Assembly: GCA_000299115.1 (NCBI GenBank) | Contig: CP003801.1 | Coordinates: forward strand, 868,001-932,000 | Reading direction: 5' to 3' | Length of the DNA: 64,000 nucleotides | DNA from: an alpha proteobacterium HIMB59 | GTDB taxonomy: Bacteria; Pseudomonadota; Alphaproteobacteria; HIMB59 | Shown here: piece after piece, positions 1 to 64,000 of the stretch | Position numbering within the stretch: position 1 is the stretch's first letter | Layout: every line of letters starts with the position of its first letter | Translations under genes and position numbers: made by a program | Notes under the pieces: generated by a model | What the model was told of the DNA's origin: nothing | What the model saw: only the letters and a program-made list of their open reading frames with translations | The model's database searches: none

Positions 1-2298
1 TTCTTTGGCATCTTTTAAAAATTCATCAATCAAAATTACATTATTTTCAAGTGCCCAATAATTTTGATCAATATAATTTTGAACATCCTCAGAACTATTC
101 ATTTTTTCCATCATCCTACCCCCAAGAACATAAGAAGGACGAAGCAAAATAGGGAAATTTAATTTAGTTGTCTTTTTGAGAAGCTCTTTGGTTCCAATAG
201 ATATGTCGCTTTTAGGTTGTTTTAATCCTACTTTTTGAATTAATTGCTGAAATCTCTCTCTGTCTTCAGATATATCGATAGCATCAAAAGATGTGCCGAG
301 GATTTCATATCCAAACTCTTTTAATTTATTAGCTATACGTAAGGGAGTTTGACCGCCAAATTGCACAACGACCCCTTTAACAGTACCTTCAGAGCTTTCT
401 CTATCTATGATATTTTTAACAAATTCAAAGTCTAAAGGTTCAAAATATAGTTTGTCTGATGTGTCATAGTCTGTTGATACGGTTTCAGGGTTGCAATTAA
501 CCATGATTGTTTCATAGCCTAATCTTTGAAAAGATTTTACAGCTTGAACACAGCAATAATCAAATTCTATTCCTTGACCAATTCTATTAGGCCCTGATCC
601 AAGAATTATGATCTTTTCTTTGTTTGCTGGCCTAGCTTCACAGCTAAATGGATTTATATCTTTACTGAAACTGGAGTAGAGATAGGCCGTAGAAGAGTCA
701 AATTCATTGCCGCAAGTATCAACTCTTTTAAAAACATTTTTGGCACCATTTTTACTTAACATGTCATAAATGTCTCCAACTTCTTTTTTAATTAAGCTAG
801 CAATATGTGTATTAGAAAAACCAATTTTCTTAGCTTGAATGATCAAATTCAAATCTAATATTCCTTGGGATTTTATAAGTAATTTTTCAATATCAATTAT
901 TTCGTTAATTTCTCTTAGGAAAAAATTATCAATTCCAGTTATTGAGTTAATATCGTCAATAGTAAAATCTCTTCTTATAGCTTCAGCTACTAAAATCAAT
1001 CTATCAGGCCTTTGTATTGATAGCTGTTCCCTTAACTCATCATCTTTTAAGTTCAATAACTCGTGAGAAATATCAAAACCTAAATTATCACCTTCAATAG
1101 AATATAAGCCTTTTAAAATAGACTCCTTAAAGCTCCTTCCAATTGCCATAATTTCCCCAACTGACTTCATGGCTGTATTCAAAACTTTTGGTGTTCCTTG
1201 AAATTTTTCAAAATTAAATTTAGGGATTTTTGTTACAACATAGTCAATGACAGGTTCAAAACTAGCTGGAGTGACTTTGGTAATATCGTTTTGTAATTCA
1301 TCTAATGTGTAACCTACAGCCAAGAGAGCGGCAATTTTAGCAATTGGAAACCCTGTTGCTTTTGATGCAAGTGCAGAGGATCTGCTTACTCTAGGGTTCA
1401 TTTCGATGATTAATATTCTTCCATTGGAAGGATTAACGGCAAATTGAACGTTAGACCCTCCTGTTTCAACTCCTATTTTTCTTAAAATAGCGATACTCTG
1501 ATTTCTTAGTTTTTGAAATTCTTTATCTGTCAGCGTTAGAGCAGGGGCGATCGTAATGCTATCGCCAGTATGCACACCCATTGGATCTAGGTTTTCTATA
1601 GAGCATACAATTATTGAGTTATCTGATTTATCGCGAACAACTTCGAATTCAAATTCTTTCCAACCAATTAGGGACTCTTCAACCAGAGTCTTGGAAACGG
1701 GGCTAAGATCAATGGCATTTTTGACTTTAGGCAAAAATTCATCTTTATTAAAAACAATACCACCGCCAGTGCCTCCAAGGGTATAAAAAGGTCTCAGAAT
1801 AAGAGGATAGGTGACCTCTGAGGCTATTTTTTCTAAATCAGATTTATCATCTACGATTATACTGAAAGGAGTTTCAAGACCTATTTCAGTCATCGCTTCT
1901 GCAAATAGTTTTCTATCTTCAGCTACATCAATTGACCTTGGACTAGCACCAAGAATTTTAATAGGGCTATTAGAGAAGTAATTTTCCTTATTTAACTCTC
2001 GTATAATATTAAGAGCAGTTTGACCTCCCATTGTAGGAAGAATTGCGTCTGGTTTTTCTTGTTCAATTATTTTTTTGACAATTTCTTTATCGATCGGCTC
2101 TATGTAAGTTTTATCTGCAAATTCAGGGTCAGTCATAATAGTAGCAGGGTTGGAGTTGATAAGAACAACCTGATAACCTTCGTTCTTAAGTGCTTTGCAA
2201 GCTTGACTTCCAGAGTAGTCAAATTCACAAGCCTGTCCTATTACAATTGGTCCTGATCCTATTACTAAGATTTTGGAAATATCTTTTCTAGCTGGCAT
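1..2298 (-). CDS. carB: Carbamoyl-phosphate synthase large subunit, partial (C-terminus beyond left edge)
   Basis: Makes carbamoyl phosphate from bicarbonate, ammonia and two ATP for pyrimidine and arginine synthesis, using ammonia tunnelled from CarA. The minus-strand frame stays open from an ATG at 2298 to base 1, giving 766 codons of a protein usually about 1,070 residues long. It begins [16 protein letters not shown] and continues with [11 protein letters not shown], the family's N-terminal dinucleotide-binding signature. The window holds the carboxyphosphate domain, the oligomerisation domain and the start of the second ATP-grasp half, with LGGRMMEKM near the edge. The start overlaps the end of carA by 11 bases, so the two form an operon with likely translational coupling. 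Identity is firm; the allosteric domain cannot be seen. Confidence 0.96.
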
Positions 2299-3436
2299 TC
2301 GATTTCATTAATTCAATAAATTTGTCAAAAAGATAACGACTATCATGCGGACCCGGACTAGACTCAGGGTGGTATTGAACTGAAAACAGAGGTTGTGATT
2401 TAGATTTCATTCCATCAACCGTATTATCAAATAGCGATATATGGGAGATTTCTAAATCATTTGGAAAACCATCATCACTGACAACAAATCCATGATTTTG
2501 TGATGTGATTTCTACTTGACCAGTTTCTAAATTTTTAACTGGATGGTTTCCGCCTCTATGTCCTTTGTCCATTCTTTTAGTTTTAGCATTGAAAGCTAAA
2601 CTAAGAATTTGGTGACCTAAGCAAATTCCAAAAGTTGGTATTTTACTTTCTAAAATTTTTTTAAGTTCTGGTTTGATATTGTTAAATACTTTTTGTGGGT
2701 CACCGGGCCCATTACTTAAAAAAATTCCATCAGGTTTTTTTGATAAAATATTTTCTGCTTTAAAGTTCATATCGAACTCAAGTAAATTACAATTTCGATT
2801 TGATAGATTTCTTTTTATGTTATCTTTTGCTCCAAAATCAAGAAAAGCAATATTTAAAGAGTCTTTTTTTGTATCTTTAACTAATACTTCTAATTCGTTA
2901 GTGTAATCCGCAATTACGTCATTTTCTTCTAGTGTGGGATATTGATCTATTTGATCTATAATTAGGTCAATACCTTTTTCATTGAAATAACTTTCACTAC
3001 ATAGCATGACATTTTTTGGGCCATAATCTCTAATGATTTTAGTCAGGGATCTTGTATCTAAGTCAAAAAAAGCACATGATTTTTGATCTAATAGCCAATT
3101 AGTGAAATTTATATTTGATCTCCAATTAGATGAAGAACTAAAAATTTCACTACATATTAAGCCAGATGCATGTATTTTCCATGATTCATAATCTTCATTA
3201 TTACATCCAACTATACCAATAAGCGGGAAGGTAAAATTAATAAATTGAGACTTGTACGATGGGTCCGTGAGTATTTCTTGGTAACCAGTCATGCTGGTAT
3301 TAAAGCAAATTTCTGCAATCTTGAATTGCTCAGTACTAAGAAACTTTCCTTTAAAAATGAATTCTTTATTATAAATAAGAAAACCGTTTTGATAATTTTG
3401 ATAATTTTGATTATTTTGATTATCTAATACGGACAT
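2288..3436 (-). CDS. carA: Carbamoyl-phosphate synthase small (glutaminase) subunit
   Basis: Hydrolyses glutamine and passes ammonia to CarB. The 382-residue protein has the CarA N-terminal domain ([17 protein letters not shown]) and a class I amidotransferase domain with the nucleophile in GICLGHQ and the His/Glu pair in [17 protein letters not shown]. The start at 3436 is the only reasonable one, because no other ATG precedes the conserved NGFLIY region. It leaves a low-complexity leader of Asn, Gln and Tyr (residues about 5–16) encoded by near-exact 9-base repeats. It is first in the carAB operon and diverges from yqeY across 43 bases. Confidence 0.96.
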
Positions 3437-3479
3437 ATTAAATCTTGAGTATTAGTATATTATTAGAGAGGAAATTCAA

Positions 3480-3938
3480 ATGAGTTTGGCAGAAAAAGTT
3501 TCAGATGACGTAAAAAGTGCCCTAAAAAGTGGGGATAAAAAAAAATTAGCAATAGCAAGATTTCTTTCTTCTGAATTAAAAAATTTCCTAATTAAAGAGA
3601 ATCTAGATAGGGAATTATCAAAAATCAGTGAAGATAATTTCTTCAAAATTGTCAAAACTCAAGTAAAGCAAAAAAAAGAGTCGTTAGAATACGCAGAGAA
3701 GGCTAAAGACTCTAATATGATTGATACTATTAACTATGATTTAGATTATTTAAATTCATTTCTTCCCAAAATGATGAGCGAAGACGCCACAAAAGAATTA
3801 ATTTCAAATTATATCAAGGATCATCAGTTTACGTCTAATGACTTTGGTAAAATAATGGGATTATTAAAAAAATCTCATAATAACCAAATAGATTTAAATT
3901 TGGCTTCTAGTATAATTAAAAAAATTTTCAGTGAATGA
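3480..3938 (+). CDS. yqeY: GatB/YqeY domain protein
   Basis: 152 residues, the usual length of stand-alone YqeY proteins, which resemble the tRNA-binding tail of the GatB amidotransferase subunit. The N-terminus (MSLAEKVSDDVKSALKSGD) and the central LNSFLPKMMSEDATKELI segment are typical. The exact role is not settled; tRNA-dependent amidation or tRNA binding is inferred from the domain only. The start follows an AGAGAGG ribosome site by about eight bases. The stop overlaps the dnaG start (ATGA), and the order yqeY–dnaG–rpoD next to carA is common in alphaproteobacteria, which supports the call. Confidence 0.9.
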   Translation: MSLAEKVSDDVKSALKSGDKKKLAIARFLSSELKNFLIKENLDRELSKISEDNFFKIVKTQVKQKKESLEYAEKAKDSNMIDTINYDLDYLNSFLPKMMSEDATKELISNYIKDHQFTSNDFGKIMGLLKKSHNNQIDLNLASSIIKKIFSE

Positions 3939-5518
3939 CAAATGATAATATCAAAGAGGTTATAAATAGAACTTCAATTGTAGATATAATAAATTCTACT
4001 ATCCCATTAAAAAAAAAGGGAAATAATTATTTTGGACTGAGTCCGTTTAAAAAAGAGAAAACACCCTCTTTTTCAGTTAATGAAGAAAAAAAAATTTTCC
4101 ACTGTTTTAGTACAGGAGAACATGGAAACGTCATTGATTTTTTAATAAAGGTTAAAGGTTATGATTTCAAAGATGCATTAAATGAGCTCGCGTCTAAGGC
4201 TGGAGTAGAATTGAGCTACAAATCATCAAAAATTAATTCAACAATTTACGAAATCAATCAGTTTACAAAGGAACTGTTTCATTCAAATTTATTGCAGTCT
4301 AAAATTTGTATGGATTATTTAATTGATAAAAGAAAATTTACTCAAGAAACAATAGAAAAATTTATATTAGGATCGTCCTTTAATTCTGCTCACATTCAAA
4401 AAAAGCTTTTAGATAATTTTGAATTAAAAGATTTAATTTCATCAGGTGTATTTAATAAAAACCAAAACTCTAAAATTTTTTTTCTAAATAGAATTATGGT
4501 GCCTATAAATAACGTACAAGATAAAACTATTGGCTTTGGGGCTAGGGTGATTAATGAGAGTTTACCCAAATATATCAATACTGCAGAAACTAAATTATTT
4601 AAAAAAAAACAAATTCTTTTTAATGAAAGTCAATTAGATAAACATTCAAATAAAAAAATAATATTAGTAGAAGGATACTTTGATGTAATTAAATTGCATC
4701 AATTTGGTTTTTCGAATTGTGTTGCACCTTTAGGAACTTCTATTAACCATGAAAGGATTATTGATCTAACAAAGAAGGGATATGAAATTATTGTGTGTCT
4801 TGATGGCGATTTAGCTGGAAGAAATGCCTCACTGAGATTAATGAATAATCTACTCTCTTCAAAAGATTTTGAGCTTGGAGTAAAATTTGTTTTACTACCC
4901 AAAAACTATGACCCAGATCTTATGTTAGAGTCTAAAATGAAAGATCAGTTAATTAAATTAATTAATCAACCCCTAAACATAGAACAATTTATTGATAAAT
5001 ATTTAGATAAATATTTTTCTAGCAATAATATTGATGAGCAATTTAAAGGCTCTAAAGTATTAAAAGGTATCTTATCTTCAATAGAAAATCTTGATTTAAA
5101 AAAAATATTAAATCAATATTTTCAAAATAAATCTCCCAGTTCTAAGACAAGGCCTAAAAAACAAAATACACAATTTTCAACTGCTGAATTTGGGAATGAT
5201 TTAAAAGCTAAATTTAGTGCAGCCTTGATCATGTTCTATATAGAAAATCCAAACTCTAGAGAAAAAATATATGATTTATTGGCTACAGCCAATTTTCAAT
5301 CAAAATTTAGAGACATTCGAAACGAAATAATTAAAAAAAACCATTTTAAATCAACATCTAATGAACTTTATGACCATTTAGAGTCTAAAGGATTGAATTT
5401 TACAAAAAATTTACTATTTTCTAATGAAGTTCGAAGGCTTTGTAGATTTGCCTCATCTAATTTTAAAGGCGACCCATATAACGAAATTGAAAAAACAGTT
5501 AACTTTATAAATAAATAA
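3935..5518 (+). CDS. dnaG: DNA primase with degenerate zinc finger
   Basis: Lays RNA primers at the replication fork. At 527 residues it is a little shorter than E. coli DnaG (581). The N-terminal CHC2 domain keeps its fold signature (KTPSFSVNEEKKIFHCF) but of the expected Cys-His-Cys-Cys ligands only Cys57 remains; Ser36, Lys39 and Thr60 stand at the other three sites, so zinc binding is unlikely. The Toprim catalytic core is intact, with IILVEGYFDVIKLH carrying the catalytic Glu and VCLDGDLAGRNA the DxD metal site. The C-terminal helicase-binding part is weakly conserved. It overlaps yqeY by four bases and is followed by rpoD after nine bases, as in the classic dnaG–rpoD order. Confidence 0.95.
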   Translation: MTNDNIKEVINRTSIVDIINSTIPLKKKGNNYFGLSPFKKEKTPSFSVNEEKKIFHCFSTGEHGNVIDFLIKVKGYDFKDALNELASKAGVELSYKSSKINSTIYEINQFTKELFHSNLLQSKICMDYLIDKRKFTQETIEKFILGSSFNSAHIQKKLLDNFELKDLISSGVFNKNQNSKIFFLNRIMVPINNVQDKTIGFGARVINESLPKYINTAETKLFKKKQILFNESQLDKHSNKKIILVEGYFDVIKLHQFGFSNCVAPLGTSINHERIIDLTKKGYEIIVCLDGDLAGRNASLRLMNNLLSSKDFELGVKFVLLPKNYDPDLMLESKMKDQLIKLINQPLNIEQFIDKYLDKYFSSNNIDEQFKGSKVLKGILSSIENLDLKKILNQYFQNKSPSSKTRPKKQNTQFSTAEFGNDLKAKFSAALIMFYIENPNSREKIYDLLATANFQSKFRDIRNEIIKKNHFKSTSNELYDHLESKGLNFTKNLLFSNEVRRLCRFASSNFKGDPYNEIEKTVNFINK

Positions 5519-5527
5519 ACATACTAA

Positions 5528-7582
5528 ATGCCAAAAAAAAAATCAGCTAATACAACGAAAACAGCTACTAAAAAAAAAGCTACTACAAAAAAGGTAGTTG
5601 AAAAAAAAGTAAAAGCTAAGACTACATCAAAAAAAAAAGAAGAAATTAATCCTTCTGACTTTCTTCAAAAAGAAAATGAAAATCAATTAAAATCCCTCAT
5701 CACAAAAGAATTTGATAAGGAACTTACAGAAAAATCTGCAGCATATATAAAATCATTTGTAAAGATCGAAGACTCTATTATTTCTGTTAACGATTTTCTA
5801 AATTATGTTGAAAATTTAGATGAGGATTTATTTAAATTATTTAAAGCTTATACCAATTCATCCGATAATGATATTAGTTCCTCTCCAGATGACTCGGAGG
5901 AGGAAGAAAAATCTACAGGTGTTAAAAGCGATGATCCTGTTCGTATGTATCTTAAGGAAATGGGAAATGTTGAGTTGCTTTCCCGCGAAGGTGAAATCGC
6001 AATTGCAAAAAGAATAGAGTCAGGACTAGATAAAATGATGAATTCCATATTAGAATGTCCTGCTTCAATAGACATTCTTAAGAAATGGATTGATCAAGTG
6101 AAGTTACAAGAAATTAATTTACGTGAGATCGTCGATTTTGATGAATACTTTAATGAAGAAAATGACCCTTACTCAAATTCATCTAAAAGAAAAGAAATTC
6201 AAAAAATCATTAATGATAAAAAGAAAGCACTGTTAAAAGAAAAGCAACAGTTGATGAAGGAACAAGGAATAGAAATTGATAAAGAAAAACTAGAAGAAAC
6301 AGCCTCAGAAGAAGATGTTGAAAATGAAAGTTTTTCAATCTCTATTATTGAAGAATTCTATAAGCCAGAAATTCTAAAAAAGTTGGATCGAGTTTTGGTT
6401 TTGTCAGAAAATATTACTAAAATTAAAAAGAATAAAAATATTACTAAAATTTCTGATACCAAATCACTTAAGGATCTAAAAAAATTCCAAGATGAAATAT
6501 TAAACTATTTCAATGAAATTAAGATCAAACCTCATAAGTTAGAGGAAATTATCGCCCACCTTTATTCAATTAACAAAGAAATTCAATCTAAAGAAGTGTC
6601 TATTTTAAGCATCGCGACTCAATCAAAGATAGCAAGAGATATTTTCTTAAAACACCACAGTTTAAAAGATACTTATACTTTGTATCAGAAACATATGTGT
6701 TCGTCTGATGAGAGCTTTAAAGCAATGTTCCAAAAAAATGCTGAAAAATTAAAAACCATTTATAAGGAAATTCTCAGTTTATCTAAAATAGCTAACCAGA
6801 ATACTATCGAGTTCAAAGAAAAAGTTCGTGAAATCCAATCTGGCCAAAGAACAGCTAATCAAGCAAAAAAAGAAATGATTGAAGCTAATTTGAGGTTAGT
6901 TATTTCTATTGCCAAGAAATATACAAACAGAGGCCTTCAATTCTTAGACCTTATTCAAGAAGGAAATATCGGTTTAATGAAGGCAGTAGATAAGTTTGAA
7001 TACAGACGTGGTTACAAGTTTTCTACATATGCTACTTGGTGGATTAGACAAGCTATTACTCGTTCTATCGCTGATCAAGCTAGAACAATTCGTATTCCTG
7101 TCCATATGATAGAAACAATTAACAAAATAGTGAGGTCAAGTAGGCAGTTAATTTTAGAATTAGGAAGAGAACCCACACCAGAAGAACTATCTGCAAGATT
7201 AAAAATGCCAATAGAAAAAGTTCGCAAAGTTCTAAAGATTGCTAAGGAGCCAGTGAGTCTGGAAACACCAATCGGTGACGATGATGATAGTTTCCTTGGT
7301 GATTTTATTGAAGACAAAAACGCTGTGATACCAGAAGATGCAGTTATGCAGCTTAATTTAAGAGAAACAACCACTAAGATTTTATCTACTCTTACCCCAA
7401 GAGAAGAGAGAGTTTTGAGAATGAGATTTGGTATTGGAATGTCCTCTGATCATACCCTAGAGGAAGTTGGCCAGCAATTTAGTGTTACTAGAGAAAGAAT
7501 TCGTCAAATTGAAGCAAAAGCATTAAGAAAATTAAAGCACCCTATAAGGTCAAAAAAATTAAAGTCTTTTATGGACTCTTAA
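5528..7582 (+). CDS. rpoD: RNA polymerase primary sigma factor (sigma-70)
   Basis: Housekeeping sigma factor that directs RNA polymerase to -35/-10 promoters. 684 residues. Region 1.2 is [11 protein letters not shown]; a long charged non-conserved insert follows. Regions 2–3 are near perfect ([49 protein letters not shown]). Region 4 has the -35-binding helix-turn-helix ([20 protein letters not shown]). The first 40 residues are a Lys/Thr/Ala-rich low-complexity tail that resembles a histone H1 tail and replaces the acidic start often seen in region 1.1. It lies nine bases after dnaG. An inverted repeat just after the stop may end transcription. Confidence 0.97.
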
Positions 7583-7583
7583 T

Positions 7584-7604
7584 TTAACTGCACACCTCAG
7601 TTAA
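7584..7604. terminator. Candidate bidirectional hairpin terminator between convergent genes
   Basis: TTAACTG (7584–7590) and CAGTTAA (7598–7604) form a perfect 7-bp stem with a 7-base loop immediately after the rpoD stop and over the last codons of the convergent small gene. T-rich sequence follows. It is short and AT-rich, so strength is uncertain. Confidence 0.4.
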
Positions 7605-7907
7605 TTTAGATTTATTCTCTGAAATCAGATTATTTAGAATAATATATTTCATAAACAGCTCATCATCCAGTTTATCAACATCTATTAAATTCCTCTTTGA
7701 AATTGCGGAGTATGTAAGCGAACAGGCTAAGTCTATATCACCACCATCAAAAGCTGATTTAACTTGAATCGCTATATTATAAATTTCTGGAGATATTTTT
7801 TTTAAATCTTCTTCAGTTGGCATAGAGTATGAGGAAATAGAAAATAATAATATTATAATGGCTAAGGCACTGACTCTAATAAATTCTTGTAATTTTAAAA
7901 TTTGCAT
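7584..7907 (-). CDS. Small secreted protein of unknown function
   Basis: 107 residues that I do not recognise. Residues 1–28 look like a cleavable Sec signal peptide: a short charged start, a hydrophobic core (ALAIIILLFSISS), then YSM. The mature part is acidic and mostly helical by appearance, with two Cys residues (in DLACSL and at EVCS near the end) that could form a disulfide in the periplasm. It sits tail to tail with rpoD (one-base gap) and diverges from the tRNA-Ile2 gene, so it appears to be a single-gene unit. Base use matches its neighbours. Confidence 0.6.
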   Translation of the reverse strand: MQILKLQEFIRVSALAIIILLFSISSYSMPTEEDLKKISPEIYNIAIQVKSAFDGGDIDLACSLTYSAISKRNLIDVDKLDDELFMKYIILNNLISENKSKLTEVCS

Positions 7908-7912
7908 ATAAT
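7884..7912 (+). promoter_or_regulatory. Candidate sigma-70 promoter for tRNA-Ile2
   Basis: A perfect TATAAT (7907–7912) lies 17 bases after a weak -35 TTCTTG (7884–7889). Predicted initiation is near 7919, about 14 bases before the tRNA. The site overlaps the start of the divergent small gene. Confidence 0.42.
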
Positions 7913-7932
7913 AGTAATTTCTTCTAGCTTTT

Positions 7933-8009
7933 GGGCCTGTAGTTCAGTTGGTTAGAACGCGGTGCTCATAACGCCGTTGTCGCAGGTTCGAGTCCTGCCG
8001 GGCCCACCA
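7933..8009 (+). tRNA. tRNA-Ile2 (anticodon CAU, lysidine type)
   Basis: A 77-base cloverleaf with an encoded CCA. The acceptor stem GGGCCTG pairs with CGGGCCC, the loop CTCATAA gives anticodon CAT, and the T-arm contains GGTTCGAGTCC. CAT tRNAs can be initiator Met, elongator Met or the Ile2 species that TilS modifies to read AUA. The acceptor pairs C4–G69 and C5–G68 are the features E. coli TilS uses to select tRNA-Ile2, and the initiator's unpaired first position is absent, so Ile2 is preferred. Only four bases separate it from the convergent mlaC gene. Confidence 0.9.
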
Positions 8010-8013
8010 AAAT

Positions 8014-8586
8014 TCAAATCTTATTTATCTCTTCAGTCAGTTTCCTTATGTCGCCACGGTGTTTTCTTAAAATTTTTGAAAATTCTGATTTTTTTGTAAC
8101 AAAATATGAGGTGTTTTCTACAATTACATCGAGAATTTTAAAAGTTGAATTTATAGACGCTACTTTCCAGTAAAGATTTATAGAGTCTCTACCATCAATG
8201 ATTTTTGAATTAATCTGATAAACATTATCTTTCAAATCTATATCTATGAGTTTGATTTCACCAGAAGTTGTGTTGTTTGATAAATTATAAATTGTTTTAG
8301 TTATATAATTTTGAAAAGAGACTTCATAATTTTTAAGATCTGACTTATCTGATTTTGATAAAATACTTTCTGGAATTAAGCCATAAGCAATACTTTTTAC
8401 TGCAAAATTTTTTTCAACAAACTTAACATAATCATCATAGTTTTCATTATTCTGGCCATCAGAATTATTCATAATTTCCAGAAACTTTTCTGACTCTTGG
8501 TTAAACCAGCTTGTAATTTCTTCCTCAACAGCGTATGAAAATTGAAAAAAAAATATCAAAGGTAAAATTAAATATTTCACAATCAT
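8014..8586 (-). CDS. mlaC: Periplasmic phospholipid-binding protein MlaC (Ttg2/toluene tolerance family)
   Basis: Shuttles phospholipid between the outer-membrane MlaA and the inner-membrane MlaFEDB transporter. 190 residues with a signal peptide (about 1–19, core LILPLIFFFQFSYA). The middle and end show the family pattern: FVEKNFAVKSIAYGLIP, SFQNYITKTIY, then INLYWKVASINSTFKILDVIVE, where many MlaC proteins have a W-x-V…-YKI-x-D-V run. It follows mlaA by 22 bases on the same strand, which fits a shared lipid-transport role. The mlaFED genes are not in the window. Sequence divergence keeps the call below certainty. Confidence 0.85.
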   Translation of the reverse strand: MIVKYLILPLIFFFQFSYAVEEEITSWFNQESEKFLEIMNNSDGQNNENYDDYVKFVEKNFAVKSIAYGLIPESILSKSDKSDLKNYEVSFQNYITKTIYNLSNNTTSGEIKLIDIDLKDNVYQINSKIIDGRDSINLYWKVASINSTFKILDVIVENTSYFVTKKSEFSKILRKHRGDIRKLTEEINKI

Positions 8587-8608
8587 ATTATAATTTGAAA
8601 TTACCTAT

Positions 8609-9349
8609 TTACTCAATATAAATTTTTGGAGTGGGTAGGTTTTGAACGAAGTCTTCTTCGATTTGAGAATTACGATTTTGATAATATATAGATTTTAACA
8701 TCTCATAACGATCAGATGAAGATTCTCTAATTAAGTCTATTTCTTCGTCGACCTCAGCTCTTGCATTTAAACCATCACCTATAGAAATATATTCTCTATT
8801 AGGTAAATTGTTTGATACAGGATCAATAAAAAATTCTACAACATCTCCACTAAAGTCTCTCAAATTACTTGGCCCTATAATCGGAAGGACCAGATAAGGG
8901 CCACTTGAAACACCACCCTTAGCTAGAGTTAAACCAATATCTGTCTCATTTTTGGTCATCCCAACTCTCGATGCTAAGTCAAAAGTACCTAATGAGGTAA
9001 GTGTATTAACAGTAAATCTTCCTGCGGAGTTAAGAGATTTTAAAAATTCTCCTTGAAAGACAAAAGCAATAGCCCTAATTGGTTCTCTTAGGTTTCCAAA
9101 GAAGTTTGAAACTCCTTTTTCAACAGGATCGGGAGCAATGAATTTATAGGTTTTGATTACTGGTCTTATAACAATATCATCAATAAAAAAATTAAATCCT
9201 AATATGGCTCTATTAACTGGTTCAATAGGGTCGTATATTTCATCATATTGGACTGAAGGCTTTACTACATTTTCTTCAGCAGAGGAAATATTAATAAAGC
9301 CTAAAATAATTACTAAATTTAAAACAATAACTTTTAAATATTTATTCAT
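8609..9349 (-). CDS. mlaA: Outer-membrane lipid asymmetry protein MlaA (VacJ family), no lipobox
   Basis: MlaA removes misplaced phospholipid from the outer leaflet of the outer membrane. 246 residues with the strongly conserved YDPIEPVNRAILGFNFFID block and the GPYLVLPIIGPSNLRDFSG block that diagnose the family. The N-terminus is a hydrophobic signal (VIVLNLVIILGFINISSA) followed by EEN. It has no cysteine, so it cannot be lipidated at a normal lipobox as E. coli MlaA is. It is upstream of mlaC and divergent from the helicase gene across 37 bases. Confidence 0.93.
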   Translation of the reverse strand: MNKYLKVIVLNLVIILGFINISSAEENVVKPSVQYDEIYDPIEPVNRAILGFNFFIDDIVIRPVIKTYKFIAPDPVEKGVSNFFGNLREPIRAIAFVFQGEFLKSLNSAGRFTVNTLTSLGTFDLASRVGMTKNETDIGLTLAKGGVSSGPYLVLPIIGPSNLRDFSGDVVEFFIDPVSNNLPNREYISIGDGLNARAEVDEEIDLIRESSSDRYEMLKSIYYQNRNSQIEEDFVQNLPTPKIYIE

Positions 9350-9386
9350 TACGTAATATTGTGAATCTAATTATATCAATCAATCT

Positions 9387-11405
9387 ATGGATCTTCATTT
9401 ATTAAATAAAGAACAAAAAATAGCTGTAGAACATCAAAAAGGCCCACTTTTAGTCTTATCAGGCGCAGGCACTGGGAAAACTAGAGTTCTTACTTCAAGA
9501 TTTGTATACATCGTAAAAAACCTAAAATTTGATTTTAATAGAATAATTGCTGTAACTTTTACTAACAAAGCTGCAAATGAAATTAAAGAAAGAGTAAAAA
9601 AAGCTTTAGATCAAAATATAGAATCCCCTTGGATAGGGACTTTTCATTCGATTTTTGCAAAGTTTTTAAGAAAACATGCTCATCATGTTGGTCTTAAGAG
9701 TAACTTTAATATTTTAGATAGCGAAGATCAAAAAAAACTTATCAAACAAGTTTTAGAATATTGTAAAATTGATAAAGAGGTAAGTGAAAGCATTTATCTA
9801 AACGAGATTCAAAATCTAAAAGATGAAAAAATCTTCCCTCAAGATAAGAGTAAAATTTTAAAGTATTCCTCTTTAGAAAATATTGATGAAATTTACAATA
9901 TATACCAACAAAGATTAATTGAAATTAACGCTGTTGATTTTGGCGATATTCTTCTTCACAGTTATTTTATTTTAACTAACCATAAAGATATCCAAGAAAC
10001 TCACTCTAATTATATTCAACATATCCTCATAGATGAATTTCAAGATACTAATTTACTGCAATATGATTTAATTAAACTTCTTCTAAATAATAATCAAAAT
10101 TTATTCTGTGTAGGAGATGATGATCAATCAATTTATGCTTGGCGCGGAGCTAAAATTGAAAATATTATTAATTTTCCAGATGAATTTAATTGTGAGGTTG
10201 TAAGGCTTACTAAAAATTATCGATCAAATAATGCTATATTAGAGGCAGCTTCAAGCGTTATCAGTAATAATAAAAATCGATTAGGAAAAAATTTAGAAAG
10301 TTACAATAATGAAATTCCAGAACAAAAAATTAATTTAAAATCTTTTTACTCACAAGAGGAAGAATCTCTTTGGGTGGCCGATAACATTTCAAGAAAATAT
10401 AACGATCAGGAAACGTTTGGAATTTTAGTAAGGCTGACTGCACAAATGAGAAGCATTGAGGATAAATTGATAAAATATGCTCTACCGTATGAAATTATTG
10501 GTGGTCCAAGATTTTTTGAGAGAAAAGAAATAAAAGATGTTCTTTCCTATCTAAAATTAGCTAATAGCCAAAGTGATGATTTGTCTTTTGAGAGAATAAT
10601 AAACCTGCCTCGAAGGGGAATAGGTGAACAGTCCATTAAGATCATAATTGATCATTCTAGATCAAATAACCTTTCTTTTTTTGAAAGCCTAAAAGACTTA
10701 GCTCAGTCAAATAAATTATCACCATCATTATTATCTAAAACCCAACCTTTTATTGATTTAATAAATAAAATTTCAGACCTTATAAATAAAACGAGTTTAG
10801 AGGATTTAGGAATATTTGTCATAGAAGAGAGCGGATATTTGAAAATGTTAGAGAATGAAAAAAATAAACTCAAACAAATTGAAAATGAGTCGAGAATTGA
10901 CAATTTAAAAGAATTGGTAAATGCCTTATCAGAATTTGAAAACCTTGATGAATTTTTAGAACATGTGGGTTTAGTCAACGAAAATCAAAAAAAGACTCAT
11001 CAAAACTCCATTAAGTTAATGACACTGCATGCCGCTAAAGGTTTAGAATTTGATCATGTCTATTTACCAGGTTGGGAGGAGGGAATATTTCCAAGTTCTC
11101 GCGCCTTAGAGCAAAATTCTAGTAAATCTTTAGAGGAAGAGAGGAGATTGGCTTATGTTGGTATAACGAGAGCAAAATATGATCTGAATTTAAGTTATGC
11201 CTCCTCAAGATATACTTATGGAATTAATAATTACTCTTTGCCATCAAGATTTTTAAGTGAAATAAAGAACATAAATCTTGAAGAAACTAGTTATATAGAT
11301 AATCAAAATGATACTAATAGACCAAAATTATTGTCTTCTGATAATATTGCTTTATCTCCTGGGAAAAAAAGGATGATGGAATTTTTGAATAAGCATAAAA
11401 AATGA
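9387..11405 (+). CDS. uvrD: UvrD/PcrA-family ATP-dependent DNA helicase
   Basis: 3'-5' superfamily 1 helicase for nucleotide excision and mismatch repair and clearing of replication blocks. 672 residues. Motifs in order: Q-motif region LNKEQKIAVEH, Walker A SGAGTGKT (25–32), AVTFTNKAA, GTFHSIFAKFLR, DEFQDTN (216–222), GDDDQSIYAWRGA, LTKNYRSN, then LMTLHAAKGLEFDHVYLPG and RRLAYVGITRAK in the C-terminal half. The extreme C-terminus, which binds partners in E. coli UvrD, is short. It overlaps the following aminopeptidase by four bases (ATGA). Confidence 0.94.
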   Translation: MDLHLLNKEQKIAVEHQKGPLLVLSGAGTGKTRVLTSRFVYIVKNLKFDFNRIIAVTFTNKAANEIKERVKKALDQNIESPWIGTFHSIFAKFLRKHAHHVGLKSNFNILDSEDQKKLIKQVLEYCKIDKEVSESIYLNEIQNLKDEKIFPQDKSKILKYSSLENIDEIYNIYQQRLIEINAVDFGDILLHSYFILTNHKDIQETHSNYIQHILIDEFQDTNLLQYDLIKLLLNNNQNLFCVGDDDQSIYAWRGAKIENIINFPDEFNCEVVRLTKNYRSNNAILEAASSVISNNKNRLGKNLESYNNEIPEQKINLKSFYSQEEESLWVADNISRKYNDQETFGILVRLTAQMRSIEDKLIKYALPYEIIGGPRFFERKEIKDVLSYLKLANSQSDDLSFERIINLPRRGIGEQSIKIIIDHSRSNNLSFFESLKDLAQSNKLSPSLLSKTQPFIDLINKISDLINKTSLEDLGIFVIEESGYLKMLENEKNKLKQIENESRIDNLKELVNALSEFENLDEFLEHVGLVNENQKKTHQNSIKLMTLHAAKGLEFDHVYLPGWEEGIFPSSRALEQNSSKSLEEERRLAYVGITRAKYDLNLSYASSRYTYGINNYSLPSRFLSEIKNINLEETSYIDNQNDTNRPKLLSSDNIALSPGKKRMMEFLNKHKK

Positions 11406-13126
11406 TTAATAAAGTAAAATTAATTCAAAAATTTCTCATTAGTAGTAAAAACAAATTTCTTATAATTACAAATAATGATCTTCATTTAAATGAAAGCCCA
11501 AATTTAAGTCAAAAAGATATTTATAATATTACTGGATTTGACTGTAGTTTTGGATTTCTCTTAATTCTACCTGATCAAATAATTTTTTTTACAGACTCAA
11601 GATATACGCTAGCTGCTAATAAATTTTTCCCTAAAAAGGTAGAAATATATGACATTAGAAAAAAATCTCTATGTGATTATTTGATAAATTTAGGATCAAA
11701 TTTTAATGGATTGGTTGATACAAGATTAATTTCTTCTCAACAATTTATAGATTTTAATAAAATTCTTTCTAAAGGAAAAATAAAGATTTTACCTTTAAAA
11801 GATATAATTTATCCAAAAGAATATTTTCCTGTTTTTGATAGTTCGTATGCATTTAGTTTGCCAAAAAATTATACTCCAAGAAATTATGAAAAAAATATTC
11901 AATGGGTAAAAAAAAGAATTAAATATGATGGTTTATTAATCTGGAATAATTCTCATGTCGCTTATATTTTAAATATACGTTCTTTTGAATTAGATAATAG
12001 CACCAAACCATTTGCAGGTTTATTTATTCCAAAGAAAAATTTAAAACCAATTATCATTTCGAATAATCCCGGATTAAGAAATATCAAAAAAATTAAAAAT
12101 AATTTTCAATTACAATCATTTAAAACATTTGAGTCCTATTTAAAAAAAAATAATTTTAAAAAAATTGAATTCGATTTTAGGTATACAAATTTTCATGTTT
12201 ATCATTCGTTAAATAAATTCTTAAAAATTGATAAAACATTAATTCCTATAGATAAATTCATGTCAAAGAAAACAAAAATAGAACAAAATAATATTATTAA
12301 TTGTCATTATGAAGATGGTTTAACGATGACTAAATTTTTGATTCAATTAAAAACTAAAAAATTAAACATTAAAAACGAATACCAATTATCTAACTCTCTT
12401 TATGAATTAAGAAAAGAAGGGGTAAATTTCTTTAGAAATTCTTTTGAATACATCTCAGCCTTTGACTCAAATGGAGCTATTGTTCATTATCGACCACTTC
12501 CAAATAATTCTTCAAAATTTAAAAATCAATCTTTGCTATTGATGGACTCTGGAGCGCATTACCTAGAGGGGACAACTGATATAACCCGAGTGTTCAAATT
12601 ATATACGCCAGTAAAGAATAAAGTAAAAAATGCATATACATATTTACTTAAATCATTACTCAAATTAGAAAAAAAATACTTTTCTAAAAATTTATTAGCC
12701 TCGGAATTAGATAGTTTTATCAGGTCTTATCTTCATAAATTTAATATTACTTACGGTCATGGAACGGGGCATGGTGTTGGCTATTTTAATGACGTACATG
12801 AAAAATATCCCATCATTTCACCCCTATCTAATCAAAAGATACTTGACGGTAATTTTTTTTCTATTGAACCTGGCTTTTATGTTTCTAATGAATTTGGACT
12901 TAGAATAGAGAACTTATACTTTGCTAAAAAATATACCAATGGCATCAAGCTTGAGGGGGTGACTTTAGTTCCTTATGATCTTGAATTGATAAATTGGAAA
13001 TTAATCAATAATCAGGAAAAGCTAGCCATTAAACAATATCACCAGAAAATATATGAAAAATTAAAAGGACAGTTAGGATCTGAATACAGGGATTACTTTA
13101 AGAAATATTTAATTGATAAGCTCTAG
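11402..13126 (+). CDS. pepP: M24 family Xaa-Pro aminopeptidase
   Basis: Cleaves an N-terminal residue before proline with two metal ions. 574 residues: two creatinase-like N-terminal domains then a pita-bread catalytic domain. Metal ligands are visible as Asp in LLMDSGAHYLEG (about 381) and TTDITRVF, His in YGHGTGHGVG (about 455), Glu in FSIEPGFY (about 488) and Glu in LRIENLYF (about 501). The length matches the large, three-domain type of aminopeptidase P. It is coupled to the helicase by a four-base overlap and its tail overlaps the convergent ligA tail by 18 bases. The gene symbol is by family, not orthology. Confidence 0.9.
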   Translation: MINKVKLIQKFLISSKNKFLIITNNDLHLNESPNLSQKDIYNITGFDCSFGFLLILPDQIIFFTDSRYTLAANKFFPKKVEIYDIRKKSLCDYLINLGSNFNGLVDTRLISSQQFIDFNKILSKGKIKILPLKDIIYPKEYFPVFDSSYAFSLPKNYTPRNYEKNIQWVKKRIKYDGLLIWNNSHVAYILNIRSFELDNSTKPFAGLFIPKKNLKPIIISNNPGLRNIKKIKNNFQLQSFKTFESYLKKNNFKKIEFDFRYTNFHVYHSLNKFLKIDKTLIPIDKFMSKKTKIEQNNIINCHYEDGLTMTKFLIQLKTKKLNIKNEYQLSNSLYELRKEGVNFFRNSFEYISAFDSNGAIVHYRPLPNNSSKFKNQSLLLMDSGAHYLEGTTDITRVFKLYTPVKNKVKNAYTYLLKSLLKLEKKYFSKNLLASELDSFIRSYLHKFNITYGHGTGHGVGYFNDVHEKYPIISPLSNQKILDGNFFSIEPGFYVSNEFGLRIENLYFAKKYTNGIKLEGVTLVPYDLELINWKLINNQEKLAIKQYHQKIYEKLKGQLGSEYRDYFKKYLIDKL

Positions 13127-15102
13127 AAATTCTTTCTCGGTTAGAGTTTTAACTTTGAGTTCTTGAGCCTTTTTTAGTTTTGAACCAGGTTTTTCTCCGA
13201 ATACAAGATAATTTAACTTACTTGAAACATTGGAGGCTATTTTAAACCCCTTTTTCTTAGCAAGATCCTTAGCTCTATCTCTTGATAATTCACTTAATGT
13301 TCCAGTAAATAAAATTGATTCATTTGAACTTCTATTATCATCTTTGATAATTTCTATATCTAAAAGATTTAAAATACTAATGGCTTCACTAAGTTGGCCT
13401 TTATTTTTGAAGTATTCGCTGAATGAATTAGTAGCCTTATTGCCTAATCCATCAATATTTTCTAACTCTAAATTTAAATCTTCAGAAGAAATTAAACTTT
13501 TAAAATTCTCTTTAGATTGAAAATAGTTAGCCAAGAGCTCAGAATTATTTTCACCAACATATCTTAGTCCTAATGAAAATATGAAACGAGATAATGTAGT
13601 TCTCTTGGATTTTTCTATTGAAAGAATTAAATTATCATAAGATTTTTGACCAAATCCCTCTAAATTAATGATTTCTTTTTTATGTCTATCAAGGTAATAA
13701 ATATCTAATTTTTTAGATATAAACTTTAATTCTATAAACTTTTCAATTTGTTTCTCTCCTAAACCATCTATATTCATTGCTTTTTTTGAAACAAAATGTT
13801 TTAAAGACTCAACATATTGATACGGGCATTTGGATCCTCCGTTACACCTTTGAACGGTTTCGTTATTTAGCTTAATTATCTGAAATTTTCCACATGGGCA
13901 TTTATTAGGGATTTTAAATTCTTGATTATTTTTTTCTCTTTTTGATTTATCAACCTCTGAAATATATGGAATTACATCACCAGCTCTTTTTACCCAAACT
14001 GAATCATTGATCCTAATGTCCTTTTTTTTTATTTCATCAAAGTTATGTAATGTAGCATTTGAAACCATAACCCCTCCAATATTTATAGGGTTTAGCCTAG
14101 CAACAGGGGTAATTGCCCCAGTTCTACCAACTTGAAGATCTATCTTTAAAACCTTAGTTAAGGCTTTTTCGGCATTAAACTTTGCAGCTAACGCCCATCT
14201 TGGATATTTTGAAGTATTTCCAAGATCAATTTGGTCTTTGATACTATTAACTTTCACCACCATTCCATCAATATCGAATGGAATTTCATTTCTAATTTTT
14301 TCAATTTCATTAATGTAAATATTAATTTTTTCAAAGTTATTAAATTTTTTGGATAGGTTTGAGAGTAGAAACTCATTTTTTGAACAAAACTCAAGAAAAC
14401 TTTCATATGAGATAAATTCATTATCATTTGAAATATGTCCGTATCCATGAGGGATAAATCTCAAGGGTCGATTTTCAGTTATGTTATTATCGATTTGTCT
14501 TAAAGATCCTGAAGCAGCATTTCTAGGATTTGAAAATTGTGATTTTTCATCAAGTTGCTGATTGAGCAAATTAAAATCATCCCTATTAAAAAAAACCTCA
14601 CCTCTAATTTCAATTAAATTTGATTTACAGTATTTTAATTTTTTTGGTATGCCAATAATGTTAGAAACATTTCTAGTAACATCTTCACCAATAATACCGT
14701 CCCCCCTTGTTAAAGATTTTACAAGCTTATTATTTTGATAGGTAAGAGAAAGGGATACTCCATCTATTTTACAGTCAACAATAAATTCATTTTTAGAAAT
14801 TTTCTTATTTAAAAAATTTTCAGCTTTATTAAAAAAATCTTTTAAATCATCTAAATTAAAACTATTTGCTAGTGATAACATTCTAGAAATATGCTTAATT
14901 TTTTTAAATTTTGAATTAGGTTTTGCCCCTACACCTAAGTCATCTAATTCTACAAATTTTGGATTTTCTTGTAAAAATTTTTCATATTTAGATTTTAATC
15001 TATCATACTCAAGATCAGAGATTAAGGTCGTAGCATTATAGTAAGCATTGTTGTGTTTAGATAATTGTTCCTTTAAATCTAAAAATTTTTTTTTAAAGAC
15101 AT
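13109..15102 (-). CDS. ligA: NAD-dependent DNA ligase, 5' end interrupted by a one-base shift
   Basis: Seals nicks using NAD+. The frame holding the catalytic lysine (CKIDGVSL, about residue 111), the OB-fold, the four-Cys zinc finger (CPCG…RCNGGSKCP), the helix-hairpin-helix part and a C-terminal BRCT domain runs 13109–15112 but has no ATG, GTG or TTG before the internal RMLSLANSF. That stretch still encodes the conserved domain Ia (HNNAYYN, ISDLEYDRL, VGAKP), so an internal start would remove the NAD-binding part. An ATG at 15102 overlaps the recN stop (TAATG) but hits TAG at 15081–15079. Adding one base to the A9/T5 run (minus strand; 15081–15094) joins the frames and gives a normal 664 residues beginning MSLKK. 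This is either a sequence error, slippage-rescued decoding, or recent loss. Confidence 0.85.
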
Positions 15103-16751
15103 TAAGATCCTTTTAGTAAATTCGATGCTACTTTTTTCGACTCATCTGTAATTTTAGCCCCACTGATTAAAGTAGCTATTTCTAAAATTCGATCTTTATC
15201 TGATAATTCTATAAGTTTACTTTCAAGGTTTTCACCTTTTATTTCTTTAAATATTTTCCAATGTTTATCAGCTTTTGAGGCTACTTGAGCTGAATGCGTA
15301 ATAGCTATAATTTGGTTATTCTTTGATAATTTCATAATTTTTTCAGATACATTGGATGCTATTTTTCCACTTAATCCGCTATCTACCTCATCAAAAATTA
15401 GAATTAAATCATTATCAAAATCCGCTGATAAAGATTTTATTATTAGTAACAGTCTTGACAATTCTCCGCCTGAGGCAACTTTTTTTATAGAACTAAAATC
15501 TGCTTTTTTATTTGTCCTAAACTTTATTTCTAATTCATCTATTCCATCAATATTGAAGTTGTCTTCATTCAATTTTATAAATTCAAAAAGAAGTTCTCCT
15601 TGTTCTATATTCATATCTGGTAATTCTAAATTAATTTTTTTTGAAAGATTTATAGAGTGTTTTCGTCTTAATGAGGAAATTTTTTCCGCCTCTTGTATGA
15701 AAAAACCAAGATCATTTTGGTACTTTTTATATTTTTTATTCTTTTCTTTGTCAAAATTTTGTAACTGGTTTATTTCTTCCTCAACCTGTTCATATTTTTC
15801 AGAAAGTTTATCAGGGTCCACTTCAAAAAATTTTGATAGTTGCTGATATTGATAAATCCTATCTTCTACATCATTGAAGTCTATTTCATTAAAATCAAAT
15901 TTTTCAAAAGTATTATCTAAATCATTAATAAACTCTGTTATCTCTAATGCTGAGGAAGAAAATTTAGATGATAAATCTTCATAAGATTTATCAAATTCAG
16001 CTAATTTAATAATATTTTTTTCAATATCTGTGAGTAATCCATTATTATTAAAAGAATTAATCAAATTTTTAAGTTCTGAGGTTAAATCAGCAATTTTTTT
16101 TGAATTTTTATTAAGATTCCTTTGATCAGAAAGTTTCTGATATTCATTCTTTTTTGGATTTAGTAATTTAATTTTTTTTATCTTAGAACTTAAAATCTCA
16201 ATTTTTTCTTGGATGTTCTTCTCATTTAAAGAGTGATTAATATATTCATCTTTAGAATTTTTAAGAATTTTAAATTTTTCTTTAAGTACACTTGTATCTA
16301 TTGATCCAGTTTTATCAATAAAATCTAAAAAATATTTATTATTATAAAGTTCTTGTTGTTCATAATTCTCTTGAAATTCAATTATATTGCCCAAAGTTTT
16401 TTTAACTGCAGTTAAAGATGTAATTTGATTATTTAATAGTATTTTAGATTTTTGATTAGTATCTATTTGTCTTTCTACAATTAAATAATCATCTTCTATT
16501 TCTATATTTAAAGAGTCTAAGTTATTTTTAATTTTTTGATTAATTTCAAATACAGCTTTAATAGTTGTAATCTCATTATCTTTTAAATTAAGATTTGAAT
16601 TATTTTTACCACCAAGAGCTAATTTTAAAGCGTCTATAATAATTGATTTGCCAGCGCCAGTTTCACCAGTGAATGTATTAAAACCTTTAATAAGATTAAT
16701 AGATAGCTTCTTAATTAATAAAAAATTTCTTATTTCTAATGAGACTAGCAT
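15102..16751 (-). CDS. recN: DNA repair protein RecN (SMC-like ATPase)
   Basis: Cohesin-like ATPase that acts early in double-strand break repair. 549 residues, close to E. coli (553). Walker A GETGAGKS is at 29–36, long coiled-coil arms of Lys/Glu/Asn-rich sequence fill the middle, and the C-terminal head has the signature VASGGELSRLLLIIKSL and Walker B LILIFDEVDSGLSGK followed by AITHSAQVAS. It lies five bases after bamD and its stop overlaps the presumed ligA ATG. The order bamD–recN–ligA is widespread in alphaproteobacteria at the end of the division cluster. Confidence 0.95.
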   Translation of the reverse strand: MLVSLEIRNFLLIKKLSINLIKGFNTFTGETGAGKSIIIDALKLALGGKNNSNLNLKDNEITTIKAVFEINQKIKNNLDSLNIEIEDDYLIVERQIDTNQKSKILLNNQITSLTAVKKTLGNIIEFQENYEQQELYNNKYFLDFIDKTGSIDTSVLKEKFKILKNSKDEYINHSLNEKNIQEKIEILSSKIKKIKLLNPKKNEYQKLSDQRNLNKNSKKIADLTSELKNLINSFNNNGLLTDIEKNIIKLAEFDKSYEDLSSKFSSSALEITEFINDLDNTFEKFDFNEIDFNDVEDRIYQYQQLSKFFEVDPDKLSEKYEQVEEEINQLQNFDKEKNKKYKKYQNDLGFFIQEAEKISSLRRKHSINLSKKINLELPDMNIEQGELLFEFIKLNEDNFNIDGIDELEIKFRTNKKADFSSIKKVASGGELSRLLLIIKSLSADFDNDLILIFDEVDSGLSGKIASNVSEKIMKLSKNNQIIAITHSAQVASKADKHWKIFKEIKGENLESKLIELSDKDRILEIATLISGAKITDESKKVASNLLKGS

Positions 16752-16756
16752 AGAAA

Positions 16757-17623
16757 TTATTCAATTATTTGAATTTCAATTTTTTCTTCTTCTTTATTAT
16801 TTTTTATTAATCTTATGGGATTAAATTTTTCAAACCAACTTTCGTCATCAGTTTCAATTTCTAATTCATTGATGATGTTATAAGATTTTTCATACCATTT
16901 ACTTTTTGGGAAATTATATGCAAGAATTGCTGCATAATTTTTCGCAATTTCATCTTCTTTAATTGATTTATATATATTGACTAATAAATAAAGAGTCTCA
17001 TCTATCGATAAACTAGAACTATGATTTTCATAAATATCTTTTAAGTAAATTAGAGCACCATTAATATTTTTCTTTTCTAAGTAAAACTTAGCTGTAGAGA
17101 GTTTATTTATAGCGAGATTGTTGTCTATGATTTGAATTTTAGTAATAATATCAATCTCATATTTGCTATTCGGAAAAGCGTTTAAAATAAAATTAAATTT
17201 ATCCAAAGCGGTATAAGCATCTTTTTGGCTATAGTCAGGCTTTTTAATTAAAACATAATAAGTCATTGCCTCTAAATAATTTGCGTAGACTATATCTTTG
17301 CTACCGGGGTAATATTTTTTGTAATTTTCGGCAAGTGCTCTTGTTTTTTCATAATCCTTTTTTAGAAAATTTATATAAGCATTTAATAACATACCCTTAT
17401 TGGAATAAGGACTACTTGGAAATAAGACTTCAAGTTTATCTAGCTCGATTAAAGCTAAATCATATTCACCTTGGCTTATGAATTTATTGGCATTTTCAAA
17501 TAATTCAAAATCTTCTAATTTATTATTTTCATAAAGATTTTGATTTAATTCAAAATCGCTCGTATCATTTGATGCGCAAGAAACAAAAATAAATAAGGTT
17601 AAAAGGCTTAGAATCAACTTCAT
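16757..17623 (-). CDS. bamD: Outer-membrane assembly lipoprotein BamD
   Basis: Essential lipoprotein partner of BamA in inserting beta-barrel proteins. 288 residues. A lipoprotein signal ends in FVSC with Cys16 as the lipidation site. Tetratricopeptide-like repeats follow (FISQGEYDLALIELDKLEVLFP, then NYKKYYPGS, then FILNAFPNSKYE), the spacing seen in BamD/YfiO. It heads the minus-strand bamD–recN–ligA set and starts only four bases from the divergent amidase gene, so the two promoters must lie inside the opposing coding regions. Confidence 0.92.
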   Translation of the reverse strand: MKLILSLLTLFIFVSCASNDTSDFELNQNLYENNKLEDFELFENANKFISQGEYDLALIELDKLEVLFPSSPYSNKGMLLNAYINFLKKDYEKTRALAENYKKYYPGSKDIVYANYLEAMTYYVLIKKPDYSQKDAYTALDKFNFILNAFPNSKYEIDIITKIQIIDNNLAINKLSTAKFYLEKKNINGALIYLKDIYENHSSSLSIDETLYLLVNIYKSIKEDEIAKNYAAILAYNFPKSKWYEKSYNIINELEIETDDESWFEKFNPIRLIKNNKEEEKIEIQIIE

Positions 17624-17627
17624 AACT

Positions 17628-18266
17628 ATGAATTATAGCTTCAGAAAAAAGAATAAAACAGTCAAATATCTAATAATTCACTATACGGGCATGATTGATT
17701 TTTATTCAGCTTATAGAAAGTTAAATGACCTAAATTCAGAGGTTAGCTGTCATTATTTAATATCAAGGCAAGGAAAAATTTATAATCTTTTGTGTCCTAA
17801 ATTTAAAGGATGGCATGCAGGAATTTCAGAGTGGAAAAATGTCAAAAATTTAAATGATTACTCTATTGGAATTGAGTTAGAAAATAAAGGGCATGAGCAT
17901 GGTTATACTAATTTCACCAATAGTCAGTACCATAAATTAAAACAATTGATTAAATTTTTAAAATTTAATTTTTATATAAAAGATAAAGACATAATTTTTC
18001 ATTCAGATATAGCCCCAAATAGAAAAAAAGATCCTGGAGAAAAATTTAAAGTTAAGAAATTAGGAATAGAAAGATTCAATTTTCATCAAAGAAAAAAGTT
18101 TAGTATTAATAGACTTTTAAAATTTTACGGATTTAGTCAGAATTATATAAAAATTCATAAAGCAGATTGTATTAAAGCTGTAAAGAGATCCTTAAATTAT
18201 AAAACTATAGACTCTAGTATTTCTAAGAATTTTAAAAATAAATTAAATAATTTATTATTTAAGTAA
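17628..18266 (+). CDS. N-acetylmuramoyl-L-alanine amidase (amidase_2, AmpD/AmiD type)
   Basis: Zinc amidase that cuts the bond between MurNAc and the stem peptide. 212 residues. Zinc ligands match the family: His18 in LIIHYTGM, His125 in IIFHSDIAP and Asp135 in RKKDPGEKF, with the catalytic Glu83 in SIGIELENKG. There is no signal peptide or lipobox, so a cytoplasmic AmpD-like role in recycling is more likely than AmiD-like export, though this is inference. A Lys-rich tail follows the domain. It stands just before rnpB and the cell-wall gene cluster. Confidence 0.88.
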   Translation: MNYSFRKKNKTVKYLIIHYTGMIDFYSAYRKLNDLNSEVSCHYLISRQGKIYNLLCPKFKGWHAGISEWKNVKNLNDYSIGIELENKGHEHGYTNFTNSQYHKLKQLIKFLKFNFYIKDKDIIFHSDIAPNRKKDPGEKFKVKKLGIERFNFHQRKKFSINRLLKFYGFSQNYIKIHKADCIKAVKRSLNYKTIDSSISKNFKNKLNNLLFK

Positions 18267-18279
18267 AAGATTATATATT
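18251..18279 (+). promoter_or_regulatory. Candidate rnpB promoter
   Basis: TATATT (18274–18279) sits seven bases before the first paired base of RNase P RNA at 18286, the spacing expected for initiation at the mature 5' end. A weak -35 TTTATT lies 17 bases upstream at 18251–18256. Confidence 0.45.
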
Positions 18280-18284
18280 AAATT

Positions 18285-18617
18285 TGGGTAGTGAGCAGTC
18301 GCTTTGTTTTACAAAGAGGAAAGTCTGAGCTTGCGTAGAAAGTGATAACGGATAACATCCGTCGGGGGCAACCCTAGGGAAAGTGCAGCAGAAAAAAACC
18401 GCCGAAAGGTAAGGGTGAAAAGGTGAGGTAAGAGCTTACCGGGTGAAATAAATATCATCGCAATATGCAAACCCTATCACAAGTAAGATCAAATAGAGGT
18501 TAAAACTTTTTCTACAGTTGACCTGGGTTGATCGCTGGAGCTTAGTAGTAATATTAAGCCTAGATAAATGACTGCTAATTTTCAATAAAATTACAGAACT
18601 CAGCTTATAGCTACCCA
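18285..18617 (+). ncRNA. rnpB: RNase P RNA (bacterial type A)
   Basis: Catalytic RNA that trims tRNA 5' ends. The 5' GGGTAG (18286–18291) pairs with CTACCC (18611–18616) to close helix P1. Diagnostic conserved blocks appear in order: GAGGAAAGTCTGAGCT, GGCAACCCTAGGGAAAGTG, CCGCCGAAAGGTAAGGGTGA, a GAGGTAAGAGCTTACCG stem, AAGATCAAATAGAGG, GATAAATGACTGC and ACAGAACTCAGCTTATAG. At about 333 bases it is somewhat shorter than the E. coli RNA (377). It fills the otherwise gene-free 400 bases between the amidase and mraZ; no strong terminator is visible behind it. Confidence 0.95.
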
Positions 18618-18666
18618 TATATTATTTACATAAACCTTAAATTCCCATATAATCCCGTAAAATACC

Positions 18667-19083
18667 ATGATTATGTTTTTATCATCTTTTTTTGGAATTA
18701 TTGATAGTAAAAATAGAATTGCTATTCCCTCTTCATATAGAGCTACAATTAAAGAAACTAAGGAAAAAGTATACTTGTTCAAAAGTTTAAAATACCCATG
18801 CTTGGAAATTCATCTAGCTTCAAAGATCAATTCGCTTGTTAAAAGTTTTGATGAAAAAGATTTTTTTTCAAAAAAAAATGATCATTTTAAAACAGCAATT
18901 TTGTCTGATCTTGAAGAAATTAACATCGATAATGATGGTAGATTTACATTGAGAGAAACACACCAATTATTTTCAAAAATAAAAAAAGAAATTTTATTCA
19001 TCGGTAAAGGAAATCATTTTGAGATTTGGCAACAGGATTTAGGTGAAAAGCATAAACTTGAGTCTAGGAAAAAGTTTAAATGA
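18667..19083 (+). CDS. mraZ: MraZ, transcriptional regulator of the division cluster
   Basis: First gene of the dcw cluster; family members bind DNA as ring-like oligomers and repress their own operon in E. coli. 138 residues, near the usual 140–150. Both AbrB-like halves are recognisable: FFGIIDSKNRIAIPSSYRA with the degenerate DxKxR motif, and DLEEINIDNDGRFTL where the second copy should be. Divergence is high. The start could be 18667 or the ATG two codons later. Its TGA overlaps the rsmH ATG. Known MraZ target repeats (TGGGA type) were not found in the 50 bases upstream. Confidence 0.88.
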   Translation: MIMFLSSFFGIIDSKNRIAIPSSYRATIKETKEKVYLFKSLKYPCLEIHLASKINSLVKSFDEKDFFSKKNDHFKTAILSDLEEINIDNDGRFTLRETHQLFSKIKKEILFIGKGNHFEIWQQDLGEKHKLESRKKFK

Positions 19084-19985
19084 TTACCAATATGCATAAA
19101 CCAATCATGGTAAAGGAGATATCTTCATTTTTAAATAAAGGTAAAGAGCTATCAATTCTCGATTGTACATTTGGTGGAGGAGGCCACACCATAAGCTTTT
19201 TAGACCTAGGACATAGAGTTACGGCGATTGATGAGGATTTAAACGCTCAAGAAATAGCAAAAGATATTAGAAAACAATTTAATAAATTTAATTTTTTTAA
19301 AATGAATTTTAAAGATCTTGAACAAATAGAAGAAAATTATTTAAAAAATAAATATGATTTTATTTTATTAGATCTAGGTTTTTCTTCTAATCAGCTTGAA
19401 GATGCTCAAATAGGAATATCTTTCAAAGCGGACTCTAAGCTTAATATGAATTATTTAAACTCTGATTTCACTGCCTACGATATTGTAAATAATTATCCTG
19501 AGGAAGAACTATCTAGGGTTTTTGCAGACTATGGTGAGATTAAACAGTCATTAAAACTTGCGAAATTTATTGTAAGAACAAGACAAGACAAGTCTATAAA
19601 TACTAATTTTGAACTTATAGAAGTTTTAAGAGGTAGTGGAGTAAACTTTAGATCTAAAAAAATTCATTTTGCCACTCAAGCTTTCCAAGCACTTAGAATT
19701 GAATGCAATAAAGAGCTTGAGAATTTGAATATTTTTCTGGAAAAAGTTTATAGCCACTTAAATAAAGATGGAATATTAGCAATTATTTCATTCCACAGTC
19801 TTGAAGATAGAATCGTAAAAAATTATTTCAGATCCAATTCTTTCAAAAAAGATAAATTTAAAAATCAATCAAATTGGGGATTTGAAATACTTACGAAGAG
19901 GCCAATTACGCCAAATCAAATAGAAGTTAAGGATAATCCGCGATCTAGATCTTCAAAATTAAGAGTCGGAAGGTTTATCAATTGA
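19080..19985 (+). CDS. rsmH: 16S rRNA (cytosine-1402 N4)-methyltransferase
   Basis: Methylates C1402 in the ribosomal P site with S-adenosylmethionine. 301 residues, standard length. The SAM-binding motif is ILDCTFGGGGHT (27–38), followed by LLDLGFSSNQL and the conserved end IISFHSLEDRIVKNYF and RPITPNQIEVKDNPRSRSSKLR. It is the second gene of the dcw cluster, overlapping mraZ and ftsL by four bases at each end. Confidence 0.96.
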   Translation: MITNMHKPIMVKEISSFLNKGKELSILDCTFGGGGHTISFLDLGHRVTAIDEDLNAQEIAKDIRKQFNKFNFFKMNFKDLEQIEENYLKNKYDFILLDLGFSSNQLEDAQIGISFKADSKLNMNYLNSDFTAYDIVNNYPEEELSRVFADYGEIKQSLKLAKFIVRTRQDKSINTNFELIEVLRGSGVNFRSKKIHFATQAFQALRIECNKELENLNIFLEKVYSHLNKDGILAIISFHSLEDRIVKNYFRSNSFKKDKFKNQSNWGFEILTKRPITPNQIEVKDNPRSRSSKLRVGRFIN

Positions 19986-20278
19986 TTAAGACAATATCTA
20001 AATTTGTAATTTTAATTATATTTATTTTTGTATTTCTCTATTTTAAAAATTACACAAAAATAACAAAAAATGAGTTACAAAATTTGAAAAATCATTATGA
20101 AAAAAATTTTCAAATTTATCTAAAAAGAGAAGTTCAGTTGTCAAAAATGCTTAACCAATTTGAATACGAAAGTTTAGATGAAAATTTAGCTTTCAATGAA
20201 AGAATTATAAAATTTGATAGAGGTATTGATAGTGATTTCACACTAATAATGGTTGGTTATGATAAACCTCAGCAATGA
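19982..20278 (+). CDS. ftsL: Cell division protein FtsL-like
   Basis: 98 residues with one N-terminal membrane span (VILIIFIFVFLYF, about 9–21) followed by a short helical, coiled-coil-like periplasmic part rich in Lys and Glu. Sequence alone is weak, but the topology, size and place between rsmH and ftsI are those of FtsL, a scaffold that links FtsB/FtsQ to FtsW–FtsI. It starts at TTG inside the rsmH stop (TTGA) and its end overlaps the ftsI start. Confidence 0.75.
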   Translation: MIKTISKFVILIIFIFVFLYFKNYTKITKNELQNLKNHYEKNFQIYLKREVQLSKMLNQFEYESLDENLAFNERIIKFDRGIDSDFTLIMVGYDKPQQ

Positions 20279-21713
20279 AACTGACTATAAATTAATTTTT
20301 AAAACTAAAAATCTTTATAACTTTTTCTTTGTATTAATCATTATTTTATTTGTTGGTGTCTTTTTTAAAATAATAAATTTATCAGTTCAGGAAAATAATA
20401 ATCAAATTGAAATAGTATCTGAAAAAAATTCTAAAGTTTTTTTGCCAACAATATTTGATACTAATGGCAACAGGTTAGCTTATTCTGATTTCAATTTTTC
20501 AATATTTAAAGTAAATAATAAATTTGAATATTTAGAAAGAGATGCATCCAACAAGCAAATTAAAGAAACATTATATTTTGGCAATCCTGTATTAAAGTTT
20601 GAAAAAATATTAACTCGAAAATATCCATTCAATAAAATTTTAACTAATACCCTTGGGCAAGTAGATATAGATCATAATGGAATTTCTCTTTTTGAAAAAA
20701 ATATAAACGAAACTAATGAAGATTTAGTCTTAGGTATAGATATTGATATTCAAAAAAAAGTTTATGAAATATTGTATAAAGAGGCAAAGTTTCTTGAACC
20801 CGATTATAGCCTAAATGTTATTGTTGATTTATCTAAAGAAGAAATACTAAGCAATGTTTTTATAGACAGTAGAAAGGAAAAATTTGATGAGTCTCTCATG
20901 CCTATTAAAGACTTATTATTTGAATTTGGTTCTGTTTTTAAACCTTTTACGGTTTATTCTGCTTTAAAAAATAAAAAGATAGATTTAAATGAATTTTTTG
21001 ATGTTGATCAGCCAGTTTTTATTGGTTCTAAATTAATTGATGATTACCCAAGAAATAGCAATTCACCATTACAGGTTAAAGATATTTTAAAAAGTTCATC
21101 AAATCGAGGGGCTATACTAATTCGAAGAAAACTCGATTGTCAGAAAGAGTTTAAAAAAGATTTTTCTTATTTAGGGCTTTTGGAAAATGTCTCTGTAGGA
21201 TTTAATTTAATATCTAAAGTCCCAGAATTAAATAATTTTAGAGGGGCTTATTGTGATAATTTTCCTTATGGCTATGGTATGGCGATTTCTCCAATACAAT
21301 TAATTAATGCTTATGGAAAAATAGTCACCGGTAGAGATGATTTTATGGCTTCATTCGAAAAAAAATCGATTAATAATTTAAATGAGTTTAATAACGTATC
21401 CACATCATTAAATAAATTATTATTTTACGCTAACGAAACATCTGAAGAACTATATGAAAATTTTTTAGTTGCCGGAAAAACAGGAACAGCCGACACAGGT
21501 GATAAGACATCTCAAAATGTAGCTTATGTCAGCTATTTTCCATATAATGATCCCAAATATCTAAGCCTAACTTTTATGTCAAATCCAAAAAATAAATATG
21601 GACCTTATATGACTGCTGGAAATACAGTTAAACCAGTTTTTTTTAATATCTTAAAAGAAATTTATGTAAATCTTGACCTTTCTATTCTTGATATCAAAGG
21701 CACTGATATATGA
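20259..21713 (+). CDS. ftsI: Septal peptidoglycan transpeptidase (PBP3)
   Basis: Cross-links septal peptidoglycan, working with FtsW. About 484 residues from the ATG at 20259; a TTG at 20253 would add two. One membrane span (FFFVLIIILFVGVFF) is followed by a dimer-like domain with FDTNGNRLAYS and the transpeptidase domain with the acylation motif SVFK (near 224–227), SSN (near 280) and AGKTGTAD (near 405). It is about 100 residues shorter than E. coli FtsI, with a trimmed N-terminal module and no C-terminal extension. It overlaps ftsL by 20 bases and murE by four. Confidence 0.94.
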   Translation: MINLSNETDYKLIFKTKNLYNFFFVLIIILFVGVFFKIINLSVQENNNQIEIVSEKNSKVFLPTIFDTNGNRLAYSDFNFSIFKVNNKFEYLERDASNKQIKETLYFGNPVLKFEKILTRKYPFNKILTNTLGQVDIDHNGISLFEKNINETNEDLVLGIDIDIQKKVYEILYKEAKFLEPDYSLNVIVDLSKEEILSNVFIDSRKEKFDESLMPIKDLLFEFGSVFKPFTVYSALKNKKIDLNEFFDVDQPVFIGSKLIDDYPRNSNSPLQVKDILKSSSNRGAILIRRKLDCQKEFKKDFSYLGLLENVSVGFNLISKVPELNNFRGAYCDNFPYGYGMAISPIQLINAYGKIVTGRDDFMASFEKKSINNLNEFNNVSTSLNKLLFYANETSEELYENFLVAGKTGTADTGDKTSQNVAYVSYFPYNDPKYLSLTFMSNPKNKYGPYMTAGNTVKPVFFNILKEIYVNLDLSILDIKGTDI

Positions 21714-23092
21714 ATGAATTAAAAACACTTCAAACTAAGGGATTTAAAATTGTATCTAATTGGCAGGAGTGTAATTCTAAATCTATTTTCTTTTTAAATA
21801 CATTAAATTTAGAAGATTTTGATAAATATCAAAAATTAGCTATCAAAAAAAAATGTACTCATATAATTGCTAACTCATCTATAAAAAAACTAAATAAAAT
21901 GAGAAATATTAAGTATTATTACATCAATGTTCAAAAAGATTTATTCAAAATAAAAAAAACTTTTTTTGACATAAGTAAATTAAAAATTATTTTCCTAACA
22001 GGTACAAATGGAAAAACTTCCATTGCATATGGCTCACATCTTTTATTTTCTCTTAATGGAATAGCTAGTTGTTATTTAGGTACAATTGGATTCTTTATTA
22101 ATGGTAAAAAAATAAAAAATCTTCCCAATACAACACCTTCTTATTTAGAGTTATCATCCTTACTTTATGAGGCTGAAAAACAAAAAATAAAATATGCATT
22201 TATAGAGGCCTCTAGTATTGGTTTTAAAGAGGGAAGACTAGGGGATTTGAAATTTGATCTTTGTTATTTAACTAATCTTCAATCAGATCACTTAGATTAC
22301 CATAAAAATATTAAAAATTATCATCAGTCTAAAATTGATATGATTAATCTTCATTCAAAAACCTATTCAAAGTTATTAATTCAAGATAAAAATATTAAAA
22401 AAAATTTTTCAAATTTTAAAAATAAAAATAAATTTTTAGATGATTTCATAAAATATTACAAAATTAGTATAGAAAGAAAAAATTTTAATTCTTTTTCAAT
22501 TAAAACTGGTTTTAAAACTTATTCCATTAACACAATTAATGATTTTATGATTAAAAATTTTATATCCATGTTACATATTTATTTTGTTTTTCATGAAAAA
22601 TTACCTCAAAAAATAAATAAGAAGATGTTTCCTGATGGAAGATCCCAGATAATTTATAATAAAAATAAAAAAGTTATATTAATCGATTATGCCCATACTA
22701 AAGAGGCTTTTGAAAATTTATTATCTAATCTTCCAAAAGATATAGACCATAAAATTATTATTTTTGGTTGCGGAGGAGATAGGGATAAAACTAAAAGAAC
22801 TAAAATGGCAAAGATAGCATCTAGATATACAGACATCCAAATAATTACTGATGATAACCCTAGAAACGAAAACCCATCAGATATCAGAAGAATTCTTGTT
22901 GAATCTTCATCAAATCCATTAGAGATACCATCTAGAAAAAAAGCAATTGAAAAAGGTGTTAAACTTTTAAAAACAAAAAAAGGACTATTAATAATAGCAG
23001 GCAAAGGGCATGAAAATATTCAGATTTATAAAGATAAAAATTTTACTTTTAATGATCGTCTTGTAGCGAAATCATATGCAAAATATCTTTAA
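21710..23092 (+). CDS. murE: UDP-MurNAc-tripeptide synthetase (meso-diaminopimelate adding)
   Basis: Adds the third stem-peptide residue in the cytoplasm. 460 residues. ATP loop LTGTNGKTS (97–104 region), EASSIGFKEGRL for substrate binding, LTNLQSDHLDYH for metal and the C-terminal DNPR signature in TDDNPRNENP (near 382). DNPR marks enzymes that use meso-diaminopimelate rather than lysine, as expected for a Gram-negative wall. It overlaps ftsI by four bases and murF by 17. Confidence 0.95.
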   Translation: MNELKTLQTKGFKIVSNWQECNSKSIFFLNTLNLEDFDKYQKLAIKKKCTHIIANSSIKKLNKMRNIKYYYINVQKDLFKIKKTFFDISKLKIIFLTGTNGKTSIAYGSHLLFSLNGIASCYLGTIGFFINGKKIKNLPNTTPSYLELSSLLYEAEKQKIKYAFIEASSIGFKEGRLGDLKFDLCYLTNLQSDHLDYHKNIKNYHQSKIDMINLHSKTYSKLLIQDKNIKKNFSNFKNKNKFLDDFIKYYKISIERKNFNSFSIKTGFKTYSINTINDFMIKNFISMLHIYFVFHEKLPQKINKKMFPDGRSQIIYNKNKKVILIDYAHTKEAFENLLSNLPKDIDHKIIIFGCGGDRDKTKRTKMAKIASRYTDIQIITDDNPRNENPSDIRRILVESSSNPLEIPSRKKAIEKGVKLLKTKKGLLIIAGKGHENIQIYKDKNFTFNDRLVAKSYAKYL

Positions 23093-24371
23093 AAAAATAA
23101 TACAAACTAAAGAAAAATATAATTCTTCAATTGTGTTTGATTCAAGATTAATTAAAAAAAATGATATTTTTATTGGTCTAAAATCAAATAATAGAGATGG
23201 AAACCTTTTTGCCTTAGATGCAATTAAAAAAGGAGCTATTTTTGCTATCGTAGATAACAATAAATTAGAGCATGAAAATATTATTTACACTAAAAGTGTT
23301 CAATCATTCATAAAAAAATTTATAAAATTTTTATTAGGTGCCTATAAAGGAAAAATCGTTGCAATATCAGGATCTGTTGGCAAAACTACTACAAAAGAAA
23401 ATATTTATCACATATTAAATAACAATCAGTTTAAAACATATCGTTCTTTTAAAAACTTTAACAATATTCTTGGTCTTCAATTTTCAATTATGAATATGGA
23501 TATCGATAGCAAATTTGCCGTATTTGAATTGGGCATTAATGCACCAAAAGAAATGAATAATTTAATTAAAATTCTTCAACCTCATTACTCCCTATTAACT
23601 TCTGTAGAAGACTCGCACATAGGAAATTTTAAAAATTTTTCTAAATTATTTGCAAACAAAATTAAAATTTTCAATTCAAAAAGGTTAATAAAAGGACTTA
23701 TCAATATAAGAAATGACAATATTCAATTACCAAAAAAAATTATTAACAAAGTAAAAAGAATAAATTTAGAAAATTTAAAAATTAAAACTCATAAAAATGA
23801 TGTTTTCATTATTGCTCTTAAAGATAATAATAGTTATCAAAAAATATATTCTGATAAAGATGGTATATTCTTGGAGACAGCTATAATTTCGTTTTTATTC
23901 TTAAAGTTATTTATAAGAAAATTTTCAAATAAGAAATTTTTTTATAAAGAAGCTATCCTTAACTCTAGAGGGAATGTTGTCAATAAGCGCTATAAAGATA
24001 GAATTATCAAAGTGTATGATCATAGTTATAATGCAAGTCCATATTCGTTGAAAAAACAATTAATTCACTTTGATAAACTAAAAGTCACAAAAAAATTGTG
24101 CATTTTAGGATCCATTAAAGAATTAGGAAATCAAACCGAGAAATATCACCGTGCCTTACTGGAAGATATCAAAGATCTAAAATTAAAAAGAATTATTTTG
24201 ATTGGAGAAGAGTTTTTTAATTTAAGATCATCATACAAAACCTATAAATTTTATAAATCCTATAAGAATTATATTAATGTGATGAAAAAAGATCTTGAAT
24301 ATGGAAAAAATATCTTCGTAATGGGTTCAAGGCTAAATAATTTAGATAAAGTTATTCAACACATATGCTAA
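23076..24371 (+). CDS. murF: UDP-MurNAc-pentapeptide synthetase (D-Ala-D-Ala ligase)
   Basis: Adds D-Ala-D-Ala to the tripeptide precursor. 431 residues. The N-terminal domain has FDSRLIKKNDIFIGL, the ATP loop is SGSVGKTTTKEN (98–109), ELGINAPKEM and HIGNF are typical of the central domain, and the C-terminal domain has YDHSYNASPYSLKKQL where most MurF proteins show DxYNANPxSM. It is translationally coupled to murE and mraY by overlaps. Confidence 0.94.
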   Translation: MQNIFKKIIQTKEKYNSSIVFDSRLIKKNDIFIGLKSNNRDGNLFALDAIKKGAIFAIVDNNKLEHENIIYTKSVQSFIKKFIKFLLGAYKGKIVAISGSVGKTTTKENIYHILNNNQFKTYRSFKNFNNILGLQFSIMNMDIDSKFAVFELGINAPKEMNNLIKILQPHYSLLTSVEDSHIGNFKNFSKLFANKIKIFNSKRLIKGLINIRNDNIQLPKKIINKVKRINLENLKIKTHKNDVFIIALKDNNSYQKIYSDKDGIFLETAIISFLFLKLFIRKFSNKKFFYKEAILNSRGNVVNKRYKDRIIKVYDHSYNASPYSLKKQLIHFDKLKVTKKLCILGSIKELGNQTEKYHRALLEDIKDLKLKRIILIGEEFFNLRSSYKTYKFYKSYKNYINVMKKDLEYGKNIFVMGSRLNNLDKVIQHIC

Positions 24372-25441
24372 GCGATTATCTTTACAATTTCAGAGAAATT
24401 CATTTTTTCTTTAATCTCTTTAACTATATCTCTTTTCGAGCTGGACTGTCTCTAATTTCATCATTTATTTTAATTTTAATATTTATGCCTTATTGGATTA
24501 AAGTTCAAAAAAGATTATTTCCATTAGGTCAACCAATTAGATCTGATGGGCCTTCGAGCCATTTATCAAAAAAAGGTACCCCAACTTTAGGCGGACTATT
24601 AATTATCGCATGTTTGTCATTTAGTACCATTCTATGGACATCCAATTTTTCTAAATTTAACTACTTGCTCTTATTAACAATTTTTTTATTCGGATTGATT
24701 GGTTTCTACGATGATTTTAAAAAAATTAAAACAAGAGTAGGAATTAATTCAAAAACTAAATTTTTGCTTCAAATATTTTCTACAATAATTATCTATTTTA
24801 CAATTAAGTTTTTTAATTTTGATATCAGTAATTTTTATATTCCTTTTTTAAAAGATACTTTTTTTGATATTGGTTTTTTATATTTTTTTATAGCACTCTT
24901 TATCATATTAGGCTCAACTAATGCTACAAACCTTACTGATGGATTAGATGGTCTTGTATCTATGCCATTAATATTTGTTTTTTTAACATTTGCTGTTTTT
25001 GCATACATCATTGGTAATATAAATTTTTCAGATTATTTATTATTGAATTATATAAGCGGTTCTGGTGAGATTGTAATTTTTTGTACTGCTGCGATTGGAG
25101 CTCTATTAGGATTTTTATGGTTTAATTCAAGTCCTGCTGAAGTTTTTATGGGCGATACAGGATCACAATCTTTAGGAGCCACATTAGCAGTTACATCAAT
25201 TTTATTAAAACAAGAATTTGTTTTAGCAGTAGCTGGCGGGTTGTTTGTTATAGAAGCTTTTTCAGTGATGATACAAGTTTTTTACTTCAAGACCACAAAG
25301 GGAAAAAGATTTTTCTTGATGGCACCACTCCATCATCACTTTGAAAAAGCAGGTCTTTCAGAGCAAAAGGTTGTAATTAGATTTTGGATTATTAGTTTTC
25401 TATTTTGTATATTAGCTCTTTCATTATTAAAAATTAGATAG
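24365..25441 (+). CDS. mraY: Phospho-MurNAc-pentapeptide translocase
   Basis: Integral membrane enzyme that makes lipid I from UDP-MurNAc-pentapeptide and undecaprenyl phosphate. 358 residues, about ten membrane spans. Conserved blocks: GPSSHLSKKGTPTLGGLLI, FGLIGFYDDFKK with the catalytic acidic residues, NATNLTDGLDGL, FMGDTGSQSLGA and FLMAPLHHHFEK. The stop abuts the murD TTG with no gap. Confidence 0.97.
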   Translation: MLSDYLYNFREIHFFFNLFNYISFRAGLSLISSFILILIFMPYWIKVQKRLFPLGQPIRSDGPSSHLSKKGTPTLGGLLIIACLSFSTILWTSNFSKFNYLLLLTIFLFGLIGFYDDFKKIKTRVGINSKTKFLLQIFSTIIIYFTIKFFNFDISNFYIPFLKDTFFDIGFLYFFIALFIILGSTNATNLTDGLDGLVSMPLIFVFLTFAVFAYIIGNINFSDYLLLNYISGSGEIVIFCTAAIGALLGFLWFNSSPAEVFMGDTGSQSLGATLAVTSILLKQEFVLAVAGGLFVIEAFSVMIQVFYFKTTKGKRFFLMAPLHHHFEKAGLSEQKVVIRFWIISFLFCILALSLLKIR

Positions 25442-26680
25442 TTGATAGATTTAAGAAAAAATTTTTTGATATATGGATATGGCATAAGTGGAAAATCTAT
25501 TTCAAAGTATTTAAAGAGAAAAAGATCATCTTATCAAGTTTATGATGACTTTTCTGATCTATCATCAATTAAAGAATCAATTAACTTTCAGGAATTAAAG
25601 AAAAACATTAAAACTTTTGATTATTTTATTGTTTCCCCATCCGTTAAAATTAATAAAAATCACGTTCTTTACCCTTTTAAAGAAAAGATACTTATAGATT
25701 TAGACTTTTTATCTTTAGAAATTAAAAATCAAATTGTTTTTGGTGTTACTGGCACAGAGGGTAAGTCGACAATATGTTCTTATTTATCTCAATATCTATC
25801 AGACTCCTTTAAAACACTAATAATTGGAAATTACGGAAATACTATTTTAGACAAGGATAATTTTGAAAAAATCTTATCAAAAACAAAAATAATTATTATT
25901 GAATTAAGCTCTTACCAGTTGGATAAAATAAAATTTTTAAAAATTAATCATGCAATTATTACAAATATTTATTCGGACCATTTGCAGTATCATGATACTT
26001 TTTCGAATTATATTAAATCTAAATTTAAAATTCAATCTTTCTTAATCAAAAATGGCTCTCTTCATATTAGTAGCATTGAAAGAAGAAGATATTCAACTTT
26101 AATCAATACTCATATTAAAAATATAAATACAATTTCTAATGTGAATTTTCATAACAAGATATTTGGTTTTGATATTAATTTACTTAATGAATATTTTACA
26201 AAGAGTATTATTTCTTATTGTAAATTTGATTTTAATCAAAGTAAGAAGCTAAAAAATCTCCCTTTTAGAAATGAATTAATTAAAAACACTTCTCATACTA
26301 AAATTATCAATGATAGCAAGTCTACTAATCTTGAAAATTCAATAATTAAAATTAATCAAATAAATCTTAAAAAGAAAATAATAATTCTTGGTGGGAATCC
26401 TAAAAAATCAAATGTAAAAAAAAATATTATAAAAAATTCTTTAATTCTAATATTTGGACCAAATAGATTTAAAATTAATAAGAGGGTAGAGTGTATCAAC
26501 TCAAAACTTTTTACCTTCGTTAATCTTGAAAATTTATTTAAATTTTTAAAAGTTATCATTCATCAAACTAAGTGGGATGTAATATTATTTTCACCTGGTG
26601 GGGAGTCTTTTGACCAATTTAAAGATTATTCCCATAGGGGTAAGGTATTTAACAACTATATTAAGAAATTCAAAATTTGA
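25442..26680 (+). CDS. murD: UDP-MurNAc-L-Ala:D-Glu ligase
   Basis: Adds D-glutamate to UDP-MurNAc-L-alanine. 412 residues, a little short. YGYGISGKS begins the nucleotide-sugar domain, the ATP loop is TGTEGKST (103–110, with Glu where Asn or Lys is usual), then ELSSYQLD, IYSDHLQYHD with metal-site His, and INDSKSTN in the C-terminal domain. It starts at TTG directly after the mraY TAG; the ribosome site must lie in the mraY end. It overlaps ftsW by four bases (TTGA). Confidence 0.93.
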   Translation: MIDLRKNFLIYGYGISGKSISKYLKRKRSSYQVYDDFSDLSSIKESINFQELKKNIKTFDYFIVSPSVKINKNHVLYPFKEKILIDLDFLSLEIKNQIVFGVTGTEGKSTICSYLSQYLSDSFKTLIIGNYGNTILDKDNFEKILSKTKIIIIELSSYQLDKIKFLKINHAIITNIYSDHLQYHDTFSNYIKSKFKIQSFLIKNGSLHISSIERRRYSTLINTHIKNINTISNVNFHNKIFGFDINLLNEYFTKSIISYCKFDFNQSKKLKNLPFRNELIKNTSHTKIINDSKSTNLENSIIKINQINLKKKIIILGGNPKKSNVKKNIIKNSLILIFGPNRFKINKRVECINSKLFTFVNLENLFKFLKVIIHQTKWDVILFSPGGESFDQFKDYSHRGKVFNNYIKKFKI

Positions 26681-27783
26681 AGAACTTACTTTTTAGAGAT
26701 GACGAAAGTCTTATAGGTTCAAACTGGTATTATTTAGAAAAAAAATTATTTATTTTTCCTTTGTTATTATCTTTTATAGGTTTATTAGCTATATATTCTC
26801 TTATAGGTACTGAATATTCAATCGCTCTTTTATTCAAACACACTGTTTTTTTATTATTTTCATTATCTATTTTATTTTTTTTTAGTCTAATACCCATTAA
26901 CAATTTAAGAAAAATATTAAATGTCATAGCGATTTCTTTTCTGCTACTTTTGGCTTTAGTTCCTTTATTGGGTTATGAAGTTAAAGGCGCTACAAGATGG
27001 ATTAACTTGAAATTTTTTTCAATTCAACCATCAGAAATTCTTAAAGGCCCTATACTTTGTTTATTTTCATGGTTTTGCTATTTGTTTATCAAGACAGGCA
27101 AATCCCTCTATATGTTTTTATTTATTTTAATTATGTTAATTGTATCAGCATTCCTTTTACTACAGCCAGATATTGGAACATTGATGCTTTATTTATCATC
27201 TTTTTTTCTATTGATTATTTTATACCTGAGAAATATAAAACTTTTTTTTATATTGGGATTTTTTGGTGTTTTATTATTAGCTTTTGCTTATTTCACCTTT
27301 GATCATGTAAGCTTAAGAATAGATAAATTTTTTTCAAGTGAGAGCTCTCCTCAAGTAGCAAGAAGCCTATCAGCTATAATTGGAGGAGGTTTTTTTGGAG
27401 TTGGGTTAGGTGAAGGACAACTTAAATATTCTATCCCAGAATCTCATAACGATTTTATCTTTGCTATCTTAATTGAAGAATTTGGAATTTTTTTTGGTTT
27501 ATTTATTGCTTTGCTCTACCCAATATTTTTCTTTTTGATTAAACAAATTTTAAAAAGTCAGCCTAATTTATTTATTCAAAATACTACGTTTTCATTATGT
27601 TTTATTTTATGTATCCAAGCCTTTATTAATATAGGATCATCTATTGATCTGATACCACCTACTGGAATGACCTTACCGTTTATAAGCTATGGGGGTTCCT
27701 CAATGCTTTCTTATGCGATTATTTTTGGTACATTAATTAACTTTTCAAAAAATGAAAAAAATTCTCTTAGTAACACATCATGA
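26677..27783 (+). CDS. ftsW: Septal peptidoglycan polymerase FtsW (SEDS family)
   Basis: Polymerises lipid II glycan at the septum with FtsI. 368 residues with about ten membrane spans. SEDS signatures: KGATRWINLKFFSIQPSE, LLQPDIGTLML, ESHNDFIFAILIEEFG and the end block PTGMTLPFISYGGSSML. Starts at TTG overlapping murD. The next gene begins 32 bases before the ftsW stop. In most alphaproteobacteria murG follows here; it does not in this genome. Confidence 0.95.
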   Translation: MKNLLFRDDESLIGSNWYYLEKKLFIFPLLLSFIGLLAIYSLIGTEYSIALLFKHTVFLLFSLSILFFFSLIPINNLRKILNVIAISFLLLLALVPLLGYEVKGATRWINLKFFSIQPSEILKGPILCLFSWFCYLFIKTGKSLYMFLFILIMLIVSAFLLLQPDIGTLMLYLSSFFLLIILYLRNIKLFFILGFFGVLLLAFAYFTFDHVSLRIDKFFSSESSPQVARSLSAIIGGGFFGVGLGEGQLKYSIPESHNDFIFAILIEEFGIFFGLFIALLYPIFFFLIKQILKSQPNLFIQNTTFSLCFILCIQAFINIGSSIDLIPPTGMTLPFISYGGSSMLSYAIIFGTLINFSKNEKNSLSNTS

Positions 27784-28423
27784 CTTAAGTGATCCAGGAA
27801 TAATATCTAGTCTCTTACATTCAAAATATCTAACCTGTAATATCAATTATAAAAACCTCCCTTTGTTGAAACAAAGTGAAATCAAAGAATACACCGCGAT
27901 AATAATATTTGGTGGTAAAATGAGTGCTAACAGCAAATCCAGATATATTAAAAATGAATACAAGTTCCTATCTAATGCAATTAAACTTAAAAAAACAATT
28001 ATAGGAATTTGCCTTGGTGCACAAATTATAGCAAAGTTTTATGGTTCAATTATTCAAAAATTTTCAAATAAAGAAGTTGAAATAGGATACAGAAGCACAA
28101 AAAGAATTAGCAATTCAATCATCAATGATCGTACAAAATTCTTACAGTTTCATAATGAGGGAATTTCAATAAATTCAAATATGGAACTATTATCTAGTGG
28201 AAACTTATTTAATGTAGATGCCTTTAAAATTAAAGATAATAATGTTTATGGTTTTCAATTTCATCCAGAGGTCACAGCCAAAATGATAAAGAATTGGTAT
28301 GGTAATTTGAAATCGATTGAAAAAGGAACTGATACAATAAATAAAATATTAAAAGATCATAAAATTTACCATCAAAATAATTACTTTTGGTTAAAAAAAA
28401 TTTTAAATAAAATAATAAAATGA
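27752..28423 (+). CDS. Class I glutamine amidotransferase-like protein (GMP synthase-type GATase domain)
   Basis: 223 residues, a stand-alone glutaminase domain. The catalytic triad is present: Cys87 in IIGICLGAQII, His171 and Glu173 in YGFQFHPEVTA, and an IIIFGGKMSAN turn precedes it. Such single-domain proteins deaminate glutamine, hydrolyse gamma-glutamyl compounds or serve an unknown partner; no synthetase partner gene is adjacent, so the substrate is open. It overlaps ftsW by 32 bases and the next gene by four, so it is co-translated with the wall cluster. Its position is where murG would be expected. High Lys/Asn/Ile content fits the neighbours. Confidence 0.8.
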   Translation: MKKILLVTHHDLSDPGIISSLLHSKYLTCNINYKNLPLLKQSEIKEYTAIIIFGGKMSANSKSRYIKNEYKFLSNAIKLKKTIIGICLGAQIIAKFYGSIIQKFSNKEVEIGYRSTKRISNSIINDRTKFLQFHNEGISINSNMELLSSGNLFNVDAFKIKDNNVYGFQFHPEVTAKMIKNWYGNLKSIEKGTDTINKILKDHKIYHQNNYFWLKKILNKIIK

Positions 28424-29343
28424 TTAATTTTTATTTTTCAGATGAATATTTAAATCATGATACTGGATCACATCCTGAGTCTATTCAAAGAATTAAAACT
28501 GTAAAACAACTTTTAAATGATAAATATAATAATCATAATTTTATTGAGCCATCAAAAGCATCAACTAATTTAATATCAAATGTACATGACAAAGACTATG
28601 TTGAAGAAATATTAATGAATATTCCAAAATCAGGTTTTTACCATTTTGATCCTGATACGATTGCTTCCCCTACGAGTTTGAATAGTTACCTTATGGCAGT
28701 AGGAGGCTCAGTTGACTCAGTTATACATTCATTAAATCATCAATTAAAAAATCCTGTTTATTTTTGTGCCCATCGACCGCCTGGACACCATGCCGAAAAA
28801 AATAAAGCTATGGGCTTTGGTGTATTTAATAATGTGGCTATTGCGGCTCAATTTGCGTTAGAACAAAGAAATTATGATAAAATACTTATCATAGATTTTG
28901 ATGTACATCATGGAAATGGTACGCAGCATATATTTGAGTCAAATTCAAACATCTATTATGCTTCAAGTCACCAATATCCATTTTATCCAGGAACAGGTAA
29001 TGAAAATGAAGTAGGTGTTGGCAATATTTTCAATTGCCCACTACCCTCAGGTTGTGACTCAGAGTTATTTAGAAAACTATTTCAAGAAAAAATAATAGAT
29101 AAGATAAATATAGAATTTGATATTATATTTTTCTCTGCAGGTTTTGACGCCCATAAATTAGACCCTTTAGCATCTATAAATCTTGAAAATGATGATTTTG
29201 CTTGGGTAACTGAAGCCATTTTAAAAAAATTTGCAAAAAATATCCCAGTAATTTCTGTACTCGAAGGTGGATATAATATGGATGGTTTGTATAATGGTCT
29301 AGACTTTCATTTAAAAATATTAGATCAGTACTCAAATGAATAA
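28420..29343 (+). CDS. Histone-deacetylase-family hydrolase (acetoin utilisation/acetylpolyamine amidohydrolase type)
   Basis: Zinc amidohydrolase of the arginase/deacetylase fold, 307 residues. Conserved sites: HRPPGHHAEKNKAMGFG with the tandem catalytic His pair (near 118–125), IIDFDVHHGNGTQ with two zinc ligands, FFSAGFDAHKLDP with the third, and EGGYNMDGL near the end. Bacterial substrates range from acetyl-lysine proteins to acetylpolyamines and cannot be chosen here. The order deacetylase–xseB–dxs recurs in alphaproteobacteria, so the linkage is old. It overlaps the amidotransferase by four and xseB by eight bases. Confidence 0.92.
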   Translation: MINFYFSDEYLNHDTGSHPESIQRIKTVKQLLNDKYNNHNFIEPSKASTNLISNVHDKDYVEEILMNIPKSGFYHFDPDTIASPTSLNSYLMAVGGSVDSVIHSLNHQLKNPVYFCAHRPPGHHAEKNKAMGFGVFNNVAIAAQFALEQRNYDKILIIDFDVHHGNGTQHIFESNSNIYYASSHQYPFYPGTGNENEVGVGNIFNCPLPSGCDSELFRKLFQEKIIDKINIEFDIIFFSAGFDAHKLDPLASINLENDDFAWVTEAILKKFAKNIPVISVLEGGYNMDGLYNGLDFHLKILDQYSNE

Positions 29344-29560
29344 AAAAAATGAAAAATCTTTTGAAGACGCCCTTCAAAGACTAGAGGAAATAGCTCAATT
29401 GCTTGAAAATGAGGAAACACCTCTTGAAGATAGTATTAAATTATTTGAAGAGGGAATTGAGTTAAAAGACTTCTGTGAAGAAAAATTAAAGTCAGCTAAA
29501 TTAAAAATAAATAAAATTATTAAAAAGAATAAAGATCTGGTTAACGAGGATTTCGAATAA
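29336..29560 (+). CDS. xseB: Exodeoxyribonuclease VII small subunit
   Basis: Small helical subunit of exonuclease VII, several copies of which coat XseA. 74 residues, normal size. FEDALQRLEEIAQLLENEE and SIKLFEEGIELKDFCEEKL are the family signature. The xseA gene is not in the window. It lies between the deacetylase and dxs genes, 13 bases ahead of dxs. Confidence 0.93.
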   Translation: MNKKNEKSFEDALQRLEEIAQLLENEETPLEDSIKLFEEGIELKDFCEEKLKSAKLKINKIIKKNKDLVNEDFE

Positions 29561-29573
29561 AATCTAAGTAACT

Positions 29574-31439
29574 ATGTCTTTTTTATCAAAAATTAATTTT
29601 CCTAAGGATTTAAAAAAACTTACACTTGATGAACTTAAGATACTTAATGATGAATTAAGAACCTTTACTATTGAAACAGTATCTAAGACGGGTGGTCATC
29701 TAGGGGCTAGTTTGGGTGTAGTTGAGTTAACTGTTGCGCTTCATTATGTTTTCGATACTCCAAAAGATAAAATTGTTTGGGATGTTGGTCACCAAACATA
29801 TCCCCATAAAATTATAACTGGAAGAAAGAGAAAAATTCATACCCTAAGAAAGAAAAATGGACTATCAGGATTTACAAAACGATCTGAGAGCATCTATGAT
29901 CCATTTGGCGCAGCCCATAGTTCTACATCTATTTCAGCAAATTTAGGAATTGCCGTAGCTAGAGACTTACAAAAAAAGTCTTTTGATGTGATAAGTATTA
30001 TTGGTGATGGTGCTATAAGCGCAGGGATGGCTTTCGAAGGTTTAAATAATATTGGTCATCTTAGTAAGAATTCATTAATTATTTTAAACGATAATGAAAT
30101 GTCAATTGCGAAGCCAGTTGGTGCAATGAGCAAATATTTAGTTAATCTATTGAGTTCAAAAACTTATGAAAATATTAGAGATGTTGTAAAAAATTTTACA
30201 AAAAAATTACCTGATGAGGTAGGTAATTTTGCCAAAAAAACCGAAGGATATTTAAAAGGTTATTTAACTGGAAATACTTTATTTGAAGAGTTGGGAATGA
30301 ATTATATAGGACCTATAGATGGCCATAACCTAGATCTATTAATTCAACTTTTTCAAAAATATAAAGAAAAAGAATTACATGGTCCTGTTTTTCTGCACAT
30401 CATTACAGAAAAAGGAAAGGGATATGCTCCTGCAGAAAATTCAAATGATAAATTTCATGGAGTATCCTCATTTGATATCCAAACTGGAGTGCAAAACAAA
30501 TCAAAAGATAAAACTTATACTAGCGTAATCAGTGAAACTTTATTAAAACTCGCAAAAAAAGATAAAAAGGTAACCGCTATTACTGCTGCCATGCCCTCAG
30601 GTACAGGTTTAGACAAATTTCAGGAATTATATCCAGATAGATTTTTTGATGTCGGTATTGCAGAACAACATGCAGTTACTTTTGCTGGAGGAATGGCGAC
30701 TGAAAGCATGAAACCTTTTGTTGCTATTTATTCTACATTTCTTCAAAGAGCGTATGACCAAGTTGTTCATGATATTGCTATACAGTCGTTGCCCGTTCGA
30801 TTTTTAATTGACCGTTCTGGATTTGTTGGAGCAGATGGCGCTACTCATGCTGGTTCTTTTGACCTCACTTACCTTTGTTGTTTGCCAAATTTTATTGTAA
30901 TGGCTCCATCCTCAGGAGAAGAGCTGAAAAATATGTTAAATTTTTCCTTATCAATAAATAATAAACCCTCTGCAATCAGGTATCCTAGGGATACCGTCGG
31001 AGAATATAACGAAAAAAAATCATTCGAAAAAATCACTTTAGGCAAAGGTAAGGTTATTCAAAAAGGAAAAAAAATTGCATTTTTAAATTTAGGGACAAGA
31101 TTAGAACAGGTTAAGTTAGCCTCAAAATTAATAAAAGATAAAAACAAATTTCAAACTACTATTATTGATATGCGTTTTGCCAAACCAATTGACACTCAAT
31201 TATTGAAAACCTTATTAAAAAATCACGACATATTTATTACTGTTGAGGAAAATGCTATTGGAGGCTTTTCGAGCCAGGTAAACAACTTTTTTTTGAATCA
31301 AATCAAAAAACAAATTAAGGTCTTAAATTTTTTTATGAAAGATGAATTTATAGATCAATCAGATATCAATGATCAGTACAGTCAATCAGGGATCTCTCCT
31401 GAAGAAATTTATAAAAAAGTCTCGAATTTATTAAACTAA
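29574..31439 (+). CDS. dxs: 1-deoxy-D-xylulose-5-phosphate synthase
   Basis: First enzyme of the non-mevalonate isoprenoid pathway: pyruvate plus glyceraldehyde 3-phosphate gives DXP, with thiamine diphosphate. 621 residues. GGHLGASLGVVELTVALH at the start, the cofactor motif GDGAISAGMAFEGLNN (near 144), the catalytic Glu in AEQHAVTFAGGMA (near 363), and DRSGFVGADGATHAGSFD are all conserved. It supplies isoprenoids, including the undecaprenyl carrier used by mraY upstream. Its end overlaps the convergent aroC end by nine bases. Confidence 0.97.
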   Translation: MSFLSKINFPKDLKKLTLDELKILNDELRTFTIETVSKTGGHLGASLGVVELTVALHYVFDTPKDKIVWDVGHQTYPHKIITGRKRKIHTLRKKNGLSGFTKRSESIYDPFGAAHSSTSISANLGIAVARDLQKKSFDVISIIGDGAISAGMAFEGLNNIGHLSKNSLIILNDNEMSIAKPVGAMSKYLVNLLSSKTYENIRDVVKNFTKKLPDEVGNFAKKTEGYLKGYLTGNTLFEELGMNYIGPIDGHNLDLLIQLFQKYKEKELHGPVFLHIITEKGKGYAPAENSNDKFHGVSSFDIQTGVQNKSKDKTYTSVISETLLKLAKKDKKVTAITAAMPSGTGLDKFQELYPDRFFDVGIAEQHAVTFAGGMATESMKPFVAIYSTFLQRAYDQVVHDIAIQSLPVRFLIDRSGFVGADGATHAGSFDLTYLCCLPNFIVMAPSSGEELKNMLNFSLSINNKPSAIRYPRDTVGEYNEKKSFEKITLGKGKVIQKGKKIAFLNLGTRLEQVKLASKLIKDKNKFQTTIIDMRFAKPIDTQLLKTLLKNHDIFITVEENAIGGFSSQVNNFFLNQIKKQIKVLNFFMKDEFIDQSDINDQYSQSGISPEEIYKKVSNLLN

Positions 31440-32510
31440 TTTAGATTTAAACATAAGCATTAAATCTGCAATAACAAAACTGGTCATAGCAATGCCTACA
31501 GGTACAGCTCTGATACCTACACAAGGATCATGTCTTCCAATAGTTTTTATTTTGGTATTTTTTAAGCTTTTTGTAATTGTATTTTTTTCACTTAATACTG
31601 AACTGGTAGGTTTAACAATATATCTGAAAATAATATCCTGGCCTGAAGAAATTCCACCTAAAATTCCTCCAGCATGATTGGTGTCGAAAATAATTTTTTT
31701 ATTTTTATAACTCATTTGATCGGAAGCATTGGTTCCATCTAGATTGACAAGATTAAAGCCCGTTCCAAACTCTATACCTTTCACTGCATTAATGCTCATT
31801 ATTGCCTTAGATATTTCAGAGTCTATTTTTTGATAAATAGGTTCTCCAAGACCAGCAGGGCAGTTTTTTACTCTAACTTCTATTATTGCTCCTAAAGATG
31901 AACCTTTTTTACGATGAAGTAATATTAACTCTTCCCATGCTTTGATGATTGATTTGTTGGGAGAAAAAAACGGATTTTGGTTTATAAAACTATCATTCCA
32001 TTTGGGGCTATTAATTTTTTCATTGCCAATTTGAATTACAGCACTTGTAATCTTTAATTTATTCGCAACTTTTTTTAGGTATAAATCTGCTAATGCCCCA
32101 GCAGCGACTCTCATAGCTGTCTCTCTCGCACTTGATCTGCCTCCACCACGATAGTCAAAGTTTTTATATTTCATATGGTAAGTAAAATCTGCATGTCCGG
32201 GGCGAAATTTATTTTGAATATTTGAGTAATCTTTACTTCTTTGATCCTCATTATAAATGATCATTGAAATAGGAGAACCAGTACTTTTTCCTTTAAATAC
32301 ACCAGATAATATATCTACCAAGTCTTTCTCTTTTCTTTGAGTAGTGAATTTAGACTGACCAGGTTTTCTAAGATCTAATTTAGACTGAATATAACTTAGG
32401 TCGATTGGAATATTAGCTGGAAATCCATCAACAACGCATCCAATTGCTTTACCATGGCTTTCACCCCATGTTGTAAATTTTAATAAATTTCCAAAAGTAT
32501 TATGAGACAT
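31431..32510 (-). CDS. aroC: Chorismate synthase
   Basis: Last step of the shikimate pathway; turns EPSP into chorismate using reduced flavin. 359 residues, normal length. GNLLKFTTWGESHGKAIG and the FMN/substrate blocks GRSSARETAMRVAAGA, GGILGGISSGQDI and GRHDPCVGIRAVPVG identify it clearly. It follows fabI by ten bases on the minus strand and converges on dxs. Confidence 0.97.
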   Translation of the reverse strand: MSHNTFGNLLKFTTWGESHGKAIGCVVDGFPANIPIDLSYIQSKLDLRKPGQSKFTTQRKEKDLVDILSGVFKGKSTGSPISMIIYNEDQRSKDYSNIQNKFRPGHADFTYHMKYKNFDYRGGGRSSARETAMRVAAGALADLYLKKVANKLKITSAVIQIGNEKINSPKWNDSFINQNPFFSPNKSIIKAWEELILLHRKKGSSLGAIIEVRVKNCPAGLGEPIYQKIDSEISKAIMSINAVKGIEFGTGFNLVNLDGTNASDQMSYKNKKIIFDTNHAGGILGGISSGQDIIFRYIVKPTSSVLSEKNTITKSLKNTKIKTIGRHDPCVGIRAVPVGIAMTSFVIADLMLMFKSKLV

Positions 32511-32520
32511 AAAAAATTAA

Positions 32521-33342
32521 TTATTTATTACTAAACTCGCTAAGTAAATTAGCTACCCCTTCAGCTTCATCTACTGCTACCATGCCTACAGTATGATATC
32601 CGCAGTCAACATGATGAATTTCTCCAGTAACGCCTGAAGACAAATTACTTAAAAGGTAAGCGCCCGTATTTCCTACATCATCCAATGTAACATTCCTTTT
32701 TAAAGGAGAATTGAGCTCATTCCATTTTAGAATAAACCTAAAGTCCCCAATTCCAGATGCCGCTAATGTTTTAATTGGCCCTGCAGAAATAGCATTGACA
32801 CGAATATTTTTATCACCCATATCTACTGCTAAATATTTTACAGAGGCTTCTAAAGCTGATTTGGCAACGCCCATAACATTATAGTGAGGCATAACTTGTT
32901 CTGCTCCATAGTAAGTAAGAGTTAGTATGCTTCCACCATCATTCATTAATTCATAACAGTATTTACAAGACTCAGTGAATGAATAGCAAGATATATTCAA
33001 ACTATTGAGAAAGTTTTCTTTGGATGTTTCAACATACTTTCCTCTAAGTTCATTTTTATCAGCAAACGCTACAGCATGAACAAAAAAATCTAGTTTTCCC
33101 CATCTTTCTTGTATTTTCTTGAATGTTTTTTCAACAGATCCCTCACTACTAACGTCACATTCAATTAGAAAGTCTGAATTGACAGACTTGGCTAGTGGCT
33201 CAATTCTTTTTAATAAAAGATCATTTTGATATGTAAATGCTAATTCAGCACCAAAATTAGAGCATTGCTTAGCTATACCCCAAGCAATAGACTTATCGTT
33301 CGCAACGCCCATAATAAGGCCTTTTTTATTTTTTAAATCCAT
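32521..33342 (-). CDS. fabI: Enoyl-ACP reductase [NADH]
   Basis: Final reduction in each fatty-acid elongation round. 273 residues from the ATG at 33342, which directly precedes the conserved KKGLIMGVANDKSIAWG nucleotide-binding start. A longer open frame reaches 33375 but its extra 11 residues are not family-like and collide with the pdxH start. The catalytic pair is Tyr154 and Lys161 in HYNVMGVAKSALEA. The SDR fold and the AISAGPIKTLAASG block agree. Likely operon with aroC; divergent from pdxH. Confidence 0.96.
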   Translation of the reverse strand: MDLKNKKGLIMGVANDKSIAWGIAKQCSNFGAELAFTYQNDLLLKRIEPLAKSVNSDFLIECDVSSEGSVEKTFKKIQERWGKLDFFVHAVAFADKNELRGKYVETSKENFLNSLNISCYSFTESCKYCYELMNDGGSILTLTYYGAEQVMPHYNVMGVAKSALEASVKYLAVDMGDKNIRVNAISAGPIKTLAASGIGDFRFILKWNELNSPLKRNVTLDDVGNTGAYLLSNLSSGVTGEIHHVDCGYHTVGMVAVDEAEGVANLLSEFSNK

Positions 33343-33373
33343 TTTGTAATAATATTTATATAATACACATACC

Positions 33374-33964
33374 ATGTCAGATAAAAATTTAAATCCAATT
33401 ATTCTTTTTCAAAATTGGTATGAAATAGCGTCAGAAAAAGAAATTAATGACCCAAATGCAATGTGTTTGTCTACTGTCGATAAAGATAACTGCCCCCATT
33501 CAAGAATGGTTCTATTAAAAGGTTTTGATGAAAATGGTTTTAAATTTTTTACAAATTATCAAAGCAATAAATCTATGGATATTGAGCATAATAAAAATGT
33601 AGCTTTGAATTTCCATTGGAAATCACTTCAGCGCCAAATTCGTATTGAAGGTTTAATTGAAAAATTAAATCCAGAGCAATCAGATGATTATTACAATTCT
33701 AGACATTATATGAGTAGGATAGGGGCTTGGGCCAGTGATCAGTCTAGACCTCTTAAAAATAGAGAGGAATTAGAAGAAAAAATTGAGATATTTAAAAAAA
33801 AGTATCCTGATGAAAATAAAGTGCCAAGACCATCTCATTGGGGAGGATTTATAATAAGTCCTAAAAAATTTGAGTTCTGGCAAGATATGCCACATCGCAT
33901 TCATCAAAGAGAAGTTTTTGAATTAAATAATCAGGAATGGATTAGATATAATCTTAATCCTTAG
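33374..33964 (+). CDS. pdxH: Pyridoxamine/pyridoxine 5'-phosphate oxidase
   Basis: FMN enzyme that makes pyridoxal 5'-phosphate. 196 residues. The FMN and substrate sites appear as NCPHSRMVLLKGFDENGFKF, NKSMDIEHN, ALNFHWKSLQRQIRIEG, YMSRIGAWASDQSRPL and RPSHWGGFIISP, and the end WIRYNLNP corresponds to the usual R-L-x-P tail. It stands alone on plus between two minus-strand groups, and its end overlaps the convergent nucleotidyltransferase end by 11 bases. Confidence 0.95.
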   Translation: MSDKNLNPIILFQNWYEIASEKEINDPNAMCLSTVDKDNCPHSRMVLLKGFDENGFKFFTNYQSNKSMDIEHNKNVALNFHWKSLQRQIRIEGLIEKLNPEQSDDYYNSRHYMSRIGAWASDQSRPLKNREELEEKIEIFKKKYPDENKVPRPSHWGGFIISPKKFEFWQDMPHRIHQREVFELNNQEWIRYNLNP

Positions 33965-34421
33965 TTTTACTTTTAATATATTCTTCCCAGCGTCCTAAAA
34001 GATCGGAACTAGACGACTCTTTATGATTGCCTCCTATACCAAATTTCAGTTCAATATTAAATTCTTGGGCAGTATCATACTCCAAAATTTTTGAAGTATC
34101 AGATCGATCTCCTCCATTAGCAAAAATAATTTTATTAGAGGGAAATTTTTTTCTTACAGCAATAAGCAATTTAGAAGCACTTCCTTTTGAGTCATCTTCA
34201 AATTCAATAGCTTCATTTACTGCAGCGAGACTGTTAATAACATAAAGTCTATGTTTGATATCCATGAAAAAGTTACCCTTTTTATTTATTAGCCATTGAT
34301 TTGAGTTAACTCCAACAATTAAATAATCTGAAAAATCAAGACAATCGTTCATCATCATTATATGTCCAGGATGAACCGGATCAAAACCACCCGAAACAAT
34401 ACTTATAATTTTATTTTCCAT
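33954..34421 (-). CDS. Cytidylyltransferase-like nucleotidyltransferase
   Basis: 155 residues of the HxGH nucleotidyltransferase fold. SGGFDPVHPGHIMMMN carries the HxGH ATP/CTP site, and FANGGDRSD with the later SSSDLLGRW corresponds to the second signature (usually an ISSTxIR-type motif) seen in glycerol-3-phosphate cytidylyltransferase, phosphopantetheine adenylyltransferase and the heptose adenylyltransferase domain of HldE. Which alcohol phosphate is used cannot be told. It overlaps the end of pyrE by 11 bases and so is co-transcribed with it. Confidence 0.8.
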   Translation of the reverse strand: MENKIISIVSGGFDPVHPGHIMMMNDCLDFSDYLIVGVNSNQWLINKKGNFFMDIKHRLYVINSLAAVNEAIEFEDDSKGSASKLLIAVRKKFPSNKIIFANGGDRSDTSKILEYDTAQEFNIELKFGIGGNHKESSSSDLLGRWEEYIKSKTKD

Positions 34422-35052
34422 TCTCGATAGATGAAATGTATTGCTCTAATTTAAGTTGATCTTTTTTAGAGATATAGTTAGGTGAAACTTCAAGTATATC
34501 ATGCCAACTAGCTAAATAATTGAGATTAACTTTCATTTTAATTAAGTTTTTTTTTGCAACAGGATATATGTTATAGAAAAAAACCACATAAATATCTTTC
34601 ACTAATAGGGTATTTTTTCTTAAAGAGTTAATAAAGTGAAGTTTGCTCCCTCCGTCAGTAGCCATATCTTCAATTAGAATAGATGTAGATTTTTTTTTAT
34701 ACTCTCCTTCAATTAATTTTCCTTTTCCAAATCCTTTTGGCTGTTTTCTAATATAAATCATAGGCATCTTTAATTTATGGCTGATAAAAGAAGAGTAAGG
34801 TATTCCTGCTGTCTCACCACCAGCAACTATAACTTTTTTTTTATATTTAGATTTAATGAGCTTAGTCATTTCATTAATCACAATTTCTCTTTCTTTTGGA
34901 AAAGAAATTAACTTTCTACAATCAACGTAAACAGGGCTCTTTTTACCTGAGGTTAAAGTAAACTTGTTTTTAAAATTGATATTTACGCAGCCTATTTTTA
35001 ATAGGATATCAGCTATTTTTTGTTTTGAATTTTTGATTTTGATCTTCGACAT
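34411..35052 (-). CDS. pyrE: Orotate phosphoribosyltransferase
   Basis: Makes orotidine 5'-phosphate from orotate and PRPP in pyrimidine synthesis. About 213 residues from the ATG at 35052; a TTG at 35064 would add four. [50 protein letters not shown] and the PRPP loop [13 protein letters not shown] are conserved. Its start lies inside the DUF2256 microgene by about 40 bases, in another frame. It shares a pathway with carAB at the left of the window but not an operon. Confidence 0.93.
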
Positions 35053-35156
35053 TTTTCTGAACAATATTTAACATCATTCCATACTTTTTCCCATTTTTTT
35101 CTCCATGTAAAAGGAAGATTGCAAACGATACAAATTTTAAATTCTTTGTTTTTCAG
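35013..35156 (-). CDS. DUF2256 zinc-ribbon-like microprotein, apparent CTG start
   Basis: A 47-codon frame, stop at 35013–35015, that encodes the DUF2256 signature: [19 protein letters not shown] followed by [14 protein letters not shown]. All four Cys residues (CxxC and CxxxC) are present, so it looks selected. Family function is unknown; a metal-binding role is inferred. There is no ATG, GTG or TTG. The frame is the same as the uspA gene before it, separated by that gene's TAA, and the next codon is CTG at 35156–35154, which gives a family-like start ([12 protein letters not shown]). It could use CTG, or TAA readthrough. It overlaps pyrE. Confidence 0.72.
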
Positions 35157-35636
35157 TTAAATAATTTTCTCTATTTCTTTATCTTCAAGATTACCATTTA
35201 TAATTACTAGAGGGCAATGTAATGAATTTCCCTTTTCATATATCAATTTATCAATTAATGGTCCTGGTTTTCCAATATCTTTGCTAGTGGCTAAGACAAT
35301 AGTAGAATTCGAGGAATAACTATTTAAAAAATTAATAAAATCATCTATTTCACTTATTTTAAAAATTTCTGTTTTTGCTTTTATTTTAGAATGTTCAAAA
35401 ATGAAATCATGAACTTCTTTATGTTTAATTTTTTCACTACTTATTTGTTCTTTATCAAGTATTTTCTCTGTAGATGAAGTTAACATCATGCCATCACTAA
35501 TACTTTCAATAAAACTAATTGTTGTAAGGTTTGATTTAGTTGACTTAGCTCTTTTTGTTGCAAATTTTACAGCAGTCCACATTTCTTCACTATCATCGAT
35601 TACAACAAAATAGTTTCTTTGATTTATTTTTTTCAT
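35157..35636 (-). CDS. Universal stress protein (UspA) family
   Basis: 159 residues, one Usp alpha/beta domain. The start NYFVVIDDSEEMWTAVKFATKRAKS and the end SIVLAT-like segment (NSTIVLATSKDIGKPGPLIDKL) followed by LHCPLVII match the family, though the ATP-binding G-x2-G-x9-G(S/T) loop is degenerate, so nucleotide binding is doubtful. It overlaps the Alph_Pro_TM gene by four bases upstream and is followed at once by the DUF2256 frame. Confidence 0.82.
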   Translation of the reverse strand: MKKINQRNYFVVIDDSEEMWTAVKFATKRAKSTKSNLTTISFIESISDGMMLTSSTEKILDKEQISSEKIKHKEVHDFIFEHSKIKAKTEIFKISEIDDFINFLNSYSSNSTIVLATSKDIGKPGPLIDKLIYEKGNSLHCPLVIINGNLEDKEIEKII

Positions 35637-36316
35637 CTTCTTCTAAAAAGCCAATTTGATAATAAGCTAAATACAATTGAAAAGACAACTAAGATTATCG
35701 TATAAAGCATCGATTGTTCCTCTAGCATTATTTCAAATCTACTTGTAAGTCCCTTTTTTTGAATATTTAATTTTTTTTGGTTCAAGCCAATAACTTCATT
35801 ATTTTGAATTTCATATAAAGAAACTTTAATATCACCGGCTGAAATATTATCAGGTATTTTAAACTTTTTTATAAAAAGACTTCCTTCAATGCTTTGGAGT
35901 TCATCTTCAAAGTAAAGACCCTTAATCTTTAGAGCTGTTCTTATTTGATAGAGTCTCTCCGAGATATCACTAATTAGTACATGTTTGCTGGTAACCGAGG
36001 GTATTAAAAAAATTTCATTAAGTGAATATTTTGGGGTAGAGAAAATTCCAAAAAAACTAGGAATTCTATCCAATTCTTGTTTTTCATTGATCCATAAAAG
36101 ACCTTTTTTAGTTTTTGTGAACAATTTTCCTGGTTTTTCAATACCTTCAAATATAATGATCAGATCTCTTCCTTCGTCTTTATGCCCAAATAAAACAATC
36201 TCTTCGCCTAAGAAGTTTGAATTTATTTCTATATCAAACTTATCTAATGAAAATTTTGAAGACCAAGAGCTAGATGAGCAAAAAAATAATATTATTATTA
36301 GTATTATTCTATGCAT
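35633..36316 (-). CDS. Alph_Pro_TM family (TIGR02186) membrane protein
   Basis: 227 residues: signal peptide (1–19), a periplasmic beta-rich domain with INSNFLGEEIVLFGH and a GRDLIIIFEG segment, then a C-terminal membrane helix (TIILVVFSIVFSLLSNWLF) ending in Arg-rich RRR. This layout is that of the alphaproteobacterial family TIGR02186, commonly next to a TauE/SafE permease, as here. Its function is unknown; a role as a periplasmic partner of the permease is inference from that linkage. It overlaps the permease by eight bases. Confidence 0.82.
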   Translation of the reverse strand: MHRIILIIILFFCSSSSWSSKFSLDKFDIEINSNFLGEEIVLFGHKDEGRDLIIIFEGIEKPGKLFTKTKKGLLWINEKQELDRIPSFFGIFSTPKYSLNEIFLIPSVTSKHVLISDISERLYQIRTALKIKGLYFEDELQSIEGSLFIKKFKIPDNISAGDIKVSLYEIQNNEVIGLNQKKLNIQKKGLTSRFEIMLEEQSMLYTIILVVFSIVFSLLSNWLFRRR

Positions 36317-37211
36317 ATTCTATCCGATATAAATTCATTGGAGTTCTAAAAAGCTCATATAAAAGAAAAGATGCTATGATTATTAAGAGCACGCCAAATA
36401 AGACTTTCAAATTTTCTTGATCAAGCCTTTCAACAATTCTAGAAGCTATTGCAGCTCCAAATGAACTGCTAATGATAAGTATTACTGCTAATACAAAATC
36501 TACATTCTGATTTATCGTAATTTGAAGAAAAAGAGAAATTAAGGAAATAATTGTAATATTAAAAAGGGAAGTACCTATAACTGATATTGTGGTCATTCCC
36601 AAAAGATAAATCATACATGGAATTAGAATAAATCCCCCTCCGATACCTGTAAAACCTGTCAAAAGACCTATACCGAAACCTATAATCAGCGGTGCAAGAA
36701 TACTGATATATAATTTTGATTTTCTATATTTAAACTTAAAGGGCAGGCCATGTATCCAAGAGTGTTGATGTAATTTGAATTTTTTATTTTTATAAAAAAT
36801 ATTTACTTTAGCTGTTTCGTATAAAATAAAACTTGCTGTTCCTAATAAAAGCACAACATAAATAAAGCTAAGATAATTATCTATTGCTCCAATATTTTGA
36901 AGATTATTTAAAAGCAAAACCCCTGTTAATGTGCCAAAAATCCCCCCAATGATCATGGTAATGCCCATTTGATAATCAATATTTTTTTTCTGATAATGGT
37001 TTATTACACCTGTTGAAGTAGAAGCAAACACCTGAACTGTAGTCGATCCAACAGCTACAGCAGGAGGTATTCCGACAAGAATGAGTAAAGGTGAAGAAAT
37101 AAATCCTCCTCCGATGCCAAAAAGCCCTGATATAAATCCGATCCCCACACCTAGTGATAACAATACATAAATGTTGATAGATATTTCAGCGATAGGTAGA
37201 TAGAAATTCAT
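36309..37211 (-). CDS. TauE/SafE family anion permease
   Basis: 300 residues with about eight membrane spans in two related halves. Each half carries the family signature: GLFGIGGGFISSPLLILVGI near the start and GFTGIGGGFILIPCMIYLLG in the middle. Members export sulfite, sulfoacetate or other organosulfonate-derived anions; the substrate here is unknown. It is first in a minus-strand chain with Alph_Pro_TM, UspA, DUF2256, pyrE and a nucleotidyltransferase. It diverges from the RibD-like gene across 46 bases. Confidence 0.9.
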   Translation of the reverse strand: MNFYLPIAEISINIYVLLSLGVGIGFISGLFGIGGGFISSPLLILVGIPPAVAVGSTTVQVFASTSTGVINHYQKKNIDYQMGITMIIGGIFGTLTGVLLLNNLQNIGAIDNYLSFIYVVLLLGTASFILYETAKVNIFYKNKKFKLHQHSWIHGLPFKFKYRKSKLYISILAPLIIGFGIGLLTGFTGIGGGFILIPCMIYLLGMTTISVIGTSLFNITIISLISLFLQITINQNVDFVLAVILIISSSFGAAIASRIVERLDQENLKVLFGVLLIIIASFLLYELFRTPMNLYRIEYA

Positions 37212-37257
37212 TTATTAAGTGAATATTTTAATAATATAATTTATACATCAATAAATC

Positions 37258-37794
37258 ATGAAATACACATTAGCTTTTGCCTGTTCAAAAGATGGTTTTA
37301 TAGCAAAACACTCAAAAGATAATCCTTTTGAATGGACCTCAAAAGAAGATCAAAATCATTTGCAGACATTAATTAGTGAAAATGAATGGCAGGTAATGGG
37401 AAGAACTACTCATGAACTTAATCCTAATCAACAAAGAAAAAGAATTGTTTTCTCAAGAAAGTATGAGGAGATAAAACTCATAAAAAAAGACATTCCTGAT
37501 CAATTTTATTTTAACCCAGATTTGCACCAATGGAGCGATTTTGAAAAGATATGTTCAGGAAATATTTTAATTTTAGGTGGCACTAGCGTACATGATTTTT
37601 TTATCTACTCTGAATTAGTTGATACCATTCACATAACTGTGGAACCCCATACATTTAATGAGGGTGTTAGAGCTTTTTCATACATAAATTTTAAAGATTA
37701 TAAGCCTTACTTTTTATCTAAAAGTTACTCTTATGAGGAAAAGACTCTTAATGAAAATGGTACAAAATTAATTTCATTTAATAAGAATTCTTAA
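37258..37794 (+). CDS. RibD C-terminal/dihydrofolate-reductase-like protein
   Basis: 178 residues with the DHFR-like fold of the RibD reductase domain: a YTLAFACSKDGFIAK start, VMGRTTHELN where NADPH binds, ILILGGTSVHDFFIYSELVDTIHITVEP as the conserved central block. The family includes pyrimidine and pterin reductases; the substrate is not known. No deaminase domain is attached, and the gene is not beside riboflavin genes. It stands alone on plus and its end overlaps mobA by 17 bases tail to tail. Confidence 0.82.
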   Translation: MKYTLAFACSKDGFIAKHSKDNPFEWTSKEDQNHLQTLISENEWQVMGRTTHELNPNQQRKRIVFSRKYEEIKLIKKDIPDQFYFNPDLHQWSDFEKICSGNILILGGTSVHDFFIYSELVDTIHITVEPHTFNEGVRAFSYINFKDYKPYFLSKSYSYEEKTLNENGTKLISFNKNS

Positions 37795-38377
37795 AAAGAT
37801 TATAATCTTCTTGATTATTTATATTAAAGAATTCTAATTTTTTCTCTTTTTTAATACTTAAATATTCAAAACCAATTTCCTCAGCAAATTTCATAATCTT
37901 ATAACCGTCATTCAAATTTAAAATTCTATCTAATTTTTCAAAAGAATTGATAGACCAAAATGAAAACATAGGTTCTATTTTTCCATCAATTTTAGAGATA
38001 TAGGAGTTTTTATTCTTAGTTTGTATTTTTTCAAATTCTGAAAAAATATTTATATTTATTAAAGGAGCATCAGTGGGTAACATAGCAAACCAAATATTTT
38101 TTTTTGTTTTTTCATAGAGACTCATAACACTATGAAGGCCAGCTAGTGGACCCTTCCTTCCTTTGATTTTATCTGCAACTAATTTAAAACCAAATTTTGA
38201 ATACTTCTCTTCATCATCATTTACATTAATGACAATTTCGTATCCAAGTATTTTTAATTGATCTAAGAGTAATTCAATAAATGTTTTGTTATGAATTTTA
38301 AGAAAACTTTTATTCTGGAATTCCATTCGAGAGGACTTTCCCCCTGTAAGGATTGAAATTATTATTTGATCGCTCAC
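37778..38377 (-). CDS. mobA: Molybdenum cofactor guanylyltransferase
   Basis: Adds GMP to molybdopterin to make the MGD (later bis-MGD) form used by formate dehydrogenase. 199 residues. The nucleotide loop ISILTGGKSSRME replaces the usual LAGGxSxRMG, followed by KSFLKIHNKTF and GPLAGLHSVM and MLPTDAPLI with the metal-binding Asp. It starts at GTG overlapping the fdhD stop (GTGA). It belongs to the formate dehydrogenase/cofactor cluster. Confidence 0.9.
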   Translation of the reverse strand: MSDQIIISILTGGKSSRMEFQNKSFLKIHNKTFIELLLDQLKILGYEIVINVNDDEEKYSKFGFKLVADKIKGRKGPLAGLHSVMSLYEKTKKNIWFAMLPTDAPLININIFSEFEKIQTKNKNSYISKIDGKIEPMFSFWSINSFEKLDRILNLNDGYKIMKFAEEIGFEYLSIKKEKKLEFFNINNQEDYNLFKNSY

Positions 38378-39180
38378 TTTTTAAATCTAAAGTCACCTGA
38401 TAATATATTTAGTCTTTTCCCTCTTAATCTACCAATCATAGTTAATTTTTTCTTTCTAGCTATTTCTACAGCCCATGCTGTGAAACCTGAGCGAGACAAA
38501 AGTATTGGTATTCGCATTTTTATGCATTTAATTACCATTTCACTGGTTAAACGACCAGTTGTGTAAAATGACATATTTTCAACATTGATATTTTTTTTCA
38601 AAATTAATCCTGCAATCTTATCAACAGCATTGTGCCTTCCAACATCTTCAAAATAATAAAGAGGTTTATTTCCTTCGCACAAAACACAACCATGAATAGC
38701 ACCAACTTTAAGATATAAACTGGGTTCTAAATTAATTTTTTTTGATAACTCTATGAGTTCTTGGTGGGTTACTTTGATATTTTTATTTAAAACAATTCCT
38801 TCAATTTCATTATACAAATCACCAAAAACTGTGCCTTGTGCACAACCTGAAGTATTAACCTTTTTTTTTAGTTTTTTTTCATAATTAGTTTTATCGGCAG
38901 TTCTGACAACAATTGTTTTGAGATCTTTGTGGTATTCTATTTTTCTGACTTTGTTAAAATCATTTAACATTCCTTGATTGTATAAATATCCAAGTGCCAA
39001 ATACTCAGGATAATCGCCAATAGTCATCATTGTAACTATTTCTTGATTGTTGAGATATAAAGTTAATGGCTTTTCTTCAATTATGGGAATAATAATTTTT
39101 TTTCCATTCTCATCTATGGAGTTTTTATATTTAAATAAGGATTTATTATTTACGCTCGGTCTAATCAAAAAATCTGTCAT
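38374..39180 (-). CDS. fdhD: Formate dehydrogenase accessory sulfurtransferase
   Basis: FdhD transfers sulfur to the molybdenum centre of formate dehydrogenase. 268 residues. LYLNNQEIVTMMTIGDYPEYLALGYLYNQG and EDVGRHNAVDKIAG followed by YTTGRLTSEMVIKC are family hallmarks. The catalytic loop, CGxCG in E. coli, reads SGCAQG here with one Cys; two more Cys residues lie in HGCVLCEG. It overlaps mobA by four bases and is divergent from mobB across 32 bases, which places it in the cofactor cluster that ends in the dehydrogenase genes. Confidence 0.94.
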   Translation of the reverse strand: MTDFLIRPSVNNKSLFKYKNSIDENGKKIIIPIIEEKPLTLYLNNQEIVTMMTIGDYPEYLALGYLYNQGMLNDFNKVRKIEYHKDLKTIVVRTADKTNYEKKLKKKVNTSGCAQGTVFGDLYNEIEGIVLNKNIKVTHQELIELSKKINLEPSLYLKVGAIHGCVLCEGNKPLYYFEDVGRHNAVDKIAGLILKKNINVENMSFYTTGRLTSEMVIKCIKMRIPILLSRSGFTAWAVEIARKKKLTMIGRLRGKRLNILSGDFRFKK

Positions 39181-39212
39181 AATTTTCTAGATATATTATG
39201 GTTGTTAAATAA

Positions 39213-39701
39213 ATGAAAACAATAGCAGTTATTGGGTGGAAAAATAGTGGCAAGACGACATTAGTATCTAGGCTCGTTGCTCATCTTAGGAAAAAAAAAT
39301 TCAAAGTAGGTGTGGTAAAACATGCTCATCATTCATTTGACATTGATCACCCTAATACTGATAGCTATAAAATTAGGGAAGCAGGCTCATATAAAACCAC
39401 AATTGTTTCAGAAAAAAGACTAGCTCATATAGAAGAAAAAATCTCACCTGAAATAGATATAGAAGACTTAATCAAACTTAATGAAGGGTGTGATATTCTT
39501 ATATTTGAAGGCTTTAAAAAAATCAAAAAACTCTCAAAAATTGAAGTAAATTTAAAAAAGAATAATAAGGAATTGCTTTATAAATCTTTTGATAATGTCA
39601 AACTTTTAGTCAGTGATGATATGTCAGAGCATCCAATTAAAGTATTAAGTCATGATCAAGTTAATGAAATTACAAAAGAAATTTTAAGTGACTCATTCTA
39701 A
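39213..39701 (+). CDS. mobB: Molybdopterin-guanine dinucleotide biosynthesis protein MobB
   Basis: GTP-binding helper of MobA in bis-MGD formation. 162 residues. Walker A is VIGWKNSGKTTLVSRL near the start, with VGVVKHAHHSFDIDHPNTDSYK as the second conserved block and LIFEGFKK later, all as in MobB. It overlaps moeA by 14 bases. Not essential in E. coli, but retained here in a compact genome. Confidence 0.93.
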   Translation: MKTIAVIGWKNSGKTTLVSRLVAHLRKKKFKVGVVKHAHHSFDIDHPNTDSYKIREAGSYKTTIVSEKRLAHIEEKISPEIDIEDLIKLNEGCDILIFEGFKKIKKLSKIEVNLKKNNKELLYKSFDNVKLLVSDDMSEHPIKVLSHDQVNEITKEILSDSF

Positions 39702-40872
39702 ATTTATAAGTTTAAAAAAGGCAGTTCAAATAGCTATTTTACATAATAAAAGAACAAAAAAATCCTCTAAAATTGATTTAGCCAATTCTCTTAATTTTAT
39801 TTCAAGCAAAGAAATACGTTCACCAATAAATTTACCTGAATTAAGCTCAGCAGGACTTGATGGTCTTATAATATCAAATAAAAAATCTACCAAAATTCCC
39901 GTCTCATCAAAAATAATTGAAACAGGAAAAGTCTATAAAAATTTGAACATAAATTATGCTTATAGAATTAATACTGGTGCTAGCATTCCAGGTAATTTTA
40001 AAAATTTTCTTTCTTTAGAAAATGCATTTATTGAAAATGATTATCTAATTTTATCAAAATCAAAAATTTCTAATAAAGACATAAAAAAGAGAGGTGAGGA
40101 TTTAAAAAAAAATCAGATAATCTTAAAAAAAAATCAAAAAATTAATTTTATAAAACTTGCCCTCCTAGCTTCAGTTGGAATAAAAAAAATTGATATATAC
40201 AGTCCGTTAAAAGTTGGTGTGATTTCTACCGGAGATGAATTAATCGATTTCAAAAAGAAAAAAAAAGACTTTCAAACTTTTGACTCAAATAAATTACAAA
40301 TTATAAATTTTCTTAAAAAGTATCCGATTTCAATAAAAGATTTAGGCATTTTAAAAGATACTTTTAAAGATGTTGAGAAATTTTATAAAACTAAAAAATC
40401 GCAGTACGATTTAATTATTAGCTCAGGAGGATCGTCATTTAGCTCTGGAGATCACACTTCATCTTACTTAACTAAAAATTCTAAAATTTTATTCCAATAT
40501 CTTCGTATACAGCCTGGAAGACCAATAATTTTTGCAAAACATTATGGACAATACATTTTCTCGCTACCGGGTAATCCACTTGCTGTAATGGTGAATTTGA
40601 AGTTAATAATTTCAAAATTCTTAGACCCAAATGATCTTTATTCAAACTTTAAAGTTGAGAATATTAAATCAGGTTTTACTGAAAATAAAAAAGCTAATAT
40701 TACCAAATTTATAAGAGTAAAAATTAAGGATAATACAGCCTTTGAACACAACTCTAAAGGGTCTGCTAAATTAATTTCTGCGGCACAAAGTGATGGATTT
40801 TTGATTGTCGAAGAGGGTTTGTCTAGAGTTATTAAAGGAAAATTTTATCCAGTTATTAAATTTGAAATTTAA
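39688..40872 (+). CDS. moeA: Molybdopterin molybdenumtransferase
   Basis: Inserts molybdenum into adenylated molybdopterin. 394 residues from a GTG start. RINTGASIPGNFKNF, VGVISTGDELIDF, ISSGGSSFSSGDHTSSYL and FSLPGNPLAVMVNLKL follow the MoeA order of domains. The usual SAMDGYA near the start is changed to AGLDGLI. It overlaps mobB by 14 bases, and its end overlaps tusA by 17 bases tail to tail. Confidence 0.92.
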   Translation: MTHSKFISLKKAVQIAILHNKRTKKSSKIDLANSLNFISSKEIRSPINLPELSSAGLDGLIISNKKSTKIPVSSKIIETGKVYKNLNINYAYRINTGASIPGNFKNFLSLENAFIENDYLILSKSKISNKDIKKRGEDLKKNQIILKKNQKINFIKLALLASVGIKKIDIYSPLKVGVISTGDELIDFKKKKKDFQTFDSNKLQIINFLKKYPISIKDLGILKDTFKDVEKFYKTKKSQYDLIISSGGSSFSSGDHTSSYLTKNSKILFQYLRIQPGRPIIFAKHYGQYIFSLPGNPLAVMVNLKLIISKFLDPNDLYSNFKVENIKSGFTENKKANITKFIRVKIKDNTAFEHNSKGSAKLISAAQSDGFLIVEEGLSRVIKGKFYPVIKFEI

Positions 40873-41074
40873 TAATTACGATATTTTTTAGAGTTTTTAA
40901 GGAAATAATTTTGAAATTATTTTCTTCACAGTAATTTTTAAAATCAAATTTAGATAAAGGATCATCGCTCTCTACTGTAATTAAATCATTTTTTTTTAAT
41001 TTTTTTATACGTTTGGCAGTCTTTAATACAGGTATTGGACATTCATAACCTTTCGTATCTAGATAATATTCCAT
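40856..41074 (-). CDS. TusA/SirA-like sulfur carrier
   Basis: 72 residues of the TusA fold. The sulfur-accepting Cys is in YECPIPVLKTAKRIK (the family CPxP motif, near residue 13), followed by LITVESDDPLSKFDFKNYCEE, a match to the SDDPxAxxDIPxWC region with a second Cys near the end. Classic TusA relays sulfur to tRNA thiolation, but family members also donate sulfur for molybdenum cofactor synthesis. Its place between moeA and the formate dehydrogenase regulator points to the latter. It is divergent from lysR across 27 bases. Confidence 0.88.
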   Translation of the reverse strand: MEYYLDTKGYECPIPVLKTAKRIKKLKKNDLITVESDDPLSKFDFKNYCEENNFKIISLKTLKNIVIIKFQI

Positions 41075-41101
41075 TTAAGTATATATTTATTTCAATATTT
41101 C

Positions 41102-41983
41102 ATGGAAATAAAGAATTTAGAAATAATTTTAGCATTAGATAGTGAAAAACACTTTAATCGTGCTGCTGAAAAATTAAATATATCTCAACCAGCATTATCT
41201 ATGAAATTAAAATCATTAGAAAACGAAATTGGTGTCAAGCTAGTAAAAAGAGGTAAAAATTTTATTGGTTTAACCAAAGAGGGTGAAATTTTAAAAGAAA
41301 AATTTAAGTATATCGTTAAAGAGTACAGTGAAATTAAACAACTAAGTTCTGAATTAAAAAATAACCTCACTGGCAGTTTGAGGGTAGGGGTAATACCTTC
41401 CGCCCTTATCGATGTCTCATATATTCTAAATCAATATGTGAAAAAGTTTAGAAATATAAATATACAAGTCTATTCAATGTCCTCAAATAAGATAGACGAG
41501 GGATTACACGATTTTAAATTGGATATTGGTTTTAGTTATTTAGATAACGAACCTATACTTGGTGTGGAAAAAGTACATCTATACAAAGAAAAGTATTTTT
41601 TAGTTACTAAAAATAAAAGATACCAAAAATTAAATAATATTTCTTGGACTGAGTGTGATGGTATGGATTTATGTCTAATTTCCCAAGAAAATCAATTTAG
41701 AAGAATATTAGACGCTATATTTAAAAGTAAAAATATTACTCCTAATATTATGATTGAGTCTAACTCATTAATTCATCTTTTTTCTCATGTCTCATCTTCA
41801 GATCTATCGACTATTATGCCAGGATCTTATGCATCTCAATTTGAGAATGATTCTAATATTCACTTTATTGAATTAAATACTCCTGTTGTGACTCATTCTG
41901 TTGGTTCGGTTTTTATTAAAGATAAAGGCCCATCTCCAATAAAAGACTCATTTATAAAGTTTTTAAAAAATTTTGATAAGTAA
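41102..41983 (+). CDS. LysR-family transcriptional regulator
   Basis: 293 residues. The winged helix-turn-helix is at the N-terminus (HFNRAAEKLNISQPALSMKLKSLENEIG), and the substrate-binding-like domain follows (GSLRVGVIPSALID, LDIGFSYLDNEPI). It is directly upstream of, and on the same strand as, the formate dehydrogenase genes, with a 65-base gap that holds an inverted repeat. LysR regulators of fds operons (FdsR type) are known in other proteobacteria. Control of the dehydrogenase by formate is inference from position. Confidence 0.9.
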   Translation: MEIKNLEIILALDSEKHFNRAAEKLNISQPALSMKLKSLENEIGVKLVKRGKNFIGLTKEGEILKEKFKYIVKEYSEIKQLSSELKNNLTGSLRVGVIPSALIDVSYILNQYVKKFRNINIQVYSMSSNKIDEGLHDFKLDIGFSYLDNEPILGVEKVHLYKEKYFLVTKNKRYQKLNNISWTECDGMDLCLISQENQFRRILDAIFKSKNITPNIMIESNSLIHLFSHVSSSDLSTIMPGSYASQFENDSNIHFIELNTPVVTHSVGSVFIKDKGPSPIKDSFIKFLKNFDK

Positions 41984-42010
41984 TCCTTATTAATCAATTA
42001 CTCATTAATA

Positions 42011-42043
42011 ATTGAATATTTAATCGATTTAAATAATTTCAAT
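42011..42043 (+). promoter_or_regulatory. Inverted repeat, candidate LysR operator ahead of formate dehydrogenase
   Basis: ATTGAA (42011–42016) and TTCAAT (42038–42043) form a perfect 6-base inverted repeat around AATCGATT (42022–42029), itself a perfect palindrome. It fills the short gap between lysR and the dehydrogenase, ending six bases before the ATG. AT-rich sequence makes chance repeats common, so confidence is low. Confidence 0.3.
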
Positions 42044-42048
42044 AATAC

Positions 42049-43752
42049 ATGGAAGATAATACTAAAAAAATACATCCTGGTTCTGGCAGAAGAAACGCTT
42101 TAACTTTTAATAAAGGTAGACAATCTGATGACCAATCAATTAATGAGTTAAAAAATTTAATACCAGCTGATTATCTTCGACAAAGAGATATGCTGATAGA
42201 ATGCCTTCATTTAATTCAAGATAATTATAAATGTTTGAAACCTAAATATTTAGCTGCCTTAGCAGAATTAACTAATCTCCCCTTAACTGAAATTTATGAA
42301 GTAGCATCTTTTTATGCACACTTTGATATTTTTAAAGATGATGAAGTTGCTCCAGCTGAAATCACAATTCGTGTATGTGATAGTATTACATGTGAGATGA
42401 ATGGATGCCAATCTCTTCAAAAAGAACTTGAGTCAAATTATTCTGGTGATGAAAATATTAGGGTCGTAAGAGCTCCTTGTATGGGCCGATGTCATCAAGC
42501 GCCAGTAGTTGAAGTTGGAAAAAAACACATTACAAATGCAAATCTGGAAAAAATTAAAACTTCGATTGAGAGCAAAGATATAAAACCTATTACACCTGAA
42601 TATATTAACTTTGAAAACTATACTAAGTCTGGTGGATATAAAATCTTAAAAGAATGTCTTGAAAATAAAAAAGATCCAATGGACTTAATTGAAGAAATGG
42701 AATTATCAGGCCTTAGAGGATTAGGTGGAGCAGGATTTCCAACTGGAAAAAAATGGAGATTTGTTAGGGCTGAACAGCAGCCAAGACTAATGGCCATAAA
42801 CGGCGATGAAGGTGAACCCGGAACTTTTAAAGACCATCATTATCTTTCGCGAGATCCTCATCGTTTTCTTGAAGGTATGTTAATTGCTGCTTGGGTTGTT
42901 GAAGCTACTGATGTTTATATCTACATGAGAGATGAGTATCCTGATGTGATTAAATTTTTAAAAAAAGAAATAAAAATTATTGAAGATAATAATTTAAATA
43001 TCAAAACTAGAATACATTTAAGAAGAGGAGCGGGTGCCTACATTTGTGGTGAAGAGTCCTCAATGCTTGAAAGCCTAGAAGGTAAAAGAGGTCTTCCAAG
43101 ACATAAACCTCCTTTTCCCTCTCAAGTTGGTTTGTTTGGACGTCCAACGCTTATTCATAATGTAGAAACAGTTTTTTGGGTAAGAGAAATTTTAGAAAAA
43201 GGCGCTGTTTGGTTTAACAGTCATGGCCTTAACAGTAGAAAAGGATTAAGGACTTTTTCAGTATCAGGGAGAGTTAAAAACCCTGGTGTCAAGTTAGCTC
43301 CAGCAGGTATTACAATAAAACAGTTGATTGAAGAATACTGTGGGGGAATGCAAGATAATCACACTTTTAAGGCGTACCTTCCTGGTGGGGCCTCAGGGGG
43401 TATTTTGCCTGCCTCTATGGATAATGTCCCTCTTGACTTTGATACTTTACAAGAGCATGGATGTTTTATTGGTTCGGCAGCTGTAGTTGTTTTATCTGAT
43501 AAAGATAAAATGGGTGATATAGCAAAGAATTTAATGTTTTTCTTCCATGATGAGAGCTGCGGTCAGTGTACACCCTGTAGAAATGGAACAGAGAAGGCCC
43601 TTAAACTAATGAATGAAAATTCCTGGGATGTAGAATTATTAAAAGAGCTATCGTCAGCCATGATGGATGCATCTATATGTGGATTAGGGCAGGCTGCCCC
43701 AAACCCTTTACTTTCTGTAATCAAGCATTTTCCAAATGAGGTAACCAATTAA
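42049..43752 (+). CDS. fdsB: NAD-dependent formate dehydrogenase, fused gamma/beta subunit
   Basis: Carries electrons from the Mo subunit to NAD+. 567 residues. Residues about 1–180 are a NuoE-like domain with a thioredoxin-fold [2Fe-2S] site: Cys110, Cys115, Cys144, Cys148 (CDSITC and CMGRC). The rest is NuoF-like: FMN/NAD binding in LRGLGGAGFPTGKKW and INGDEGEPGTFKDHH, GAGAYICGEESSML, then the [4Fe-4S] site SCGQCTPCRNG and a last Cys in SICGLGQ. In Rhodobacter and Cupriavidus FdsG and FdsB are separate; here they are one chain. It overlaps the alpha subunit gene by one base (TAATG). Confidence 0.93.
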   Translation: MEDNTKKIHPGSGRRNALTFNKGRQSDDQSINELKNLIPADYLRQRDMLIECLHLIQDNYKCLKPKYLAALAELTNLPLTEIYEVASFYAHFDIFKDDEVAPAEITIRVCDSITCEMNGCQSLQKELESNYSGDENIRVVRAPCMGRCHQAPVVEVGKKHITNANLEKIKTSIESKDIKPITPEYINFENYTKSGGYKILKECLENKKDPMDLIEEMELSGLRGLGGAGFPTGKKWRFVRAEQQPRLMAINGDEGEPGTFKDHHYLSRDPHRFLEGMLIAAWVVEATDVYIYMRDEYPDVIKFLKKEIKIIEDNNLNIKTRIHLRRGAGAYICGEESSMLESLEGKRGLPRHKPPFPSQVGLFGRPTLIHNVETVFWVREILEKGAVWFNSHGLNSRKGLRTFSVSGRVKNPGVKLAPAGITIKQLIEEYCGGMQDNHTFKAYLPGGASGGILPASMDNVPLDFDTLQEHGCFIGSAAVVVLSDKDKMGDIAKNLMFFFHDESCGQCTPCRNGTEKALKLMNENSWDVELLKELSSAMMDASICGLGQAAPNPLLSVIKHFPNEVTN

Positions 43753-46514
43753 TGACTGATAAAATAAAATTTTCGATTGATGGTAAAGAATATTTAGCAG
43801 AACCATCTGAATCAATATGGGATGTTGCCAAAAAAAATAATATAGATATTCCACACTTGTGCTATTCACCTGAACCTGGTTATAGAGCTGATGGTAATTG
43901 TCGAGCTTGTATGGTCGAAATTAAAGGTGAAAGAACTTTAGCTGCTTCATGTATTAGAAAACCAACTGAAGGTATGGAGGTTACAGTTAATTCTCCGAGG
44001 GCTGAAAAATCTCGATCTATGGTTTTTGAGTTATTAGTTTCGGACCAACCTTCCAAAGAACAGTCTCCTGACCCTGATTCAAAATTCTGGAACTGGTCAG
44101 AAAAAATGGGTGTTAGCACCAGTAGATTTCCTGGAAAAGAAAAAATTAACATAGATAGATCTCATAAAGCTATGAGCGTAAATTTAGATGCATGCATCAA
44201 TTGTAATTTATGTGTGCGCGCATGCAGAGAAGTTCAAGTTAATGATGTAATCGGTATGGCTTATCGCGGCTCAACTGCAAAAGTTATCTTTGATTTAGAT
44301 GATCCTATGGGAGAAAGTACTTGCGTAGCTTGCGGCGAATGCGTTCAAGCATGCCCAACAGGAGCATTGATGGAATCCTCTTTAGTTAATGAAGAAGGTG
44401 CCCGTGTTAATTACGCTGACAGAACAGTTGATAGCGTCTGTCCATATTGTGGAGTTGGATGTCAAACCAAAGTTCACGTAAAAGATGATAAAATATTATA
44501 TGTTGATGGAAAAGATGGACCAGCTAATGAAAATAGACTTTGTGTAAAAGGTCGCTTTGGATTTGATTATATAAACCATGAGGGTAGGTTGACTAAACCT
44601 CTTATTAGAAAAGCCGGAGTTCCAAAAGATCCCAATTTTCAATTAAAAGACTCTGAAATATCCGACTATTTTGAAGAAACTAGTTGGGAAAATGCCCTTG
44701 ACATAGCAGCTAAAGGTTTAGCCAAGTCAAAAGAGGACTATGGCCCTAAAAGTTTGGCAGGATTTGGCTCAGCTAAATGTTCAAATGAAGAAGCTTACCT
44801 ATTTCAAAAACTTGTTCGTGTAGGCTTTGGTTCTAATAACGTTGACCACTGCACAAGATTGTGTCACGCATCTTCTGTTGCTGCATTAATGGAATGTGTC
44901 AATTCAGGTGCTGTATCTGCTCCTTTCATGGCAGCAAGTGATGCAGATTGCATTATTGTAATTGGAGCGAGACCTACAGAAAATCATCCTGTTGCTGCAA
45001 CTTATTTAAAAAGAGCAACAAAGCGAGGATCAAAATTAATTGTCATGGATCCAAGAAAACAAGGTTTAAGTAAATTCGCCACTCACAACTTACAATTTAA
45101 ACCTGGTACTGACGTAGCAATGCTCAATGCTTTACTTTACACAATTATTGATGAAAAATTATATGACCAGCAATACATACAAGGTCAAACCGAGGGTTTT
45201 GAGAAGCTTCAAGAAGAAATAAAAGACTTCTCTCCTGAAAAAATGGAGTCTATTTGTGGTATATCTGCTGATGAATTAAGAGAAGTTGCTAGACTATATG
45301 CCACCTCTGAAAAATCTATTATTTTTTGGGGCATGGGAGTTTCACAACACGTCCATGGCACAGATAATGCAAGATGTTTAATCGCACTCGCTCTCACCAC
45401 TGGTCAAATTGGAAGAAATGGAACTGGTCTTCATCCTTTAAGAGGACAAAATAATGTTCAAGGTGCTTCTGATGCTGGTTTAATTCCTATGGTCTTTCCT
45501 GATTACCAGGCTGTTGAAAATCAAGATATTCATACCAAGTATGAAAACTTTTGGAAAGTAGAATTGGATAACAAAAAAGGCTTAACAGTTGTTGAGGTTA
45601 TAAACAAAATATTAGAGGACGAAATAAAGTCTATGTACATCATGGGAGAAAATCCTGCGATGTCTGACCCTGACCAAAACCATGCAAGAGAGGCACTCGC
45701 GAAACTTGATCATTTAGTGGTCCAAGATATTTTTATGACTGAAACAGCTTGGCATGCTGATGTAATTTTACCATCTTCAGCACACGCTGAAAAAACAGGA
45801 ACATTTACTAATACAAATCGTCAAGTTCAATTGGGACGTCAAGCTGTCCCACCTCCAGGAGAAGCTAGACAAGATTGGTGGATTACTCAAGCAATCGCTC
45901 AGAGAATGGGGCTAGACTGGAGTTATTTACATCCAAGAGATGTGTTCAATGAAATGGCTCAAGTTATGCCTTCTTTAAAAAATATTACTTATGAAAGATT
46001 AGAAAATGAAAATTCAGTCACATATCCTTGTGATGATCCTAACAAACCAGGTAATGAAATTATTTTTAATGAGAAATTCCCAACTGCAAATGGAAGAGGT
46101 AAGATCGTACCCGCAAGACTTATTCCACCCGCAGAATTACCTGATGATGATTTTCCTATGATACTTACAACTGGTCGTTTGCTTGAGCATTGGCATACGG
46201 GCTCCATGACTAGAAGAGCAACGGTTTTAGATCATATCGAGCCTGAAGCTATTGTAAGTATGAATAGATGGGATATGAAAAGAATGAACATAGAACCAGG
46301 TGACCAAGTTAAAGTAAAAACAAAACGTGGTACTATTGTAATTAAAGTAAGAAGAGATAAAGAAATACCTGAAGGCATGGTCTTTATTCCTTTCTGTTTT
46401 GCAGAAGCTGCCGCTAATGTATTGACTAACCCACAGTTAGATCCTTATGGAAAAATTCCTGAATTTAAGTTCAGTGCAGCTAATGTAGAAAGATTAAATA
46501 CTTCTCTTAGCTAA
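43752..46514 (+). CDS. fdsA: Formate dehydrogenase alpha subunit (Mo-bis-MGD, Fe-S)
   Basis: Oxidises formate to CO2. 920 residues. N-terminal [2Fe-2S] domain with Cys37, 50, 53 and 67; NuoG-like and ferredoxin-like clusters in ACINCNLCVRACREVQ and STCVACGECVQACPTGA; then the molybdopterin domain with its own cluster (VCPYCGVGCQ, LCVKGRFG). The Mo ligand is Cys371 in VDHCTRLCHASS, encoded by TGT, so this is the cysteine and not the selenocysteine form. The C-terminal cofactor domain has GRLLEHWHTGSMTRR. With the upstream gene it forms a soluble NAD-type enzyme; no fdsD homologue is next to it. Confidence 0.95.
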   Translation: MTDKIKFSIDGKEYLAEPSESIWDVAKKNNIDIPHLCYSPEPGYRADGNCRACMVEIKGERTLAASCIRKPTEGMEVTVNSPRAEKSRSMVFELLVSDQPSKEQSPDPDSKFWNWSEKMGVSTSRFPGKEKINIDRSHKAMSVNLDACINCNLCVRACREVQVNDVIGMAYRGSTAKVIFDLDDPMGESTCVACGECVQACPTGALMESSLVNEEGARVNYADRTVDSVCPYCGVGCQTKVHVKDDKILYVDGKDGPANENRLCVKGRFGFDYINHEGRLTKPLIRKAGVPKDPNFQLKDSEISDYFEETSWENALDIAAKGLAKSKEDYGPKSLAGFGSAKCSNEEAYLFQKLVRVGFGSNNVDHCTRLCHASSVAALMECVNSGAVSAPFMAASDADCIIVIGARPTENHPVAATYLKRATKRGSKLIVMDPRKQGLSKFATHNLQFKPGTDVAMLNALLYTIIDEKLYDQQYIQGQTEGFEKLQEEIKDFSPEKMESICGISADELREVARLYATSEKSIIFWGMGVSQHVHGTDNARCLIALALTTGQIGRNGTGLHPLRGQNNVQGASDAGLIPMVFPDYQAVENQDIHTKYENFWKVELDNKKGLTVVEVINKILEDEIKSMYIMGENPAMSDPDQNHAREALAKLDHLVVQDIFMTETAWHADVILPSSAHAEKTGTFTNTNRQVQLGRQAVPPPGEARQDWWITQAIAQRMGLDWSYLHPRDVFNEMAQVMPSLKNITYERLENENSVTYPCDDPNKPGNEIIFNEKFPTANGRGKIVPARLIPPAELPDDDFPMILTTGRLLEHWHTGSMTRRATVLDHIEPEAIVSMNRWDMKRMNIEPGDQVKVKTKRGTIVIKVRRDKEIPEGMVFIPFCFAEAAANVLTNPQLDPYGKIPEFKFSAANVERLNTSLS

Positions 46515-47049
46515 AAAGACTTAAAAAAAAATTTAAAGACTCTGAAATAGTTAATCCTAAGTTATTTGATGTTATTAAAGTCAAAACAACTAATAATATG
46601 ACTAACAAAATGAGAAAGTGATAAAATTTAAAACTAGAGATATTTTGAAGATTTTGATTTTCTAAAACTATTATAGACTTACTTTGTTTTTGATCTGAAT
46701 TGTTATTTTCTATCTTATGAAAAATAGATTGACTCTCTTCCTCTAACTCTTCTTCTTTTTTCAAATCACCTTTTTGGTTATTTTGTAAATTTTCAACAAT
46801 TTGATTAATTTTCTTCTCTAAACTTTCAATTTTATAATGAAGATTTTTAAAATCTAGATCGTGGTTAGTATCTTTTTTTATATCTTTGGTTTTTGATATG
46901 TTTTCCTTTTCAACTTTGGGAATAAATTCATCATTTTGAAGTTGGTTTTTTATATCACTGAGAGCTTCTAGAATTCTTTTTGATTTGTCGTCATTAAGTC
47001 CATCTGAATTATTTGTGCTTCGACCAAATTGATCAACTTCTGAGTTCAT
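46507..47049 (-). CDS. Tail-anchored coiled-coil protein of unknown function
   Basis: 180 residues that I do not recognise. It starts with a polar, acidic region, has heptad-like segments (NLHYKIESLEKKINQIVENLQ), and ends in a single strongly hydrophobic helix (FLILLVILLVVLTLITS, about 145–161) with a short tail after it. There is no N-terminal signal, so a cytoplasmic protein held by a C-terminal anchor is likely. The last eight bases overlap the end of fdsA. The tRNA-Thr gene lies 41 bases upstream on the same strand and could share its transcript. Confidence 0.6.
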   Translation of the reverse strand: MNSEVDQFGRSTNNSDGLNDDKSKRILEALSDIKNQLQNDEFIPKVEKENISKTKDIKKDTNHDLDFKNLHYKIESLEKKINQIVENLQNNQKGDLKKEEELEEESQSIFHKIENNNSDQKQSKSIIVLENQNLQNISSFKFYHFLILLVILLVVLTLITSNNLGLTISESLNFFLSLFS

Positions 47050-47089
47050 ATGAGTAATTTAATGAAAGTAATTTAATAATCAATGAAAG

Positions 47090-47165
<76 letters not shown>

Positions 47166-47177
47166 ATTTTGTAATTG

Positions 47178-47206
47178 TTTATACTAATATCTCTAAGAAA
47201 CAATAA
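47178..47206 (-). promoter_or_regulatory. Candidate promoter for tRNA-Thr
   Basis: On the minus strand a TATAAA (47183–47178) lies 17 bases after TTATTG, in the gap between the rlmB end and the tRNA. Initiation would be a few bases before the tRNA 5' end. AT-rich sequence limits confidence. Confidence 0.3.
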
Positions 47207-47210
47207 TTAA

Positions 47211-47936
47211 TTATAATAAGTTAACCTTATAATGGAATAAAGCCATAGCAAGAGAGTTAGCTGCATTATAACTATCAATTCCGCTTACTTCTTCTTGAGG
47301 TAGTGAGATAATAAAATCACTATTATTTATAATATTCTTTCTAATTCCTTTTCCTTCATTTCCCAAAATGAGAATCGTTTTTTTATCAAATTTAAAATCT
47401 CTAGTGATTAATTTACCCTTCATATCTAGGGCATAAGTCCAATAACCATTTTTTTTTAATTCTTCAAGAGATCTGTTCAAATTCTTAGATATATGAAATT
47501 TTAAAATTTCTATTGCTCCGGCTGACGTACTAGCTGTTGATGAGGTTATTGGCGCAGATGAGTGATCCGGAATAATAATTCCATTAACGCCTGCCAAAAG
47601 GCAAGTCCTTATTATATTTCCAAGATTATTTTGATCAGTTAGTTGATCAAGAGCCACAATTATCGAATTTTTTTTATTTAAATTACATAAATCTTGCAAA
47701 GATGAAGGACTATAATCATCACGTCTTATTATTATATCATTTGACTGTCTGGGATTATCTTTATCTATTTTTTGTAGTTCTTTTTTATCAACAAACCTAA
47801 TATTTTTAATAGTATTATTTTTTTTAATAATCTTCATATAATTAGCTTTTTTATCTCTATTTATTAGCACCTCTTTTATTTTTGAGGGGTTATGTATAAG
47901 ACAAGCTAAACAAGCATTATCGCCAGAAATAATCAT
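47211..47936 (-). CDS. rlmB: 23S rRNA 2'-O-ribose methyltransferase (TrmH/SpoU family, RlmB-like)
   Basis: 241 residues. The N-terminal L30e-like substrate domain is followed by the knotted SPOUT domain with motif 1 IIVALDQLTDQNNLGNIIRTC, motif 2 KTILILGNEGKGIRKN and motif 3 ISLPQEEVSGIDSYNAANSLAMAL. The order and length fit RlmB, which methylates G2251 of 23S rRNA; other TrmH-type targets cannot be excluded. It starts 84 bases from the divergent tRNA-Tyr. Confidence 0.9.
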   Translation of the reverse strand: MIISGDNACLACLIHNPSKIKEVLINRDKKANYMKIIKKNNTIKNIRFVDKKELQKIDKDNPRQSNDIIIRRDDYSPSSLQDLCNLNKKNSIIVALDQLTDQNNLGNIIRTCLLAGVNGIIIPDHSSAPITSSTASTSAGAIEILKFHISKNLNRSLEELKKNGYWTYALDMKGKLITRDFKFDKKTILILGNEGKGIRKNIINNSDFIISLPQEEVSGIDSYNAANSLAMALFHYKVNLL

Positions 47937-47970
47937 ATTTACAAATTACATTTAAACTTTAGGAAGTCTA

Positions 47971-47998
47971 TTGACTTTCAAAGACAATTATCTATTAA
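47971..47998 (+). promoter_or_regulatory. Candidate sigma-70 promoter for tRNA-Tyr and the downstream tRNA/tuf run
   Basis: TTGACT (47971–47976) and TATTAA (47993–47998) are separated by 16 bases, with initiation expected near 48005, 16 bases before the tRNA. The -35 differs from consensus at one base. It is the best-looking promoter ahead of the superoperon. Confidence 0.45.
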
Positions 47999-48020
47999 TC
48001 AAGTCCTGTTTTTACACTCA

Positions 48021-48106
48021 GGAGGGATGGCCGAGTGGTTAAAGGCGGCAGACTGTAAATCTGTTCACGCAAGTGTACGTAGGTTCGAATCCTACTCCCT
48101 CCACCA
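48021..48106 (+). tRNA. tRNA-Tyr (anticodon GUA)
   Basis: An 86-base class II tRNA with a long variable arm and an encoded CCA. Acceptor stem GGAGGGA pairs with TCCCTCC, the loop CTGTAAA gives anticodon GTA, and the variable arm TTCACGCAAGTGTACGT contains a small stem. The T-arm is GTAGGTTCGAATCCTAC. tRNA-Tyr and tRNA-Gly directly before tuf is a common bacterial order. Confidence 0.96.
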
Positions 48107-48211
48107 CTTTTTTTCACATTAGCTATTGAATTTTAAAGAAAAATAAGTAGGTTATCGGAACTCACAAGGATTTGTTTTTGTGGTTGTTTTGAAGTGGTTA
48201 CCCGCTTATTC

Positions 48212-48285
48212 GCGGGTGTAGCTTAATGGTAAAGCTCCAGCCTTCCAAGCTGGCTACGAGGGTTCGATTCCCTTCACCCGCTCCA
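48212..48285 (+). tRNA. tRNA-Gly (anticodon UCC)
   Basis: A 74-base cloverleaf with an encoded CCA. Acceptor GCGGGTG pairs with CACCCGC, the stem CCAGC/GCTGG closes a loop CTTCCAA with anticodon TCC, and the T-arm is GAGGGTTCGATTCCCTT. It lies 105 bases after tRNA-Tyr and 53 bases before tuf; the 105-base spacer shows no other gene. Confidence 0.96.
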
Positions 48286-48338
48286 AGAACAAAAAAAAAA
48301 TTAAGTAATAGATATTAAAAAAGAGGTAACAACTTAAA

Positions 48339-49529
48339 ATGGCTAAAGAAAAATTTGACAGGTCGAAAGAACACGTCAACATTGGAACTATCGGTCACGT
48401 CGACCATGGTAAAACTACACTTACTGCTGCAATCACAAAAGTATTAGCAGAAAAAGGTGGCGCAACATTCACAGCATATGATGAAATTGATAAAGCTCCT
48501 GAAGAAAAAGAAAGAGGTATTACAATTTCTACAGCGCACGTTGAGTATATGACAGATAAAAGACACTATGCACACGTTGACTGTCCAGGTCACGCAGACT
48601 ATGTAAAAAACATGATTACAGGTGCTGCTCAAATGGATGGGGGTATTTTGGTTGTTAATGCTGCAGATGGTCCAATGCCACAAACTCGTGAACATATTCT
48701 GTTAGCAAGACAAGTAGGTGTTCCTGCTCTTGTTGTTTACATGAACAAAGTTGATCAAGTTGATGACGCTGAACTTTTAGATTTAGTTGAAATGGAAATC
48801 AGAGAATTATTATCAAGTTACGATTTTCCTGGCGATGATATTCCAATCGTAAAAGGTTCTGCTTTAGCAGCTGTTGAAGATAGAGATGAAGCTATTGGTA
48901 AAAATTCAATCTTAGAATTAATGGATAAAGTAGATGAATACATTCCAGCTCCAGCTAGAGATTTAGACAAACCTTTCTTAATGCCAGTTGAAGACGTTTT
49001 CTCAATTTCAGGTAGAGGAACAGTTGTAACTGGTCGTATCGAACAGGGTATTATTAAGCCAGGTGAGGAAGTTGAAATCATTGGTTTAACAGACACTCAA
49101 AAAACAACCGTTACTGGTGTTGAGATGTTTAGAAAACTTTTAGACTCAGGTGAAGCTGGTGATAACGTTGGTCTTCTTCTTCGCGGTACAAAAAAAGAAG
49201 AAGTTGAACGTGGTCAAGTTCTAGCAAAGCCTGGAAGTATTAAGCCACATAAAAAATTTAAAGCTGAAATCTATGCATTAAGTAAAGAAGAGGGTGGAAG
49301 ACACACTCCATTCTTTGCTAACTATAGACCACAGTTCTATTTCAGAACAACTGACGTCACCGGTTCTATCAAACTTCCGGAAGGAACAGAGATGGTTATG
49401 CCTGGTGATAATGTTACTCTTGAAGTCGAACTACTAGCTCCTATTGCGATGGACAACAACTTACGTTTTGCTATTCGTGAAGGTGGTAGAACTGTTGGTT
49501 CAGGAGTTGTATCAGAGATTATTGAATAA
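48339..49529 (+). CDS. tuf: Elongation factor Tu
   Basis: Delivers aminoacyl-tRNA to the ribosome. 396 residues, full length. The GTP-binding motifs are GHVDHGKT (19–26), the switch with RGITI, DCPGH and NKVD, and the later GSALA. Domains 2 and 3 are complete to the end [13 protein letters not shown]. Preceded by an AGAGG ribosome site. Base use is less AT-biased than the average gene here, as expected for a highly expressed gene. No tuf lies between fusA and rpsJ, so this may be the only copy. Confidence 0.99.
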
Positions 49530-49559
49530 TTAATTTCTCTGCAGCATTATTAATTATGA

Positions 49560-49635
49560 AGGAGTGTAGCTCAATTGGTAGAGCGCCGGTCTCCAAAACC
49601 GGAGGTTGCGGGTTCGATGCCTGCCACTCCTGCCA
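49560..49635 (+). tRNA. tRNA-Trp (anticodon CCA)
   Basis: A 76-base cloverleaf with an encoded CCA. Acceptor AGGAGTG pairs with CACTCCT, the loop CTCCAAA gives anticodon CCA, and the T-arm is GCGGGTTCGATGCCTGC. The position between tuf and secE is conserved in many bacteria. It ends nine bases before the secE ATG. Confidence 0.97.
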
Positions 49636-49644
49636 GTTTTAACC

Positions 49645-49830
49645 ATGAAATTTAATCCAGCTAAGTATCTAAGAGAGGTTCGACAGGAGGTATCTAAAGT
49701 TACCTGGCCTTCTAAAAAAGAAACCTTTACTACTTCTGGAATAGTCTTGGTTGTAATTAGTATTGCTGCAGTCATTTTAATGCTTCTCGATCAGTTTTTC
49801 GCATTCATAGTTAGAATTATTTTAGGATAA
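49645..49830 (+). CDS. secE: Preprotein translocase subunit SecE
   Basis: Clamps SecY in the Sec translocon. 61 residues, the single-span form found outside the gamma-proteobacteria. YLREVRQEVSKVTWPSKKET is the conserved amphipathic helix, followed by a membrane helix (IVLVVISIAAVILMLL). The start is the ATG at 49645; the frame is open upstream to 49606 but that part is inside tRNA-Trp and cannot be coding. It lies two bases before nusG. Confidence 0.97.
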   Translation: MKFNPAKYLREVRQEVSKVTWPSKKETFTTSGIVLVVISIAAVILMLLDQFFAFIVRIILG

Positions 49831-49832
49831 TA

Positions 49833-50378
49833 ATGGTAGTTAGTTCTGATACATCAAAGTGGTATGTAGTTCATTGCCACTCTGGCTTTGAGAAAAAAGT
49901 AGCTGACGCTATCTTAGATGAGGCGAAGAAAGTAGAACTCGAAGATTTAATTAGTGAAGTGTCAGTGCCAACTCAAGCTGTGGTTGAGGTTAGAAGAGGA
50001 GTAAGAGTAAACTCTGAAAAGAAATTTTTCCCTGGCTATGTTTTAGTTAAAATGGTCATGAATGATGATACTTGGCATTTAGTCAGAGATATTCCAAAAG
50101 TATCTAATTTCTTAGGAACCAAAGACAAGCCTATAGCTATATCTGAAAGAGAAGTATCAAAGCTTTTACAAGATATTACTGAAGGGGTAGATAATCCAAA
50201 GCCTAAGTTTGAATACGAAGTTGGTGAGCAAATAAAGGTATCAGATGGTCCTTTTGCCTCATTTAGTGGCATTATAGAAGAGGTTGACAGTTCTAGACAA
50301 AAGCTTAAAGTGTCGGTCTCAATTTTTGGGAGACCTACACCGTTAGAATTAGATTACTCGCAGGTAGTAAAAGGCTAG
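49833..50378 (+). CDS. nusG: Transcription termination/antitermination factor NusG
   Basis: Binds RNA polymerase to raise processivity and links it to the ribosome or Rho. 181 residues. WYVVHCHSGFEKKVADAI begins the NGN domain, with FFPGYVLVKMVMNDDTWHLVR and VSNFLGT. The C-terminal KOW domain is EQIKVSDGPFASFSGIIEEV followed by KLKVSVSIFGRPTPLELD. Between secE and rplK as in most bacteria. Confidence 0.98.
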   Translation: MVVSSDTSKWYVVHCHSGFEKKVADAILDEAKKVELEDLISEVSVPTQAVVEVRRGVRVNSEKKFFPGYVLVKMVMNDDTWHLVRDIPKVSNFLGTKDKPIAISEREVSKLLQDITEGVDNPKPKFEYEVGEQIKVSDGPFASFSGIIEEVDSSRQKLKVSVSIFGRPTPLELDYSQVVKG

Positions 50379-50384
50379 AAAACA

Positions 50385-50810
50385 ATGGCAAAAGAAATAT
50401 TAGGATATATAAAACTTCAAATTCCTGCTGGTTCAGCGAATCCAGCTCCTCCTGTAGGCCCAGCCTTAGGTCAAAAGGGATTAAACATTCAAGATTTTTG
50501 TAAACAATTTAACGATGCAACTAAAGATTTAGAAAAAGGTGCACCGATACCAACAATCATTACTGCATATAAAGATAGATCTTTTGATTTTGTTACTAAA
50601 AAACCTCCGGTTACTTTTTATCTCAAAAAAGCAGCAAAGATTAAAAAAGGTTGTCAAACTCCCGGTCGATCTAAACTTGGAAAAGTTACGATGGCGCAAA
50701 TAAACGAAATAGCAAAAGAAAAATTAGAAGACCTTAATGCGTACGATGTCGATCAAGCATCGAAGATTATACTCGGATCAGCTAGGTCAATGGGAATGGA
50801 AGTCGTTTAA
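50385..50810 (+). CDS. rplK: 50S ribosomal protein L11
   Basis: Part of the GTPase-associated centre. 141 residues. [20 protein letters not shown] and [17 protein letters not shown] form the N-terminal domain; the C-terminal rRNA-binding domain ends [14 protein letters not shown]. It is six bases after nusG, and its stop overlaps the rplA start by one base (TAATG). Confidence 0.99.
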
Positions 50811-51484
50811 TGCTTTTAACAAAAAATAAAAAGAAACAAATTGAAGGCGTAGATTTCAATAAAACATATCCTATTATTGATGCGGTTAAACTTCTTAAAG
50901 AAAAAAAATTTGTTAAATTTGATGAGTCCATCGAAGTTTCAATTAATACTGGTATTGACTCAAAACAATCAGATCAAAACGTAAGAGGTAGTTTTGTGCC
51001 ACCTCATGGTTTAGGAAAAAAAGTTGAAATAGCAGTCTTTGCACAAGGTAAAGCTGCAGAAGAAGCGAAATCACTAGGCGTAAAAAAAGTTGGTGGTGAA
51101 GATTTAGTTTCTGCGTTGCAAGAAAAAATTGATGTTGACGTTATCATTGCTACACCAGACATGATGGCAGTTGTAAGTAAGATTGCAAAAGTTTTAGGTC
51201 CAAAAGGTTTAATGCCTAATCCAAAAACAGGAACTGTAACAAATGATGTTAAAGGTACAATCGATAACATAAACAAAGGTTTGGTTGCTTATAAAAATGA
51301 TAAAGCAGGTACTATACATGCAGCACTTGGTAAAATTAGTTTTGATGAAAACCACCTTAGTGAAAATATTAGTTCCTTTGTAGAGGAAATTAAAAAAATT
51401 AAGCCCTCAGGAGTCAAAGGTAATTTTATTAACTCAGTTTTTATTTCATCAACTATGGGTTTTGGCCTAAAGGTGGAGGTTTAA
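50810..51484 (+). CDS. rplA: 50S ribosomal protein L1
   Basis: Forms the mobile L1 stalk that guides deacylated tRNA out of the E site. 224 residues. SVNTG-like start of domain I ([19 protein letters not shown]), [18 protein letters not shown] and the end [18 protein letters not shown] are conserved. In other bacteria L1 also represses the rplKA mRNA. It precedes rplJ by four bases, so no separate L10 leader lies between them. Confidence 0.98.
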
Positions 51485-51488
51485 GAAA

Positions 51489-51995
51489 TTGAATAAAGCT
51501 CAAAAACAACAATATATTGAGAATTTAGACCAAATGTCTAAAGATTACTCAGCAATGTTTATTGCTTCATTTTCTAATATGTCTGTTAAAGAAATGATAC
51601 AATTTAGAACAGAAATTAGAAACAATGAAGGCGTTACAAAAATTTCCAAAAATAATATTGTAAAAATCTTTATTGATAAATCAGAAGACAAAAAAGGATT
51701 AAATGATTTTTTATCTCAACAAAAACTCCTTATTTTTACAAACAATCCTGTTGGTACCGCAAAAGTTTGTAAAAAATTTGAAAAAGATTTAAAAAAGCTA
51801 TCTGCAGAGGCAGCTTTTTTCGATAACACACTATATACAAAAGACGATATAGCTAAGGTTGCAACTTTACCTTCTCTAGATGAAATCAGAGGAAAAATAG
51901 TTGGGTTGATTAATGCACCAGCGTCGAAACTTGTAAGATTATTACAGAGACCTGATCAAGACATTATTTCAATACTACAAAACAAAAAAGACTAA
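51489..51995 (+). CDS. rplJ: 50S ribosomal protein L10
   Basis: Base of the L7/L12 stalk. 168 residues from a TTG start that follows GGAGGT by about eight bases. DYSAMFIASFSNMSVKEM and VTKISKNNIVKIFID form the N-terminal rRNA-binding domain, and LPSLDEIRGKIVGLINAPASK leads to the helix that carries L7/L12 dimers. The sequence is more divergent than its neighbours, which is usual for L10. Confidence 0.97.
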   Translation: MNKAQKQQYIENLDQMSKDYSAMFIASFSNMSVKEMIQFRTEIRNNEGVTKISKNNIVKIFIDKSEDKKGLNDFLSQQKLLIFTNNPVGTAKVCKKFEKDLKKLSAEAAFFDNTLYTKDDIAKVATLPSLDEIRGKIVGLINAPASKLVRLLQRPDQDIISILQNKKD

Positions 51996-52012
51996 CTTAG
52001 GGAGAGACACAA

Positions 52013-52387
52013 ATGGCAGACTTAAATAAAATCGTTGATGAATTATCAACTCTAACAGTTATGGAAGCGGCAGAACTTTCAAAACTTTTAGAAGAAAAAT
52101 GGGGAGTTTCAGCAGCAGCTCCAGTTGCAGTTGCAGCAGCAGGCGCAGCGCCAGCAGCAGATGCAGCCGAAGAAAAAGATAGCTTTGATGTTGTTTTGGC
52201 AGCATCTGGTGACCAGAAAATTAATGTAATTAAAGAAGTAAGAGCAATCACCGGTCTTGGTTTAAAAGAAGCTAAAGATATGGTTGAAGGAGCTCCAAAA
52301 ACTTTAAAAGAAGGAGTTAAGAAAGAAGAGGCTGAAGAGATGAAGACTAAGCTCGAGGCCGCTGGTGCAAAAGTAGAACTTAAATAA
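52013..52387 (+). CDS. rplL: 50S ribosomal protein L7/L12
   Basis: Multicopy stalk protein that recruits translational GTPases. 124 residues. N-terminal dimer domain ([20 protein letters not shown]), an Ala-rich flexible hinge (about 38–55), and the C-terminal domain with [21 protein letters not shown] and [19 protein letters not shown] ribosome site precedes the ATG. Confidence 0.99.
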
Positions 52388-52416
52388 TTATTTATTAATT
52401 ACAGGTTCTACAAATT

Positions 52417-55400
52417 ATGCCACTTAGCTTTACTGAAAAAAAACGTATTCGCTATTCATTTGGTAAAATCGGTAAAACGATTGAAGTACCAAATTTAGTT
52501 GATATACAGAAAATCTCTTTTGATAAGTTCCTCCAGTTAGGAAAATCAGTTGAGGAACGCTCAAATACTGGACTGCAAGAAGTCTTTAATTCTGTCTTTC
52601 CCATTAAAGACTATGCAGGTAAATCTGAACTTCATTATATTGATTATTATCTTGATAATCCTAAATACGATGTAGATGAATGTAGAAGAAAAGGTTTAAC
52701 ATTCTCAGCATCTTTAATGGTCACTTTTCGACTAATTATTTGGGATCTTAACGAGGAAACTGGTGAAAAGTCACTTAGAGACATTAAAGAACAAGTAGTA
52801 TACTTAGGTGATCTTCCACTTATGACAAACAATGGTACTTTTGTTGTAAATGGAACTGAAAGAGTTGTTGTAAGTCAATTACACCGTTCTCCTGGTGTTT
52901 TCTTTGATCATGATGAAGGTAAAACTCATGCTAGTGGAAAAGTACTCTATAACGCTAGGATAATTCCTTATAGAGGATCTTGGTTAGATTTTGAATTTGA
53001 CCACAAAGATAACCTATTTTTTAGAATAGATAGAAAAAAGAAAATGATTTCTACTACTATTCTTCAAGCATTACCTTCAAAAGCATCAGAAAAATATCTA
53101 GAGGAATGTCAGCAAAACAAAGTTGATCCAGACATATACAAAGTATCTGGTATGACTTCTGAGGAAATTTTAACTTATTTTTATGAAACTTTTACTTTCA
53201 AGAAGCAAAAAGATGGCTGGGTGGTAAATTTAGATTTAGATAAATTTAAATATAAAAATCTTCCTTTTAACCTAGTTGACCCAACTTCTAAAGAAATTGT
53301 GGCTCATAAGGATGTAAAGCTATCATTAAAACTTTTAAAAGAAATTAAAGATAAAAAAGTATCAAAATTCTTTTTCGCTGAAGAAGATCTTTATGGTTTT
53401 TACTTATCTAATGACCTAGTCAACTATGATAATGGATTAGTTTATGCTGAAGCTGGGACTTTACTAAGTAAAGAATTCTTTGAAAGATTAAATGAACTTT
53501 CAATTGATCAGTTTTCAGTAATTAATGCAAATCAAGCAACTGGTAATTTAGGTATAATCAATTCTCTTGTTGCCGATAAAAACAATTCTAGAGAAGAAGC
53601 TCTTTTTGATATCTTTAAAATATTAAGACCTGGCGAACCACCGACTCTCGAGGCAAGTAATTATTTATTTCAAAATATGTTTTTCAGCGAAGATAGATAC
53701 GACTTATCTGAGGTTGGTAGAGTAAAATTAAATTCTTATCTTTCATTAGATAAAAATAATAAATCAAGAATTTTAAGTAAGTCTGACATCTTAGCGGTTG
53801 CCAAAAAACTTTTTGATATGAAGACTGAAAGTGCTGGCAAAGATGACATTGATCACTTAGGTAACAGACGAGTTAGATCTGTTGGCGAGTTAATTGAAAA
53901 CCAGTACAGAATTGGTCTTGTAAGAATGGAAAGAGCAATAAGAGAAAAAATGGGAACGGTTGATATTGAATCAATTATGCCCCAAGATCTTGTTAACTCT
54001 AAACCTATTCAAACAGTACTAAAAGAATTCACCGGAACTAGTCAACTTAGCCAATTTATGGATCAAACTAACCCTTTGAGTGAAATTACACATAAGAGAC
54101 GAATTTCTGCTTTGGGCCCTGGTGGTTTGACCCGAGAGAGAGCCGGTTTTGAAGTTAGAGACGTTCATACAACTCACTATGGCCGTATTTGTCCAATTGA
54201 AACACCCGAAGGTTCAAATATTGGATTGATCAATAGCTTGTCTTCTTATGCAAGAATTAACCAATATGGCTTTATCGAAACTCCATATAGAAAAATAAAC
54301 AAAGGTTCAGTTACTGATGAAGTAATCTATTTAAATGCTGATGAAGAAGAAAATTACACAATCGCTCAGGCAAATAGTCCGATTGATGAGAGTGGAAAAT
54401 TTTCTGAGGAGTTTGTCAGCTGTAGAAGACGAGGAGATTTTATTTTCTGCAATCCATCCGAAATCGATTTTATGGATGTGAATCCTCAACAGTTAGTTTC
54501 AGTAGCCGCATCTCTAATACCATTTTTAGAAAACGACGATGCTAACAGAGCGCTTATGGGATCTAATATGATGAGACAAGCAGTCCCGTTGGTTAAAAGT
54601 GAAGCTCCTCTTGTTGGAACTGGTTTTGAGTCTAAAGTAGCAAGAGATAGTGGTGCTGTAGTTATTGCTAAAAATAGCGGTTATGTTCATCAGGTAGACT
54701 CTTCTAGAGTTGTGATAAGATCTGATTCAAAAAATATAAGCAAAGATAAAAGTGGTGTTGATATTTACAACCTTAAGAAATTTCAACGTTCAAATCAAAG
54801 CACAGCTATTAATCAAAAACCTATTGTAAAAATTGGTGACTATGTTCAAAGAGGAGACATCATTGCTGATGGCCCTTCTACAGATCTGGGTGAATTAGCA
54901 CTTGGTAGAAACCTATTAGTAGGGTTTATGCCATGGAATGGTTATAATTTTGAAGACTCTATCATTATGTCCGAGAGAGTTGTTCATGAAGATCGTTTTA
55001 CCTCAATTCATATCGAAGAATTTGAGGTTCTTTGTAGAGATACCAAACTCGGCCCTGAAGAAATCACACGCGATATGCCAAATGTGGGTGATGAGAGTAT
55101 AACAAATTTAGATGAAGCTGGAATCGTGTACATAGGTTCCGAAGTAAAACCTGGCGATATATTAGTTGGTAAAGTTTCTCCCAAGGGAGACTCTCCAATA
55201 ACCCCAGAAGAAAAACTACTAAGAGCTATATTCTCTGAAAAAGCAGCAGATGTTAAAGATACTTCACTTAGACTACCTACTGGGTATTCTGGTGTTGTTG
55301 TTGATGTTCAAGTTCTCGTAAGAAGAGGTGTTGAAAAAGACGAAAGAACTATAGCTATTGAGAGAGTTGAGATCGACAGATTAGCAAAAGATAGAGATGA

Positions 55401-56613
55401 TGAAAAAAATATTCTTGAAAATAACTATAAACAAAACCTTATAAGTTTATTCAGAAACAAAACATCGAATGTTTCTTTGGATGTAATATCTAAAGGCAAT
55501 AAGATTAATGAGTCTGATATTGAAGGAAAGCCCATTGATTTTCTTGAACAGATAGTTGTTGATGATCAAACATCGATGGAAACTTTTAATTCTCAAAAGA
55601 AAATTTTTAGTGATGCAGTTATATTACTAGATAAAAAATTCCAAAATAAAATTGAAAAAATTCAAAGTGGAGATGATCTTCTCCCTGGGGTATTAAAAGT
55701 TGTAAAAGTATTTGTTGCGGTTAAGAGAAAACTTCAGGCCGGTGATAAAATGGCTGGAAGACATGGAAACAAAGGTGTTATTTCTAAAATAGTACCCGTT
55801 GAGGATATGCCATTTTTAGAGGACGGCACTCCAGTAGATGTGCTTTTAAACCCTTTAGGTGTTCCAAGCCGAATGAACATTGGGCAAATTCTTGAAACTC
55901 ACTTAGGTTGGGCAGCATACGGAATCGGTAAACAGATTTCTAAAAGCTTAGATTTAGCCAGAAAAGAGGGCAATATTAATCAATTGAAACAATCTCTTGC
56001 CTCATTTTATGAAGCCAACAAGGACTCAAATTTAGAGATCCAAAATATGAATGATGATCAACTAGTTGAGTTAGCTGGAAATTTAGAAAAAGGTGTAACC
56101 TTCGCTACTCCAGTTTTTGATGGAACTAACACGGAAGAAATAACTAATCTTCTGGATAAAGCGGGATTTGATAATAGTGGTCAAGTATATCTTCATGATG
56201 GAAGATCTGGTGAAAGGTTTGAGAGAAAAGTAACTGTTGGATATAAATATATCCTTAAACTACATCACTTAATTGATGACAAAATACATGCTCGTTCAAT
56301 TGGACCTTACAGCCTAGTAACTCAGCAGCCTCTTGGAGGTAAAGCTCAATTTGGTGGCCAAAGATTTGGAGAAATGGAAGTATGGGCCCTAGAAGCATAC
56401 GGAGCATCAAACACTCTTCAAGAAATTCTTACGATCAAATCTGACGATGTAGCAGGTAGAACTAAAGTGTATGAGGCTTTAATTAGAGGTGATTATAACT
56501 TTGAAAGTGGAATACCAGAGTCTTTCCATGTTTTAGTTAAAGAGCTTAAATCACTTGGACTGAACGTCGAATTAATAGAAACAGATCCCACAGCAAGTAG
56601 GGAGGGAGCATAA
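52417..56613 (+). CDS. rpoB: RNA polymerase beta subunit
   Basis: Catalytic subunit of RNA polymerase. 1,398 residues, within the usual alphaproteobacterial range. The rifampicin pocket reads [20 protein letters not shown] and [20 protein letters not shown], which is the sensitive-type sequence. [47 protein letters not shown] and the end [18 protein letters not shown] are intact. Its stop overlaps the rpoC ATG by one base. Confidence 0.99.
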
Positions 56614-59600
56614 TGAAAGATTTAACCAACCTTTTTAAAAATAATAATCAAACTTTAAACTTTGACCAAATAAAGATTTCCGTTTCAAGTCCTGAGCAAA
56701 TCAGATCTTGGTCTTTTGGTGAGATTAAAAAACCTGAAACTATTAATTACAGAACATTCAAACCTGAAAGAGAAGGTTTATTTTGTGCAAGAATTTTTGG
56801 TCCTACTAAAGACTACGAATGTTTATGTGGTAAATACAAAAGAATGAAATTTAAAGGTATCACTTGTGAAAAATGTGGTGTCGAAGTTACCTTATCCAAA
56901 GTTAGAAGAGAAAGAATGGCTCACATTGAGCTTGCAGCACCAGTTGCTCATATTTGGTTTTTAAAATCTCTCCCAAGTAGAATAGGTCTTGCATTAGATA
57001 TAACTCTCAAGAATTTAGAAAAAGTTTTATATTTTGAAAGCCATATTGTAATTGACCCTTTAATGTCGGGTCTTGAACAAAATCAACTTCTTACTGATGA
57101 AGAGTTAGAAGAAGCCATTGAGCAATTTGGTGAAGACTCTTTTAAACACGGCATTGGAGCAGAAGCTGTCCACGAAATTTTATCTAGTTTAGATTTAGAA
57201 AAAGAAATTGAAAAGTTGGTAGAAGAGAGTGCAGCCACATCTTCAGAAACAAAAAAGAAAAAAATTCTAAAGAGAATGAAAGTTATGGAAGGATTTAAAA
57301 AATCCAACATAAAGCCTGAATGGATGATACTTAAAGTTCTTCCAGTTATCCCTCCTGAGCTAAGACCTTTGGTTCCATTAGAAGGTGGTAGATTTGCTAC
57401 TTCTGATTTGAATGACTTATACAGAAGAGTAATTAACAGAAATAACAGATTAAAAAGACTTTTAGATCTAAGAGCCCCAGACATCATTGTCAGAAATGAA
57501 AAAAGAATGCTCCAGGAGTCTGTCGATGCATTATTCGATAACGGACGAAGAGGGCGAGTTATTACAAGCACTAATAAAAGACCATTAAAGTCTTTATCAG
57601 AAATGCTCAAAGGTAAGCAGGGAAGATTCAGACAAAATCTACTCGGTAAAAGAGTTGATTACTCTGGTAGATCTGTAATTGTAGTTGGACCTGAGCTTAA
57701 ACTTCATCAATGTGGTCTTCCAAAGAAAATGGCTTTGGAGCTTTTCAAACCATTTATTTACAATAAGCTTGAATCCTATGGCTTTGCCTCAACTCTTAAA
57801 TCTGCAAGAAAAATGGTTGAGTCTGAAAGACCAGAGGTTTGGGATATTTTAGATGAAGTAATTAGAGAACATCCTATTCTTTTAAATAGAGCCCCAACAC
57901 TTCACAGACTTGGAATTCAGGCATTTGAACCAATTCTAATTGAAGGTAAAGCAATACAATTACACCCATTAGTTTGTACAGCTTTTAATGCAGACTTTGA
58001 TGGTGACCAAATGGCTGTCCATATTCCACTTAGCTTAGAAGCTCAACTAGAAGCAAGAGTACTAATGATGAGCACCAATAACATACTTTCTCCTTCTTCT
58101 GGAAAACCAATTATTGTACCGAGTCAAGATATCGTTTTAGGTATTTATTACCTTTCATTAATTAATGATAATGAAGAGGTTAAAAAATACTTTTCTCATA
58201 TAGGTGAAGTTGAGTTCGCTTTAGAAAATAAATCTATCAATTTACACACACCAATTCTTTTTAGAACTAAGACTTTTAATAAAGAAACTAATGAATATGA
58301 AGATAAAAAGTTCACTACTTCGCCTGGAAGAGTACTCTTATTCAAAACTGTTCCTCAAAGCGAGAACCTACCTTTTGATTGTATTAATAAAATTTTAACA
58401 AAAAAAGAAATTAGTAATTTATTAGACAACGTCTATAGATTCACTGGTCAAAAAGCTACATGTATCTTTGTAGATCAAATAATGAATGTAGGTTTCAAAT
58501 ATGCTGCTAAAGCTGGTATTTCTTTTGGAAAAGATGATCTTGTTATTCCTGAAGAAAAGAATTCCTTAATTCAAGAAACTCAAAAACAAGTAAACAGCTT
58601 AGAAGCACAATATCAAGAAGGTTTAATTACAGAAAGAGAAAAATACAACAAGGTCGTTGGACTTTGGTCTACATGTACAGATAAAGTTGCAAAGGCAATG
58701 ATGAAAACAGTTTCAACTACGAAAGATAATCAAATCAATTCTGTATATATTATGGCTCATTCAGGTGCGAGAGGTTCAGAAGCTCAGCTTAAACAGCTAG
58801 CAGGAATGAGAGGTTTGATGGCTAGACCTTCCGGAGAGATTATTGAAAATCCTATTACCTCTAACTTTAAAGACGGTCTAACTGTTCTTGAATATTTTAA
58901 TTCTACCCACGGAGCTAGAAAAGGTCTCGCTGATACTGCGCTTAAGACTGCAAGTTCAGGATATTTGACTAGAAGGCTTGTTGATGTGGCCCAGGACTTA
59001 ACCATTACTCAAAAAGATTGTTCTTGTTCCAATGGACTTACAGTAGACACAGTGTATGAGTCTGGTGAGGTAGCTATTCCTCTAAAAGATAGAGTTTTTG
59101 GTCGATACCTAGCTGACGACGTAAAAACATCTGAAGGAAAAGTTATTATGAAAAATGGTGAATATATTTCACATGAAGAAATTGAAACCATTGAGAAAGA
59201 AAATATTACATCTGTAAGAATTAAATCTCCAATTACCTGTGGCTGTGTAAATGGTATCTGTGCTAAGGCATATGGTAGAGATCTAGCTAAAGGTGAACCA
59301 GTAAATACCGGTGAGGCTGTTGGTATTATTGCTGCACAGTCAATCGGTGAACCTGGAACTCAGCTAACTATGAGAACTTTCCACGTTGGTGGAGTAGCAA
59401 GCTCCTCAGCTGAAAAGTCCAATTTTGAGTCTCCTAGTGATGGTAAGATTAAAATTCAAAATTTAAGATCTGTAATCAATCAAGCTGGTAGCGAAATCAT
59501 TATTAATAGAACTACTGAACTTGAAATTTATGATTTAAATAACAAATTAGTTTCTACATTCAGAGCTCCGTACGGCTCCACTCTTTTAGTCAAAGATAAA

Positions 59601-60731
59601 GCTGAAGTGAAGTTGAATGATTTATTGCTTGAATGGGATCCTTACACTGTTCCTATTGTAGCAGAAGAATCAGGTATATTAGACTTCAGTGATCTTGTCG
59701 AAGGAGTATCATTTATTGAAAAATTTGATGAAACAACTGGTATTTCCTCAAAAGTAATAATTGACTGGAAGAGCTTCCAAGGTAAACAGGATCTTAAACC
59801 TCAACTTGTTATCACTGATGATAAAGGCAATCCTGTAAAATCAAAAGGGTCGAATAATTCATCCTATGATTTAAGTGTGGGAATAGTTTTAAATATTGAA
59901 AAAGGTAAAGAAGTTAAAGCAGGTGATATCATAGCTAGAATACCAAGAGCTTCCTCTAAAACAAAGGACATTACTGGCGGCCTACCTAGAGTTGCAGACA
60001 TCTTTGAATCAAGAAAGCCAAAAAATCCTGCAGTATTAGCAGAAGTTTCTGGCGTAATTGAGTTTGGTAAAGATATTAAAAGCAAAAGAAGAATAATTAT
60101 AAATCCTGAAGATGGAGATCCAGTTGAGTACTTAATTCCAAAAGGTACATATATATATTTCAATGAGGGCGATAAAGTTAATAAAGGAGATATGATTGTT
60201 GATGGAACTCCTGCACCAACAGACATTTTGAATATTCTTGGCATCGAGGCTTTAGCTGAATATATGGTAAGAGAAGTTCAAAAAGTATACAGGTTACAAG
60301 GTGTTTTAATTGATGATAAACACATTGAATGTATTACAAGACAAATGCTTCAAAAAGTTGAAGTTATTGAGTCCGGAGACAGTGAATATTTAGTCGGTGA
60401 TGTTTTGGATAGAACCACAGTTCTAGAAAAGAATATTGAGCTTAAAGAAGCTGGAAAAAATGAAGCTAAATTTAAAATGATGATATTAGGTATTACTAAA
60501 GCAAGTCTTCAAACTAATTCATTTATTTCTGCTGCATCTTTCCAAGAAACGACTAGGGTTCTTACCGAAGCAGCTATTAATGGTAAAGTAGATAAATTAA
60601 CAGGTCTCAAAGAAAATGTGATTGTTGGTAAGTTAATTCCTGCTGGTACAGGTAACGTTATTAGAGCTTTAAGAAAAGAAGCTAAAATAAGGGATAATTC
60701 ACTTCTAAAACAAATAGAAAATACTAAATAA
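56613..60731 (+). CDS. rpoC: RNA polymerase beta' subunit
   Basis: Holds the catalytic magnesium. 1,372 residues. N-terminal zinc site Cys70, Cys72, Cys85 and Cys88; the active-site loop [12 protein letters not shown] (near 461–472); the bridge helix and trigger loop region ([16 protein letters not shown]); and the second zinc site with CSC and CGCVNGIC. The C-terminus is complete. It is coupled to rpoB by the TAATG overlap and followed by rpsL after 41 bases. Confidence 0.99.
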
Positions 60732-60772
60732 ATGTTGACTATGATGAATACTATAAATATATTCTGCGAACT

Positions 60773-61147
60773 ATGCCGACCATAAATCAATTAGTTAGAA
60801 AATCTAGAGAGAAAGTCTCTAAGAGAAATAAGGTGCCCGCACTTAAGGCTTGCCCTCAAAAGAGAGGCGTATGTCTAAGAGTCTATACAACAACACCAAA
60901 AAAACCTAACTCAGCTCTTAGAAAAGTAGCTAGAGTTAAACTAACTAATGGCCAAGAAGTCACCGCATATATTCCTGGAGAAGGCCATAACCTACAAGAA
61001 CACTCTGTTGTATTAATCAGAGGTGGTAGAGTAAAAGACTTACCAGGTGTTCGTTATCATATAATAAGAGGAACTCTTGATACCCAAGGCCTAGAAAAAA
61101 GACGCCAAAGAAGATCAAAGTACGGAGCCAAAAGGCCAAAGAGCTAA
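60773..61147 (+). CDS. rpsL: 30S ribosomal protein S12
   Basis: Decoding-centre protein. 124 residues. The [11 protein letters not shown] loop has the wild-type lysines associated with streptomycin sensitivity, and [17 protein letters not shown] is conserved. First of the str genes rpsL–rpsG–fusA, here continuous with rpoBC. Confidence 0.99.
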
Positions 61148-61157
61148 AATTTAAAAC

Positions 61158-61631
61158 ATGTCGAGAAGAAGAGCAGCAGAGAAGAGACAGATATTACCTG
61201 ATCCAATTTATAACAGTATAGTGTTAAATAAATTTATTAATGAAGTAATGGTTGGTGGTAAAAAAACCGTTGCTCAAAAAATTGTTTACGGTGCACTTGA
61301 TATTATTCAAGCACAAAACCAAAGCGAAGATCCTTTAGACTATTTTCAAAAATCAATTAATAACGTTAAACCCTCTGTTGAAGTTAAATCTAGAAGAGTC
61401 GGTGGAGCTACATACCAAGTGCCCATGGAAGTTAGAAGCACAAGAGCTCAAGCTTTAGCGTTCAAATGGATTCTTTCAAATTCTAAAAAAAGAAATGAAA
61501 AAACTCAAAGAGAAAGACTCGCAAATGAATTAATTGATGCTTTTGAAAATAAAGGTAACTCTGTAAAGAAAAAAGATGAAGTTCATAAGATGGCCGAAGC
61601 TAACAGAGCTTTTGCACATTATAGGTGGTAA
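61158..61631 (+). CDS. rpsG: 30S ribosomal protein S7
   Basis: Primary binder of the 16S 3' domain at the E site. 157 residues. [50 protein letters not shown] and the end [13 protein letters not shown] are standard. In E. coli S7 represses the str operon mRNA; that control is not visible here. It lies ten bases after rpsL and three before fusA. Confidence 0.99.
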
Positions 61632-61634
61632 TAA

Positions 61635-63698
61635 ATGGATTTAAGTAAATATAGAAATATTGGAATTATGGCACACATTGATGCCGGTAAAACTACAACC
61701 ACAGAAAGAATTTTATATTACACTGGAAAATCTCACAAAATTGGTGAAGTACATGATGGCGCTGCAACAATGGACTGGATGGAACAAGAACAAGAAAGAG
61801 GTATTACTATTACTTCAGCGGCAACTACTTGTTTTTGGAATGATCACAGAATTAATATTATTGATACTCCTGGTCACGTGGACTTTACAATTGAAGTAGA
61901 AAGATCACTGAGAGTTCTAGATGGTGCAGTAGCATGTTTTGATGGAGTGGCTGGTGTAGAGCCACAGTCTGAAACTGTGTGGAGACAAGCTGATCGCTAT
62001 AAAGTTCCAAGAATTTGTTTCTGTAATAAGATGGATAGACTAGGTGCTGATTTTGAGATGAATATTCAGTCTATTAAAGATAGATTGGGTGCAAATCCAC
62101 TAGTTCTCCAAATGGCAATTGGTAAAGAAGCTGATTTCAAAGGAGTTGTTGATCTTGTTAACTTTAAATCAATCATTTGGCAAGATGATAGCTTAGGTGC
62201 AAAATTTGATGTCGTTGACATAAGTGATGATTTGCTAGAAGAAGCAAAGAAAAAAAGAGAAGAGTTAATTGAAATGGCTGTAGAGGCAGATGATCAGGCC
62301 ATGGAAGATTATTTAGAAGGCAATGAAATTTCAATTGAGACTTTAAAAAAGTGTATAAGAAAAGGCACAATTGAGTTTAAATTTGTTCCTGTTCTTTGTG
62401 GCACAGCTTTCAAAAATAAAGGTGTTCAACCTTTATTAGATGCTGTCGTTGATTACTTACCATCTCCTAAAGATATCGGTTACGTAGAAGGTGTAAAAGA
62501 AGGATCTGATGAAAAAATTCATATCCCAAATACTCCTGAAGAACCATTCGCTGCCTTAGCTTTTAAAGTTGCTGCAGATCCTTTTGTTGGCCAGATAACT
62601 TTCTGTAGACTTTACTGTGGTAATTTAAGTTCTGGCTCTACTATTTTAAATTCATCTAAAAATCAAAAAGAAAGAATTGGTAGAATGTTATTGATGCATT
62701 CAAATACTAGAGAAGAAATCAAAGAAGCAAAAGCAGGTGATATCGTTGCTTTGGTTGGAATGAAAAACGTTACTACTGGAGACACTCTATGTGAACCATC
62801 TAAGCCGGTTATTTTGGAAAAAATGGAATTCCCAGATCCTGTTATTGAAGTAGCTGTTGAGCCAAAAACTAAAGCTGATTATGAAAAAATGGGTCAAGCT
62901 CTTGGAAGATTGGCGCAAGAAGATCCTAGCTTCAGAGTTACTTCTGATGAAGAGTCAGGTCAAACGATTATTAAAGGAATGGGTGAGTTACACCTAGAAA
63001 TCCTCGTTGATAGAATGAAAAGAGAATTTAAAGTCGAAGCTGATGTGGGTGCCCCACAGGTAGCCTATAGGGAAACAATTACTAAAGATGTCGAAGTTGA
63101 CTACACCCACAAAAAGCAATCTGGTGGTGCGGGTCAATTTGCTAGAGTTAAAATGAAATTTAAACCTCTCGAGAGAAACTCTGGGATTAAATTCAACAAC
63201 ACTGTTGTTGGTGGAAATATTCCAAAAGAGTACATCCCAGGAGTTGAAAAGGGTATAAATAGCGCTGCTCAAAACGGAGTTATAGCAGGATATAATGTTA
63301 TCGATTTCGAAGCTGAAGTATATGACGGCGCATATCACGATGTTGACTCATCAGTTTTAGCGTTTGAAATTGCTTCCAGAGCTGCCTTCAGAGATGCTGT
63401 AGCTAAAGCTGGTCCTAAATTATTAGAACCTATGATGAAAGTAGAAGTTGTGACTCCTGAAGACTATATGGGAGATATCATTGGTGACCTTAACTCTAGA
63501 AGAGGTCAAATTGAAAAAATGGAAGATAGAGGAAACGCTAAGGTCGTTTCTTCAGTTGTTCCTCTTGCTAATATGTTTGGTTATGTTAATAATCTACGTT
63601 CCATGAGCCAAGGAAGAGCGAGTTATACAATGTTATTTTCACATTACGATGTAGTACCATCAAATGTTGAAGAAGAAATAAAGTCAAAGTTAGCATAA
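61635..63698 (+). CDS. fusA: Elongation factor G
   Basis: GTPase that moves tRNA and mRNA through the ribosome. 687 residues, full length. MAHIDAGKT (12–20), [19 protein letters not shown] and NKMD are the GTP motifs; domains II–V follow, with [18 protein letters not shown] and [15 protein letters not shown]. The next gene is rpsJ after three bases, with no tuf between them. Confidence 0.99.
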
Positions 63699-63701
63699 AC
63701 C

Positions 63702-64000
63702 ATGATTAATCAAAACATTAGAATTAGACTTAAATCATTTGATCACAATATATTAGATAGAAGTTCAATAGATATTCTACAAACAGCAAAAAGAACGGGT
63801 GCTAAAGTTATTGGACCTATTCCAATGCCCTCAAGAATTGAAAGAGTTACGGTTAATAAATCACCTCACGTTGATAAAAAGAGCAGAGAGCAATTTGAAC
63901 TAAGAACTCATATTAGAATGATGGATATTATTGAACCTACTCCTCAAACAGTGGATGCTTTAATGAAATTAGATCTCGCTTCTGGTGTGAATGTAGATAT
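63702..64000 (+). CDS. rpsJ: 30S ribosomal protein S10, partial (cut by right edge)
   Basis: 99 codons are visible of a protein usually about 102 residues long. [49 protein letters not shown] (split over the middle) and the [12 protein letters not shown] block identify S10, a ribosomal protein that also acts in NusB antitermination. Its start follows fusA by three bases. Normally it opens the S10 ribosomal protein cluster, which probably continues past the edge. Confidence 0.97.

Follow-up and report, generated by a model that had tools for sequence, protein, structure and literature searches.

Initiation outside AUG, GUG and UUG occurs in bacteria: infC starts at AUU, and the few known genes with a natural CUG start are overlooked by gene finders that accept only ATG, GTG and TTG. 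A CTG start is reported as supported for the EHEC gene ano, in an account that also cites plasmid repA and Deinococcus deserti rpsL and states that one mutation would turn the ano start into a common one (PMC5960689). A further CTG start has been proposed for pop (PMC7103648). Conserved AUU or AUA starts are described for cvfC1 (AUU), ccpN (AUA) and infC (AUU/AUA), output in poor medium being about 10% of that from AUG, and the same source describes in staphylococci a 61-residue potential zinc-finger protein with a conserved non-canonical start; an AUU start of pcnB appears in its reference list (PMC13009471).

Re-initiation beside a stop codon without a Shine–Dalgarno sequence has been documented in E. 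coli, where it is reduced by an excess of IF3 and where, once ribosome recycling factor is lost, translation also starts at non-canonical codons 3' of stops (PMC2268962). CUG initiation complexes are reported to be less stable than those on AUG, GUG and UUG, and neither initiator tRNA tested started efficiently on CUG (PMC11497404). In mycobacterial reporters, CTG was ineffective or not enriched and ATT was enriched (PMC4633059). The inefficient CUG initiation and the mycobacterial result count against a CUG start of the kind described below. The CUG of Caulobacter dnaA is reported not to be used in vivo (PMC8443254), and a recent small-ORF predictor took CTG starts as its negative set (PMC12752654).

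The genome of alpha proteobacterium HIMB59 consists of one contig of 1,410,127 bases. Bases 868001-932000 were analyzed, and this whole stretch of 64,000 nucleotides is referred to as the window. The minus strand carries, in order, genes for a TauE/SafE permease, Alph_Pro_TM, a UspA-like protein (usp), DUF2256, pyrE and a cytidylyltransferase-like protein (Table 1); the last is called 'coaD' below, a name presumed by us and used only as a label. A first-pass annotation made from the letters had placed a 47-codon DUF2256 frame at 35013-35159 (TAA included) on the minus strand, with four family cysteines and the family core, without a standard start, in frame with a uspA gene and parted from it only by TAA followed by CTG, and running about 40 bases into pyrE. 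Coordinates, frame and identity were confirmed, and only the label of the upstream gene proved weak: an ORF lies there, and its PF00582 match has an E value of 0.0092 and a score below the cut-off. The DUF2256 translation matches Pfam PF10013 at profile positions 7-40 of 40 (E 2.7e-18, cut-off 25 bits) and carries C9, C12, C32 and C36 (C-x2-C ... C-x3-C) together with the ten-residue core. No ATG, GTG or TTG lies in the frame ahead of the first cysteine, and the list of standard-start ORFs (≥30 aa) contains no ORF for it. The first 40 nt of pyrE overlap the DUF2256 3' end; the pyrE match to its NCBIfam model is strong (E 7.5e-63), yet its 212 bits fall below the cut-off of 245. The overlapping Alph_Pro_TM and TauE/SafE permease genes probably share a transcript, and the UspA-like gene is presumed to be the upstream partner of DUF2256 in one transcript.

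Table 1. Features of the DUF2256 locus, in window coordinates.
Feature	Position	Strand	Remarks
TauE/SafE permease gene	36309-37211	-	PF01925 over cut-off; overlaps Alph_Pro_TM
Alph_Pro_TM gene	35633-36316	-	PF09608 over cut-off
UspA-like gene, 159 aa	35157..35636	-	ORF; PF00582 17 bits, below cut-off
usp TAA stop	35157..35159	-	0 nt from CTG; TAA in 18/39, TAG in 21/39 genomes; 4 switches on the 37-genome tree
DUF2256 gene	35013..35156	-	47 codons, CTG to TAG; PF10013 66.3 bits
CTG start codon of DUF2256 (proposed)	35154..35156	-	directly 3' of usp stop; CTG in 39/39 same-frame genomes
DUF2256 codons 16-34, constrained synonymous sites	35055..35111	-	just upstream of pyrE ATG
DUF2256 stop TAG	35013-35015	-	
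pyrE (orotate phosphoribosyltransferase)	34411..35052	-	ATG 35052-35050; NCBIfam PRK00455

The start region was compared in 52 genomes of the genus, a HIMB59 clade of marine Alphaproteobacteria; a family-level genome search returned the same set. Many of these relatives are titled MAG, and most of the named ones are isolates with AG- numbers, which we take to be single-cell genomes. The DUF2256 frame scored over the PF10013 cut-off in 42 of the 52. The other ten contain no pyrE orthologue either (four have only PRTase matches, at 29-33% identity); these draft assemblies probably lack the locus. In 39 of the 42 genomes, DUF2256 follows the usp stop in the same frame with a gap of 0 nt, its first codon is CTG, and no in-frame AUG, GUG or UUG is available. 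Residues 2-5 after the CTG vary among the 39. None of the 39 has an ATG at that place or lacks the stop, and the four cysteines are intact in all 42 translations. The outcomes that the first-pass annotation had named as fatal to its reading, cysteines lost in relatives or a correction creating an ATG or removing the TAA, were thus not seen, and sequencing error or decay as the source of the missing start was excluded.

We consider it probable, from these comparisons of sequence, that DUF2256 has a genuine CUG start, read as fMet and used by ribosomes that have just finished usp and re-start without a recognisable Shine–Dalgarno core. Ribosomes terminating at the usp TAA or TAG would re-start at the abutting CUG by termination–reinitiation, CUG would be decoded as fMet, and a small, fixed fraction of usp translation would yield a 47-residue zinc-finger-type protein, whose start selection would keep weak. 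The distance between stop and start is 0 nt in all 39 genomes, the position expected for termination–reinitiation, and neither GGAG, GAGG nor AGGA occurs within 21 nt upstream of the CTG in any of them. A purine run is present at -15 to -10 (GAGAAG in 27 genomes, GAGAAA in 5 and other forms in 7); the GAGAAG form might be a weak ribosome-binding site. No RNA fold beyond that of shuffled sequences was detected at the usp/DUF2256 junction (z 0.58). Re-initiation by the usp ribosome fits the abutting codons and the lack of both a Shine–Dalgarno core and an RNA structure, and it is the most likely of the routes proposed at the outset; initiation at the CTG, which had been expected to give a normal family N-terminus, is likewise supported by its invariance and by the sister clade, in which a TTG lies three codons further from the first cysteine. 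The usp stop is TAG in 19 of 37 genomes, compared with 6 of 50 among the larger genes of the window, and the base after it is always C; the frequent TAG and the invariant C could favour leaky termination.

A second zero-gap junction lies in the same genome, where a TAG stop is followed directly by a TTG start at window position 25441/25442 on the plus strand; the pair is presumably mraY-murD. The initiator tRNA (L362; G000:C1:1392054-1392127, minus strand), recognised by its C1-A72 mismatch, carries A29-U41 in the anticodon stem in place of the canonical G29-C41. A search for the canonical initiator anticodon-stem pattern with one mismatch allowed found nothing, because of this A29-U41 pair. 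The three G-C pairs of the initiator anticodon stem are reported to be highly conserved (PMC7949028).

Starts were then read in DUF2256 genes beyond the genus. PF10013 matched 84 of the 289 genomes sampled from the class, and 74 loci were parsed, with ATG in 66, GTG in 5 and TTG in 2 within range and none in L232. The latter was rejected as a start-less candidate: an ATG in a different frame precedes a run of A, and an indel is likely. The phylum sample contained 129 matching genomes, from which 68 further loci were read (28 loci and 40 stretches) and 63 parsed, giving ATG in 54, GTG in 6, TTG in 2 and none in one (L273). The five loci outside the parsed counts (L286, L291, L305, L309 and L314) have standard starts by eye, and two candidates among them were rejected as start-less, L291 with an ATG at -21 and L305 with a GTG; L147 (two pieces with a stop), L234 and L235 were also left out of the counts. 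Of the 222 loci parsed outside the genus, 218 have ATG, GTG or TTG in range, and L232, with its probable indel, is among the remaining four. In family f40, two of 12 loci (L246 and L247) read ATT at the codon that is TTG in their sister L245; GAGG or AGGGAG lies 6 nt upstream of the ATT. The g17 locus L273 reads ATT with GGAGG 7 nt upstream; its 29 sisters that were read have ATG (16) or GTG (1) at that codon or an ATG two codons later (12). These are two other alphaproteobacterial lineages in which an AUU start of DUF2256 arose separately; together with the CUG of the HIMB59 genus, the family has gained a non-standard start at least three times. In a survey of genome triplets, two switches to CUG and one to AUU were counted from 61,358 ancestral AUG starts, and one to CUG from 2,468 UUG starts (PMC5622118). 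The comparison suggests that DUF2256 is enriched in AUU and CUG starts, the published switch counts being drawn from annotated starts only.

To measure how firmly the CTG is kept, neighbouring genes were aligned for up to 37 genomes, the window plus 36 named loci, and a tree was built. The CTG changed 0 times on the 37-genome tree, compared with a mean of 4.39 changes at 178 fourfold third positions in conserved columns, so that it is conserved beyond neutral expectation. On the same tree, the usp stop and the 'coaD' start each changed 4 times, the latter among ATG, GTG and TTG. The tauE, alph, usp, pyrE and pdxH starts are ATG throughout, and pyrE has ATG in 36 of 36 aligned genomes. The 'coaD' start itself (window 34421, minus strand) is ATG in 14, GTG in 19 and TTG in 3 of 37 genomes across the genus, one being misaligned. 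A reading of the codon as leucine would be odd, since conserved leucine columns nearly all change (2 of 85 never do) and CTG is rare for leucine, with 105 of 3,067 leucine codons, 37 of which are the DUF2256 first codon itself. Any of the three first-base changes to CTG would produce a standard, stronger start (ATG, GTG or TTG), and none was seen; from this we infer that a weak start is kept by selection.

A single invariant codon is one observation, with a frequency of 1 in 178 if judged by the fourfold columns, and the CTG may be held because it is weak or its C may be held for another reason such as stop-codon context. The first base after a stop can influence termination and hence reloading. 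A start at CUG whose invariance reflects termination context, or chance in a compact genome, in place of selection for weakness is accordingly the strongest rival, and we regard it as somewhat unlikely. Columns that never change do occur, as the one fourfold column and the two leucine columns show, but the 10 C-majority fourfold columns changed 4-10 times each, and AUU starts, present in two further lineages, suggest that weak starts are characteristic of the DUF2256 family. The invariance of the CTG, taken with its position, suggests that DUF2256 may be made at a deliberately low, usp-coupled rate that cells need. A broader idea, which we put forward tentatively and hold to be possible though doubtful, is that the dose of DUF2256 is set by start-codon fidelity, lineages repeatedly adopting starts that IF3 disfavours and selection blocking the one-base upgrade. 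If so, DUF2256 synthesis would act as a sensor of IF3 or initiation stringency, or of re-initiation, and the CUG would be a natural start codon that selection maintains throughout a genus, beyond mere use.

Readthrough of the usp stop to give a UspA-DUF2256 fusion as the functional product, the other route offered in the first-pass annotation, is disfavoured and appears very improbable. It would agree with the shared frame and with the C that comes after the TAA or TAG in all 39 genomes, 21 of which have TAG. The stop is TAA in the other 18, however, and a fusion leucine codon would be expected to vary, as 83 of 85 conserved leucine columns do. In three genomes of the genus (L002, L003 and L041), moreover, the two genes are in different frames, with a TTG start of DUF2256 that overlaps the usp stop, so that 3 of 42 depart from a frame shared by all relatives; this clade splits from the 39 with a support of 1.0. 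In the sister family, DUF2256 starts with TTG at 69 and ATG at 4 of 73 loci read, and at the ten loci whose neighbours were read the upstream gene is different and in another frame. From the frames of the TTG clade and the sister-family starts and neighbours, independent initiation of DUF2256, and not a fusion, is most likely ancestral. The linker from the usp stop to the first cysteine is 25 nt in the TTG clade and 24 nt in the CTG clade; the two layouts thus differ by a net change of one base, and the old TTG position is out of frame in the CTG clade. A likely history is that this change shifted the TTG from the DUF2256 frame, after which initiation passed to the codon next to the stop.

That the frame is a decaying or untranslated relic is still less credible. 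The missing standard start would agree with it, the 40-nt pyrE overlap could alone preserve the 3' part, and synonymous sites are constrained in codons 16-34, so that constraint at the nucleotide level contributes there. These codons show 9 synonymous changes vs 35.5 expected, and none of 20,000 resamplings gave so low a count. When 1,154 windows of 19 codons are ranked, this one is in the bottom three, each of which lies in DUF2256. Codons 35-47 show 7 changes vs 23.3 expected, which is attributed to the pyrE overlap; the overlap does not explain codons 16-34. Codons 2-15, by contrast, behave normally (15 changes vs 15.5 expected), and the cysteines at codons 9 and 12 are invariant although the synonymous sites of codons 6-15 are normal (15 vs 15.5 expected). 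In 17 aligned members, the four cysteines and 31 of 47 positions do not vary, which argues against decay. The plainest guess for codons 16-34 is a promoter or translation-initiation region of pyrE, and no RNA hairpin beyond shuffles was found before pyrE (z 0.54). Synonymous constraint was also seen in codons 1-19 of the pdxH-labelled gene (window 33374 onward, plus strand; 8 changes vs 25.0 expected), whose 5' end overlaps the start of a divergent gene, presumably fabI.

Initiation at an AUU or AUC at codon 8, or a frameshift from another frame, is the least credible of all: 37 of 39 genomes have ATT or ATC at codon 8 and AUU starts occur in the DUF2256 family, but the other two have ACT or ACC there, only the initiator residue would precede the first cysteine, and the fixed CTG would then have no reason.

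DUF2256 is placed in the TRASH clan of metal-binding domains together with ribosomal protein L24e (PMC4047054), and it is listed among frequent domains of very small proteins (PMC11796252); these were the only mentions of DUF2256 by name found in the open-licence literature. The AlphaFold2 model had a mean pLDDT of 64, too weak for fold comparison, and a PDB sequence search with DUF2256 gave no convincing solved relative (best E 0.52). A tblastn search with one photolyase, over stretches that differ in length, detected a photolyase-like protein near DUF2256 in 28/79 loci of the class, 16/74 of the sister family, 4/12 of f40 and 12/68 of the phylum, and in 0/42 of the HIMB59 genus. Within the order, PF10013 was found in 116 of 162 genomes and PF04244 in 111 of 162, both in the same three of seven genera. 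A partnership with PF04244 photolyases, for instance in metal or cofactor handling, is the best lead, held with low confidence. The PF04244 photolyase gene of HIMB59 (L379; G000:C1:818569-819212, outside the window) is split over two frames with stops, and in G006 and G038 it is likewise in two pieces; the split gene may be a pseudogene or a sequence error.

An ORF search restricted to standard starts overlooks DUF2256 genes that begin with CTG or ATT. The CUG start described here appears real and conserved; natural CTG starts are already known, and it is the conservation across a genus that is unusual. A search of the open-licence literature found no report of a CUG start conserved throughout a bacterial genus, which is weak evidence of absence. 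With the DUF2256 start of 39 species and a neutral yardstick on the same tree, the deliberate keeping of weak starts can be asked about directly.

Among the described systems, repA, ano, D. deserti rpsL and, putatively, pop are like DUF2256 in that CTG starts a natural bacterial gene. In the accounts available they are single genes of single strains or plasmids, with no genus-wide conservation described, whereas the DUF2256 CTG is fixed in 39 species. Similarly, the CTG and ATT switches of the published survey (PMC5622118) are isolated events in genome triplets. The starts of infC, pcnB, cvfC1 and ccpN lie outside AUG, GUG and UUG, are described as conserved among relatives and lower expression; that of DUF2256 is likewise non-standard and conserved, and the cvfC1 product is also small and potentially has a zinc finger (PMC13009471). 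Unlike cvfC1, ccpN and infC, DUF2256 would use CUG and not AUU or AUA, has no strong Shine–Dalgarno sequence and hence does not belong to the Shine–Dalgarno-driven subtype, and its start abuts the upstream stop. In this last respect it resembles the M13 gene V-gene VII reporter, in which a start directly beside the upstream stop is used without a Shine–Dalgarno sequence (PMC2268962), and it differs from that reporter in the CUG start and in a coupling to upstream translation that, for DUF2256, is deduced from the layout of the locus.
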